A stretch of 56,817 nt of DNA from Deltaproteobacteria bacterium (GTDB lineage Bacteria; SAR324; XYD2-FULL-50-16): NCBI GenBank assembly GCA_018645005.1, contig JABGPJ010000088.1, positions 1 to 56,817 on the forward strand, in the 5' to 3' direction. The notes below the pieces were generated by a model. The model was not told where the DNA came from. It searched no databases and worked only from the letters and a program-made list of their open reading frames with translations. Positions 1 through 56,817 of the stretch are shown here, one piece after another. The number at the start of each line of letters is the position of its first letter. The first letter of the stretch is position 1. The position numbers were made by a program, and so were the translations under genes.

Positions 1-89
1 TGTTTTCTGGCTAATTCATCTTTCAAATATTAACCCTGTCTTTTTGAGGCACAATATGGAATATGTTGCCTAGATTTTGTAAAGTCAAG

Positions 90-320
90 CTAATGGGAAT
101 ATTTGAAATATAGGACATTTTTAATGGGGATGACAACGTCATGATCATCGACAACAAGATTTAAATAATCGTTACCTACTTCAGACAAAATGCCATCGAT
201 CTGTTCTCCGTCTGTGAGAATGATTGTCAGAAGATGAATGCCTAAATGCTCGCCCAGTTTTTGACGAAATATTTTTGCATCATTTGATTCGTATGAGACG
301 GTTTTTATAATTGAGCTCAT
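90..320 (-). CDS. Small Sm-like (LSm fold) protein, hypothetical
   Basis: 76-aa ORF with an Sm-like beta pattern (LTIILTDGEQIDGILSEVGNDYLNLVVDDHDVVIPIKNVLYF). Confidence 0.55.
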   Translation of the reverse strand: MSSIIKTVSYESNDAKIFRQKLGEHLGIHLLTIILTDGEQIDGILSEVGNDYLNLVVDDHDVVIPIKNVLYFKYSH

Positions 321-378
321 CGTATATTCAATTTGTGTGAGTTATTATCCATTTGTCTGCTCTCCCTCTACTCATATT

Positions 379-1248
379 TCAACCAACTGCTAAGGCGATC
401 AGTTCGTTAGAAACCATCCCCATAGAGATTCTGCTGCCGTTGTTACAGATACCAAGGGAGACATTTTTTTTAATACTGCCATGAAAATCGGATCCTGCTG
501 AAATCAGCAAACCATTTTTTAGACATACATCTTTATAAAACTGGATCTGATCTGCTGTATGAGATGAGGAGTAAACCTCCATTCCGTCTAAACCCACTCT
601 CATCAGTTTTTTAACGTAATCGGTAAAGGAATGACCCGTCAGGTTAAGAGTGGCGGGATGAGCCAAAATAGCCATTCCACCCGCATCGTGGATCATGCGG
701 ATGGTTATGTCTGAAGCGATTACATCTTTTTCGACGAAAGCGGTACCATTTTTACCCAGATATTGGGTAAAAGCCTGATTCATATTCTTAACAACACCTT
801 TTTTTACCAGAAGCGATGCGATATGCGGCCGTCCGAGGCTTTTAATCATTGGGTTTGCGTGCATAATTTCATCAACAGAAATCCCAATGCCGAGTGAGTG
901 AAGTCTTGAAATTATCTTGTCATTTCTATGCTTCCGAATATTCTGAAATTGACTCAGATTTTTGAGAAGTTCAGGGGCGCCAATATCAATACCAAAGCCA
1001 ATTATATGCAGCGTTCCTCCCGTATATTTTGAACTTATCTCAATTCCTGGAATTACATCCAAATTCCTCTTTTTCCCCTCTTTGATCGCGCTTTTCACGC
1101 CGTCTATCGTATCATGATCTGTAATCGCAATTGTCTTGATATTCTGAGTAGCAGCGAGATTGACCAGTTCAAACGAAGACAACGTGCCGTCCGAGTTGTT
1201 GGTATGCAGGTGAAGATCAATCCAGTGCGGGTTGTTTTTATTCGTCAT
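379..1248 (-). CDS. PHP-domain phosphoesterase (RNase AM / nucleoside bisphosphate phosphatase-like)
   Basis: PHP motifs DLHLHTNNSDGT, AITDHDTIDG, ILAHPA, SAGSDFHG. Confidence 0.88.
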   Translation of the reverse strand: MTNKNNPHWIDLHLHTNNSDGTLSSFELVNLAATQNIKTIAITDHDTIDGVKSAIKEGKKRNLDVIPGIEISSKYTGGTLHIIGFGIDIGAPELLKNLSQFQNIRKHRNDKIISRLHSLGIGISVDEIMHANPMIKSLGRPHIASLLVKKGVVKNMNQAFTQYLGKNGTAFVEKDVIASDITIRMIHDAGGMAILAHPATLNLTGHSFTDYVKKLMRVGLDGMEVYSSSHTADQIQFYKDVCLKNGLLISAGSDFHGSIKKNVSLGICNNGSRISMGMVSNELIALAVG

Positions 1249-1279
1249 TGCGTCTTCAATATTTCGTTGTAAGTGGCGT

Positions 1280-1299
1280 TTTCTTTCTTTCTTTCTTTC
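1280..1299. repeat. Tetranucleotide microsatellite (TTTC)5
   Basis: Direct reading of gtt ttctttctttctttctttct, about 31-51 bp upstream of the minus-strand PHP start codon. Confidence 0.9.
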
Positions 1300-1630
1300 T
1301 GGCTGTTATTATTTGAAGTACTAATAATTCTCTTTAGTTTTCACAAATCTTGCGGAAATAGTAATCTCGGTTTTATAAAAAACTTAGTACGTTGTAATAA
1401 TGGGTTATTCATTATCATTTGCCGGATTCAGTTCCAAACTGTCATCAATCTTGTATAATAGCCTAGATGAAAACTTCCTTGAAGGTCATTTTCATTCGTT
1501 ACCTGGTCAAAATGATAATAGCCACAGAGATTATTCCGAGTTCAATCATATCATAAAGCAAAAACTCCGTCGATGTTATCAGTAATTATAACATGAATAA
1601 CAGCGGGGTGGCACAGCAAAATGGAGCAGA

Positions 1631-1909
1631 GTGATGAAAAATAAAATAAAAAACAGCGAAACATCCAAAGTACCGAAGACCGACCAAAAAACTCTCTCTG
1701 ATGAATTAATAGAATCGGCTAACACAACCATTACAATTGATGACCTCTATTCTCAACTCGAATCTCTCAAACATGACATTGAAATTGAGACGATCCAAAA
1801 TAAGATAAAAATATTTGATAGATTTTTTAAAAATCTAGGAGATGATGAAGCGGTTCTGATGGATATGATAAGCTCCTATAAGCAAAACAAACTGTCGGAC
1901 TTAAAGTAA
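1631..1909 (+). CDS. Hypothetical protein (92 aa, charged, helical)
   Basis: Intact ORF with ATG; no recognised domain. Confidence 0.5.
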   Translation: MMKNKIKNSETSKVPKTDQKTLSDELIESANTTITIDDLYSQLESLKHDIEIETIQNKIKIFDRFFKNLGDDEAVLMDMISSYKQNKLSDLK

Positions 1910-2139
1910 ATGTTTCCATTCTATCTGTGTAGTCGATACATAATTAATCTGTAATATATGATGGGCCTGAAAATGGATTTAAACTTCATGATTGGAAATT
2001 AAAATTTCTGTTGAAGCCCGCCATTTTGAAGGTGGAAATTTTCGTGATAGTTATCTATACTAAAACGGAATTAAAAAATTACAGGAGTAAGTTTCTTATA
2101 CAGCTCAGGCCGCTCACTTCTATACCATTCTGTGAATAT

Positions 2140-2622
2140 ATGAAAGTAGAATACATTCAGCCATTTATACTGGCAACGCGCAAAGTACTGAGTACAATGG
2201 CTTTCATGGAATCTAAACCCAAAAAGCCTTATCTTAAATCTGAAGAGAAATTTGAAGCTTATGGTGAAATTTCGGGTGTGATTGAGTTGAACGGAGAATC
2301 CAGAGGCAGTATCGGCATCAATTTTTCAGAGGACTGCATTCTGAAAATTGCACTTCAAATGCTGGGAGAGGAGTTCGATAAAATTACGGATGATATTGCC
2401 GATATGGTTGGAGAACTTGTCAATATGATAAGCGGCGATGCCAGACGCGAGCTGGTAAAGCTTGGTTTTAACTTTACTGCCGGTATTCCTGTCATGTCAA
2501 AGGGCCTCAATCATCAGATAAAACACTTCGTACAGGAAAGAGTCATTATTATTCCTTTTCAGACAGACGGGGGTGACTTTTATATTGAAACCTGCTTCGA
2601 CTCAAAGAAATTCCTTGAATAA
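2140..2622 (+). CDS. CheX-like / chemotaxis phosphatase-like domain protein
   Basis: The internal start MKVEYIQPF at 2140 is more likely than the tracked 2011 start; ADMVGELVNMISGDARREL resembles the CheX/CheC core. Confidence 0.7.
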   Translation: MKVEYIQPFILATRKVLSTMAFMESKPKKPYLKSEEKFEAYGEISGVIELNGESRGSIGINFSEDCILKIALQMLGEEFDKITDDIADMVGELVNMISGDARRELVKLGFNFTAGIPVMSKGLNHQIKHFVQERVIIIPFQTDGGDFYIETCFDSKKFLE

Positions 2623-2710
2623 ATTCCCTTTCGAAATATTGATTCTCAATTTCTGATTCTGGAGACGCTGTTGTCGGATCTCTCAAATGCTGACAGTGAA
2701 TCCTTAGATT

Positions 2711-3388
2711 TTATTTAGCTTCGGGCAACGATTTATCAAAGTGATAGATGCTCTTGATATCGATATTCCGGTATCGTCGCCACTTGGTTTGGTAGGCATG
2801 AAGCTTCATCAAAAAGGGCTTGAGTGACTCTTTATTTTTTTTGATCTGCTTTAATCGTCTTTTAATGCCTTTTCTGACATTGATCGGATGATGGATAAAA
2901 AAGTTAGCGAAATAGTGGGTCCCATCGATTTCAAAAAGCCGCGTTTCGAACAATGCATTTTTATCATGACCGATTAGTATCCTGCTATCTGATATATTGT
3001 ATTTCAGTCCTGTAAAGATATCTTTGATAATAACCATGTCCTGCTTCTCTTTTACAAAAAAGAAGAGTGAATGAACATGGTCCTTCTGAGACCGAAGAAT
3101 CGTCAGGTCCCCTCCAGTTTTTGTGTCCTTCAGATGTGCCAGGTAGTGGTCAATCGGTGTCGTCTGCGTTGATGCTAACCGAAAATCGAATAGGAACCAC
3201 AGTAGAAAGGCGTTCATTCGATTGCCAAATTCATTGTCGCTTTCACCAATTTTGCCGGTGATTGTAAAATATTCCTCTTTGGCTGATATCAATTCCTTCG
3301 AAATAACTGGATGTTGGTCAAAATAACGATTGGTCTTCTCAAACAAGTGTTCGAACGTCGAGCTGGCTAATTCACTGTCTTTGAACAT
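2711..3388 (-). CDS. Hypothetical protein (225 aa)
   Basis: Long intact ORF; no confident domain. Confidence 0.65.
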   Translation of the reverse strand: MFKDSELASSTFEHLFEKTNRYFDQHPVISKELISAKEEYFTITGKIGESDNEFGNRMNAFLLWFLFDFRLASTQTTPIDHYLAHLKDTKTGGDLTILRSQKDHVHSLFFFVKEKQDMVIIKDIFTGLKYNISDSRILIGHDKNALFETRLFEIDGTHYFANFFIHHPINVRKGIKRRLKQIKKNKESLKPFLMKLHAYQTKWRRYRNIDIKSIYHFDKSLPEAK

Positions 3389-3656
3389 TTCTAGATCTTC
3401 ACCTCATCTTGATGTGTCATCAACTTCGACCGGTTGAAAATTTTCTGATATTCGTCCTTTATTCCGCCCAGGGAAGTTATTGAACTCGTAATTACGACTT
3501 CTGACAGGCCTGAAAAGTTACTGCTGCCTTTACTGTCTAAAAACACAATACGAGAAAGGATCCAATAAAATCAATTTTTTTAAACAGAATTATGTGACTT
3601 CTGTGATTCGGCACAATGTATCTTACTCCCTTTAAACACGATAAGAGTTGGGAGAG

Positions 3657-3893
3657 TCAGTCACTTGTCACTTGAGATCCATTTTCCATATTCTCGGGCT
3701 CAGGATCATTCTCGTAGCGTCTGATTAATTCTTTATAAATTTTTCTCTTTTCAACTTCTGCCTGCCAGATGCTGTAAAACTTTCTGACAACTAACCATCC
3801 AAGCAACAGACATAAAAAAAACAGTGCTCCAATAATATACTGGATGAAATTGGATAATTCAATGAATTTATATATCTCTTTAAAAAAAGACAT
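3657..3893 (-). CDS. Small single-TM membrane protein, hypothetical
   Basis: 78 aa with hydrophobic segment IQYIIGALFFLCLLLGWLVV. Confidence 0.5.
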   Translation of the reverse strand: MSFFKEIYKFIELSNFIQYIIGALFFLCLLLGWLVVRKFYSIWQAEVEKRKIYKELIRRYENDPEPENMENGSQVTSD

Positions 3894-3936
3894 GGCGTCG
3901 GGCTTGAAATATTAGGCAAAATGGTTCTGATCCCTA

Positions 3937-3982
3937 AATGAAAAACAGAACCTCATATGGTTATTATCTCCTGTTTTTCATT
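3937..3982. repeat. Perfect 12-bp inverted repeat with 22-nt loop
   Basis: aatgaaaaacag ... ctgtttttcatt. Confidence 0.8.
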
Positions 3983-4220
3983 CTAAAATTATACCAAAAC
4001 GATTGCTATGTCCTTAGATATTATCAAATATCTTCTTGTTGTAAAGCGGGTCCCCAAAAAATATCGTTTATATTTCGCATTACATTCGATTTTTAGTATC
4101 AAATTAGTGCTCCAGTCTATGTTTGCATTAAAATATCGTTTTGAGGTCATATTTCGATAATTTTAGATTTTTTTCTGAAAAAACAAAAAAATCATAAAAT
4201 TGATTGCAAAAAGATCTAAG

Positions 4221-4248
4221 TGTGGTTATAACCTCAATTATAACCACA
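4221..4248. promoter_or_regulatory. Candidate dif-like Xer recombination site (11-6-11 perfect palindromic arms)
   Basis: TGTGGTTATAA CCTCAA TTATAACCACA; inner ATAA-N6-TTAT matches the dif core geometry; 75 bp upstream of a tyrosine recombinase gene. Confidence 0.65.
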
Positions 4249-4323
4249 TATTAAATTTTCTATTTAGCCCAATTTTTCTGTATTTGGAAAAAGGCACAAA
4301 CTCAAACAGTTATCACACACGCT

Positions 4324-5298
4324 ATGAAATCCGAAATTGTTCTCTCACCTTTATTACGTGAGAATCTACTGGATTCTTATGAAGGATCGAAATCAACAAA
4401 AAACGAAGAGATCTGGAGACAACTGGGTAACGTATCTGTGGGAGATGCTTTACATCTCTGGCTTGAGACATTGCGTCGGCCGACTCGTGGGAACTATCAT
4501 GCGGGATTCAAACGACTTGCTCAGCTTAATCTCGTGAATTTAGATTTAACACTGCAGCAATTCAGCCTAATTAATCATGAAACCGTTATTGATGAAGTAA
4601 AATTAATTCACCACTGGAGTGAAGCAACTCGACAGGCAAGAGCTGCAGCATACATTTCCTTCACTGGATTTTTGCAGCGACGCACTCAGGGAATTATTCA
4701 CAAAGCAGTTTCAAATAAAGAGGGTGCCAATAAGACGTTTTTCAAAGTCAGGGAAAAAGTGAAAACAAATGCCTTATCGCAGATCGAGACCCGTTATTTT
4801 TTCCAGGAGATTGAAAAAATAAATTCAAGGGATGCACTGATGGCGAAACTATTGTTGCAGGGGGGGAAACGTAAGGCTGAGGTACTGGCCTTAAATACGG
4901 AGCAGATTAATTTTGTCTCACAGACGATCACATTTATACAGACAAAAACCCGCGGCATGGAGAAAGTAACCGTTATCAACTATCCGCCTCATATCATGTC
5001 GGAATTAAAGGCGTATATCGGTCAGCGATCCGGTCTGGTCTTTATAACCCAAAACGGCCGTAAGATCTCGCCATTTCAAATCGATCGCAATTTCTTGAAA
5101 GCTGGCAAGCGGGCCCAGATTCCTTTTCGAGTTACCCCTCATGTATTACGTGTCACACTGGTGACCCGGTTGAAAGAGTTGAAAGTGCAGGATTCAGATA
5201 TTATGAAGATCACCGGACACGCTAATCCGGCTCAACTCTCAAGTTATGATAAGACAGAACTTTCGGATAATGCGACCCTGTATCACCATTTTGTTTGA
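4324..5298 (+). CDS. Tyrosine recombinase (Xer-like; resembles chlamydial plasmid integrase pGP7-D/pGP8-D)
   Basis: Catalytic set present: R in LLQGGKR, HVLR (HxxR), GHA (His), SSYDK (Tyr). Wording such as LQQFSLINHE, RAAAYISFTGFLQRRTQGI, AYIGQRSGLVFIT, ITGHA matches my memory of pGP8-D. Confidence 0.9.
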   Translation: MKSEIVLSPLLRENLLDSYEGSKSTKNEEIWRQLGNVSVGDALHLWLETLRRPTRGNYHAGFKRLAQLNLVNLDLTLQQFSLINHETVIDEVKLIHHWSEATRQARAAAYISFTGFLQRRTQGIIHKAVSNKEGANKTFFKVREKVKTNALSQIETRYFFQEIEKINSRDALMAKLLLQGGKRKAEVLALNTEQINFVSQTITFIQTKTRGMEKVTVINYPPHIMSELKAYIGQRSGLVFITQNGRKISPFQIDRNFLKAGKRAQIPFRVTPHVLRVTLVTRLKELKVQDSDIMKITGHANPAQLSSYDKTELSDNATLYHHFV

Positions 5299-5396
5299 GA
5301 TGGGAACTCGCTCAGAATACAATTTACCTTGTCCGCCAAGCAGGATCAATGAAGCAAATGAGATAAAAGGGGGAACGGGATGCAGACTTTGGTGTT

Positions 5397-5424
5397 GATC
5401 TGTGTTTGGGAATAAACACAGATC
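5397..5424. terminator. Perfect inverted repeat between convergent xer-like gene and rplC; probable transcription terminator hairpin
   Basis: gatctgtgttt gggaat aaacacagatc (11-6-11), between the ends of convergent genes at 5298 and 5445. Confidence 0.55.
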
Positions 5425-5444
5425 ATATTTGGGTTTGGTGATCT

Positions 5445-6083
5445 TTATTTTTTTGGTTTAGCAGTCTTCTTGACTTCTACCAACCGTCCATTGGGGCCGG
5501 GAATCGCTCCTTTGATCAGGATAACGTTCAGATCCTCTTTTATTTCTACAATCTCAAGCCGTTGAACTGTCACCTGGGCGTTTCCGTATTGGCCAGCCAT
5601 TTTTTTATTTTTAAAGATCTTGGCAGGTGTAGCACTCTGACCAATGGACCCAGTACCTCTGTTGAACCGATGGCCGTGTGCCGCAGGACCCCCCGAGAAA
5701 TTATGTCGTTTCATAACACCTGAAAAACCGTGACCTTTCGAGGTTCCGGTTACGTCAACCAGATCACCTACTGTAAACATGCTAAGATCGATGGTTTGAC
5801 CGACCTCGATTTCTTCATCATTCCCAGCGGCAAGCTCTCTTAAATAACGAGTTGGCGTCTGATCCTTGAAATGTCCCTTTAAAGGTTTAGTCACATTTCT
5901 CCGCTTTGCCTCTGTCAGTTCTTCAATACCAACCTGTACTGCTTTGTATCCGTCTTTTTCCACAGTTTTTTTCTGGATCACTTTGACAGGATCCGTCTTA
6001 ACAACCGTTACAGGCACACGATCGCCGTCTTCTGTGAAAAACTGTGTCATTCCTACTTTTTTACCAAATAAACCGTTTAGCAT
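5445..6083 (-). CDS. rplC: 50S ribosomal protein L3
   Basis: FGKKVGMTQFF, VTGTSKGHGFSGVMKRHNFSGGPAAHGHR, GSIGQSATPAKIFKNKKMAGQYGNAQVTVQRLEIV, VILIKGAIPGPNG. Confidence 0.98.
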   Translation of the reverse strand: MLNGLFGKKVGMTQFFTEDGDRVPVTVVKTDPVKVIQKKTVEKDGYKAVQVGIEELTEAKRRNVTKPLKGHFKDQTPTRYLRELAAGNDEEIEVGQTIDLSMFTVGDLVDVTGTSKGHGFSGVMKRHNFSGGPAAHGHRFNRGTGSIGQSATPAKIFKNKKMAGQYGNAQVTVQRLEIVEIKEDLNVILIKGAIPGPNGRLVEVKKTAKPKK

Positions 6084-6136
6084 AGGTCTTACCCAAATAT
6101 ATGATCTGTTCTACATTTTTTTTCGTTAAAAGATCT

Positions 6137-6166
6137 ATTATATTCACTGTAGCGCTGTCGTGTCAA
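6137..6166 (-). promoter_or_regulatory. Predicted sigma70 promoter for rplC (TTGACA-N18-TATAAT)
   Basis: Minus strand reads TTGACA cgacagcgctacagtgaa TATAAT; the -10 lies about 54 bp upstream of the rplC start. Confidence 0.75.
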
Positions 6167-6258
6167 TAATATATGGAGCTAATATGGCTGAATATCAAAA
6201 TAAAGTTAAATCTGTGTCAGGAATTCCTCATTTATTGGATAATTGTCAGCTGTATCGT

Positions 6259-7002
6259 TCATTCGGTTATGAGCAGTCTCTGTTTAGCTGCGATTAAAAC
6301 GTCCAGCGCCAACCTGACGTATCTGAAGTTTCGCAAGAAGGTATTTTTGCTTTCTCCCTCTCTGCGTCCTATCCAGACGGTTGGGACCTGTTCCATTTTA
6401 AATCCAAGTTTTAAGGGCTTTACGGTTGTTTCGATGTAGATCTCATGCAGCACACCTTCCCAGTTGATGCGGCTGACCATGTCTTTCCGCAATACTTTAA
6501 ATCCGTACGTCAGATCTCCCAGCCTGGTTAAATATAGCAACCGGAATATATATTGGAATCCCCAATTAAGAATTAACTTGGTAGGGTCATAATTTTGAAA
6601 TCCACCCCCTTTTAACCATCGATTACCAATCACGCCATCGCAACCAGTCTCTTCGATTTTGCGTACCATACGATCCACGGCCTCCGGCTCTGTTTCAAGA
6701 TCGGCTGAGAGCAGCGCCACATAGTTACCGGTGGCCATCTCCATACCTTCTCTAATCGCCCAACCAACGCCGGGATTTTGCTGTTGCATATGCAATCTGA
6801 GAAAGTCATGTTTCTGATCTAATTGCTGGCAGATATCAATGCATTCAGCAGAGGACTTTGGTGAAATAACAAGGATAATTTCACTAATATATCCACGATC
6901 CAGCTTAATCAACCGCTCAATCGACTCATTCAGCGAAAAGGTTTCGGAGTAGACGGTGACAACGACAGAAAGGCGAATACTGCTTTGTTCTTTTGTTTCC
7001 AT
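6259..7002 (-). CDS. Family 2 glycosyltransferase (dolichol-phosphate mannosyltransferase-like)
   Basis: SVVVTVYSETFSLNESIERL, YVALLSADLETEPEAV, GVIGNRWLKGGGF. Confidence 0.88.
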   Translation of the reverse strand: METKEQSSIRLSVVVTVYSETFSLNESIERLIKLDRGYISEIILVISPKSSAECIDICQQLDQKHDFLRLHMQQQNPGVGWAIREGMEMATGNYVALLSADLETEPEAVDRMVRKIEETGCDGVIGNRWLKGGGFQNYDPTKLILNWGFQYIFRLLYLTRLGDLTYGFKVLRKDMVSRINWEGVLHEIYIETTVKPLKLGFKMEQVPTVWIGRREGESKNTFLRNFRYVRLALDVLIAAKQRLLITE

Positions 7003-7319
7003 TGAATACGGTTATGGTGATTCAGTAAATTGGGGCACTTGTTTATCGTAATTGACAAACAGAATCAATGGCCGCATGTTGGATCCTATCTCTTTTTTAG
7101 AGTAAGGACCGGTTCAAGCGCCTTCAAGGAGTTGCAGACAAAATGAGCAGGAAAAACGTATAAACCGCTTGATGTAAATACCCTATTTAGATAATTATTA
7201 AGATTCGGGATTAGTTGATAACCAGGAACAAATATCCGCGCTAAAAGGGGAATGTCCGTATCAATACCGCTTGCATCGGTACCTGAATTTAAATCTATAT
7301 TCTTGTCAGTGAATACGCA

Positions 7320-8246
7320 ATGAAAAAGACATCGAAAATTTATATTGCAGGGCACAATGGGCTGGTTGGATCAGCGATCAGGCGGTACTTGAAAAAAGAG
7401 GGTTTCACCAACCTGATTATTAAATCCCGATCAGAGTTAAATTTGCTGAATGCCACAGATGTAGCGGCTTTTTTTGGCTCTGAAAAACCGGAATATGTTT
7501 TTCTAGCGGCAGCCAAGGTAGGGGGTATCCACGCTAACAGCACCTATCCCGCAGAATTTATTTTCGAAAACCTTACGATTCAGTCAAATATTATTCATCA
7601 ATCCTATCTGCATCAGGCCAGGAAACTTCTATTTCTTGGCAGTTCCTGTATCTATCCCAAATTGAGTCGGCAGCCGATAAAGGAATCATATCTATTATCG
7701 GACTACCTGGAACCAACTAATGAGCCGTATGCTATTGCGAAGATAGCGGGAATAAAAATGTGCCAGGCGTATAACCGACAGTACGGGACCCAGTTTATCT
7801 CTGTCATGCCGACAAATCTTTATGGCATTCATGATAATTTTCATCCACAGAACTCCCATGTTATACCCGGCCTGATACAAAGATTCCATGAAGCCAAGCA
7901 GGCTGGAAAGGAACAGGTAACCGTTTGGGGGTCCGGGAATGCACTGCGAGAATTTTTATATGTTGATGATCTGGCGGAAGCCTGTCATTTCCTGATGGAC
8001 CAATATAGTGATTCTGAACTGATCAATGTCGGTGTTGGGAAAGATATTACGATAAAAGACCTCGCACAGATCATCAAAGATGTTGTAGGGCACCCTGTTG
8101 AATTGGTTTTTGATCCCAGCCAACCGGATGGAACTCCTCGCAAAGTATTGGATGTCAGTCGTATTAACAGTCTCGGCTGGTCAGCCAGGACACAACTTGC
8201 TGAAGGAATCGCCAGGGTTTATGGCTGGTATGTGAATAACAATTAA
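7320..8246 (+). CDS. fcl: GDP-L-fucose synthase-like epimerase/reductase
   Basis: [67 protein letters not shown]. Confidence 0.92.
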
Positions 8247-8313
8247 CAAACAGTGCCACACGGTATTTGTACGCCCATTTTTTGCACCAATTTGACTTTT
8301 TATTGGAGAATCA

Positions 8314-9255
8314 TTGAAAACACTGATAACCGGGATAACCGGCATGATCGGATCCCATTTTGCGCACACTACCAGAGAAAAGGGCTGGCCTACATTTGGA
8401 ATCGCCCGTAACAGTGCATCCAGTAGAATTGCCGCGAGCCCTGATCCTGATATCTTTCGTGTGGATATTCTGGACAGGGATGCGCTGGAAAGCGTTTTCG
8501 CTGAGGTTAAGCCTGACTTTGTCGTTCACATGGCGGCTCAGGCTTTTAACAGTATTTCCTGGAAAACTGAAGATTCCACACACCTGAATAATTATCAGGG
8601 GACTGTTAATGTTCTGAGAGCTTCACAACGGTTCGCTCCTGATGCCAAGGTGATCATTGCCTGTAGCAGTGCCGAATATGGAAATATCAAACCGGCAGAC
8701 TGTCCGCTGCAAGAGGAACGGTTTTTACAGCCCATAACACCTTACGGTGTTTCTAAAGCGGCAACTGAATGTCTGGGGTATCAATACTTCATCAACTTCG
8801 GGCTCAACGTTTTCCTGCCCCGCCTGTTTATTCATGTTGGCACCGGCCATCCACCTGCAACGGCCATTCAAAATTTTGCCAGACAGTTGGCTCTAATAGC
8901 AAAAGGAAGGCTTGAACCTGTTGTACGGGTGGGTAATCTTGAATCAGCCAGAGACTTTATCGATGTCAGAGATGGTGTTGCAGCCATGATGATGTTACTG
9001 GAAAAGGGAAAACCTGGCGAACCGATTAACATCTGCACAGGGACAGCATACAAAATTTCTGATATCCTGGAACGATTGATTCGCATTTCAGGTCTTGATA
9101 TCAAAGTTGAAACAGAAGAAACCCTGTTCAGACCGTCAGATGAACCCTTGCTGCTCGGTGACAATATCAAGCTTAAAACAATAGGCTGGGAGCAAAAATA
9201 CACTATTGACCAGACGCTTCAGGCTGTCTATGAAGATTGGCTTTCCAGGATATAG
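8314..9255 (+). CDS. NAD-dependent epimerase/dehydratase (GDP-6-deoxy-mannose reductase / GDP-mannose dehydratase-like), TTG start
   Basis: LITGITGMIGSHFA, VVHMAAQAFNSISWK, SSAEYGN, YGVSKAATE. Confidence 0.85.
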   Translation: MKTLITGITGMIGSHFAHTTREKGWPTFGIARNSASSRIAASPDPDIFRVDILDRDALESVFAEVKPDFVVHMAAQAFNSISWKTEDSTHLNNYQGTVNVLRASQRFAPDAKVIIACSSAEYGNIKPADCPLQEERFLQPITPYGVSKAATECLGYQYFINFGLNVFLPRLFIHVGTGHPPATAIQNFARQLALIAKGRLEPVVRVGNLESARDFIDVRDGVAAMMMLLEKGKPGEPINICTGTAYKISDILERLIRISGLDIKVETEETLFRPSDEPLLLGDNIKLKTIGWEQKYTIDQTLQAVYEDWLSRI

Positions 9256-9361
9256 CCCTCTACAAAAGGGTCTTTCTTCGCCTGTGTTTTCTGGATCGAC
9301 AAAGCCCATAATCCAATAAAACTCAAACCCTGCAAAGTTGCTACATTTTTTAAATGATCAC

Positions 9362-10498
9362 ATGAAACCATATCATATTGTATTTACAACCATTAATTAT
9401 CCAACAGTCATCAACGATTTGTATGACAACATTCAGCGCTTCAACCATTTGCATGAGGTGAAGCTTTGGGTCATCGGAGATCGCAAAACCCCTTCTGAAT
9501 GTAGACAACTTGCTGAAGCGACAACCCAAAAAGGATTGGAAACCGTATATTTAGGTATTGAAGAGCAGGATGAATGGGGACAGCGATGCCATGATTTCTA
9601 CAGTCGGATTCCTTATAATAACGAAACGCGAAGGAATATCGGTTATTTGTGCGCTCTGGAAGACAAGTGCGAAATCCTGATCAGTATTGATGATGATAAT
9701 TTCCCTGTCGATGATTGTGATTTTATCGGCTCGCACAGCATAACCGGTCAAATCTGGGAGAACACGACTATTAGCGAAGAAACAGGATTTCACAATGTCT
9801 GTGAATATCTTGAATTTCAGCCGTCTCGTGCCATTTATCCCCGTGGATATCCATTTCGACTGAGAGGCAAAAAAAACCAATCGCAATTTATCTCTTCGGA
9901 TTCAGGAATGCGGATAGGAGTTACGGCCGGATTATGGTTGCTGGATCCGGACATTGATGCAACGACTTGGCTGAATGGTCCCGTTTCCGGGATTGGTTAT
10001 CACGGCGATACTGTTCAAGTCTTGACCCAAAGTACCTGGACCCCGATTAATACTCAAAACACCAGTATTGTCAGAGAATTAATACCAGCCTTCTTATGCA
10101 TTCCAATGGCATGGCCGGTTCCCGGCGGGAGTATACAGCGGTATGGAGATATTTGGGGAGGGTATTTTCTCCAATCGTTAATGCAGAAAACGACTTTTTT
10201 GGCCGCTTTTGGTAACCCTATTGTTGAACATCGTCGAAATCCGCATGATTATATCAATGATCTGCGATATGAATATTGGGGAATGATTCTGACTGATTGG
10301 CTGCTGGAATTGTTAAAGACCCGTTTCTCCCCGAACTCTCCTTTGATAATCGATCGAGTTCAAGAGTTAGCTGATTTTCTTCAGAACGTAGCTATCCCAG
10401 AGCTGCCTGTTTGGTGTCCGGAAGAAATTGCTGGTTTTTTGACCTGGACGGAAGGAAATCTCAGAACCTGGGGTAAAGCCTGCCATTTATTTTTGTAA
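9362..10498 (+). CDS. Putative glycosyltransferase, STELLO/DUF288- or RGP-like
   Basis: IPYNNETRRNIGYLCALEDKCEILISIDDDNFP (Asp-rich DDDN motif); MKPYHIVFTTINYPT start; follows two GDP-sugar enzymes. Confidence 0.55.
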   Translation: MKPYHIVFTTINYPTVINDLYDNIQRFNHLHEVKLWVIGDRKTPSECRQLAEATTQKGLETVYLGIEEQDEWGQRCHDFYSRIPYNNETRRNIGYLCALEDKCEILISIDDDNFPVDDCDFIGSHSITGQIWENTTISEETGFHNVCEYLEFQPSRAIYPRGYPFRLRGKKNQSQFISSDSGMRIGVTAGLWLLDPDIDATTWLNGPVSGIGYHGDTVQVLTQSTWTPINTQNTSIVRELIPAFLCIPMAWPVPGGSIQRYGDIWGGYFLQSLMQKTTFLAAFGNPIVEHRRNPHDYINDLRYEYWGMILTDWLLELLKTRFSPNSPLIIDRVQELADFLQNVAIPELPVWCPEEIAGFLTWTEGNLRTWGKACHLFL

Positions 10499-10595
10499 AG
10501 GAGTCTTGAATATCAGGGACTCTGAAGTGGCAATGCTTCTGAGTCTGGCTGTAACCGATAACAATAAAAAAGCGTAACTGTTCAGCATGGCTCCG

Positions 10596-10713
10596 TCGAG
10601 GGGGATCATGATTCAAAACACGCATGAATCCATCCCTGGAGCCAAGTGTTTCGTCAGAAACGCGTTGGCGAAAACGTCCTGTTTTCGAGCATTTTGAATC
10701 ATAATCCCCTCGA
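10596..10713. repeat. Imperfect inverted repeat element (about 22-bp arms, about 73-nt loop with an inner hairpin)
   Basis: tcgagggggatcatgattcaaaa ... ttttgaatcataatcccctcga; inner ccaagtgtttcgtcagaaacgcgttgg can also fold. Confidence 0.7.
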
Positions 10714-10782
10714 CTCCGAAAAAAGTGGTGAATAGATACAAAAAACAATGTTTCAAAAAATTAGTCACGTAGGATATCGATC

Positions 10783-12168
10783 ATGAAATACATAAGTACA
10801 CGCGGACTCAGTGAACCGAGAAGTTTTAAAGAAGCCGTGATTGAAGGTCTGGCTAGAGATGGCGGCTTGCTGGTGCCAGTAAGCGTGCCCGATTTTTCCA
10901 GTCAGTTGGAAAGATTGAAGGATCTTTCTTACCAGGATCTGGCACATCAAATATTTATACCTTTTGTAAATGGGGAATTGGACGAAAAAACGCTGAAGCA
11001 ATTGATCAATGCAAGTTATCAAACATTTAACCACAAAAACATCACACCGCTACGGTTTACAGAATCCGTTGCCATTCTGGAACTGTTTCACGGGCCTACT
11101 CTGGCATTTAAGGACATCGCACTTCAATTTCTGGGTAACTTGTTTGAAAACCTCCTCAGCAGCAGTGGTGCTGCTCTCAATATTGTCGGAGCGACTTCCG
11201 GTGATACCGGCAGTGCGGCGATTCATGGAGTGAGAGGTAAAAAGGGAATTACGATTTTCATGCTGCATCCAAAGGGCAAAATTAGCCCCATTCAGGAAAA
11301 ACAGATGACAACGGTTCTGGATGAAAATGTGGTCAATATTGCTATAGATGGAACCTTTGATGACGCGCAGCGCATTGTCAAAGACCTGTTTAACGATCTG
11401 GAATACAAGGATCAACATTCGTTAGGGGCAGTCAATTCAATCAACTGGGTCCGGGTAATGGCACAGATTGTTTATTATTTCTATGCTGCCTTTCGGTTCA
11501 GGGAACACTCCCCTGATCTACCGCTCGTCTTTTCTGTTCCTACAGGAAATTTTGGTGATATCTACGCCGGTTATCTGGCTCGAAAAATGGGTCTGCCTAT
11601 TGAAAAACTGATACTTGCCACAAATGAAAACGATATACTCTACCGTGTTATCACAACCGGTCAATATAAGATTCAGCAAGTGTGTTCTACTATCAGTCCC
11701 TCGATGGATATTCAGATCTCAAGTAATTTTGAACGATTTTTGTTTGATCTTGTCGGGAATGATGCGAAAGAAATACGTTCTATGATGGGCGAGTTGGGTT
11801 CGAAGGGAGAATTCAAACTATCACCTGGACAGGCAGATGATGCCAGAAAGATCTTTCATCCAGTCAGAGTCAATACGGAACAGACATTGGCGACGATCGC
11901 CAAATACCATAAAAATGGCTATACCATCGATCCCCATACCGCGGTCGGTGTGGCGGCAGCAGAGCAATCCCCTTTCAACAGTGCTATCTGCCTGGCAACG
12001 GCACACCCTGCAAAATTCGGTGATGCTGTGATCAAAGCAACAGGCGAGGAACCTGATATGCCGGCTTTACTTGATGGCATACTGACAAAGCGTTCACGAT
12101 GTCAGGTTTCCAGCCAGGACCTGATACAAATAAAAGGGATCATTGACGAAAAACTGTCTACTCAATAA
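10783..12168 (+). CDS. thrC: Threonine synthase
   Basis: MKYISTRGL, HGPTLAFKDIALQFLGN, GATSGDTGSAAIHG, VPTGNFGDIYAGYLA. Confidence 0.97.
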   Translation: MKYISTRGLSEPRSFKEAVIEGLARDGGLLVPVSVPDFSSQLERLKDLSYQDLAHQIFIPFVNGELDEKTLKQLINASYQTFNHKNITPLRFTESVAILELFHGPTLAFKDIALQFLGNLFENLLSSSGAALNIVGATSGDTGSAAIHGVRGKKGITIFMLHPKGKISPIQEKQMTTVLDENVVNIAIDGTFDDAQRIVKDLFNDLEYKDQHSLGAVNSINWVRVMAQIVYYFYAAFRFREHSPDLPLVFSVPTGNFGDIYAGYLARKMGLPIEKLILATNENDILYRVITTGQYKIQQVCSTISPSMDIQISSNFERFLFDLVGNDAKEIRSMMGELGSKGEFKLSPGQADDARKIFHPVRVNTEQTLATIAKYHKNGYTIDPHTAVGVAAAEQSPFNSAICLATAHPAKFGDAVIKATGEEPDMPALLDGILTKRSRCQVSSQDLIQIKGIIDEKLSTQ

Positions 12169-12196
12169 AGAGCCATCTTGAAATGACAGCCTGTTT

Positions 12197-12985
12197 TCAG
12201 AGCCAGCTTTCTCGCTCGCTTTTGACAAAGGGATCGGGGTCAAAAAAAACCTTGTCCAGTGTCAAACCTTTGGCCGGTGCAGTTAAACCGGCCTCCTCAC
12301 GTTTTCCAGTAGAAAATGCTCTTTCTATCATACCTATGTCAAGTCGTCCCCGCCCAATGTCGATTACACTTCCCACGATAATTCGAACCATGTTCTTTAA
12401 AAAACCGTTCCCTACGAAACGGATCCTCAGAGTAGAATAATCTGACCTCCGATCACTAACAACCGTTATCTGACGAATCCTTTTTTCTGTTCTGGTTTGT
12501 TGACACCCCTTTCCTCTGAATGCTACAAAGTCGTGGGTTCCTTCAAAACAGCAGCAGGCCTGCCGAATCAGTTCAATATCCAGCGGCGCCTTTACCCAGT
12601 GGCAATAGTGGTAGTGTAAAGCTTTTGATACGGGGGAGCTGATAATCTGGTAGGTATACTGTTTACCATGATTGTTCATGCGGGCATTGAAACCAGCGTC
12701 TACTTGAACGATATCAATAACTGAAATATCATGGGGTAACAAGGCATTGACACTAAAAAAAAGCTTTTTTAATGGGACATGTTCAGGGATTTGCACGGTG
12801 GCAACCTGTCCGCGCGCATGAACCCCTGCATCGGTTCGACTGCTTGATTTAAGCCGAATTTCACATTGGCAAATCTGCTGCAAAACCTTTTTCAAAGTCT
12901 CTTCTACAGTGACCACGTTCGGCTGTATTTGCCACCCTTTATAATGGGTTCCTTCGTATTCAATTTTAAACAGTATATTCTTCAA
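12197..12985 (-). CDS. truA: tRNA pseudouridine synthase A
   Basis: EYEGTHYKGWQIQPN, SSRTDAGVHARGQVA, RGKGCQQTRT, FLKNMVRIIVGS. Confidence 0.96.
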   Translation of the reverse strand: MKNILFKIEYEGTHYKGWQIQPNVVTVEETLKKVLQQICQCEIRLKSSSRTDAGVHARGQVATVQIPEHVPLKKLFFSVNALLPHDISVIDIVQVDAGFNARMNNHGKQYTYQIISSPVSKALHYHYCHWVKAPLDIELIRQACCCFEGTHDFVAFRGKGCQQTRTEKRIRQITVVSDRRSDYSTLRIRFVGNGFLKNMVRIIVGSVIDIGRGRLDIGMIERAFSTGKREEAGLTAPAKGLTLDKVFFDPDPFVKSERESWL

Positions 12986-13090
12986 ACCGTTACGACATTG
13001 AAAAGCAAATGACAGCCAAACTATCTGAAAAGGAAAGCTTATTAAAAAGAGACGACCTAGGTTGGAAAATTATCAAACCGGGAAAACCAT

Positions 13091-13414
13091 TTAGATTTTG
13101 TCCACCATCTTCCTGATTTGGCCGGGGTCAGCGCCAACAGTCATATCCGCTTGTTCACCGTTTTGAAAAAGAATCAGGGTTGGAATGCTTCGGACCCCAT
13201 ATTTGGAAGCGTTATCCGGATACTTGTCAATATCCATTTTAGCGATCGTTAATTTCCCTTGATGTTCATCTGCCAACTCTTCCAGGAAAGGGGCAATCAT
13301 TTTGCAGGGGCCGCACCATTCGGCCCAGAAATCAACCAGGACCGGTTTTTCACTTTTTAAAACTTTTTCCTCAAAATCTTCATCAGAAACGTACACAATG
13401 TTTTCGTTTGACAT
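13091..13414 (-). CDS. trxA: Thioredoxin
   Basis: [33 protein letters not shown]. Confidence 0.97.
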
Positions 13415-13450
13415 GAATGCCTTTCAATAAATGGTTTGAAGTATTGCTAA

Positions 13451-13549
13451 GGGTCGGCTCAAAAATTAGTTCACATTCTATGTGCAAAATGTCCAGTTAT
13501 TTTAGGAATTTTTTAGATAGATTATGTGAAGTTATTTTTGAACGATCCC
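13451..13549. mobile_element. MITE-like element, 99 bp, imperfect TIRs, possible 3-bp TAA target duplication
   Basis: Left gggtcggctcaaaaattagttcacat; reverse complement of right end gggatcgttcaaaaataacttcacat; flanks taa at 13448-13450 and 13550-13552. Confidence 0.6.
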
Positions 13550-13610
13550 TAAAAAATAGTCGGCAGACACACATACATTATCGGCGCTGCTGACCGAAAA
13601 AAACTGAAAT

Positions 13611-14102
13611 CTATTTCTGTTCTGGGAAGTTACATTTTCCATAAGAATTTCCCTGACAAATCACCCCATTAATCCACATAGCCCCCTCAAAATTCGCACC
13701 AGAAAGGTTCGCATTTTCAAAATTCGCCTGATAAAGAGTTGCTTTCTGAAAAGAGGCCAAAATCAGATTGGATCCTGTAAAGTCAGCATAGGACAGGTCG
13801 ACACCCGAAAAGTTTGCCTTGTAAAGATCGCATTTGATGCAGATCTTAAATCGTAATGCCCGGGCATACTGGTTTTTATCATAGGCATGAAGCAGTGGCG
13901 CCGCCCCCCAAAATAGTAAAATCGCAAGGCTCAGGCACAGAGAAAATCTTGACAATTTGAAGAATGCCGCCAGCCTGGATTTTCGGTAGGGCTGATCTAC
14001 CTCAACTTCCATAGGAATGTTGTCTCTTTTACTGTCCGATGTTAGGTGCTTTGCCTCTTTTTTTCTCATGATTAATTGACCGTTGTTAAAAAATAGTCGC
14101 AA
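13611..14102 (-). CDS. Membrane-anchored pentapeptide-repeat protein
   Basis: KANFSGVDLSYADFTGSNLILASFQKATLYQANFENANLSGANFEGA plus one TM segment. Confidence 0.85.
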   Translation of the reverse strand: MRLFFNNGQLIMRKKEAKHLTSDSKRDNIPMEVEVDQPYRKSRLAAFFKLSRFSLCLSLAILLFWGAAPLLHAYDKNQYARALRFKICIKCDLYKANFSGVDLSYADFTGSNLILASFQKATLYQANFENANLSGANFEGAMWINGVICQGNSYGKCNFPEQK

Positions 14103-14223
14103 AGATCATACAAAGCGTTGACTGATACAAAGGGAGCGTATAATCTTAAAGGATTGTTTAATCGTATTACGGTCAAATTGTTGAAAGCTGCATCATTGAC
14201 AGTAGAGAAAGAGGAAAAAGAAC

Positions 14224-14571
14224 ATGCCTATTTACGAATATATTTGCGAAAGTTGTCATAATGAACTGGAAGTGATTCAAAAAATCTCCGAAGCGCAATT
14301 AAAAGATTGTCCACAATGCCATGAACCTTCATTAAAGCGCAAAGCATCCATGTCTGCATTTCACTTAAAAGGAGGTGGTTGGTACAAAGATGGTTACGGT
14401 AACACGAACGTGAATGCAAACAACGACTCGAAAAAACCGGCAGCCACCACACCAGCAGCTGGAACTACACCAGCACCGACACCGGCAGCAAAAACCGAAT
14501 CATCGCCGCCGAAATCGTCACAAGCAACATCCTCAAAATCTGACAGTGTTCCCAGTTCCAAGGCTTCATAG
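14224..14571 (+). CDS. FmdB-family zinc-ribbon protein with low-complexity A/P/T/S tail
   Basis: MPIYEYICESCHNELE...CPQCHEPSLKRK...FHLKGGGWYKDGY. Confidence 0.93.
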   Translation: MPIYEYICESCHNELEVIQKISEAQLKDCPQCHEPSLKRKASMSAFHLKGGGWYKDGYGNTNVNANNDSKKPAATTPAAGTTPAPTPAAKTESSPPKSSQATSSKSDSVPSSKAS

Positions 14572-14577
14572 AACAGC

Positions 14578-14604
14578 CGTTAGCAGATGATACTTCTGCT
14601 AACG
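14578..14604. terminator. Hairpin between convergent fmdB-like gene and alaS
   Basis: cgttagcaga tgatact tctgctaacg, stem extends through acagc/gctgt with a one-base bulge. Confidence 0.6.
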
Positions 14605-14625
14605 CTGTCATTGGAATTGTCAGAA

Positions 14626-17292
14626 TTAAACCTCCAGGCGTTTTTCTAACTCAGCAACCAGTTCAGGCCAGGCCGACGGATTATTTCCGCCACACTGCGC
14701 GATTGTCGGGCTACCGCCTCCCTTGGCAGATATGATGGGTGCCAGTTCTTTCACCAATTGACCCGCCTGCAATCCAGGGTTTAAATCCTTTGAGGTCGCA
14801 ATAACCACTGAAATTTTGTCAGCTTCAGCCATTTTTGCAAGCATAATCAAACCAGAACCCATCGTCTTCTGAAGGGCAACGGCTTGTGATTTCAGCTCCA
14901 CATCTTCTGCTACTTTCATGATCAAAGTCTGGATGTTTCCGATGGTTTTCACCTGGGAAAGCGATTCAGACGCAGCCGTAGCCTGCATCTCTTTTTGTAG
15001 TTGATCAATCAATTTTTCTCTCTCTTTCGATTGGGAAAGCAGTTGATCGATCCGATCTACAACATCTACCTGTGGGACCTTAAATTTTTGCGCGATATCA
15101 TCCAGTATGCGGACATTCTGCTGAACATACTCAAGGGCTTTTTTACCCGTCAGAGCTTCAATTCGCCTGATACCAGCCGCGATACTTTCCTCGGTAAAAA
15201 TTTTAACGAATCCGATATTACCCAGACGAGAAGTATGAGTACCACCACACAACTCTTTGCTTGCGGAACCTGCTGAGACGACTCTGACTTCGTCACCGTA
15301 TTTCTCACCAAATATTGCCATAGCGCCAGTTTTCATCGCTTCATCAAAAGACATTTCCTGAACTTCGACGTCAATGTTTTCGAGAACCCGCTGATTGACA
15401 AAGTTTTCCACATCCAAAAGCTGTTCTTTGGAAACCGGTGTGTAATGACTAAAGTCAAATCTGAGTTTTTCGTCGTTGACCAGAGAGCCTGCTTGTTTGA
15501 CATGATCTCCTAAAACCGCTCTCAACGCGGCTTGTAACAGGTGTGTTGCGGTGTGATTGCATTCAATTTCACGGCGCCGGCTCAGCGAAACTTTAGCTGT
15601 CACAGCTCGATTTGTTTTAATATTGATTTCCGGGGCAGTTGTGCTGACCACTTTCCCGAAAGCAATATTTAATCCTGCCATGGGACTTTGTGTATCATAG
15701 ACAAGGATTCGAAATTCATTGTGAAAGATTTCCCCCTTATCTCCTACCTGACCTCCGGATTCGGCGTAAAATGGTGTTTCTGCCAGCACAATTTCAAGCT
15801 TGTCATCTTTGGACAAGGTATCGGATGGTTGGCCATTTTTGATAATTGCTGAAATCTTTGTTTGAATTTCTGTTTTTCGATCGCCCTGAAAGCGGTTCCC
15901 CAGATTATTTTCCATCAGATCGAGGTAAACAGCACTGACTTTCAAGTCGATTTTTTTGCTGTCCTGAGCGGTTTTGGCCCGCTTTCTCTGTTCGGCCATC
16001 GCCGTTTCAAAGTCCACCCGGTTATATGTGAAGCCTTGGTCCTGAAGAATATCTTCTGCCAGATCAACTGGAAATCCGTAAGTGTCGTAGAGTTTGAATA
16101 TCTCTTGACCTCCGATTTCAGTCGCATTTCTTTTCTTATGCTCATCCAGCAGATCGCCGAGAATCTTCATCCCCTGATTCAGTGTCGAACTGAACCGCCG
16201 CTCCTCCTGCTCAGTCAGAATTTTGATATATCCTTGTGACTCTTTAATCTCAGGGTAGGCATCTGACATCGACAAAACGAGATCATCAACCAATCCGGCG
16301 AAAAAGCCAGGTAAATATCCCAATTCCTTCCCATGTCTTGCAGCTCTCCGGATAATTCTTTTTAATACATATCCTCGGCCTTCATTGGCTGGTATAACAC
16401 CGTCTGCGATTAGAAAAACAGTTGCTCTGATATGGTCTGCGATCACACGTGCTGAAACGATGCTCTCTTGTTTTGAACCACTTGGATGGGGTGCCTCCTG
16501 CAATACTTTGTTGACGAGCCCACTGAGCAAGTCTGATTCGTAGTTGGACTTAAAAAACTGTACCACAGACGCAATCCGTTCAATACCCATACCTGTGTCT
16601 ATGCTGGGTTTCGGAAGCGGCGTCATTGAACCATTATTTTCCCTGTTGAATTGCATAAAGACCAGATTCCAAATTTCCAGGAAGGTTCCGTTGTCTTCTT
16701 CAAGTGATTTTTGTACGGTATAACCATCCGCCATTGGCTCCAGCTGATAGTGGATTTCAGAACAGGGTCCGCAGGGTCCGGTATCTCCCATAGACCAGAA
16801 GTTTTCTTTTTCCCCCAGTCGACCGATTCTCTCCTTTGGAATGCCAATTTCCTCATGCCAGATATCAAAAGATTCCTGATCCTCGTCAAAAACCGAGACA
16901 ACAAGCTTATCCTGCTGCAGTCCAAGAACGTCAGTCAGATACTCCCAGGCAAAGGCAATCGCTTCTTTTTTAAAATAATCTCCAAACGAGAAATTCCCCA
17001 GCATTTCAAAAAATGTATGGTGACGATCGGTTCGCCCGACATTCTCAAGATCATTATGTTTTCCTCCGGCTCGCATGACTTTCTGTGAAGTAACTGCCCG
17101 ATTGAACTCAGGTTTTTGATTCCCTAGAAAGTAATCTTTAAACTGATTCATGCCAGCATTCGTGAACAGGATCGTAGGGTCGTTATGCGGCACCAGAGAA
17201 GAACTGCGGACGTGTTTATGTCCTTTGGATTTGAAAAACTGGATAAAAGATTGGCGAATTTCATTGCCTGTCATGGCCATTAAGTACTCCAA
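14626..17292 (-). CDS. alaS: Alanine--tRNA ligase
   Basis: IRQSFIQFFKSKGHKHVRSSSLVPHNDPTILFTNAGMNQFKD; GDTGPCGPCSEIHY; HTATHLLQAALR; CGGTHTSRLG. The true start is probably an internal Met. Confidence 0.98.
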   Translation of the reverse strand: MEYLMAMTGNEIRQSFIQFFKSKGHKHVRSSSLVPHNDPTILFTNAGMNQFKDYFLGNQKPEFNRAVTSQKVMRAGGKHNDLENVGRTDRHHTFFEMLGNFSFGDYFKKEAIAFAWEYLTDVLGLQQDKLVVSVFDEDQESFDIWHEEIGIPKERIGRLGEKENFWSMGDTGPCGPCSEIHYQLEPMADGYTVQKSLEEDNGTFLEIWNLVFMQFNRENNGSMTPLPKPSIDTGMGIERIASVVQFFKSNYESDLLSGLVNKVLQEAPHPSGSKQESIVSARVIADHIRATVFLIADGVIPANEGRGYVLKRIIRRAARHGKELGYLPGFFAGLVDDLVLSMSDAYPEIKESQGYIKILTEQEERRFSSTLNQGMKILGDLLDEHKKRNATEIGGQEIFKLYDTYGFPVDLAEDILQDQGFTYNRVDFETAMAEQRKRAKTAQDSKKIDLKVSAVYLDLMENNLGNRFQGDRKTEIQTKISAIIKNGQPSDTLSKDDKLEIVLAETPFYAESGGQVGDKGEIFHNEFRILVYDTQSPMAGLNIAFGKVVSTTAPEINIKTNRAVTAKVSLSRRREIECNHTATHLLQAALRAVLGDHVKQAGSLVNDEKLRFDFSHYTPVSKEQLLDVENFVNQRVLENIDVEVQEMSFDEAMKTGAMAIFGEKYGDEVRVVSAGSASKELCGGTHTSRLGNIGFVKIFTEESIAAGIRRIEALTGKKALEYVQQNVRILDDIAQKFKVPQVDVVDRIDQLLSQSKEREKLIDQLQKEMQATAASESLSQVKTIGNIQTLIMKVAEDVELKSQAVALQKTMGSGLIMLAKMAEADKISVVIATSKDLNPGLQAGQLVKELAPIISAKGGGSPTIAQCGGNNPSAWPELVAELEKRLEV

Positions 17293-17512
17293 ATATTATT
17301 ATTTACTGATTCTTACGACAAATATATGAACACGCGATATTGGGATACACCCGTATTTAGTCTGGTAATTGATAAACGGTTTTTCTACTTACACCGTCTT
17401 TCCGAGGGTGCGCCGGGGGAGGTGAAAATGATTTGGACTTTTCCGGAGAACGATCCCTTGTTTTTACCTGTTACCTATTTTTATCAAATCGGTTAGAAAC
17501 CAGCTAGTGCAA

Positions 17513-17580
17513 TCGCGAAAAATTTGTTATCAACAATAGACTTGTGTCGCATTCCCTAAGGATAGCTCGATTTTTCGCGA
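17513..17580. repeat. Perfect 11-bp inverted repeat with about 46-nt spacer in the alaS / gmhB-like divergent intergenic region
   Basis: tcgcgaaaaat ... atttttcgcga. Confidence 0.7.
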
Positions 17581-17686
17581 CGTGTCATCCCGAAAAAACG
17601 TTGTGAAAGCACGAAACCTGGACGAATGGTTGCTTTTGATGACACTGACATTCAACCACAAAAACCTCAATTGCAAATAAAAAATC

Positions 17687-18274
17687 ATGTCTGATCAACG
17701 AAAAGCGATTTTCCTGGATAGAGACGGTGTTCTGATACACGATGTTCACTATCTTTCCAAACTTGAAGACATACAGATTTATCCGGATGTTCCAAAAGGA
17801 TTGAGACGTTTACAGGATTTTGGTTATCTTCTCGTTGTTGTCACAAATCAATCTGGAGTTGCCAGAGGGTATTTCCCTCAAAAATTTGTCAGGGAGTGTC
17901 ATGACAGAATAAATCAGCTGCTTGAAGTCCATCAGGTTCAGCTTGACCATCTCTATTACTGCCCTCACCACGTCAGCGGTCTTCCACCGTATAACCTAAA
18001 GTGTGATTGTCGAAAACCCGCTCCGGCAATGATTCAGCAGGCTGAAAAGGAATTGAATCTCTGCCTGCAAGCCTCGGTTATGATTGGTGATAAACGAAGC
18101 GATGTAGAGTTGGCTATCAATGCAGATATTAAGGGCATCCTTCTGACAACAGGACAGGGAGCCTCAACTTCTCAGTCAGTGGCTCAAGATTATCCGTCTA
18201 TTCCTATTTTTCCGTCATTTACCCAGGCTGTAGATTATATCATTGAAGCAACGGACATTTCACTCCTTCAATGA
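17687..18274 (+). CDS. gmhB: HAD phosphatase, D-glycero-D-manno-heptose 1,7-bisphosphate phosphatase-like
   Basis: IFLDRDGVLIHD, VVTNQSGVARGYF, YYCPHH...CDCRKPAPAM, MIGDKRSDVELA. Confidence 0.92.
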   Translation: MSDQRKAIFLDRDGVLIHDVHYLSKLEDIQIYPDVPKGLRRLQDFGYLLVVVTNQSGVARGYFPQKFVRECHDRINQLLEVHQVQLDHLYYCPHHVSGLPPYNLKCDCRKPAPAMIQQAEKELNLCLQASVMIGDKRSDVELAINADIKGILLTTGQGASTSQSVAQDYPSIPIFPSFTQAVDYIIEATDISLLQ

Positions 18275-18333
18275 ATGTCGCTATTAGAGCACAGGCCTGC
18301 CTCCTGCATCATAGCACAGATTGTAACTATTCA

Positions 18334-19395
18334 TCACATTACCTGAGGCGAGGGGATCATGAACTCGCTATACACTGGAAAATGATCTGACACCACCACA
18401 TCCAATATTTCAGAACTGAGTACACGAACGCCGTTCATGCTGAATATATAATCCAACCGAGCATAGGATGGAAACTGAGTCCAGAAAGTAAATCCGCCCC
18501 AGATGTGCTTTTCGAGATAACTATCAACAGCAATTTTAGATAACTTCTGCACAACGAGGGACGATGGGGTGGCGTTCAGGTCACCGCCAAAAACAATCGG
18601 TCCCCTTAGATTTTTCAAATAATCAAGAAAAAAATCGATTTCTTTCAGCTGCACGCCAAAAACATAAATTCCCCATTTGAATGCTTCTGACAGCGTCCGG
18701 TCAGCGGGTCGTCCAGCGAGAAATCGAATCGATATGGCATGAACCGGCGTCCCACCCACATCAATTCTGGCATGTACGAAAGAACGATTGGGATTCAGAT
18801 GTTGGTTACTGATTTTATTCGGCTCACTCAGTGATGCTTGTTTTGACGGCAGAACCACTTCTTTAAAATCGAGGACAGGCAGGCGGGAAATTAGGGCGGT
18901 TCCTTCCTGTCGTCCCATATGAAAGGTCCAGGGTTGGAGTTCCTTTTCCAGAATATGGCGTTCCTGGATTGATAAAATGTTCTCGGATAGCAGGTAAAGG
19001 TCTGCATCCATATCCTTGATTGCTGTTATGACCTTTTTTAGATCGTATGAGTAGTAACGAACATTCAAAGCGATAACAGACAATTTGTGACCTTTCTGCA
19101 ACTCTGGTTGTTTTGATGTCTCAGCGCTGTTGAATGAAAAATCACCAAATGAGATAAAAAACAGCAGAAAAACAAGCAGTAAAATGGTGGAACTCTTTCT
19201 GGCACCGATCATCCAAAACAGCAGTACCAGCGGTAAAACAAAAAAGACAAACCCGTAAGGGGGGAAAAATCCCAAAGCATTAATCTTTGAATCGATCGGA
19301 AAATAATTGAAATACACCATGACCCAAACCATCATGGCTAAAAGAATCAAGCATCCAAAGGTACCACCTAAAAAACGAATAGCATTTCTTATCAT
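18334..19395 (-). CDS. Endonuclease/exonuclease/phosphatase-family membrane protein
   Basis: SVIALNVRYYSYDL, GPIVFGGDLNATPSS, RLDYIFSMNGV, VVSDHFPVYSEF; N-terminal TM segments. Confidence 0.88.
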   Translation of the reverse strand: MIRNAIRFLGGTFGCLILLAMMVWVMVYFNYFPIDSKINALGFFPPYGFVFFVLPLVLLFWMIGARKSSTILLLVFLLFFISFGDFSFNSAETSKQPELQKGHKLSVIALNVRYYSYDLKKVITAIKDMDADLYLLSENILSIQERHILEKELQPWTFHMGRQEGTALISRLPVLDFKEVVLPSKQASLSEPNKISNQHLNPNRSFVHARIDVGGTPVHAISIRFLAGRPADRTLSEAFKWGIYVFGVQLKEIDFFLDYLKNLRGPIVFGGDLNATPSSLVVQKLSKIAVDSYLEKHIWGGFTFWTQFPSYARLDYIFSMNGVRVLSSEILDVVVSDHFPVYSEFMIPSPQVM

Positions 19396-19619
19396 ATTCT
19401 TCTCGATTCAATTTGGAATGGTTCAGGGATTTCAACTTTGAGGATGGTTCATTCAGAGTAAACAGAATGATGATTCTTTAAACCGGAGAATAGTTGCAAT
19501 TTTTTAATACTTTAACTAGGATTAAAGCGATTTTTTCCGTTTGTATGGTTGCTCCCTGGGGCGATGAATTCTGTTGTGAAAATCCAAACCGGAAAAAGCA
19601 CTGCCAGAATCAAGAGTTG

Positions 19620-19865
19620 CTACTGCAGCTCATTGATGTAGTCCTGTTTGCATATTTCACTACAAAAATTATTCTCTTTGTGATTGATGAGGGTGGTCTC
19701 TTTAAAAAAACCACCGCACTGATCACATTTTATCAATTCCGTCGTCCCATCCAGTATACTCGGCTTCTGAAAGCTTTCAAGTGCCAAATAGACGCCATTT
19801 TTGACAACCTTAAAAATTAAATACCCGGCTGTTAAGTAAATCAGATATTTTAGCATAAAACACAA
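19620..19865 (-). CDS. Small membrane protein with zinc-finger-like C-terminus (PP0621-like)
   Basis: 81 aa; CDQCGGFFKETTLINHKENNFCSEICKQDYINEL. Confidence 0.65.
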   Translation of the reverse strand: MCFMLKYLIYLTAGYLIFKVVKNGVYLALESFQKPSILDGTTELIKCDQCGGFFKETTLINHKENNFCSEICKQDYINELQ

Positions 19866-19910
19866 AACCCCTGAATGTGATATTAGATTTGTGCATAAAA
19901 AGCGGGTTTA

Positions 19911-21371
19911 TTGCTGTTAAACGACATTCAGTTTAACAATATGAATTCATCCAGTAAAGAAACTCACTCAAAATCAGATGAAATCTGGCATTTGTCACAA
20001 CAATTAGGAATTTCGATCTGGAAGAATCTTCTGTCATTGCCAGAGAGCGACGATAATCACACTCCCGCTTTGATAAATCTGGAACGCTCAATACAGTTTA
20101 CTTTTGTTGTACAGAGTGCCGAACGGGACGGCCTCAAGGCACAGATATTCGTTTCAGAAAAAACGAATCTGATTTCTCTTTGTAAATATCTCCCATTTTT
20201 ATTCAAAAGATATCAGATTTTTCTGTGTGCCGATAATCTCATTCAACAGAGGATCCTCGCCTTTTCTCACGATGAGATGTTGCAAGAGGACAATCAGGCT
20301 AAAAAAAACCTTAGCTATTTGTTGGAAAAAGCCGCGCAGGATAATGCATCTGATATCCATATCGAGAGTCTGTCAGGCACAAAACAGGTACGGATGCGGA
20401 TCGACGGGAAACTTAAAAAAGTTTCACTGCCAGAACAGATTGATGAACGACTTTTCATAAAGATCAAACTTCACTCAAGAATGGACATTGCACAAAAAAG
20501 GGCACCTCAGGATGGACACTTTCCTTTTATCAGCAGTTATGGGAAGCATTTTGATCTACGCGTGTCCACTGTACCTGGAATTAACGGTGAAAAAATTGTC
20601 CTGCGGCTGCTGCCGGCCACATCCGTTCAGTTTTCTATGGAGGAAATGGGATTTTCCAGTCGCCATATCGCCATAATTAAAAAATGTATCCGTGTAAAAA
20701 CAGGCATGATTCTGTTCACAGGCCCCACCGGATCAGGTAAAACAACGTCTTTGTATTCAATTTTAAAGGAGTTGCAATCAGAAGCCCTGAATATTCTTAC
20801 GATCGAAGATCCAGTCGAATACAGATTGAACGGCATAACCCAGGTGGAAGTCAATAATCTAGCCGGTATCAGTTTTGCGTCTGCCTTACGTTCCTTTCTG
20901 CGGCAGGACCCGGATGTGATACTTGTGGGTGAAATTCGAGATACCGAAACAGCCCAAATTGCGGCTAGAGCTGCGCAAACCGGTCACCTCGTTCTTTCGA
21001 CACTGCATAGTAATAATGTGTTTGAGGCTATTCATCGTTTGAAAAATCTGGGCGTCAAAGGGGACGATATCGCGACATCATTGAAACTGTTGGTATCGCA
21101 ACGGTTAGTTCCACGAAGTTGCAACTGCAATATGAGCCCTGACTGTCAGTTGTGTTCGGGCAAAGGTGTTTCAGGACGAATCCCGATTTTAGAAACACTA
21201 CAGATCTCTCCCGTTATTAAAAAAATGCTATCATATGAAGAAGCATTATCAGATATTGAAAAAATTTCTTTTTCAGAGGGGTTTGTCTCCATGCGGGATT
21301 TTGGTACAAAACTGGTTGCAGAAAACACAATTAGCGCCATTGAACTGGATTCAATTTGTCCTGCTGGTTAG
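19911..21371 (+). CDS. gspE: Type II secretion/type IV pilus assembly ATPase GspE/PilB
   Basis: GPTGSGKTTSLYSIL, TIEDPVEYRLNGITQVEVN, RQDPDVILVGEIRDTETAQIAARAAQTGHLVLSTLHSN. Confidence 0.93.
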   Translation: MLLNDIQFNNMNSSSKETHSKSDEIWHLSQQLGISIWKNLLSLPESDDNHTPALINLERSIQFTFVVQSAERDGLKAQIFVSEKTNLISLCKYLPFLFKRYQIFLCADNLIQQRILAFSHDEMLQEDNQAKKNLSYLLEKAAQDNASDIHIESLSGTKQVRMRIDGKLKKVSLPEQIDERLFIKIKLHSRMDIAQKRAPQDGHFPFISSYGKHFDLRVSTVPGINGEKIVLRLLPATSVQFSMEEMGFSSRHIAIIKKCIRVKTGMILFTGPTGSGKTTSLYSILKELQSEALNILTIEDPVEYRLNGITQVEVNNLAGISFASALRSFLRQDPDVILVGEIRDTETAQIAARAAQTGHLVLSTLHSNNVFEAIHRLKNLGVKGDDIATSLKLLVSQRLVPRSCNCNMSPDCQLCSGKGVSGRIPILETLQISPVIKKMLSYEEALSDIEKISFSEGFVSMRDFGTKLVAENTISAIELDSICPAG

Positions 21372-21424
21372 GTTCTCTCACATTAATCAGTTTTGTAAGA
21401 TCTCATTCTAAACCATAAAATACC

Positions 21425-22603
21425 ATGGAATCGGTTTATCTTTGGAAGGCAATCACGTTAGAAGGTACATCCGGTCACGGAATCGCAACCGGATATGCCA
21501 AAAAGAGTGTTTGGAAACTTCTAAATCAGCAAGGATATTATCAGATATCGCTGGATACAGTTCTGAGGGATCAACTGAGAATTGCTCTGAAGACCGGTGA
21601 TCTCATCTACATTTTGGATTCATTTACATCCATTTTGGATGCCGGCATTTCAATTGTTGAAGCACTGGAGATGATGGTTGATGATCGCAGATCAATAATT
21701 GTGCGCTATGTTTTTCTGAAACTTAAGTCGGACCTGCATCAGGGAAAATCTCTTGAAGAAGGTTTTTCGGAACTTTCGCCTCTTTTTTCAAATTTTTTCA
21801 TTGCCATGATTCGTTTATGTGAAAAAAGCGGCAAACTAAGTCAGGGATTACACGATTTACAAGCTTTCTATCAACATCAAGAAAACAGGTATCAGGAGCT
21901 TGTACGAATTTTTCGATACCCAAAAATAATATTCAGCATGATAATTCTGATGAGTCTGGGAGTGATTGTTTTCGTTGTTCCAATGTTCAGCAATGTCTAT
22001 GCGCTTTTCAAAGACGAACTGCCAATTTTGACTCAGATGATGGTCAATCTATCTGGTTTTTTCCATCAAAACAGTTTGATGATCATTGCGGTCTTTATGG
22101 GAATTGCGGTCTGGGGGTACCTGCCTGTAATTCGATTTTTTCATCCCTGGATCCTTTTATCACAACAACTGCAAAGAGTGCTGCAGTCGAAAGAGGATCC
22201 ATTTTTATACGCCCACGCCATGTCGCTGCTCTTGGAAAGTGGGCAGTCGGTAAATCAGGCTACAAAGCAGGCCACAGAGTGTATGTCGGAAAAAAACCGC
22301 AAACATGGCCATCTCTTAACCCAAAGACTCAATTCCGGCCTCGCATTTTCTGAAGCTTTTCAGAGTTCGCGGTGGTTTCCCCGTTCATTTCAGCGCTTTA
22401 TAGTCCCAGCGGAAAAAACCGGTTTGCTGAAGTTGGGATTTGAACAGATTTATACATATATAGACCGCAAGCGCGAAGCCCAGTTCGAAAAATGGAGTCG
22501 ATTTATTGAGCCTCTGCTGATGTTGATCCTGGGGGCGGTGACATTAACATTGCTGCTCTCCATTTATCTGCCCATTTTCGATTTGGGCAATAGAATCGGC
22601 TAA
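21425..22603 (+). CDS. gspF: Type II secretion/pilus inner membrane protein GspF/PilC
   Basis: Family layout: DSFTSILDAGISIVEALEMM, hydrophobic segments, IEPLLMLILGAVTLTLLLSIYLPIFDLG. Confidence 0.9.
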   Translation: MESVYLWKAITLEGTSGHGIATGYAKKSVWKLLNQQGYYQISLDTVLRDQLRIALKTGDLIYILDSFTSILDAGISIVEALEMMVDDRRSIIVRYVFLKLKSDLHQGKSLEEGFSELSPLFSNFFIAMIRLCEKSGKLSQGLHDLQAFYQHQENRYQELVRIFRYPKIIFSMIILMSLGVIVFVVPMFSNVYALFKDELPILTQMMVNLSGFFHQNSLMIIAVFMGIAVWGYLPVIRFFHPWILLSQQLQRVLQSKEDPFLYAHAMSLLLESGQSVNQATKQATECMSEKNRKHGHLLTQRLNSGLAFSEAFQSSRWFPRSFQRFIVPAEKTGLLKLGFEQIYTYIDRKREAQFEKWSRFIEPLLMLILGAVTLTLLLSIYLPIFDLGNRIG

Positions 22604-22617
22604 TTTGAATTCAGTCT

Positions 22618-23256
22618 TCATTTCTGTTCTTCTGACATCCGGATTCTTTTAAGCAGCGCTTTGACCTTTTCAATGGACTTAACTCCCGGCGATTCCTCAA
22701 CTCCTGAAGATACATCTATTCCGTAAGGCTGGACAGATTTTATGGCTTTTTCGACATTTTCAAGATTGATACCCCCAGCCAGGATGATCTCATAACGGTC
22801 AGGCAACTGATCAATTATATGCCAATCAAACGTCTTGCCAGTTCCGCCAAAATCCTTGTCCGACCAAGCGTCCAGCAGAATATAATTGGCTGGAAACAGG
22901 GCGGTTTGATCTAAATCTGCGGGATCCCTGATCCGGAATGAGCGGATCCAGCTAATCCCATTTTCAGTCAGTTGTCGGCAGTAATCCGGAGATTCATCCC
23001 CAGACAGTTGTGCCAGGTCCAGTCCGGATTGCAACATTATTTCAGTCAGGTCTGCAATCGACTCATTAACAAATACACCAACGGTTTTCACAAATGGTGG
23101 CAGAACGTTGATGATTGAACGTATTTTATTTGGCTTAATATATCTTGGGGATTTCTGGTAGAGAATGAAGCCCAGGGCATCGACATTAAGAGCGGCGATC
23201 GCCAGTGCCTGTTCTTTTATCGTGATGCCGCATATTTTGACCCTGACCCGTTTCAT
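22618..23256 (-). CDS. trpF: Phosphoribosylanthranilate isomerase
   Basis: RVKICGITIKEQALA, ALGFILYQKSPRYI, ILAGGINLENV, GIDVSSGVEESPGVKS. Confidence 0.96.
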   Translation of the reverse strand: MKRVRVKICGITIKEQALAIAALNVDALGFILYQKSPRYIKPNKIRSIINVLPPFVKTVGVFVNESIADLTEIMLQSGLDLAQLSGDESPDYCRQLTENGISWIRSFRIRDPADLDQTALFPANYILLDAWSDKDFGGTGKTFDWHIIDQLPDRYEIILAGGINLENVEKAIKSVQPYGIDVSSGVEESPGVKSIEKVKALLKRIRMSEEQK

Positions 23257-24035
23257 GACATTTTCCCGAGTAAGGTTGCAATATAAGCCCCTGGATCCGG
23301 TTGACGCATGAGCGTTTCCCCCACTAAAACCGCATCAAATCCATTTTCATGCAGGATTCGGCAATCCGCTGTAGAGTGAATTCCGCTTTCGCTGACGCAA
23401 GTGACATGTGACGGAATCAGCTTTTTAAGATTGATCGACTGCTGAATATCTGTTTCAAAAGTAGCTAGATTTCTGTTATTAATTCCAATGAGATGACAAT
23501 TCAGTTTCAGTGCGACATCCAGCTCCTTCTTTGTGTGTACTTCGACAAGTGTTGTCAGCCCGAATGCTGCAGCTGATTTTTTAAAGTCTGCCAACTGTTT
23601 CTCGGACAGGATTGAAACAATCAGAAGGATGGCATCAGCTCCCAGATCATAGGATTCTCTGATCTGCCGTTCATCAACAATAAAATCTTTTCTCAATAGG
23701 GGAATATCCACTTCCTGCCGAATTGCCTTCAAATAATCCGGGTGTCCTTGAAAATACATTTCCTCTGTCAGGACACTGAGACAATTTGCCCCTGATCTTG
23801 AGTAAGATTTCGCTATCTGAAGTGGATCAAAATCCTGGCGAATTACCCCTTTTGAAGGAGAGGCTTTTTTAATTTCAGCAATAATCGCGAGGGATTCATC
23901 TTTTAAAGATTTGATGAAATCCAAAGGGATGCGATGATCCGCTTCGGATTTCTTAAGCTGGTCCTTTCTGATTCCAATAAGTTTATTGGCAATCTCCTTT
24001 TTCTTATCTTTTACGATCTGATTGAGAATACTCAT
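23253..24035 (-). CDS. trpC: Indole-3-glycerol phosphate synthase
   Basis: IIAEIKKASPSKGVIRQDFDP, LSVLTEEMYFQGHPDYL, PLLRKDFIVDERQI, GINNRNLATFETD. Confidence 0.97.
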   Translation of the reverse strand: MSILNQIVKDKKKEIANKLIGIRKDQLKKSEADHRIPLDFIKSLKDESLAIIAEIKKASPSKGVIRQDFDPLQIAKSYSRSGANCLSVLTEEMYFQGHPDYLKAIRQEVDIPLLRKDFIVDERQIRESYDLGADAILLIVSILSEKQLADFKKSAAAFGLTTLVEVHTKKELDVALKLNCHLIGINNRNLATFETDIQQSINLKKLIPSHVTCVSESGIHSTADCRILHENGFDAVLVGETLMRQPDPGAYIATLLGKMS

Positions 24036-24131
24036 GATATCTGTTTTATGTTAGCTCTTGAACCATGACTTTTTAAAGCGGCTATGCTGGTCAGATGCCA
24101 CCGTCTGTTTCAAGTGAAAATCGATTTATTC

Positions 24132-25151
24132 TTAAAATGACTGGGTAACACTTGCCAGATGGTCAATGACCCGGGTACCGACACCGTCGGAGATAAGTTG
24201 CTCCGCTTTCGTTATCCCTGCTTCGAGAGAGCAGTCATCTGCTGCTGCTATCGCAAAACCGGCATTGATTGCAACAATATCTCTTTTTGGACCCTTTGTA
24301 TCACCGGAGAGGATATCTCTGGTGATTTTTGCATTTTCAGATGCACTCCCGCCACAAATGGCTGTTAGCCCCGCCTTCTGATAACCATATGTCTCCGGAT
24401 CAAAAATAAACTCACTGATGGTGCCATCACGCTTGAGCCGGGCAGCTTTTGTGTCACCAGCAATACAAACTTCGTCCAGGCCGCTGAGCCCTGAAAAAAC
24501 AAATGCAGATTCACTCCCCAGATCCTTCAGGACACGAATTACTTTGGAGACCAACTGGTGTGAATATAGGCCGATAATTTGAATATTCGCACCCGCTGGA
24601 TTGGTCAAAGGACCCAGCATATTAAATATTGTTCTGACAGCGAGTTCCTTGCGTATCGGCCCCACATTCCGCATGGACGAGTGCAGAGCAGGTGCAAATA
24701 GAAATCCTATTCCCACTTCAGCGATGCAATGTGCTACCTGACCCGGATTCAAATTGATATTAACCCCCAGGGCTTCGAGTAGATCAGCACTGCCGCTTTT
24801 AGACGTCATCGAGCGATTTCCGTGCTTTGCAATTTTGTACCCAGCTCCTGCCAGTAAGAGGGCGACTGTCGTTGAAATATTAAACGATCCGGAGTTATCA
24901 CCTCCCGTACCGCAGGTATCTATCAGGAGGTCGTATCTGACCGGTATTTTCGTCGATTTTTCACGCATCACCATCGCACAGGCAGTCACTTCTTCAACTG
25001 TTTCTCCTTTCATTCGTAATGCAACAAGCATTGCTGCTGTTAGACCGACTGTAACTTCCCCTTCCATAATCCGGTTCATCATCCAACTTGCCTCATCGAA
25101 AGTCAGATCTTCCCTGTCTAAAAGTTTTTCAAGAAGGTTTTTGGTCTTCAT
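24132..25151 (-). CDS. trpD: Anthranilate phosphoribosyltransferase
   Basis: DTCGTGGDNSGSFNISTTVALLLAGAGYKIAKHGNRSMTSKSGSADLLEALGVN. Confidence 0.97.
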   Translation of the reverse strand: MKTKNLLEKLLDREDLTFDEASWMMNRIMEGEVTVGLTAAMLVALRMKGETVEEVTACAMVMREKSTKIPVRYDLLIDTCGTGGDNSGSFNISTTVALLLAGAGYKIAKHGNRSMTSKSGSADLLEALGVNINLNPGQVAHCIAEVGIGFLFAPALHSSMRNVGPIRKELAVRTIFNMLGPLTNPAGANIQIIGLYSHQLVSKVIRVLKDLGSESAFVFSGLSGLDEVCIAGDTKAARLKRDGTISEFIFDPETYGYQKAGLTAICGGSASENAKITRDILSGDTKGPKRDIVAINAGFAIAAADDCSLEAGITKAEQLISDGVGTRVIDHLASVTQSF

Positions 25152-25798
25152 TGCTCTCCATTTGGTAATGAATCCATAAGATGGTTATAAAAATCAACCT
25201 GCCCAGTGTAGCTAGTCTGAATATTTTTAAGCATATTAGACTGAGCCTATATTTACAAGATCAAGCTCTACCGAAACCGTTAGTCGTAAAAAGATGTCTT
25301 CCATATGGGATAGCCGTCTGGAAAAAACACCTGGTAATCAATGTTAAGGATCGTTATCTCGACTATTCGTGGGTTAACGATTCCTGTTTAAGATCCGGCC
25401 AGCCTCACCGTGATCAATAGGACGAGACATTACCCAACAAGCCCATTTTTAACATAATTAACTTTTTTGAAAAATAGTTGTTCATTTTTACATTTCCTTT
25501 GATGGTCATCTGCATAGAAATGGGCTAAACTGGAAGGCAGCTTTTGATACTCTATTTCAAATATCAGGTCCAAGTTCATAGCATTAGGCTATAAGCACAA
25601 GTATACTTTTTCTGAGGATTTAAAATAGGAATGCTTTTTGAAATGCTTTCACCTGAAAAATAGGCATTTTATCAATCGTTTACTCTATCTAAGACCAGTC
25701 GTTAGGTTACAACTCGATGAGGAAACACATGAATTCTTCCGCTAATATTCTCGTTAAGTAAGCCTAGAATACTGATATAATTTTCAAAAAGGAGTCGA

Positions 25799-28276
25799 AT
25801 GGAATCCAGTGGTGTCGGTTACAAGCCATTGAAAAGTGTATATCGACCCGGGCTATCTTCAATAGATCGGTTGAAAAAAACGGTCGTTGGCCAGCAAGAG
25901 ATTATTGCCGGGATTTTAACTGTACTGGAAGAGTCTGCCGATAAATACTCTCCAGATAATACGCTGTTTGTCGGACCGCGTGGAATTGGTAAAACGCACC
26001 TGTTAAAATTACTGGCAGATAAAATAGCTAGATCCCGGTCCTTGATGAACCAATATGTGCTCATTACTTTTCCAGTTGATAATCATGGAATCACCTCTTT
26101 GCCATTACTACTGCTGAAAATTATAAAACAGCTCAAGGAATCAACTAACGACAAGCACTGGGAAAAACTACTGGTTGTATGTCAGAAGTCAAATGATGAT
26201 ACGATTCAACAACGCGTGACTAAATCTCTGAAGGAATATTATCAGGATAAAGGCCGACGTTTTCTGATCCTTTTCGAAAATTTTGACGCATTTTTTGTCG
26301 ACCAGAAAAAGAACAAAGAAATTATCGATGGGTTTGCTGGATTTCTTTCTCAATGCGATACGGCAACGTTTATCGGCACAGCAGCAATGGCAAATGGGAA
26401 CAACACTTCTTACAAGATCCCACCTTTCAATCTATTTAACGTTCATCCATTGTTTGAACTGAACTTAGAGCAGACCCAAGAATTGATTTTCAAGCATCTA
26501 AAGTATGATCAGCAAACGGATCTTTTACAAGGATTTGGCAACCTTGCTTCAAAGATACAAGCACTTCATCAATTCACAGGTGGAAATCCCAGATTAATTT
26601 TGCTGCTTTATAAACTGCTGACGGATGAAGATTCACAAGGTATCAAATCATTGTTTGAAGAACTATTGGACAGAGTGACACCTTTTTATCAAGAGAGGAT
26701 GCTTTCCTTATCGGCAATTGACCGCTCGCTTCTTGCGACCCTTGCATCTCTTGAAACCAGATACAATACAAATACAAGTCTAACCAGGGAACTTAGAATT
26801 TCGGCAAAGCAATGTCACTTAAGCACCAGTCGGCTCCTTGACCATGGACATTTGACCACATCAATTCATCCCAAAAACAGGCGCTCAAAAATATTTCATA
26901 TTAAAGAAGGATTTTTCGACCTCTGGCTGGCCATTGGACAACTTGAGGACCCTAAACGATTTCTGCCATTTCTGGGGGAATTTCTGAAAAAATGGTATTC
27001 CAGCAAAACGGGCAGAGAAAAAAAACGTCAGCAGCTTTGGCATTCGTTGCAAATATCAGAAGCAAATGGAAATACAAGTCATATCGATAATGTAGAGAGC
27101 ATGTTGAACTATCTGGCCAATATCGGAAGTGAAGAAGAACAGTGTCAGAATCAACTTGAGCTCTGCTATCATTATGCTTCTATCGGGAAAGCCCAGACTG
27201 TCAAAAATATGTTGAAATCCGTCAGAGCAATAATGCCTGAAAGCTCTACTTATGAATGGGTTTCAAGCAATATTGAGCAAATCCGAAAAGATGGGCTAAT
27301 AAAAGATCATAAAGAGCTATTGAGCGATCTTTTCGATTGCTGGAAACTTCAGCGAACAGAAACATTCGATCAATTGGTACCTCAAGCGATTAAAGTCACA
27401 ACACGCTTTGAAGAAAATGGCTATCATCAACTTAACATTGCCTTTCTGGAAGACACCATTAAGCTGTTGAAAAACGTTTCTCATCGTCTGCTGTTATATG
27501 TCAGAATAGCTGGAAGTCAAGAAAAAGAAGAGCTGTTGAATGATGCAATTGCTACATGGAATAAGGTACTGAAGATAACAGACGAGACAGGCGATCTTAA
27601 ATCCAAAGGAACAACACTGAATAATATTTCACAGATTTTTCAAGATCAGGAGAACTACAGCGCTGCTCTCGATTATCTGGAAAAAGCGCTGGAGATTTTG
27701 AAAAGAATCAATGATTTTGATGGACAATCGACAACACTGAATAACATTGCCACAGTCTATTATACTCAGGGCTATTATGAAAAAGCCCTGGAATACTTTG
27801 AACAAACTTTATCTATCGTGCAACATACCAGTGATTTTCCACTCAAAGCGATTACGTTGAGCAATATCTCATTTATCTATAAAGTTCGAGGCGAATTTTT
27901 AACAGCCATCAATTGCCTGGAGCAATCATTATCAATAATGAGAAAGATTGGTAATAGCAGTGGAGAAGCAAAGACCCTGATTAACATATCACAGGTTTAT
28001 GAGGAGCTTGGTGATCTGGAACGTTGCGACGAATTTTTTCAACTCTCCCTGCAAATCATGCAGGAAAACCAGGCATACGAAGATGCATGTGATGCTTTGC
28101 TGAGTATGGGCAAAGCATTTTGGAAGGACAACAATCATGAAATGGCACTATCAAACTGGTCACTTTTGAAAAAGCTGGCACTTGAAAACCACCTTCCGGA
28201 CAATCTCGAAAAACTTAGGGAGTTGACCCAATCGCTTGGTATCGATGAGCTAAAATTTGTAACCGAAATTGGTTGA
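25799..28276 (+). CDS. AAA/STAND-type ATPase with wHTH-like segment and C-terminal TPR repeats
   Basis: Walker A LFVGPRGIGKTHLL; Walker B RFLILFENFDAFF; repeated TLNNIATVYYTQGYYEKALEYFEQTLSI-type TPRs. Confidence 0.85.
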   Translation: MESSGVGYKPLKSVYRPGLSSIDRLKKTVVGQQEIIAGILTVLEESADKYSPDNTLFVGPRGIGKTHLLKLLADKIARSRSLMNQYVLITFPVDNHGITSLPLLLLKIIKQLKESTNDKHWEKLLVVCQKSNDDTIQQRVTKSLKEYYQDKGRRFLILFENFDAFFVDQKKNKEIIDGFAGFLSQCDTATFIGTAAMANGNNTSYKIPPFNLFNVHPLFELNLEQTQELIFKHLKYDQQTDLLQGFGNLASKIQALHQFTGGNPRLILLLYKLLTDEDSQGIKSLFEELLDRVTPFYQERMLSLSAIDRSLLATLASLETRYNTNTSLTRELRISAKQCHLSTSRLLDHGHLTTSIHPKNRRSKIFHIKEGFFDLWLAIGQLEDPKRFLPFLGEFLKKWYSSKTGREKKRQQLWHSLQISEANGNTSHIDNVESMLNYLANIGSEEEQCQNQLELCYHYASIGKAQTVKNMLKSVRAIMPESSTYEWVSSNIEQIRKDGLIKDHKELLSDLFDCWKLQRTETFDQLVPQAIKVTTRFEENGYHQLNIAFLEDTIKLLKNVSHRLLLYVRIAGSQEKEELLNDAIATWNKVLKITDETGDLKSKGTTLNNISQIFQDQENYSAALDYLEKALEILKRINDFDGQSTTLNNIATVYYTQGYYEKALEYFEQTLSIVQHTSDFPLKAITLSNISFIYKVRGEFLTAINCLEQSLSIMRKIGNSSGEAKTLINISQVYEELGDLERCDEFFQLSLQIMQENQAYEDACDALLSMGKAFWKDNNHEMALSNWSLLKKLALENHLPDNLEKLRELTQSLGIDELKFVTEIG

Positions 28277-28412
28277 ATATACCCACATTTGATTCAAGAC
28301 CGTTCGTTAATCAGCAATTGAAACTGATTTTCTTATTCCGGGCTTGCCCCTTTGTGAAAAATCCTCGACATTTAAATGAATCGTAGCGGGTCAATTATGA
28401 TTGAGATAACGA

Positions 28413-29255
28413 ATGGTCTTGAAAGAAAACCGTCAGTTAAGAGAGAAGCTAAAATTCTGGTTGTCAGGTGTATGGTGTCCGACTCTGTTTTTATCTGTAC
28501 TTCTGTTCCTGGTTTCCCCCACAGCAGCAATCAGCCAGTCTCAAGTCAACCGTGATCCCGATACCAGTCAACTTGACTATGTTAAAAAGCTATATGAACA
28601 CAATGAATACCACCGTTCCATCAGTGAGATTCTCAAGATAAAATTTCAGTACCCCGAAACATCAGAAAAGAGAATGCTGGATCTTTATCTTTTAAAGAAT
28701 TATTACCAGCTGAAAAAGTATAAATTGGTTGATACGACCGCTTCTGAGATGCTTTCGGAGAACGAAAATTTTTTCGACAAGCAAACCCGGAGGCAACCCA
28801 CTCTCATCATGATGACATCGCTTTTACACCAGGGGCGTGAAAAGCGGGCACAACATATCTGGGAGAAATATGTAAAAGAGGATACAGCAGCTGTTTTTCC
28901 ATCTTCCAATACGTTTCCAAATCTGACCGACCCAAATCGTGCTTCGTTCTACTCCGGTATTCTGCCGGGATCCGGCTTTCTGTTTAGTCAGGAGTATGGA
29001 AAAGCAGCCGTTTCTTTAGTGCTGAATCTAATCTTTATTGCAGGCAGTTATCATGCTTTCACACAACAACAGTACGGTATTTCCGGTCTGCTGATGTTTT
29101 TTGAAATCAGCTGGTATTTTGGCGGGAAAAAAGCTTCTGCTGAAGCAGCCCGTCAGTTTAACTACAGTCATATCAGTCGCATGCAGCAGGTTTGGATTCA
29201 AACACAGCTGGAAAATAACGGTCTCTCAGATCTTACGCGTGATGCTGATGAATAA
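28413..29255 (+). CDS. Secreted/membrane TPR-like protein, hypothetical
   Basis: N-terminal signal-like hydrophobic segment; FYSGILPGSGFLFSQEYGKAAVSLVLNLIFIAGSYHAF...EISWYFGGKKA. Confidence 0.7.
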   Translation: MVLKENRQLREKLKFWLSGVWCPTLFLSVLLFLVSPTAAISQSQVNRDPDTSQLDYVKKLYEHNEYHRSISEILKIKFQYPETSEKRMLDLYLLKNYYQLKKYKLVDTTASEMLSENENFFDKQTRRQPTLIMMTSLLHQGREKRAQHIWEKYVKEDTAAVFPSSNTFPNLTDPNRASFYSGILPGSGFLFSQEYGKAAVSLVLNLIFIAGSYHAFTQQQYGISGLLMFFEISWYFGGKKASAEAARQFNYSHISRMQQVWIQTQLENNGLSDLTRDADE

Positions 29256-29330
29256 ATCAGACATAATTTCGTTTTTAGAAATAGTTGATTAATTGTCAAT
29301 CTCATGAAAGTACCCCTTTAACTATTCAAT

Positions 29331-30548
29331 ATGATGAACTCTATCCTGAAATCAAATAAATTGCACAATGTCTGTTATGATATCCGTGGTCCTGTTCTGA
29401 TTGAGGCAAAAAGGCTGGAAGAAGAAGGCCATAAGATCATTAAACTGAACATTGGTAATCCTGCGCCTTTTGGGTTTGAGGCCCCGGATGAAATTATCCA
29501 TGACATGATAATCAATCTCCCGGCGTCCCAGGGATATTCGGATTCCAAGGGTCTCTATCCAGCCAGGAAGGCGGTCATGCACTATTGTCAGGAAAAAGAG
29601 ATCGATGGTGTCACGATTGAAGATATTTACCTGGGGAATGGTGTCAGTGAGCTCATTGTCATGGCAGTACAGGCGCTTCTGAATGATGGTGATGAAATAC
29701 TGGTTCCATCTCCAGATTATCCACTTTGGTCTGCTGCGATCAGTCTCTGCGGTGGCAAAACAGTCCACTACCACTGCGACGAAGAATCTGAGTGGTATCC
29801 GGACTTGGCAGATATTGAAGAAAAAATTACAAGAAAAACCAGGGGTATCGTTATCATAAACCCCAATAATCCAACCGGATCTGTTTATCCTTTAGAAATC
29901 TTGGACAAAATTATTCACCTGGCCAGAAAGCATAATTTAATTATCTTTTCAGACGAAATATATGACAAGATACTTTATGATGAAGCGGACCATATCTCCA
30001 TAGCGTCGCTGGCTGACGACCTCCTGTTTGTTACATTCAACGGTTTATCAAAAACCTATCGTGTAGCGGGATTCAGGTCGGGCTGGATGATCATCAGCGG
30101 TGCAAAACGGTATGCATCAGATTTTATTGAGGGCTTGGATATCCTGGCCAACATGCGCTTATGTGCGAATGTTCCAGCTCAGCATGCTATTCAGACTGCT
30201 TTAGGGGGATATCAAACGATAAAGGATCTGATAGAACCGGGCGGAAGATTGTTAAAGCAGAGAGACCTGGCCTATGATTTGATTTGCAGTATACCTGGAG
30301 TATCCTGTGTTAAACCCAAGGGAGCACTATATCTATTTCCCAAAATTGATATTCGAAAAATCCCTATTTTCGATGATGAAAAGTTTGTTTTAGATCTTTT
30401 ATTGGATAAAAAGATCCTCCTTGTGCATGGAAGCGCTTTTAACTTACCTACAACCGATCATTTTCGCATCGTATTCCTACCCCATCTGGATAAAATTGAA
30501 GTGGCCATAGAAAAAATTGGCCAGTTTCTGGATGGCTACCACCAGTAA
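29331..30548 (+). CDS. Pyridoxal-phosphate aminotransferase (AlaA-like)
   Basis: NIGNPAPFGFEAPDEII, YSDSKGLYPARKAV, NPNNPTGSVYP, SDEIYDKILYD, FNGLSKTYRVAGFRSGW. Confidence 0.93.
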   Translation: MMNSILKSNKLHNVCYDIRGPVLIEAKRLEEEGHKIIKLNIGNPAPFGFEAPDEIIHDMIINLPASQGYSDSKGLYPARKAVMHYCQEKEIDGVTIEDIYLGNGVSELIVMAVQALLNDGDEILVPSPDYPLWSAAISLCGGKTVHYHCDEESEWYPDLADIEEKITRKTRGIVIINPNNPTGSVYPLEILDKIIHLARKHNLIIFSDEIYDKILYDEADHISIASLADDLLFVTFNGLSKTYRVAGFRSGWMIISGAKRYASDFIEGLDILANMRLCANVPAQHAIQTALGGYQTIKDLIEPGGRLLKQRDLAYDLICSIPGVSCVKPKGALYLFPKIDIRKIPIFDDEKFVLDLLLDKKILLVHGSAFNLPTTDHFRIVFLPHLDKIEVAIEKIGQFLDGYHQ

Positions 30549-30594
30549 CATTTTTGGATATCGAAACACACTCGGTTCCAGTTAACTAAAGCGC

Positions 30595-32808
30595 TTGGCT
30601 ATGAAAATAGGTAGTTCCCCAGATATCTTGCTGGTCACCCCACCCTTAACACAAGTCAACACCCCTTATCCGGCAACTCAGGTATTAAAAGGTTTTTTGA
30701 GTCAGCGTAACCTGAACGTCTTTCAAATCGATTTAGGGCTTGAACTTTTCCTGCACCTGCTGACACCCGAAAATCTAAAAGCGCTTTTTAAAATCGTCAG
30801 GGAACAACCCTCCGACCACACACCCGCAGTTCTTCGCACTCTGAAGCTGGAAAAGGTGTACTTGAACACCGTTTTGCCTGTCATTCGTTTCTTGCAGAAC
30901 AGAGACCCGACACTAGCACATAGAATTGTCTGCGAAGGTTTTCTACCAGAGGGTCCACGTTTCGATACGCTTGAAGAAATGGATTGGGCGTTTGGTACCC
31001 TCGGAATTCAAGACAGAGCCCGGTTCACAGCAACTCTTTATCTTGAAGACATTGCTGATCTTGTTAAAAATTTTATTTCTGAGAGGTTCGGATTCAGTCG
31101 CTATGCCGAAAGACTGGCGCTGTCGGCAACCTGGTTTAAACCGATCGAAGACGCACTGCAGGGACCAGATACTTTGCTTGAGCGATTAATGTTGGAACGG
31201 CTTGATCACTACCTGAAAACCCAAAAACCTGATCTAGTCGGATTCACGATCCCGTTTCCGGGGTGTCTATACAGTGCCTTAAAGTGTGGACAGTTTATCA
31301 AAGCCAACTACCCTTCCATGTCTATTATGATGGGCGGAGGATATATTAGTACAGAACTGAGAGATTTGAAGACCCCCTTGATGTTCAAATATACCGATTT
31401 CGTCTCCCTGGATGACGGGGAACTTCCGTCTCTGCAAATTGCCAAATACTTAAACGGAGAAGTTGATCAGTCCGAACTTAAACGAACTTTCTTCATCAAA
31501 GAAGGAAATGTCAGGTTCTCTGACAACCAGGAACTGTCGGACATTCCTTTTTCAAACTCGGGGGTCCCTGATTATCGAGACCTGCCGCTTGGTCAATACC
31601 TGTCGATTTTAGAGATTGCCAATCCGATGCATCGACTCTGGAGTGATGGTCGTTGGAATAAATTGACTCTGGCCCACGGCTGTTACTGGAAAAAATGCGC
31701 ATTTTGTGATCTCAATCTGGACTACATCTCCCGTTTCGAAGCCATTCCAGCAAAACAATTGGTAGATCGTATCGAAAAAATAATCGATCAGACCGGCCAA
31801 TCCGGATTTCATTTTGTGGATGAAGCCGCGCCGCCACACATTTTACTGGAACTTGCGATTGAAATCTTAAAAAGAGGCACTGTCATCACATGGTGGACAA
31901 ACATTCGCTTTGAAAATCGCTTTTCAAAAGGACTTTGCGAACTGTTAGCAGCATCCGGATGTATTGCTGTTTCAGGCGGACTTGAGACTGCTTCTGACCG
32001 ATTGCTGCAGAAAATGAAGAAAGGGGTCTCTGTTGCACAAGCAGCCCGTGTCGCCAATAATTTGCAAAACGCAGGAATTATGGTGCACGCCTATCTAATG
32101 TATGGGTTTCCGACGCAAACAAATCAGGAAACCATCAATGCGCTGGAGGTCATTCGACAGTTTTTTCACAGTGGCCTGATTCAATCCGCGTTCTGGCACA
32201 GATTCGCCCTCACCCAGCACAGTCCGATTGGGAATCAGCCTGAAAAATATGAGATTCAGGTTACAGATCCTGAACCCGGTGATTTCGCCTTAAATGATCT
32301 GCAGTTTAAAGACCCGTTGGGTGCAGAACATAGCCTCTTTTCAAACGGGTTAAACAAGGCTGTATATAATTATATGCATGGCATCGGCTTAGACTATCCT
32401 ATGGACTTCTGGTTCGATTTTGACGCACCTGCAACAACCGTTGAACCTGCGACCATAGAAAATTATATTCAATCCACAGAAAAAAAAGAGAAAGAACGCC
32501 ATCGGCTGTTGTGGCTCGGATCACTACCCGAACTGTCTATTCAGACAAAAGAAAAAAAAGGAAAAGTTTCTAAAAAATATGTACTGATATTAAACAATCG
32601 TGCAGAACAAAGAACAGTCAGTGTCTCTGAAAAAACAGGCGCATGGCTGATCAAGCAATTGAAAGCGACGTCTCCTAATCATCAGGATCTCATCACTCTC
32701 AGTGATTGGAAAAATAGTTATGAAACCAGTGTGAAAGGGAATTTTAGCGCTTTTTTAAAAACCGATCTCTGGAAATTATTAACCAAAAACGGGTTGTTGC
32801 TCTTATAA
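30595..32808 (+). CDS. B12-binding-type radical SAM protein with CX4CX2C motif
   Basis: N-terminal B12-like region DILLVTPPLTQVNTPYPATQVLKGFL...VGFTIPFPG...IMMGGGYIS; HGCYWKKCAFCD; downstream SGGLETASDRLLQKMKKGV. Confidence 0.88.
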   Translation: MAMKIGSSPDILLVTPPLTQVNTPYPATQVLKGFLSQRNLNVFQIDLGLELFLHLLTPENLKALFKIVREQPSDHTPAVLRTLKLEKVYLNTVLPVIRFLQNRDPTLAHRIVCEGFLPEGPRFDTLEEMDWAFGTLGIQDRARFTATLYLEDIADLVKNFISERFGFSRYAERLALSATWFKPIEDALQGPDTLLERLMLERLDHYLKTQKPDLVGFTIPFPGCLYSALKCGQFIKANYPSMSIMMGGGYISTELRDLKTPLMFKYTDFVSLDDGELPSLQIAKYLNGEVDQSELKRTFFIKEGNVRFSDNQELSDIPFSNSGVPDYRDLPLGQYLSILEIANPMHRLWSDGRWNKLTLAHGCYWKKCAFCDLNLDYISRFEAIPAKQLVDRIEKIIDQTGQSGFHFVDEAAPPHILLELAIEILKRGTVITWWTNIRFENRFSKGLCELLAASGCIAVSGGLETASDRLLQKMKKGVSVAQAARVANNLQNAGIMVHAYLMYGFPTQTNQETINALEVIRQFFHSGLIQSAFWHRFALTQHSPIGNQPEKYEIQVTDPEPGDFALNDLQFKDPLGAEHSLFSNGLNKAVYNYMHGIGLDYPMDFWFDFDAPATTVEPATIENYIQSTEKKEKERHRLLWLGSLPELSIQTKEKKGKVSKKYVLILNNRAEQRTVSVSEKTGAWLIKQLKATSPNHQDLITLSDWKNSYETSVKGNFSAFLKTDLWKLLTKNGLLLL

Positions 32809-32849
32809 GCTCGATCCAGGATGTGTCATTTAGTTATTAGTCTGCAAAA

Positions 32850-33115
32850 ACCTAACCGGACATTGCCATGCTGGATTTCTGCCTATCATACTTCTCATGT
32901 TGATGGACACACCTGAAATCGGTTCTAAATACATGGGAGCTGTTGGAGGTATGTTTATTTGTGTTGCGGAAATCGGAGGTGTATTGGGGCCTTTTTTCAT
33001 GGGTGCTCTGGTGGATCTGACCGGAGCATTCTTTGTCGGAGCTCTCTTCCTGACAGGCCTGGGCCTGATCGTCTCTATCTTAGCATTGTCGTTAAAGTTA
33101 GAACGATACAGGTAG
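32850..33115 (+). pseudogene. C-terminal fragment of an MFS-type transporter
   Basis: Open frame GHCHAGFLPIILLMLMDTPEIGSKYMGAVGGMFICVAEIGGVLGPFFMGALVDLTGAFFVGALFLTGLGLIVSILAL resembles MFS TM10-12; no N-terminal portion present. Confidence 0.65.
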
Positions 33116-33147
33116 CACATCTCCAACAACCATGTGATGTAGCAAAC

Positions 33148-33420
33148 TTACATAGCTCCAACTAATCTGGGAATTAATCCTTGAACCACCTGGATCAAAA
33201 CAATGGCAATTACGGGTGTAAAGTCCATCCCGGCAATCGGTGGGACATTTCGCTCTAGGGGACCTAAAATCGGGTCTGTTATCCGCCTCAGTAAAAGGAC
33301 CAATGGGTTATTCGGATTTGGCCGAATCCAGGATAATACGGCTCGAATGATAATCGCGTAGGTCAAAAAAGTCAGAACGCCGTCGATGAGGTTAATGATT
33401 GTATAAACAGGGTCATTCAT
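33148..33420 (-). CDS. YggT-family membrane protein
   Basis: IIIRAVLSWIRPNPNNPLVLLLRRITDPILGPLERNVPPIAGMDFTPVIAIVLIQ. Confidence 0.95.
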   Translation of the reverse strand: MNDPVYTIINLIDGVLTFLTYAIIIRAVLSWIRPNPNNPLVLLLRRITDPILGPLERNVPPIAGMDFTPVIAIVLIQVVQGLIPRLVGAM

Positions 33421-33506
33421 TTTTTATTTCGTTTTAATGATGTTTGTTGTAAGGGTTGCGATTAACTCACTACTAGAGTGAGAACCGCTCTGTGGCACTA
33501 TCCAAT

Positions 33507-34172
33507 TTATGGTGCTATGGCAAACTCCCAATTCATCTCAATGGCCAACCAGTGAGGAAGAAGCATAATAGAACCGTAAAAACTCAGTCCTGCGTTTTCG
33601 ATTAGATCTTTTATTCGTGGCGAAAATTGATTGGTTACTGTAATAATAGTCGCAAGAGGCACTGGATCATCTTCATTTGATTCCGGATCGTAGAAGGGGC
33701 GACAAGCTGGTGGATCCGAACTAACAAAATGTCTTCGGCATATGAGAGGCCTCATGGGATAGGCACTGCATTCGCCTTCTACCAACATGGGGCAGTAATG
33801 GTGGGTGTATAAAGAATTTTGTTCGTTTTCCCCGGTAGCATGTGGCCGCACGGGTCTGGTCTCATCCCATTTATGCCACTGATGTGTGCGAAGCCTCAGG
33901 TCCTCGATTTGGTCTGATGAAAATTCGTGCTGAATATATTGTGTTAGAGCTTGGGCTTCTGCAATGTTCATTAAGATGTGTTGTCCACAGCACTGAAAAC
34001 ATCCCGATTTACAGGTTGGAACAATACCCTCTTCGACGTACAGTCGTTTAAGCTCGCAATCAACCGCTTCGTCTACAGATGAGTAGACGCGATTAACGAT
34101 ATCTTCTTGTCGGAGAATCAGGGGACCACTATCTCGTTTGTCAGCAAATCTGTTATATACAACGGTATCCAT
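33507..34172 (-). CDS. YkgJ/UPF0153-like cysteine-cluster protein
   Basis: CKSGCFQCCGQHILMNIAEA...CPMLVEGECSAYPMRPLICRRHF. Confidence 0.85.
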   Translation of the reverse strand: MDTVVYNRFADKRDSGPLILRQEDIVNRVYSSVDEAVDCELKRLYVEEGIVPTCKSGCFQCCGQHILMNIAEAQALTQYIQHEFSSDQIEDLRLRTHQWHKWDETRPVRPHATGENEQNSLYTHHYCPMLVEGECSAYPMRPLICRRHFVSSDPPACRPFYDPESNEDDPVPLATIITVTNQFSPRIKDLIENAGLSFYGSIMLLPHWLAIEMNWEFAIAP

Positions 34173-34329
34173 GAGTCCCCCCCTTTATCACAAATTCCTG
34201 CAATGCATTTTGCCGTAGCCCCTGAATAGGTTAAGTAACTATCAACTAACCGGGGCTTTTAAGATTCTGCTCTGCAGCAGGTAACGAGATTTGGATGAAA
34301 AGGGGCTATGAGCTCACAAACCAAATGTG

Positions 34330-34530
34330 CTAAACCGCAGTCACATTTACAGCAGTAGGTCCTTTTTGCCCTTCTTCTATCTCAAAGGTAACTTGAGCGC
34401 CTTCAGCCAGCGTTTTAAATCCACTGGCGTTGATATTTGAATGATGAACGAATACATCAGGGCCATCTTCTTGTTCAATAAATCCAAAACCTTTTTTATC
34501 GCTAAACCATTTTACTGTGCCTTTAGCCAT
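34330..34530 (-). CDS. Cold shock protein (CspA family)
   Basis: [33 protein letters not shown]. Confidence 0.98.
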
Positions 34531-34966
34531 TGTTACAAACTCTTTTTATATATTCTTGGAATAACTAACGGGTTATTACTACTTTTTACTATGCGATTCA
34601 TCTTCTATCGACTAAATATTTCTGTCAACCTATTTATCTCACCTACAATCAGGCTTCAAGTTCAATCCAATTCAAGATAGGCAAGGCTCTTTCATTTTAA
34701 TGGAAATGAACAGTAACCTGAAGCTCGTTAGTTGGCTGTTTCGGGTTATTTTCGATAAATAAAGTTAATTGCAAATTGTGACGAAAACGTTACTGTCGTC
34801 TCTTTATGGACATTTTAGCAACATTACAGTAAGGTTATAAAACACAAATCACGATTTGATTTATTGTAGCGGTAACCAATTTGACCATTTTTTTGTTCAC
34901 TGACTGCCAATGAATATCTTTAGAGCAGACGACAATCCAGACTTAAACTTTCAACCATAAGAAAAC

Positions 34967-36082
34967 GTGAAAAGAGTATCCCTGACACCGGCGGTGTTTC
35001 ATCTTCCGGAACGTGTAAATAAAATTTCAGAAACATATGGGAAACAGCCTATAGTCCCTCGGGGACCGGCCCTAAAGCCGATTTTGGATCGCCTACGAAA
35101 AAAAGTGTCTGATCAGTTAGATGTTTCAGACACTCATGAAACGGTTGTTTTTACTGCAGCTGGATCTGGAGCGATTGCTGCAGCTGTCGGATCCTGTATT
35201 GACGAGCGGGGTATTTTGATTATTGCCAATGATGTATACGGACATCGGCAGGCCGATTTTTGTGAGCAACTCGGCATTCGTACTATCCGCTACACATTGA
35301 ATCCCGGAGTCAAACCTGACATCAGCGAGATTGAAGCGCTACTGAGGGAACATCAGCCCGGAACGGTTGGCATGGTACACGGCTGTACGAGTGTTGGCCT
35401 CCTCAACCCGGTTAAGGAAATCGGAGAGCTTACCCAGAAATTAAATATTCGACTCATGGTTGATGCCATTGCGTCTGTTTTTGTAGAGGAGATCGAGCTT
35501 AACAACTGGCATATCGATACGCTTATCTGTTCCACAAACAAGGGTCTCCATTCCAATCCAGACCTCTGTTTCTGTGTCGTGGAAAAGGGACTTCTGGAAG
35601 AGATATCAAACAGGCAGGGACGTATTCCTTATCTCGATATAGGGAAAACCTGGCTGGCCCAAAAAAGTGGCGGTCATCCCTATACAATCAATATCAGAGC
35701 TTTACTTGAATTCGAAGCAGCGCTTGACGACTTTATAGAAAGGGGTGGACTAAGTGCGAGAATTGGAATGTATCAGGATCGCTTGAAGATTCTGAGAGAT
35801 GGTTATCAGAGATTAGGTCTTAAAGCCTTTTTGAAAGAAGGCATGGCGCAACAGAATATTGGTACTGCACTATTTCTGCCCGAAGGTGTTAATTATGATG
35901 ATCTGGCCACGGCTCTGGCTCAATGGGATGACGGAAGTGAAGAGTGCTTTGAGATCTATTCGGCGCAGGGAGAATTGTCCGGAGTTGTTTTTAGGATCTT
36001 TAATATGGGAGAGTACAGCCTTAAAACCTATGAGCGATTCATTTCTGCCCTGGAATCTTGCCTCAAACAGCTACAAGCTTAA
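34967..36082 (+). CDS. Class V aminotransferase (PhnW / serine-glyoxylate aminotransferase-like), GTG start
   Basis: LTPAVFHLPERV start context; VFTAAGSGAIAAAV; VHGCTSVGLLNPVKEIG; LMVDAIASVF; STNKGLHSNPDL. Confidence 0.85.
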   Translation: MKRVSLTPAVFHLPERVNKISETYGKQPIVPRGPALKPILDRLRKKVSDQLDVSDTHETVVFTAAGSGAIAAAVGSCIDERGILIIANDVYGHRQADFCEQLGIRTIRYTLNPGVKPDISEIEALLREHQPGTVGMVHGCTSVGLLNPVKEIGELTQKLNIRLMVDAIASVFVEEIELNNWHIDTLICSTNKGLHSNPDLCFCVVEKGLLEEISNRQGRIPYLDIGKTWLAQKSGGHPYTINIRALLEFEAALDDFIERGGLSARIGMYQDRLKILRDGYQRLGLKAFLKEGMAQQNIGTALFLPEGVNYDDLATALAQWDDGSEECFEIYSAQGELSGVVFRIFNMGEYSLKTYERFISALESCLKQLQA

Positions 36083-36693
36083 TCCTCAGAACTCCCGGCA
36101 AATGGAGTTCGTCCCTCAAATGCTGTTGCCAGAGTATTTGAATCGGCGAATTCCAAGTCACCCCCGGCCGGCATGCCCCGAGCGATTCGTGTAATAACAG
36201 GGACCTTATCCTTAAACAGATCCATCAGATAATGAGCGGTTGCTTCTCCTTCCAGTGTTGGATTTGTCGATATCACTAATTCCTGAATTGGATTACGTTG
36301 GATACGATCCTGCAGCTCTGCGATTCTTAGATTCTCCGGAGTAATGCCCTGTAGTGGTGAAATAGCGCCTTGAAGTACATGATAAACCCCTGTGAATACG
36401 TTACTTTTTTCAATCGTAAAGATATTTCGGGGATCCTCAATCACACAGATCATTTCATGATTTCGGCGGGGATCAGCACATATATCGCAGATTTCCATAT
36501 CGGTAAATCCAAAGCAGCATGAGCAGCTGCGAATCGCCTCTCTGGCTTTCAGGATTGAGGCCGCAAGAGCTGATGCGTCTTGTTCGGGGCGCAGCAGTAA
36601 AGAAAAAGCCAATCGTTTCGCGGTCTTTTTTCCGATACCCGGTAATTTTGCCAATTCGTCAATCAGTTGGATTAATGGGATGGGAAGATTCAT
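36079..36693 (-). CDS. recR: Recombination mediator protein RecR
   Basis: LIDELAKLPGIGKKTAKRLAFSLL, CSCCFGFTDMEICDICAD, STNPTLEGEATAHYL, TRIARGMPAGGDLEFAD. Confidence 0.98.
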   Translation of the reverse strand: MNLPIPLIQLIDELAKLPGIGKKTAKRLAFSLLLRPEQDASALAASILKAREAIRSCSCCFGFTDMEICDICADPRRNHEMICVIEDPRNIFTIEKSNVFTGVYHVLQGAISPLQGITPENLRIAELQDRIQRNPIQELVISTNPTLEGEATAHYLMDLFKDKVPVITRIARGMPAGGDLEFADSNTLATAFEGRTPFAGSSED

Positions 36694-37025
36694 TTTTTTA
36701 TCAAATCGCCAAGATCAGGAATTTTCATATCCGTCATGAGATCTGACAAACCATCAGAAACCAGTTGTTTCGCCTGGCGAACCGCTTCGTTGTTAGCCGC
36801 ACGCACCAGATCCTCCAGCGTATCAATATCATTCTTATCAACAATTTCCGGATCGATTTTAATTGACAGTGTTTCCAGGTTTCCATTCATCATAATGGTC
36901 ACCATCCCACCCCCTACAGCAATTTCAACGGTTTTCGTTGCGGCTTCTTCTTTCTTTTTAGCCAGACTTTTCTGCATCTCCTTGGCTTTATCAAGAAGAT
37001 CCTTCATATTGATTCCTTCCATCAC
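36690..37025 (-). CDS. ybaB: YbaB/EbfC nucleoid-associated protein
   Basis: MKDLLDKAKEMQKSLAKKKEE...VEIAVGGGMVTIMMNGNLETLSIKIDPEIV. Confidence 0.95.
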   Translation of the reverse strand: MMEGINMKDLLDKAKEMQKSLAKKKEEAATKTVEIAVGGGMVTIMMNGNLETLSIKIDPEIVDKNDIDTLEDLVRAANNEAVRQAKQLVSDGLSDLMTDMKIPDLGDLIKK

Positions 37026-37740
37026 CTTTTTCCTTCTTCTGTGTCATCTAATATGGTTATTTCTTGGATCTCTGCATCAGGAAATATCTTCAATATCTCC
37101 TGAGCATAGATATCATCTTTAGCAACTGCTTTAATCTCTTCGATCTCTTTTGCTTTTGCATTATCATGTTTGACTTGCAGAGAGTCGTCTAATCCATCAT
37201 CACTTTCCTTAAATATAACCCTGATTGAGTCGTTAAAAAAATCTCTGGCAATCTCTTCAACCTTTGTGCGCTTGGTCTCAGTATAAACTTGAATGTTCTG
37301 GTAACCAATGACCAACTCCTTGTCTGTCAATTCCAGAACAACAGAATTCCGCAGCAGAGATACCAGTGAAACACTGGCATGATTGGCGACTTCATCAACG
37401 AAATTGCGCCATCTTTCTGATGTTTTGGATTCTTTCGGGCTAATAACCTCTGTTTTATCTTTTAAAACAACAGGAGGTGGTTTTTCGACATTTTCCCTCG
37501 AATTGTCTGAATTATCAGATTTTTGCCGTTCCGGGAGCTCACCGACTGGCGTGGGATGATTTGTTGTGCTGGTCAGGTTGACGGGGTCAATGACAGGCAG
37601 CGGCGCTTCCACGGCAGGTTTCCCCGCCGATTGTGTTTGCTGAGCCCTTTTTTCCGATGAGCCGGCATTATCGGGTTCCTGCACGGAATCGGGTCTTTCG
37701 TTTTCAATATGGGTCAGTTGATAGCGGGAATTTTTTTTTT
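37022..37740 (-). CDS. dnaX: DnaX tau-specific C-terminal region, reached by slippage/-1 frameshift at the A10 tract
   Basis: In the -1 frame the A10 tract reads KKKNSRYQLTHIENERPDSVQEPDNAGSS... with no stop, continuing into the 37022-37684 ORF. Confidence 0.8.
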
Positions 37741-38877
37741 ACCCGCACTCCTGAGTGCCGTGATGATTTCTGCAACTCCCACTAAGGATTCGACAGAACA
37801 CATTCTCATCAATCCCATTTCAACGCATATTTTAGCCTGAGTACTGCGTTTTATCTGACCCTCTATATCCAGTATAATTTGAAAATATTGCTGTAACGTT
37901 CCGATACCAACCTTCGCGGAAAGTCGCTTGTATAAGTCCAGCTGGTCCGGCAAAAAATCGTGCCAGTTTAAATCATCTTCGGGAACACTTTTTACGAGAC
38001 TCAAATCTTTTACAACGCCCATTAGATCAATCACGATACGTGCAATGGATCTCCCTTTTGCAACCAGATTTTGAAACAGTGATATTACCTGTGCCACATC
38101 TTTCTCGATGATAGCTTCCAGTAGACCATCCAACTCTCTGGCATCGTTAAGTCCCAGAACAGTAATCACTTTTTCATCATCTACCAGGTCTCCACCGAAA
38201 CTGATCAGCATATCCAACGTTGTTAACGCATCGCGCATACCGCCGGTCGCGCTCTTCGAAATAAGTTTCAAGGCGGAATCACTGACAGATATACCCTCTT
38301 TTTCCACAACCGATTGAAGATAGGTAACCATCTCAGGAATCGAAATGTTTGAAAAATCATAACGCTGACAACGCGAAATGACAGTAGTTGGGATTTTGTG
38401 GTGGTCCGTGGTTGCCAGGATAAACTTCACGTGTGATGGAGGCTCTTCAAGCGTTTTCAACAATGCGTTAAATGACTCCGTGGTCAACATGTGAACTTCA
38501 TCGATGATATAGGTTTTGAATCTACACTTGGCGGGAGAAAACTTCACGTTTTCGCGCAGTTCTCTGATATGCTCTATCCCTCTGTTGGATGCGGCATCAA
38601 TTTCAATGATATCAGTCGCGATACCCTGATTAATTTCGAGACAATTTTCACAGACGTTGCAGGGCTCATGTTCAACTGGCGCGTGGCAATTCAGCGCCTT
38701 GGTCAAAATTCTGGCACAACTGGTTTTTCCTGTTCCCCGTGGACCTGTGAAAAGAAAGGCATGTGCGACGCGGTCGGTTCGGATGGCGTTGATCAAGGTC
38801 TTCGAGATGTGTTCCTGCCCCACCAGGTCTTTAAATCTCGGTGGTCTGAGTTTTCTGGCTAGAACGAGGTAGGACAT
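37714..38877 (-). CDS. dnaX: DNA polymerase III gamma subunit (zero-frame DnaX product)
   Basis: MSYLVLARKLRPPRFKDLVGQEHISKTL, FTGPRGTGKTSCARILTKALNC, zinc module, YIIDEVHMLTTESFNALLKTLEEPP; ends ...AGKKKIPAIN* just past the A10 tract. Confidence 0.97.
   Translation of the reverse strand: MSYLVLARKLRPPRFKDLVGQEHISKTLINAIRTDRVAHAFLFTGPRGTGKTSCARILTKALNCHAPVEHEPCNVCENCLEINQGIATDIIEIDAASNRGIEHIRELRENVKFSPAKCRFKTYIIDEVHMLTTESFNALLKTLEEPPSHVKFILATTDHHKIPTTVISRCQRYDFSNISIPEMVTYLQSVVEKEGISVSDSALKLISKSATGGMRDALTTLDMLISFGGDLVDDEKVITVLGLNDARELDGLLEAIIEKDVAQVISLFQNLVAKGRSIARIVIDLMGVVKDLSLVKSVPEDDLNWHDFLPDQLDLYKRLSAKVGIGTLQQYFQIILDIEGQIKRSTQAKICVEMGLMRMCSVESLVGVAEIITALRSAGKKKIPAIN
37731..37740 (-). promoter_or_regulatory. 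Candidate programmed slippage/frameshift site (A10) with upstream SD-like AGGAG at 37748-37752
   Basis: Minus strand: cactcAGGAGtgcgggtAAAAAAAAAAttcccgctatcaactga; GCGGG/CCCGC flank the tract. Confidence 0.75.
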
Positions 38878-38947
38878 GTCTTTGATGCCGGTTTGAATGT
38901 TCAAGCGCTGTGTTGAAATTCTGATCAACTCTTTTTTTGAAAGTGAT

Positions 38948-39020
38948 CCGTACACACCTTCCAGTGCTTAGTGCTGCTTCCTTTCGGACCTGGCACGGTT
39001 CACACCTTCCAATTGTACGG
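38948..39020 (-). ncRNA. ffs: Signal recognition particle RNA (small bacterial 4.5S type)
   Basis: Minus strand ccgtacaattggaaggtgtgaaccgtgccaggtccgaaaggaagcagcactaagcactggaaggtgtgtacgg; conserved aggtccg-GAAA-ggaagcagc apical loop; terminal ccgtaca/tgtacgg pairing. Confidence 0.93.
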
Positions 39021-39031
39021 ACCACCGTTGG

Positions 39032-39121
39032 TGGCGGAGAGACGGGGATTCGAACCCCGGAAACAGTTTCCCATTTACACGCTTTCCAGGCGTGCTCCTT
39101 CATCCACTCGGACATCTCTCC
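39032..39121 (-). tRNA. tRNA-Ser(GGA)
   Basis: ggagagatgtccgagtggatgaaggagcacgcctGGAaagcgtg...ggttcgaatccccgtctctccgcca; long variable arm; CCA encoded. Confidence 0.96.
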
Positions 39122-39218
39122 GCGATGTCTGATGAAGCCACCGCAGTTTTTTTCAACAAAAGAGATACTACCTGGCAATTGGGCGCAGGTTGTACCCCAC
39201 TGAAGTGTTTTTCAAAAC

Positions 39219-39295
39219 TGGTACACCCGAAGGGATTTGAACCCCTGGCCCCCTGTTCCGCAAACAGGTGCTCTATCCAACTGAGCTACGGGTGC
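39219..39295 (-). tRNA. tRNA-Arg(GCG)
   Basis: gcacccgtagctcagttggatagagcacctgttt GCG gaacaggggg...ggttcaaatcccttcgggtgtacca; A20 in D-loop. Confidence 0.9.
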
Positions 39296-39317
39296 AGATT
39301 TTTTGATGATTGGTTAC

Positions 39318-39407
39318 TGGCGGAGAGACGGGGATTCGAACCCCGGGTACCCTTGCGAGTACAACAGATTAGCAATCTGCCCCGATCGGCCTCTCTGGCA
39401 TCTCTCC
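39318..39407 (-). tRNA. tRNA-Ser(GCT)
   Basis: ggagagatgccagagaggccgatcggggcagattGCTaatctg...cggggttcgaatccccgtctctccgcca. Confidence 0.95.
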
Positions 39408-39567
39408 GTTTTTGTTTTGCGACGCTACGACGTTTTCTTGAAAGTCTCTTCCTGTCAAACCCACTTTCTCAGCCAGACAGATCTTTAAGGCTGAGATAAG
39501 AAATTTAAATGAATCTAGCAGGAGCGCTGTAGGAAAAAATTCCGACTTGTCAAGGATGACAACATTC

Positions 39568-39653
39568 TGGAAGAGGGAGGGGGATTCGAACCCCCGATAC
39601 TTACGTATAACGGTTTTCAAGACCGCCGGATTCAACCACTCTCCCATCCCTCC
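39568..39653 (-). tRNA. tRNA-Ser(TGA)
   Basis: ggagggatgggagagtggttgaatccggcggtctTGAaaaccg...gggggttcgaatccccctccctcttcca. Confidence 0.94.
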
Positions 39654-39662
39654 AGTTGATCT

Positions 39663-40946
39663 CTAATCATACGTTCTCATTTCGATTTTTGTCAAGCCTC
39701 TCATGTAGGGAATCAGCACTTCTGGTATTTTTATACTGCCATCTGACATTTGATTGTTTTCCAGGATGGCAACCACTGTTCTTCCAACAGCCAGGGCTGA
39801 ACCATTCAGGGTGTGGACGTATCTCGTCTTTCCACCTTCATTCGGTTTAAAACGGATATTCGCTCTTCGTGCCTGAAAATCGGTACAGTTGGAGCAACTG
39901 GATATTTCACGATAACGATCTTCAGAAGGTACCCACACCTCAATGTCATAACATTTTGCAGCACTAAAACCAATATCGGCTGAGCAGAGCGAGATCACAC
40001 GATAGGGCAACTCAAGTCTTTCCAGAATTTCTGTCGCGTTTTTTAGCAGCAGTTCCAGCTCTTCATAGGATTTATCGGGATGGGTTAATTTGACGAGCTC
40101 TACTTTGTTAAACTGATGCTGCCGGATATACCCTTTGGTATCTTTGCCGTACGAGCCAGCTTCGCTGCGGAAACAAGGGGTGTGGGCTGTCAGGTAAACT
40201 GGAAGGGCATCCTCTTTCAGGATCTCTTCTCGATAGATATTGGTCAACGGTACTTCGGCTGTGGGTAGAAGATACAGACCGTCGGTGGTTTTGAAAAGAT
40301 CTTCTTCGAATTTAGGCAGTTGGCCAGTCCCAGTCAGGCATTGGCTGTTTATCAACAACGGTGGAATTACCTCTTCGAAACCATGATTTTCGGTATGAAT
40401 ATCGAGCATAAAGTTCATCAAAGCACGTTCAAGTCTGGCGGCTGCACCTTTGACCAGCGTAAAGCGGGAATGGGCCAGTTTAACTCCCCGAGGCGCATCT
40501 AAAATATCTAATTGTTCAGCCAGATCAGCATGATGCTTGACAGGAAAATCAAAAACCGGTAATTTCCCCCAACGGTAATTTTCCGGATTGTCTTCCTCTG
40601 ATTGGCCAATAGGAGTTGATTCGTGAAGTGAATTGGGTATCGTTAGCATTCTGTTATTGATTTCATCTGTCAGATCCCGTAATTTTGAATCACCTGTTTT
40701 GATTTCATCTCCCAGACGTCTTGTCTCCTCAATCAATGTCTGTTTCTCCAGCGGATCGACTTTTCCTTTCCCGATCTTTCCAGAATTTTCATTCCGCTGC
40801 TGTTTTATCTGATCCAGTCTGAAAATGATCTCTTTTCTTTCGTTATCAAGATCCAGGATTTTCTGTAGATCCACGTCGGTTTTTCGATTTTTTAATGTTG
40901 CCGTTACCTGTTCCGGATCGTTTCGTAATATTTTGATATCTATCAT
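39663..40946 (-). CDS. serS: Serine--tRNA ligase
   Basis: MIDIKILRNDPEQVTATLKNR; TGTGQLPKFEEDLF; PTAEVPLTNIYREEIL; FRSEAGSYGKDTKGYIRQHQFNKVELV. Confidence 0.98.
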   Translation of the reverse strand: MIDIKILRNDPEQVTATLKNRKTDVDLQKILDLDNERKEIIFRLDQIKQQRNENSGKIGKGKVDPLEKQTLIEETRRLGDEIKTGDSKLRDLTDEINNRMLTIPNSLHESTPIGQSEEDNPENYRWGKLPVFDFPVKHHADLAEQLDILDAPRGVKLAHSRFTLVKGAAARLERALMNFMLDIHTENHGFEEVIPPLLINSQCLTGTGQLPKFEEDLFKTTDGLYLLPTAEVPLTNIYREEILKEDALPVYLTAHTPCFRSEAGSYGKDTKGYIRQHQFNKVELVKLTHPDKSYEELELLLKNATEILERLELPYRVISLCSADIGFSAAKCYDIEVWVPSEDRYREISSCSNCTDFQARRANIRFKPNEGGKTRYVHTLNGSALAVGRTVVAILENNQMSDGSIKIPEVLIPYMRGLTKIEMRTYD

Positions 40947-41019
40947 GGGCCTGTTTCTCTGGTTGGTGAATTTGATGTAAATATTTATTGAATCAGATAT
41001 ATGTGCCGATGTGAGCGAG

Positions 41020-42279
41020 TCACCGGACCTTGAAATAGATCATGGCAGAAATCACCAGCAACGCGACTGCCCGCAAATGGTTTTTCCAGATGACTTTATT
41101 GTTGATATGTTCCCGATTCGAGTATTGATCTTCGACAGGTACACGTCCCATGCCCAGCTTCAGAAGAAAATTGTGCCAGATGGAATTGATTTCTGACTGT
41201 TCTTCCGAATAGGTTAACATTGATTGCTGATGGTGATGATAAGGCGCTTTGTAAAAAAATCGGTTTTTTTCTGCCCATGCTCTTCCATGTTTCCAAAGTG
41301 CGATTTTAAACCAGAGACGCTGAATGATCGAGCTGATGGCAGCAATAACAAATGTTCCTCCAATGATCGGCAAATAGAGCTCCGCTTTGACAAAAATAAA
41401 CATGGAACAAACCGTCGCGCCCAGGCCGAGTGAGCCAATATCTCCCATGTAAATGGATGCCGGCGGAGAATTGAAATTCAGAAAAGCCAGACAGGCTGCA
41501 ATAATTGCAATGGCAAAAATGGCCACTTCTTTGATTTCGTCTGAGATATACAGCAATTTTAACCGCTCACTCCACTCTGCATCACCTGCCAGATATGCCG
41601 CACCCGCGATAAAAACCGAACAGGTGATAATGGGCACAGTGGCCAGAGAGTCCAAACCATCTGTCAGATTAACGGCATTTGCCCCACCGACAATGATGAT
41701 CATGGCAATTGGTACAAAAAGCATGGTTGGCAGCTCCGGAAACCAATTTTTCATCGGAATCATGGGAATATGCATTTGTCCGTTGATGCCATCGAAAATC
41801 CAGTAGGTGGCTCCAATCACGCCGAAAGATATAATGAATTCGACAACCAACCGCAGATCCCCCCTTAGCCCATCCGCCTTATCGGAATGGGTATTTCGTG
41901 ATTCTTTTCCGGATTCAATTCTTCTCTTATGAAGCACTTTGGCTAAATCATCAAGACCACCAATGAGCGCAAAGGAAGTGATGATAATGAGAAGAGAGAT
42001 CGTGAACTGATTAATCCAAGCCCAGAGAAAGACTGAGATGACAATGGCAGGTATCATAATAATCCCGCCCATAATCGGCGTTGCTCCTCTATAGGGTCCT
42101 GATGATATTTCTGTTTTTTTAAAATCGGAAGTAATTCCTTTTTGGCGAAACAACCTGATGATGGAGGGAAGAATGAGATTGATGATAAAATAAGTTGTTA
42201 AGAAGGTCAGGCTTCCCCTGAAAACCACCGATTTGAATATCTGATATGGGTATAAATAGTAAAGCAGATCAGCAAGCAT
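41020..42279 (-). CDS. mraY: Phospho-N-acetylmuramoyl-pentapeptide transferase (divergent MraY)
   Basis: GATPIMGGIIMI, GGLDDLAKVLHKR, GANAVNLTDGLDSLA, YMGDIGSLGLGATV, APYHHHQQ. Confidence 0.9.
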   Translation of the reverse strand: MLADLLYYLYPYQIFKSVVFRGSLTFLTTYFIINLILPSIIRLFRQKGITSDFKKTEISSGPYRGATPIMGGIIMIPAIVISVFLWAWINQFTISLLIIITSFALIGGLDDLAKVLHKRRIESGKESRNTHSDKADGLRGDLRLVVEFIISFGVIGATYWIFDGINGQMHIPMIPMKNWFPELPTMLFVPIAMIIIVGGANAVNLTDGLDSLATVPIITCSVFIAGAAYLAGDAEWSERLKLLYISDEIKEVAIFAIAIIAACLAFLNFNSPPASIYMGDIGSLGLGATVCSMFIFVKAELYLPIIGGTFVIAAISSIIQRLWFKIALWKHGRAWAEKNRFFYKAPYHHHQQSMLTYSEEQSEINSIWHNFLLKLGMGRVPVEDQYSNREHINNKVIWKNHLRAVALLVISAMIYFKVR

Positions 42280-42303
42280 GGAAAATCCTTAATAATTAAT
42301 CCT

Positions 42304-42939
42304 TCAGGCCCAATACTCTCGAAATGGATTGAACTTACGTTCTTTACCAATTGTTGTTGAATCCATATGACCGCAAAGAACAATCATTTCATCTTTCAGC
42401 GACATGAGTTTCGTCTTGATAGATTCCATCAGAATCGGCATTGATCCCCCCGGAAAATCGGTCCTTCCGATGCTTCCAGCGAAAAGGGTGTCACCCACAA
42501 AAACCTCTTTATCAAATAGGAAACAGACCCCTCCGGGGGAATGTCCAGGTGTTGTGAGTACAGAAAAGTGGCACTCACCGAAACCGTACTCTTTATCCGG
42601 GTTTATATAATCATCGACTTTTGGCGGTTCAACGTTTAAAAAACCAAAATTTCTCAGGCTTTCCTTAAAAACCGTTGGCTCAAGAAATATCTCATCATCC
42701 GGATGAAGTAAAAAGGGCACGTCTTTCGCCTTTTGTATGTCCAAGACAGCGCCAACATGATCGAAATGCGCATGTGTGTTGATGATATATTTCAAATTGT
42801 ATTTCTGTTCATCTATCAGATTTAGAATCTTTTCGGGTTCTCCACCTGGATCGATAATGATAGCATCACCCGTCTTTTCGCAAGCTAAGATGTAACAATT
42901 GGTTCCGATCGGCGCAACGGAAATGGTTTTTATGATCAT
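42304..42939 (-). CDS. MBL-fold metallo-hydrolase (glyoxalase II-like)
   Basis: INTHAHFDHVGAVLDIQ, TTPGHSPGGVCFLF, FVGDTLFAGSIGRTDFPGGS, LCGHMDSTTIGKE. Confidence 0.93.
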   Translation of the reverse strand: MIIKTISVAPIGTNCYILACEKTGDAIIIDPGGEPEKILNLIDEQKYNLKYIINTHAHFDHVGAVLDIQKAKDVPFLLHPDDEIFLEPTVFKESLRNFGFLNVEPPKVDDYINPDKEYGFGECHFSVLTTPGHSPGGVCFLFDKEVFVGDTLFAGSIGRTDFPGGSMPILMESIKTKLMSLKDEMIVLCGHMDSTTIGKERKFNPFREYWA

Positions 42940-43017
42940 TCGAATTATTCCTTGTGAATATTTAATTAGCGGTCTTGGACAGAAAGATGAAACCTGTTGC
43001 TAAACGGATGTTTTGAC

Positions 43018-44541
43018 TTAGGATGATGTCTCATTTTCCCGCATTAAGGGGAAGAGAATGACATCTCTGATAGTCTTCTGGTCCGTCAACAGCATGACCA
43101 TCCGGTCAATTCCCAGGCCGATGCCACCGGTGGGCGGCATACCGAACTCAAGAGCGTTCAGGAAATCGTCATCCATTGGATGCGTTTCGTCCTCTCCACC
43201 TCTGCCTCTTTCCACCTGTTCCTGAAAAAAATGTCGCTGCATTTCCGGATCGTTTAGTTCACTGTAAGCGTTTCCTAATTCCCAGCCATTGATATACGGT
43301 TCAAACCGTTCGACCAGGGTGGGGTCGTTCCGATGGATTTTGCACAGAGGTGTTGATTCCTTTGGATGATCAATAATAAAAACAGGTTGGATCAGATATT
43401 CCTCACAATAAACCTCAAATATTTCTGAAACAGCGACACCCCTGATAAAGCTTCCTTCGAGTTCAACGCCTTTTTTCTTTAACAGATCAATCAGTTCCGC
43501 ATCGGTTTTTCCATCTACCTCAAATCCAGCGTATTTTTTGATCGCATCTTTCATTGTCAGTCGTTCCCAGGGAGGAGTTAGATCCAGATCCTGCCCCTGA
43601 TATTGAATTTTTGTAGATCCATTAATGGCAAGGGATGCTTTGGCATATATATTTTCAAAATGCACCATCATATCATTGTAATCAGCGTAAGCCTGATAAA
43701 ACTCAATCTGAGTAAACTCAGGATTATGGGTTCGATCGATCCCCTCGTTTCTGAAATCTTTAACAATTTCATAAACCCTTTCGAGGCCGCCGATAATGCA
43801 CCGTTTTAAGAATAATTCATTGGAAATCCGCAAGTAGAGCTTCATGTCCAAGGAATTATGATGCGTTTCAAACGGTCTGGCGCTGGCACCCCCATAGATA
43901 CTTTGCAGGGTTGGGGTTTCCACTTCCATGTATCCCAAATTTTCCAGATAATCCCTTGTGGTTTTGACGATCTGGGAGCGTTTTTTGAAGACATCCACAA
44001 CGTTATCATTGAGTACAAGATCGATGTATCGTTGACGGTAGCGTTGCTCAGTATTTTTGAACTGATCGAAGATCTGTTTCTCCCCATCAACAATTTTCTC
44101 TTTCGGAACCGGTAACGGCCTGACAGTTTTACAAAGAACTTCAAATCGTTTCACATTCAAAGAGAGTTCGCCCGTTCTTGTCATGAACAAACTTCCCCCG
44201 ACACCGATAAAATCCCCTAGATCAAGGCATTTGAAGATATCGTACTGCTCCGGGCCAACGATCTTCTGAGAAACGTATAGTTGTATACGATCAGACCCTT
44301 CTTTTAAATTGCAGAAGGCGGTTTTACCCTGCCTGCGAAAAGCGACCAGACGGCCGGAAATCATAATTTCTGTTTCCCCTTCGATTAACGCGTCTTTGTC
44401 CTCCAGAACCTCTTCTATATGATGACTTCTGTCAAACCTGTAAGGATAAGGATTAATCCCCAATGATCTGAGTTTTTCCAATTTATCTGCACGAGCCTGC
44501 AATTGATTGCTGAGTTCACTCATGTAACGCACCTCTGACAA
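43018..44541 (-). CDS. lysS: Lysine--tRNA ligase (class II)
   Basis: RYRQRYIDLVLN, VETPTLQSIYGGASARPFETHHNSLDMKLYLRISNELFLKRCIIGGLERVYEI, MPPTGGIGLGIDRMVMLLTD. Confidence 0.98.
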   Translation of the reverse strand: MSEVRYMSELSNQLQARADKLEKLRSLGINPYPYRFDRSHHIEEVLEDKDALIEGETEIMISGRLVAFRRQGKTAFCNLKEGSDRIQLYVSQKIVGPEQYDIFKCLDLGDFIGVGGSLFMTRTGELSLNVKRFEVLCKTVRPLPVPKEKIVDGEKQIFDQFKNTEQRYRQRYIDLVLNDNVVDVFKKRSQIVKTTRDYLENLGYMEVETPTLQSIYGGASARPFETHHNSLDMKLYLRISNELFLKRCIIGGLERVYEIVKDFRNEGIDRTHNPEFTQIEFYQAYADYNDMMVHFENIYAKASLAINGSTKIQYQGQDLDLTPPWERLTMKDAIKKYAGFEVDGKTDAELIDLLKKKGVELEGSFIRGVAVSEIFEVYCEEYLIQPVFIIDHPKESTPLCKIHRNDPTLVERFEPYINGWELGNAYSELNDPEMQRHFFQEQVERGRGGEDETHPMDDDFLNALEFGMPPTGGIGLGIDRMVMLLTDQKTIRDVILFPLMRENETSS

Positions 44542-44853
44542 TATTTATTTCTCAATCCAATGTAAATGCAGCCTGCTCCAGGTTGTTTCGCTTCCTCAAC
44601 CTTTCCCTAATCTTTAACCCGAATTGCTGTAAAAGATACTAGAATGACCTGTTCAGCCCGCATTCGTCAAACCATTTTAACTCTTTTCAAGGATGTAAAA
44701 TCATGTTTTTCTCAAAACAGATTTCAGTTTGCATAATCTTCTATCAATTATAACAAAAAAAAGACCGCACCATTCATGACGGATTCTTACCCAATCTTTA
44801 GAAAACAATTGGTGAGAGCGATCAGATTGAATGATAACGGTCTATATTGCTTA

Positions 44854-46059
44854 TTATTTTAAATCCTTACTGGAAAGCTTCATCAATTGTCTGGCCACAA
44901 TCAAATGTTGAATCTGTCCGGTTCCTTCAAATATGTCCGTAATTTTTACATCCCGCATCCACTTTTCAGCCAGATTCTTATAGGTATATCCCAGAGGTCC
45001 AAGAATTTCACAACATTTTTGAACAATCTCTGTCCCGGCTTTTCCAGCCTTTGCTTTACACATAGAAGCCTGCAGACTATTTCTGATTCCAGCATCAGCC
45101 ATAGATGCTGCCTGCCAGATTAATAATCGCATCGCTTCCAGATTCGACTCCATCCTATAAAACTCTTTATGAATGCTGCTCATGTTATAGCCGCTGTTAG
45201 CATAGTCCAACTGCATTCCACTTTCTTCGATCTTCTCCTTTGTGAACTCCATGGCTGCCCTGGCCACACCCAAAGCCATGGCTGCAACAGTCGGCCTGGT
45301 GTTATCGAAAGTCTGCATCACACCGGCAAAGCTTTGTTTTTTCTTAACTTCAGCGCTACCGAGCAGGTTTTCTCTGGGTACTCGACAGTCTTTTAAAACG
45401 AATGTTCCGGTGTCGGAAGCTCGAATACCCAACTTGTGCTCCAGATGCTCCAACTTAAACCCGGGTGTTCCTTTCTCTACGATAAAGGATTTAATCCCTG
45501 CTTTGCCAGCGCTGGGTTCAATATTTGCCCAGACAACAACGATCTCACTCCGATCGGCAGAGGTCACAAATATTTTTTCACCGTTTATCACCCACTCATC
45601 CCCATCCAGTACAGCAGTTGTTTGAACGGCGGCTGAATCAGAACCTGCTTCCGGTTCTGTAATCGCCATAGCTGCCCATCTTGAGCCGAACTTGATTTTT
45701 TGTTCAGGTGTACCAACAGCCGAAATCGCAGCATTTCCAAGTCCCATTCCGGGGAAGGTCAGCATCAATCCCAAGTCCCCCCAGCAAAGTTCCTCTACGC
45801 TCAGAACACCAATCAAATTGTCATACTTTGGACCCGCCGGTTTCTTATCTTTTTTGACCTCTTTCACTTCAACCGGTTTTTTTTCAGCTTCACTTGAATC
45901 CTTCTTCGGCTTAGGAGGTCTCAAAATATCCAGTTCCTTTGGATACGTGTGCTCTTCAATATCATATTTTCTGGCAATGGGCCTGAAAAGGTCTCTGGCG
46001 AGATTATGCATATTTGTACGGGATTGTTTTAATTCTTCGGTCAATTCTAAACTGATCAT
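44854..46059 (-). CDS. Acyl-CoA dehydrogenase with Lys/Glu-rich N-terminal insertion
   Basis: MAITEPEAGSDSAAVQTTAVLDGDEWVINGEKIF; insertion RPPKPKKDSSEAEKKPVEVKEVKKDKKPAGPKYDN; C-terminal DIFEGTGQIQHLIVARQL. Confidence 0.93.
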   Translation of the reverse strand: MISLELTEELKQSRTNMHNLARDLFRPIARKYDIEEHTYPKELDILRPPKPKKDSSEAEKKPVEVKEVKKDKKPAGPKYDNLIGVLSVEELCWGDLGLMLTFPGMGLGNAAISAVGTPEQKIKFGSRWAAMAITEPEAGSDSAAVQTTAVLDGDEWVINGEKIFVTSADRSEIVVVWANIEPSAGKAGIKSFIVEKGTPGFKLEHLEHKLGIRASDTGTFVLKDCRVPRENLLGSAEVKKKQSFAGVMQTFDNTRPTVAAMALGVARAAMEFTKEKIEESGMQLDYANSGYNMSSIHKEFYRMESNLEAMRLLIWQAASMADAGIRNSLQASMCKAKAGKAGTEIVQKCCEILGPLGYTYKNLAEKWMRDVKITDIFEGTGQIQHLIVARQLMKLSSKDLK

Positions 46060-46087
46060 CTGAATCTCCTTTTTAATTTAATATGGG

Positions 46088-47182
46088 TTATACTGTCGCC
46101 AATCCTTCAATGATACCGATTCCTCTTCCATTTCGATAATAGCGCTCAACGGGGTACTCTTTCGTATAACCGTGCCCACCGAGTAACTGTACACCATAGT
46201 CAACAACTTTCATTGTCTGCTCACCGGCGTACAGTTTTGCAAGATAAGCCTCTCTTTTGGCATCCTTTCCAGCCTCAAGCCTGGATGCGGCTTTCCAGGT
46301 CATCAATCTCATGGCCTCAACCTCATAGCCCATTTCAGCAATCATGAAAGCAACTGATTGTCGATGTACAATCGGTTCGCCAAATTGCTGTCTATCTTTC
46401 GAATAATTCATGGCAAATTCAAACGAAGCCCTTGATACTCCTGTGCCGATGGCCGACATGCCAATCCGTGTTTTTTGTAAAAACATCTCGTAATCACAAC
46501 CGGATGTTTCTCCTAATCGATCTTCAAAGGGAATCTCACAATTCTCAAAAGTGATTTCATAAGTAGGCAAAGATCGCAGCCCGGTATTCTCTTCCAGTTC
46601 ACTGATTTTCATCCCTGGATTGTCTTTTGCAATTATGAACAAATTTCCGGTCCCTTCCAAAGATGCTGCGACTAGAATATGACTCGCTTGAGCGGCCATG
46701 GGCACAAAACATTTTGAGCCATTTAGTTGGTAAGAACCGTTCTTTTCCTCCACAACAGTCTTAAGGTTTTCAGGTTCAAATCCAAAATGTGGTTCATTAA
46801 TGGCAAGTGTACAGGGATTGAATTTTTCTTCGCAAAAAAGCGGAAGATATTTGCTCTTCTGGCTCTCAGTTCCCATATTGATCAACGGACTGATGATCAG
46901 AGAAGGTAAAGTAGCCAAAACAGCGAAAGATAGATCCCCATAAGCGAGTTCCTCCAGAATTATGGCAGTCGTAATCGGAGAATCTTCCAGACCGAAGCCG
47001 CCCATTTTTTCAGGCACCATCGAAACCGAAGCACCCAACTCCCAGGCCTTTTGGACTGCATCCGGTGGTATCTCCCTCTTCTCTTCCATATCCGCCGCAT
47101 TTTCCGTCACGATATTCTTGACCAGTTTTGCCACTTCATCCTTAATCATTTTCTGCTCTTTCGACATTTCCAAACTAAACAT
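46088..47182 (-). CDS. Acyl-CoA dehydrogenase
   Basis: GGFGLEDSPITTAIILEELAYGDLSFA; QLLGGHGYTKEYPVERYYRNGRGIGIIEG. Confidence 0.93.
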   Translation of the reverse strand: MFSLEMSKEQKMIKDEVAKLVKNIVTENAADMEEKREIPPDAVQKAWELGASVSMVPEKMGGFGLEDSPITTAIILEELAYGDLSFAVLATLPSLIISPLINMGTESQKSKYLPLFCEEKFNPCTLAINEPHFGFEPENLKTVVEEKNGSYQLNGSKCFVPMAAQASHILVAASLEGTGNLFIIAKDNPGMKISELEENTGLRSLPTYEITFENCEIPFEDRLGETSGCDYEMFLQKTRIGMSAIGTGVSRASFEFAMNYSKDRQQFGEPIVHRQSVAFMIAEMGYEVEAMRLMTWKAASRLEAGKDAKREAYLAKLYAGEQTMKVVDYGVQLLGGHGYTKEYPVERYYRNGRGIGIIEGLATV

Positions 47183-47394
47183 ACGAGCCTCCTGTCATAT
47201 TCAGGTTCAGTCTATATATACAAAGCCACATACAAAAATCAATCTCAACCGGTGTTGTGTTACGGTCCACTCTACCATGCATTGTGGGTTTAATTGGTCC
47301 GATCCAATGGCCGGTGTTTTCCAAGTGTCCTATATGTCGTTATTTAACTATTCCAGGAGACACTTTGTCAATATTTTACGAACGAACGTTCTTT

Positions 47395-48408
47395 TTATTC
47401 GAGATGTTTTTCCCTTAGTTTATCAATTGTTTCCCGGCTGATATCCGCTTTTTTAATTAGGAAATCAATTGCTGATCCGTAAGCCTTTTCCAGGTGATCA
47501 AGTAAGGCTGTCATGGCATATTCGGGAGCCGAGAAAAACGGTTTCATTTTATCTGAATTGACGCCCTGCTCTTCAATCATCTTCTTAACTCTTATCCATA
47601 CATCTTTAATGTATCCATTGGACAAAAGGTAGTCAGACAGGATGGTTTCTCTGGGAATTTGGAGAGCAGATAAAATGAGAGCAGCACAGATACCGGTTCG
47701 ATCTTTTCCAGCGGTACAGTGAAAAAATACGGGTGGGCAGTCATTTTTCGCCAGATGCCTGATTATATCTCCCCAGGTAGTCGCATAATTTTCAGCATTT
47801 TCAAGATAGCCTTTGATGATTGTCTCCTCCTTAATCCAGTCCATTTTATTCTTTTTCAACCGTTCTAAAGCAGAAATAAAATTAAACTCGCCGTGAGTCA
47901 CAGGCAGATGTTGATACTCAAGAGGGTGGTTTTCTGGAAATCGATTGGGTCCTTTTTGAACCTCTTCAGCGCGCCGAAAGTCGAAAATCAGACCAATATT
48001 CATCTGCTTGATCAGCAAAAGATCCGATTCCGTTGCTCTTTGCAAGCTGTCGCCACGAAAGAGTTGTCCCCATTTTGTGTGCTTCCCGTCTTTTGACCTG
48101 TATCCACCCATATCTCTGAAATTTACTGTCCCAGTCATTGGAACACGTCTTTCACCCACCCATATCCCTTCGTTATTCTCGGGGATTAGCCGGTAGTAAT
48201 TACGAACCTCATTCTGGGGGTCTGTAAGAATGAGGTGATGATCACTCGTTTTTTCGATCAGTTTGCATGTCACAGTTTGATTGGCAGCAGATGATTGATA
48301 GATTGAGACGAAACCCTGATAACTACGCGGATTCCATTTGATCTTGATTTGGTTTTCATCAATGCGTTCAATACAGATATCGATCAGCGATTTATCGGAT
48401 TCAGGCAT
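47395..48408 (-). CDS. Protein tyrosine/serine phosphatase (Y_phosphatase3-like)
   Basis: FRDMGGYRSKDGKHTKWGQLFRGDSL and P-loop VFFHCTAGKDRTGICAALIL. Confidence 0.9.
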   Translation of the reverse strand: MPESDKSLIDICIERIDENQIKIKWNPRSYQGFVSIYQSSAANQTVTCKLIEKTSDHHLILTDPQNEVRNYYRLIPENNEGIWVGERRVPMTGTVNFRDMGGYRSKDGKHTKWGQLFRGDSLQRATESDLLLIKQMNIGLIFDFRRAEEVQKGPNRFPENHPLEYQHLPVTHGEFNFISALERLKKNKMDWIKEETIIKGYLENAENYATTWGDIIRHLAKNDCPPVFFHCTAGKDRTGICAALILSALQIPRETILSDYLLSNGYIKDVWIRVKKMIEEQGVNSDKMKPFFSAPEYAMTALLDHLEKAYGSAIDFLIKKADISRETIDKLREKHLE

Positions 48409-48673
48409 TTTATTTAAGGGGCAGCAGGTTTAGGTCCATAAATTGATTTTCATAAAGAAATGTTGACTGTTTAGGGCCGTTTCTAATTGTTCAGGTCTAT
48501 ATAATAAAAAAACCACCGTGATAAATCCAATGAAAACCTGCGTCAGGAACAAGGTTCTTTAGCTTTTTACTAGACGCAGGCAGGTCAAGCCTGATAATTA
48601 TGGCTATACGGCTTATTATTAAAGGATCGAATGATTTGATCCGGTCTTCTGAATAATCGCATTACGGCACTTC

Positions 48674-49423
48674 ATGCTTGTCTCAAGAACGTTTATTAAA
48701 GACATTTGGACCCACAGTAAAAACGTTGCCTGTTTTTCCGCTCTGGTTTTACTCTTCAGCTTATTGTCATCCTGCCAGACGACCAGTTATTCCCTATCGG
48801 AAACACTCGTCAGCCGGTCGGCGAAAACACTGCGGGAGAATGCAAGCCCAGCTGAAAATATTCACCGTGATGAAACAATCATTTTATTGGGAAATTCGGC
48901 AGCTGTTTTTTTTGTTGACCTTGCTGAAAATACACCTGATCAGCTCTCCCATGATCTGTCGGATATTCTGAATCGGCGGCTGGAGCAAATGATGTTTTTT
49001 AATTCGGTCCAAAAGACAGACGATCTGGACCTCCTTTTCAAAAAAAATCGTTCACTCAACCAGTTAAAGGACCTTTACCTGGATAGTCTATCCCGTGTTT
49101 CCGTGTCGAATAAGGATATATCGAATCGCATGGGAAAGTATCTGAAAGTTGCAAACCTGGTTGTTTTACAGATCGACCGTTGGCCCTGCCAGGAATGTAA
49201 AGCCCCTTATCAATCCAGAATAAAGCTGCGGGTGATCGACGCACCATCCGGATTAATCATCTGGACGGGTATCAATGAGATCGCATCGGATAACGCTGCC
49301 GATATCACCCCCCCAAATGTACTTGCCCTTTCGGAAGAGATACTGGATAGTTTTCAACACCGGTTTAAGCGTAAATGGCATAGGATTAGATATCAGAATC
49401 TTAGTCTGCTGGCAAAGAATTAG
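48674..49423 (+). CDS. Putative lipoprotein, hypothetical
   Basis: Lipobox-like LLSSCQTT after hydrophobic N-terminus. Confidence 0.7.
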   Translation: MLVSRTFIKDIWTHSKNVACFSALVLLFSLLSSCQTTSYSLSETLVSRSAKTLRENASPAENIHRDETIILLGNSAAVFFVDLAENTPDQLSHDLSDILNRRLEQMMFFNSVQKTDDLDLLFKKNRSLNQLKDLYLDSLSRVSVSNKDISNRMGKYLKVANLVVLQIDRWPCQECKAPYQSRIKLRVIDAPSGLIIWTGINEIASDNAADITPPNVLALSEEILDSFQHRFKRKWHRIRYQNLSLLAKN

Positions 49424-49430
49424 GAGGTAC

Positions 49431-50027
49431 ATGCTTAGTAAAATCGATCGTAAAGTTCGCCACATGTTGACCAGCCAAACCGAAAGGCCAAAAATTCCAG
49501 CTGAGATTAAAAATAATCCACTCGTTAGTTATTTGAGGTTGTTTCAGAACCAGCATAAGGTAATTGCCACTCTCTATACAGGGCTGATCACGGCTTTTTC
49601 TGGATTTGTCCTGCTGTTGAGCCTTTTAATTATTAACATTTTGCATAACGATTTGCTACCCCTCTGGGGGGCTTTAGTACTCGGTTTAACAGATATCTTC
49701 CTCATGTTCGGAATTTTAAAAGCGTTCAAGGAGCTTCGCCGATATCGAGAGAAGAGTATACAGATTAGCAAACAGGTTTATGAATATTTGAAAAAAGATT
49801 TGGATAAATTAGAAAAAATACAACTGGAACATGCCTTTATTAGAGACTCACAACAAAAAGCGAAGAAGGTGATGCGGCGGCCGGGGAATCAATCGATGTC
49901 GGTCAAAGTGAGTGAGCACGAAGGGTGGGATTCCCAGCTGTGTCCTCATTGTGGTGCTTCTGTTGAAATGCTTGAGGAGGAATGCCCCCTTTGTCAGCAC
50001 ACACTTGGAAAACAATTGGAAAACTGA
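49431..50027 (+). CDS. Membrane protein with C-terminal zinc ribbon
   Basis: aggagg SD then ATG at 49431 (MLSKIDRK...), preferred over the tracked 49275 start; two TM segments; CPHCGASVEMLEEECPLCQHTLG. Confidence 0.8.
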   Translation: MLSKIDRKVRHMLTSQTERPKIPAEIKNNPLVSYLRLFQNQHKVIATLYTGLITAFSGFVLLLSLLIINILHNDLLPLWGALVLGLTDIFLMFGILKAFKELRRYREKSIQISKQVYEYLKKDLDKLEKIQLEHAFIRDSQQKAKKVMRRPGNQSMSVKVSEHEGWDSQLCPHCGASVEMLEEECPLCQHTLGKQLEN

Positions 50028-50036
50028 TTTTCCCTG

Positions 50037-51743
50037 TCAAGATGGTACCATCGCGTCCACAATCAACTGCCGTTTCTTCTCACCACGATAGTAATTCTCT
50101 GACAGCGTAAATGCGATATTGAAACGGGAGTCGTAGTCAGCTGAGACCGCACCATTCCAATAAATCATTTCAAGATCGGGCTTGAGTATCCATTTCAGAT
50201 GTTTTCCCGTCATGACGATTGGCAGTGGGAGCGATTGACCCTGAAGCATAAAAATTGTTTTTTTGTTCTCCTGGCCAAAGGGCTCGAACATCTTCAAGCG
50301 ATCAATTAATTTCTGGGTAAGCATCTCAAGCTTTACCTCAATATCTGCTTTAAAGACATCTGATTTGTGATTTGACATTATGCGAGTACAGACGTCGGTA
50401 TAGAGATGATGAAACTTCTCTAAGTTATCCTTTTTGATACTGAAGCCTGCAGCATTAACATGCCCGCCAAACCGCTCAAGATACATTTCGCATTCCTGAA
50501 GAATTTCCATCATATTTTCGTTTTTGGTGCGGGCGGAAGCCTTTAATACGCCAGGTTCGGAGTCAGAAACAACTATACTGGGCTGATTGAACTGGTCTGA
50601 GAGACGGCTGGCCACGATACCGATCAGGCCTTCGTGAAACGAGTTGTCATAAACCAATAGACCTTGCTTCTGTTCAACCAATGAGTGGGCTTTTTCAACC
50701 GCCATTTTAACCATTGTCTTCTGCTTTTTTCGCCGCTTTAAATTCAGTCTTTCGATATAGTTATAGCGACTGATAGCAATTTGCTCTGTCTCCGACATTA
50801 AGAATCCAACTCCTGCCATGGCATCTTTCATCCGCCCCGTTGCATTCAGCATGGGAGCAAGTCTGAATGCAATGCAGTTGCTGTCAAAAAATCGAATATG
50901 GGTTCTTTCTGCAAATACTTTTAAGTAATGAAAGAACTCATCGGAGCTATTCTGATGAATTCTTTTTGTCATTTGATCAAGACCGTATTTAGCAAAAAGG
51001 CGGTTTACCCCTAGAAGAGGCACCTGGTCTGCTATTGTACCAATCGCTACCAGATCAAGATGATGCAGAAGATTAGGCTCTTTTCCCTCTTTCCAGCTAT
51101 GTTGCTTTCTTAAGGCGGTCCTCACGGCTATCAGAAATACAAATACAACACCGACACCTGATAAATCCTTGAAGGGATAGGAACAGTTCTGCTGTTTAGG
51201 GTTAATGATAACACAATCCGGAAGAGCGTCATCCTGGGGTAAATGGTGATCAGTGACGATGACCGTGGCTCCCGTTGTTTGAATCCTGTCTATTTCATTT
51301 TTTGCCGTGATACCATTATCAACGGTAATAACCAGGTCTGGATTTTTTAAGAGAATTTCATCAACGGATTTGGAGGTCAATCCATAGCCGTGAATAAAAC
51401 GGTTAGGGATGAAACTCTCAAAGTTTAAATAATCCATTTTTTGAAGGAAACGGGTCAATAACACTGTCGAAGTTATGCCATCAACATCGTAATCGCCAAC
51501 AATGAGGATTTTTTTATTTTTGCTGACTGCCTCCAGAAGCAATTCAACGGCTAGCGTCACTCCTTTGAGCAATTCAGGATCAGGAATGTCTTCCAGGGAG
51601 GGCTGCAAAAACGCATGCCGATCGTCCGGGGCAAAGCTTTCCATGATCAGCTGAACAATATCTTCTTCAACACTATCTGCGCTAGTTTCATCATACCACG
51701 CAGACAGAGGAATATTGGGAACTATTGTTGCTGACTGAGTCAT
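50037..51743 (-). CDS. recJ: Single-stranded-DNA-specific exonuclease RecJ
   Basis: ILIVGDYDVDGITSTVLLTRFL, VDNGITAKNEI, VTDHHLP, HEGLIGIVASRLSDQFNQPSIV, ERFGGHVNAAGFSI. Confidence 0.95.
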   Translation of the reverse strand: MTQSATIVPNIPLSAWYDETSADSVEEDIVQLIMESFAPDDRHAFLQPSLEDIPDPELLKGVTLAVELLLEAVSKNKKILIVGDYDVDGITSTVLLTRFLQKMDYLNFESFIPNRFIHGYGLTSKSVDEILLKNPDLVITVDNGITAKNEIDRIQTTGATVIVTDHHLPQDDALPDCVIINPKQQNCSYPFKDLSGVGVVFVFLIAVRTALRKQHSWKEGKEPNLLHHLDLVAIGTIADQVPLLGVNRLFAKYGLDQMTKRIHQNSSDEFFHYLKVFAERTHIRFFDSNCIAFRLAPMLNATGRMKDAMAGVGFLMSETEQIAISRYNYIERLNLKRRKKQKTMVKMAVEKAHSLVEQKQGLLVYDNSFHEGLIGIVASRLSDQFNQPSIVVSDSEPGVLKASARTKNENMMEILQECEMYLERFGGHVNAAGFSIKKDNLEKFHHLYTDVCTRIMSNHKSDVFKADIEVKLEMLTQKLIDRLKMFEPFGQENKKTIFMLQGQSLPLPIVMTGKHLKWILKPDLEMIYWNGAVSADYDSRFNIAFTLSENYYRGEKKRQLIVDAMVPS

Positions 51744-54067
51744 TTTTTTCCTTTGATAACCGTAAACCGCGATCTTCTTGACGTGTTTGTATCCATCGCT
51801 TTAATAAAATACTTGGACTGTTCAAAATATTGGTTTTGTGAACCGGGTTCATTTTGATCAGCATATTTCTTGATAAACCAGTCAAAATAGACTCTCGATT
51901 GTACAAAATTCTCCATTTTATAATTTGACAATCCCTTTAGAAAGTTCAACTCCTCTTCATTCTTTGCGGAGGGAGCTATTTTTATGAGAACCGTCAAACA
52001 GGCATCCCATTTGTGCATTGCCTTATAAAGCCTCGCCTGTTTAATCCAAAGCATTTGCAATGTGTCGTGGTGGGTTTCGATGTCCTGCTCAAAATTTCCG
52101 ATTAACTTTTCGAATGCTTCAGGGGAGTAAGTTACAGCTTCGAAACGAGGAAAATCTATCAGCACAATTTTTTGTCCAAATTGTTTGCTATTAGGTTGTG
52201 GTGTTATCTTCAGGATTCGATCTACCCTTGATTGCAAGGAAAACTCGTTTAACTGTGAATCATCCAAAATGAAGGGGACAGGGGATGCACATTTTTTGCA
52301 CGAAAAGGACTGTGGTACCCATACGGAATCGGCTGACAATCGGTTCATTCTTAAAATAGACCCTTCATCCACATAAATAACCTCCACGGAATATTGAAAC
52401 GTGTTGTCGCAACTATTGCAGTGTAACCTGACAGGCTTTTTCATCCCTGATCTTTGAAGCTCCGAGAGATTCAGATTTTTTAAATCTTCTAGAATATTTT
52501 TCGGAACCGGTTTGTCAAAGATTTCACAGATGATAAAGACCAGGCGGGCAATTTCAAATTCACCCGGTTCATATTTTTCCAACAGCAGCGTGATGAATTC
52601 AGAATCCGGGATATATTCGATTGTCTGATAGAGAGTTTCTGCATGATGTTGGATCAGATATCTGAAATTATCTTTGAGTAACTCCCTGACTTTCACATTC
52701 GGATGGGTTTGAAACATCTGCAGAGCATAATCGACAGCGACACGATCTTGTTTGTGGATATAATATTCGAAATTAGCATTGTAAATCTGGCTGAGCCCAT
52801 TCGTTAAGTGCGCTGAATAATTTGGATTTGGAAAAATTGACGGCCAGGGGATATCATACCCCAGCACTTCCTCCCGCAGAAAAGACCACAGAATTTCATT
52901 GCGTGTATCTTCAGCGCTGAGTGGAGAGTAATCGTGGACGATCTCCAGCTGTTCGGGCTGCCAAGTTGGCGCATCCGGAAAAAACATAGACAAGATTTCC
53001 TCCCGATACTCTTTTATCAGAAGGGATGAATGATAATAATTGGCAATACTTTCGACATATTTAGTTGGTTCCAACAACCACTTCGAAACTGATTTTTCAA
53101 GTATAATCAGCAAAGGTACCGTCAGAAGAAAAAGAGACTCCAACTCCAAAATCTTAGGGATCGTTTTTGAAAAAGAGTGATGATTTTTGTTAAAACTTTG
53201 GATCACCCATCGTAGTTTTGAGGGTTGTTGGGTATCCTGTAAAAGATATTCGACCCATTTCTCAAGCACAACCAGAAAATGCTGATGATCCCTGGGTGCC
53301 ACGGGGTGTATGCGGTCATAACTGCCAAAGGCGGTCTCCAGATCCAACCAGTACTGGCGGTCAGTAATGTTTTCACTCAAGCCCAAAAGAATATAGCACT
53401 GTTCATAAATCGAACTGATAGAATAACCCCTCAAGAGATTTTCCGACCACCAGCTTTTCAGTTCCATCTGCCCGAAATGTTCAACTAATCTGAATGTCAG
53501 TTCAGCATCAGAATTCAGTTCCCTTAAAACAAAATACTGATCGAGAATGGACAGAAAATCCAATTTGTTGTCACAGAAGACTAAAAGGTTCAGAAAGAGT
53601 ACTGAGCTCTTGATGGCATCATGTTGTGACTGTTGGAGCGTTTTGATGACCTTTTGAAAATTGAGTTCCCGATCAATTTCAAGGTAGGCATACGTCGCAA
53701 CATCGTACTCCATGCGTGTTGATTGATCACTAACAGCCAGCTGCTCAAACCATTTTTGTATCAGGGTTTTGGAAAAATCATTGGGAAATCTGGACAAAAC
53801 GAGTGCAGAAGAGTATTTGATCTGCCCATCCGACTCACGAAAAATCTTCAAAATATCCGGGAGAAATTCCAGGGCTCCGATTTCTGCAATTTTTGCTATA
53901 CCGGCATCCTGAATATCTGTAAAGGGAGCGTTTAGAAATTCTGACAGATAGGGCCTAATCTGTTCGTTTTCTAAACGCATGATCTGGTAAGCCCCCCAGA
54001 CTGCTATTATCTCATAATTGGACTTTAAGGCCTTCTTGAGACAGTCATGCCCAAATAAACTTTCCAT
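51740..54067 (-). CDS. Large HEAT-like repeat / zinc-ribbon / TPR-like protein, hypothetical
   Basis: 775-aa ORF overlapping recJ by 4 nt; HEAT-like N-terminus; HCNSCDNTFQYS...FSCKKCASPVPF zinc ribbon. Confidence 0.75.
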   Translation of the reverse strand: MESLFGHDCLKKALKSNYEIIAVWGAYQIMRLENEQIRPYLSEFLNAPFTDIQDAGIAKIAEIGALEFLPDILKIFRESDGQIKYSSALVLSRFPNDFSKTLIQKWFEQLAVSDQSTRMEYDVATYAYLEIDRELNFQKVIKTLQQSQHDAIKSSVLFLNLLVFCDNKLDFLSILDQYFVLRELNSDAELTFRLVEHFGQMELKSWWSENLLRGYSISSIYEQCYILLGLSENITDRQYWLDLETAFGSYDRIHPVAPRDHQHFLVVLEKWVEYLLQDTQQPSKLRWVIQSFNKNHHSFSKTIPKILELESLFLLTVPLLIILEKSVSKWLLEPTKYVESIANYYHSSLLIKEYREEILSMFFPDAPTWQPEQLEIVHDYSPLSAEDTRNEILWSFLREEVLGYDIPWPSIFPNPNYSAHLTNGLSQIYNANFEYYIHKQDRVAVDYALQMFQTHPNVKVRELLKDNFRYLIQHHAETLYQTIEYIPDSEFITLLLEKYEPGEFEIARLVFIICEIFDKPVPKNILEDLKNLNLSELQRSGMKKPVRLHCNSCDNTFQYSVEVIYVDEGSILRMNRLSADSVWVPQSFSCKKCASPVPFILDDSQLNEFSLQSRVDRILKITPQPNSKQFGQKIVLIDFPRFEAVTYSPEAFEKLIGNFEQDIETHHDTLQMLWIKQARLYKAMHKWDACLTVLIKIAPSAKNEEELNFLKGLSNYKMENFVQSRVYFDWFIKKYADQNEPGSQNQYFEQSKYFIKAMDTNTSRRSRFTVIKGKK

Positions 54068-54531
54068 ATGACAATATGCACTTGATCGAAACGCCTAACC
54101 TAATAATTTATGAAATGCTCATCTCATTCAAAAAGAGCGAAAACTTATGCCTGATTTCTGGTAATTCGAAACATCCATCGTGGACCCTATCTTATTAGAT
54201 TATCACAATGATGCGTAATTCAACCCAACAAGAGGACTATTGGGCAGTCTTAGATTTCTCCAGGTCAGCAATGCTCTGGGTCAGGAAACGTTGTCTGATT
54301 TGAAAAACAGGATCTCATTCCAACACTTGTATTCAGATTCAAGCAGAGAACAAGAGGAGGGTTGCTTCGCTATGTAATGTTGACTATAGACTACTCATAG
54401 GAGGGAAAAGCTACAAGCAAAAAAGAGGTAACTCTTTACTTCTGTTCAGCTTTTGATATATTAAAAATATATAGAAACTCTTTATATTTTCTAAGTCTAC
54501 GAAAAAATGGCTCAAAATTTCAGGAATTACC

Positions 54532-55827
54532 ATGAAACCCTATTTTAATGCGGAAGATACAAAGATAAAAAGACTGGGCAAGGCGACAATCGAATCTCCC
54601 TTGCATATATCATATGGGATTTCAAAGAATGACCAGATCTTGTTTCATCCTTATCCGGGAATTGATCAAGAGGGATCGCCGGTTACATTCGAGATATCAC
54701 AACCTGAAAAGCTTATCTATTTCGATCCTACAAAAGTGACCGCAGGTATTGTCACTTGTGGGGGATTGTGTCCCGGGCTCAACAATGTTATCCGCGCTAT
54801 CGTACTCGGGTTATACCATGCTTATAAGGTACGAAGTATTTTCGGTATTCGGTATGGTTTTCAGGGATTTATTCCAAAGTATGGACATCCGTTGGTCAAA
54901 TTAACACCCGAAGTCGTTGCGGACATTCATGAGCAGGGCGGCACTATTCTCGGTTCATCCCGCGGGGCCCAATCCATTGAAGAGATTGTAGATTCGTTGG
55001 AAAGGCAAAACATGAATATGCTCTTCATCATTGGGGGCGATGGAACTTTGAATGCAGCAGCTAAGATCGCCAAAGAAGTATCCGAAAGGAATTTAAAGAT
55101 TTCAGTCGTCGCGATTCCAAAGACTATTGACAATGATATCTCGTGTGTTTCCCGATCTTTCGGATTTGAAACGGCTGTAGAGACAGCAACACAGGCGATT
55201 CAATGTGCTCATACAGAGGCCCAGTCCTATCCCAATGGAATCGGATTGGTGAAACTGATGGGGCGCTATTCCGGTTTTATCGCTGCTACTGCTGCAGTTG
55301 CGCAAAGAGATGTTAATTTTGTGCTGGTTCCAGAGGTTGATTTTGATCTGGAAGGCGCCAATGGCTTTTTAGAAGTTCTCAGAGCACGTCTGGAGCAACG
55401 TTCCCATGCGGTCATAGTCGTGGCCGAAGGTGCCGGGCAGAAATTTTTTGATTCACTCCAGGTCGAAACCGACAAATCCGGCAATGTTAAACTTAAAGAT
55501 ATCGGGGTATACCTCCAAAAGCAGATCCAAGAGTACTTCCAAAAGCTGCATATTGAGACAAATCTAAAATATATCGACCCCAGTTACATTGTCCGGTCAG
55601 TCCCTGCCAATACCAATGACGGACTTTTCAGCGCTATACTCGGCCAGAATGCCGTTCATGCGGCCATGGCTGGCAAATCAGATTTGGTCGTCTCGATCTG
55701 GCACGGCGTCTATTGTCAGCTACCCATTGCACTGGCTATTACAGAACGGAAGAAGCTCCACCCCAGCTCAAGGCTCTGGGTCAACGTTCTGGAATCAACC
55801 GGACAACCTACTTTTAAAGCTGGTTGA
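54532..55827 (+). CDS. 6-phosphofructokinase (GGDG + PKTIDND subtype)
   Basis: GIVTCGGLCPGLNNVIRAIVLGL, FIIGGDGTLNAAAKI, VAIPKTIDNDIS, KLMGRYSGFIAATAAVA. Confidence 0.95.
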   Translation: MKPYFNAEDTKIKRLGKATIESPLHISYGISKNDQILFHPYPGIDQEGSPVTFEISQPEKLIYFDPTKVTAGIVTCGGLCPGLNNVIRAIVLGLYHAYKVRSIFGIRYGFQGFIPKYGHPLVKLTPEVVADIHEQGGTILGSSRGAQSIEEIVDSLERQNMNMLFIIGGDGTLNAAAKIAKEVSERNLKISVVAIPKTIDNDISCVSRSFGFETAVETATQAIQCAHTEAQSYPNGIGLVKLMGRYSGFIAATAAVAQRDVNFVLVPEVDFDLEGANGFLEVLRARLEQRSHAVIVVAEGAGQKFFDSLQVETDKSGNVKLKDIGVYLQKQIQEYFQKLHIETNLKYIDPSYIVRSVPANTNDGLFSAILGQNAVHAAMAGKSDLVVSIWHGVYCQLPIALAITERKKLHPSSRLWVNVLESTGQPTFKAG

Positions 55828-55854
55828 TTAGTAAAAGCCCGGTGTTCCGTGCTG

Positions 55855-56208
55855 TTATAAGTCATCCAGAAGCTCAGTCAATGCCAACCGGGTTTTTTCA
55901 AATACCCCATCCACCTGGTCGACTATGAGATGGACATTCTCAGGGTGAGCTTCTTCAATTGTCCTTCCAATCTCGCTGAGATGTACTGCCCCTAAATTCA
56001 GGCTCATGCCTTTCAACTTGTGTCCCAGATTTTTAACATCCTCATAATCGAGCATTTGATGACTTTTTTTCAATTTTGCAATTAGCTTAGGGACTTCAAG
56101 ATTGAAAATATTTATCAGATTTTTGAGAAATGAGCCTGCAATATCTTTTCTGGCTGCAAGAAAATTTCTATCAACGATTAGAGGTTCTGATTGATCTTCG
56201 CTATTCAT
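55855..56208 (-). CDS. HPt (histidine phosphotransfer) domain protein
   Basis: DVKNLGHKLKGMSLNLGAVHLSEIGRTIEE. Confidence 0.85.
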   Translation of the reverse strand: MNSEDQSEPLIVDRNFLAARKDIAGSFLKNLINIFNLEVPKLIAKLKKSHQMLDYEDVKNLGHKLKGMSLNLGAVHLSEIGRTIEEAHPENVHLIVDQVDGVFEKTRLALTELLDDL

Positions 56209-56272
56209 AAGAGAAAGTAATAACTTGGCTGCATTTTCACCTGGAGTGCGTTGGACATTCCCACAAAACGGA

Positions 56273-56776
56273 TCAGGGATGTGATTTTAGATACCCTTGC
56301 AGGAATATCTTTTGATTGGTTGATAGTGCTGTATAAGGTCGCAGCATACGCACTCTTGCAATCGCCTGGTCCCCATCGAGATGCTCTTTGATTGCCAGCC
56401 AGGCACAAAGAACTGTACCGGTTCTTCCACGACCCTCCAGGCAATGAACGGCAACCCCTAATTTGCTCTCCTGTGCTTGATTAATAAAAGTTAAGGCACG
56501 GTCCAGAGCCTCTGTTGTTGGAGCCTCCCCGTCATCTATCGGTTCATGCAGCAGTCTGAATCCGGCCTCGAGATGTCGGTCTCCATACAGATTATCTTCT
56601 GTTAGAGTCAATATCGCGCCAATTCCACATGCTTTGAGCGCGGCGTGTGTCCCTTCCAGCTTATTCAGCCAGGGCTCCCCCATCCCAGCAACAGTGTAGG
56701 AGGAGAGGAAGCTGAAATGTATTTGATGCAGAATCGGCGAATCAAACCTATTTTGACTTTTGTGTGAATAAAACAA
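56273..56776 (-). CDS. Dual-specificity/tyrosine phosphatase
   Basis: P-loop VAVHCLEGRGRTGTVLCAWLA; DDGEAPTTEALDRALTFI. Confidence 0.88.
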   Translation of the reverse strand: MFYSHKSQNRFDSPILHQIHFSFLSSYTVAGMGEPWLNKLEGTHAALKACGIGAILTLTEDNLYGDRHLEAGFRLLHEPIDDGEAPTTEALDRALTFINQAQESKLGVAVHCLEGRGRTGTVLCAWLAIKEHLDGDQAIARVRMLRPYTALSTNQKIFLQGYLKSHP

Positions 56777-56817
56777 TTGTCTCCTATGACATGTAACACT
56801 GTATATATCCTAATAAT

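Follow-up and report, generated by a model that had tools for sequence, protein, structure and literature searches.

A candidate dif site and its single Xer-type recombinase form a conserved module in a family of SAR324 bacteria

The palindrome at positions 4221–4248 of the stretch of DNA analyzed here (the window, 56,817 nucleotides) is, at a probability we put at about 0.78, the dif site of a family of SAR324 bacteria, with the gene at 4324–5298 encoding its single Xer-type recombinase. The best reading of the comparative data is a single-recombinase Xer/dif module outside the families tested, which would function like XerH/difH or XerS/difSL. What characterizes this class was found at the locus: a conserved recombinase with a complete catalytic set and a cognate palindromic site. 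The features concerned are as follows.

4204–4209, plus strand: TTGCAA, the probable −35 box of the recombinase promoter; in 6 of 10 relatives a TATAA-like −10 box follows at 16–17 bp.
4221–4231, plus strand: left 11-bp arm TGTGGTTATAA, presumed recombinase half-site, the exact inverted repeat of 4238–4248 and kept in all ten family genomes.
4227–4232, plus strand: probable −10 box TATAAC, inside the left arm.
4232–4237, plus strand: 6-bp core CCTCAA, presumed strand-exchange region, 6 bp long in all ten family genomes.
4238–4248, plus strand: right 11-bp arm TTATAACCACA, presumed second half-site, conserved among relatives.
4324–5298, plus strand: tyrosine recombinase of 324 aa (Phage_integrase, PF00589, 6e-21), with an orthologue in all ten family genomes.
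5445–6083, minus strand: rplC (ribosomal protein L3), the convergent neighbor of the recombinase gene.

Reading 4221–4248 as TGTGGTTATAA-CCTCAA-TTATAACCACA confirms the perfect 11-6-11 inverted repeat of 28 bp that an earlier note on this DNA had described, ending 75 bp before the recombinase ATG at 4324. Its arm pattern has a single occurrence in the window (0 in 100 shuffles) and, even with up to three mismatches, is confined to one place in the genome assembly, a MAG of 3.28 Mb in 189 contigs at 68% completeness; one site per genome, as that note had expected, is also the rule in the family. An 11-bp perfect inverted repeat is not very rare in itself, and another with a spacer of 6 lies 1.2 kb away at 5397. 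The perfect repeat alone is thus not remarkable; the site at 4221–4248 has weight because relatives carry equal architecture. The second perfect palindrome (TGATCTGTGTTT..AAACACAGATCA, 5396–5425) stands between the convergent recombinase and rplC genes and is probably a bidirectional terminator; its TGATCTGTG stem recurs at the equivalent place in G004, G008, and G009 (loci L007, L004, and L005). The window also holds four clustered tRNA genes (Ser-GGA, Arg-GCG, Ser-GCT, and Ser-TGA) on the minus strand at 39032–39653.

Genomes of the class were numbered G000–G051. The family f1 consists of ten SAR324 genomes including that of the window, all MAG fragments, and the class has at least three further families (f2, f3, and f4). 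Every f1 genome carries ATAA-N6-TTAT in 11-bp arms upstream of its recombinase orthologue, 8–85 bp from the start codon, so both the resemblance of the inner arms to dif and the predicted conservation beside orthologous recombinases extend to 10 of 10 genomes. Arm symmetry across these sites is 8–11 of 11 positions. Among random 220-bp windows of the same contigs, a comparable site was present in 4 of 17,818 when at least 8 of 11 positions had to be symmetric and in 5 of 17,858 when at least 9 had to be, and a gene-blind de novo scan of six terminus contigs (1.3 Mb) returned the family sites and one other place, in G008. The arms co-vary between species (GTGG..CCAC in G000, GTAG..CTAC in G002). 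Asymmetric positions, one to three in each of seven relatives, fall mostly at arm positions 5–7; in canonical dif, symmetry is rare at positions 5 and 6, according to PMC2731167. In most f1 species the core reads TTGARG or its complement. Read toward the gene, it is CTTCAA or CCTCAA in G000, G001, and G004 and TTGAGG, TTGAAG, or TTGAAC in G008, G009, G002, G003, and G005, with the orientation flipping within one genus (G004 vs. G008 and G009); these flips perhaps arose by template switching across the symmetric arms. The module of site and gene is absent from the sister families of the class, where no consistent dif-like site was found beside the Xer gene and none beside rplC. G042 has a palindrome at C65:482 near a 394-aa integrase, a protein unlike the f1 recombinase.

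Orthologues of the recombinase in the nine other f1 genomes share 57%–78% identity, and the catalytic residues R183, K208, H273, R276, H299, and Y308 are invariant in the alignment of all ten; the other families of the class gave remote matches only. G001 encodes an additional copy with 52% identity (C481), which has a weak site only (6 of 11 positions symmetric) and a neighbor matching an HNH endonuclease, and is probably mobile. Scores against the curated models place the window recombinase outside the XerC, XerD, XerS, and XerA families, far below each cut-off: 47.6 bits for XerC (cut-off 335), 24.7 for XerD (330), 35 for XerS (267), and 75 for XerA (220). The top match by curated model, PDB profile, and fold is XerA, followed among the PDB profiles by XerH, whose match is weak (E = 1.8e-6) and lies mainly in the catalytic domain; the trees contained no full XerH sequences. 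The AlphaFold model (mean pLDDT 78.5, pTM 0.53) supports a tyrosine-recombinase fold for the predicted product; whole-chain TM-scores of ~0.4 single out no one family, and the main recombinase tree has long branches among which the clade is not placeable within the Xer families.

The gene next to the module is rplC; nine of the ten family genomes have no other L3 match, and in the tenth it is split over two contigs. Two module neighborhoods were seen, one in G000, G001, G004, and G008 and the other in G003, G005, and G007, with rplC adjacent in all of them. In G003 and G005 it lies on the side of the site, in the others downstream of the recombinase gene; since site and gene change orientation to rplC together, they appear to move as a unit. 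Where both genes can be placed in class genomes, rplC is apart from rplB, and its place beside the recombinase near the terminus in f1 is an odd location for a single-copy ribosomal gene. With this shared neighbor, the terminus position described below could partly be inherited synteny.

Contig skew places the site at or near the replication terminus in relatives with long contigs. In G003 the skew turns from plus to minus at 310 kb of a 577-kb contig with the site at 341 kb (permutation P < 0.0005), within the best 1% of skew-break positions; the corresponding values are 76 and 65 kb in G004 (P = 0.001) and 50 and 70 kb in G008 (P = 0.002). Skew of terminus polarity is therefore significant on the three longest contigs and consistent on two more, G005 and G007, which agree in direction and are not significant alone; the cumulative skew maximum of G007 is at 2822 and the site center at 2819. 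The break is not significant alone on the three shortest contigs. The skew-switch test that the earlier note proposed thus comes out in favor for G003, G004, and G008, and the window contig, with the site 4.2 kb from its end, is uninformative on this point. Ribosomal protein L2 is encoded on the G-rich strand in 6 of 7 genomes (G007 has the opposite skew), as would be expected of a leading strand, which supports a terminus over an origin. Offsets of 7–31 kb between site and skew break are not unusual, because PMC2731167 puts the distance from dif to the skew maximum in proteobacteria at 7.3 kb in the median and 21 kb at the third quartile, with much larger outliers.

Canonical XerC and XerD elsewhere in the genome would have spoken against a role in dimer resolution, and none was found in the near-complete G003, G005, and G007, whose best matches score 54–91 bits. 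With the XerD model, most f3 and f4 genomes have one match of ~220–260 bits and these three (97%–98% complete) have nothing above 79 bits; with the XerC model, the sister families score 195–226 bits versus at most 91 bits. Some other f1 members do have Xer matches of 140–240 bits, and two of these, from G000 and G002, get their highest scores as XerA or integron-type integrases. G008, a MAG with 6% contamination, contains two strong Xer-like recombinases in tandem (C14:118513–120356; XerD-model scores of 239 and 218 bits) that are possibly mobile. A second, unrelated Xer-like protein is present in 8 of 10 f1 genomes, missing from G003 and G006. This second family (L157 in G005, L158 in G000, L163 in G007, and L203 in G002) displays progressive loss of catalytic residues: the first catalytic arginine and the tyrosine are gone from the G007 copy and the histidine of HxxR from the G000 copy, and the G002 copy is interrupted. 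It could play a part in dimer resolution. Canonical dif without mismatch is absent from the six terminus contigs scanned.

The FtsK–KOPS convergence that the earlier note proposed to test for is not supported. The FtsK-gamma domain (PF09397) was detected in none of the class genomes searched and was present in 6 of 6 genomes of other phyla and 8 of 14 controls. An FtsK motor occurs in four f1 genomes only, in proteins of 563–591 aa that comprise an N-terminal segment, alpha, and the motor and end just past it; a protein search confirmed that FtsK is absent elsewhere in the class. G004 (C51) and G009 (C192) encode proteins of ~1,000 aa with an FtsK-type motor. KOPS-like octamers pointing toward the site have weak skews tied to G-richness (best 88 vs. 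38), none strongly polarized, and yielded no candidate. Neither the profile and protein searches of the class nor the octamer scan found a translocase or KOPS partner of the module. Given the absence of FtsK-gamma, dimer resolution, if real, would probably proceed without contact between XerD and the gamma domain, as reported for archaeal XerA.

The recombinase promoter and the site seem to overlap as well. The candidate boxes in the window are spaced as TTGCAA-17-TATAAC, which a generic promoter scan did not list, and a TTG-type −35 box at 16–17 bp in 6 of 10 relatives has a mean score above that of random positions (P ~ 0.001); the matching test on the reverse strand was not better than random. 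The promoter test was chosen post hoc, after the sequences had been seen, and is suggestive only. A −10 box inside the left arm suggests autoregulation, and the same overlap is an argument for reading the palindrome as an operator only, through which a dimeric protein, either the recombinase or a separate regulator, controls the gene with no recombination taking place. Symmetric arms would suit any homodimer. We consider this reading improbable: it leaves unexplained the terminus location, the loss of XerC/D within f1, the strict 6-bp core, and the presence of a dif-like ATAA-N6-TTAT beside a recombinase with all its catalytic residues. Autoregulation and recombination are, moreover, compatible.

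Phage contigs encode relatives of the recombinase with 57%, 50%, and 39% identity, and PHROG integrase families match it. The closest relative (L268), which groups within the chromosomal clade of the tree, has a head-morphogenesis gene as its neighbor; its recombinase gene (3923–4939) has a 12-bp palindrome with an 8-bp spacer at 3871–3902, 20 bp upstream. The spacing of that palindrome is Cre/lox-like, and the contig has a second integrase at 6149–7093. The other phage relatives and the second copy of G001 branch outside the chromosomal clade. Together, these relationships fit a host–phage exchange of the recombinase, for which the tree would accommodate either direction at its base. They also lend some credit to the idea that gene and site belong to a mobile element, as its integrase and attachment site, or are what is left of one that became fixed, particularly as the tree has phage or mobile members at its base. 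For the chromosomal copy, this alternative, which the earlier note had raised, is unsupported and somewhat less probable still than an operator: each family genome has one orthologue with a matching site, between housekeeping flanks and in two conserved neighborhoods, the chromosomal copies form one group save one phage capture, and viral contigs searched for exact copies of the family site pattern gave zero matches.

A hairpin in the recombinase transcript, acting as terminator, attenuator, or leader, is very unlikely, even though the repeat folds at −14 kcal/mol (z = −5.3) and was listed by a terminator scan, for no T tract follows it, it would overlie the predicted transcription start, and several asymmetric arm positions in relatives would be unpaired as RNA, as in recombinase half-sites. 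A functionless chance palindrome, for which one could cite the second 11-bp inverted repeat 1.2 kb away, is refuted by the 10 of 10 conservation and the near-uniqueness of the site.

The chromosome-dimer-resolution reading put forward in the earlier note is therefore the one we retain, supported by comparative evidence: conservation, single copy, a terminus-like location, and the lack of canonical XerC/XerD. One recombinase monomer would bind each of the two symmetric 11-bp arms, the bound recombinase would bring together the two sites of a dimeric chromosome or of two sister termini, and strand exchange within the 6-bp core would convert dimers to monomers. The module of site and gene at the terminus would have taken the place of XerC/XerD-dif, and recombinase bound to the left arm, with its −10 box, would limit its own synthesis. 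Binding, catalysis, dimer resolution, and autoregulation are all inferred from sequence. More tentatively, and with the odds against the scenario as a whole, the XerC/XerD–FtsK system may have been replaced by a phage-derived single recombinase whose dif is its own promoter-operator, with resolution proceeding without activation by FtsK, which is gamma-less or undetectable. The replacement should be traceable on a tree, because the sister families keep Xer proteins with canonical scores and phages carry relatives.

Dimer resolution by a single recombinase is known from streptococci and lactococci, some epsilon-proteobacteria, Legionellales, and archaea. SAR324, for which our literature search found no paper making a link to XerC, a dif site, or FtsK, would add a separate and largely uncultured lineage with a recombinase that falls in none of the curated Xer families tested. 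With FtsK nearly absent, the question arises of what sets the time and place of Xer recombination in bacteria when there is no translocase, which is approachable with the purified protein and the 28-bp site.

Each known system shares part of this arrangement. XerCD/dif has the same ATAA-N6-TTAT inner arms, length of 28 bp, and terminus location, whereas the SAR324 family has one recombinase, no FtsK-gamma, and no conserved XerD half-site TTATGTTAA; the f1 right arms are TTATAACCACA and its variants, not the conserved XerD arm TTATGTTAAAT. Archaeal XerA/dif (PMC5357621) likewise pairs a single recombinase, reported to be FtsK-independent, with a 28-bp site, but the SAR324 host is bacterial and its site is tied to the gene in all genomes seen. 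XerL/dif of Legionellales (PMC9765430), from which the SAR324 module is set apart by description and not by sequence, also combines a single recombinase missed by homology searches with perfectly symmetric long arms; in L. pneumophila, however, gene and site are >400 kb apart and the arms match no known Xer motif, whereas the SAR324 gene and site are neighbors and the inner arms resemble dif. XerS/difSL of streptococci and lactococci (PMC5357621) is similar in its single recombinase and adjacent site, forming one terminus module, but difSL has an 11-bp central region in 31 bp compared with 6 bp (in 10 of 10 genomes) in 28 bp, and XerS works with FtsK, which most SAR324 members do not have. XerH/difH of Helicobacter and Campylobacter, where the site of a single recombinase is usually by its gene and at the terminus (PMC2731167; PMC5241119), shares with SAR324 the single recombinase, the adjacent site, the central hexanucleotide, the low G+C content, and the terminus location. 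The difH consensus given in Table 2 of PMC2731167 is TTGAAAAC...TTTTCAAA, from which the SAR324 sites differ in having ATAA-N6-TTAT, GTGG/GTGT outer arms, and often perfect symmetry.
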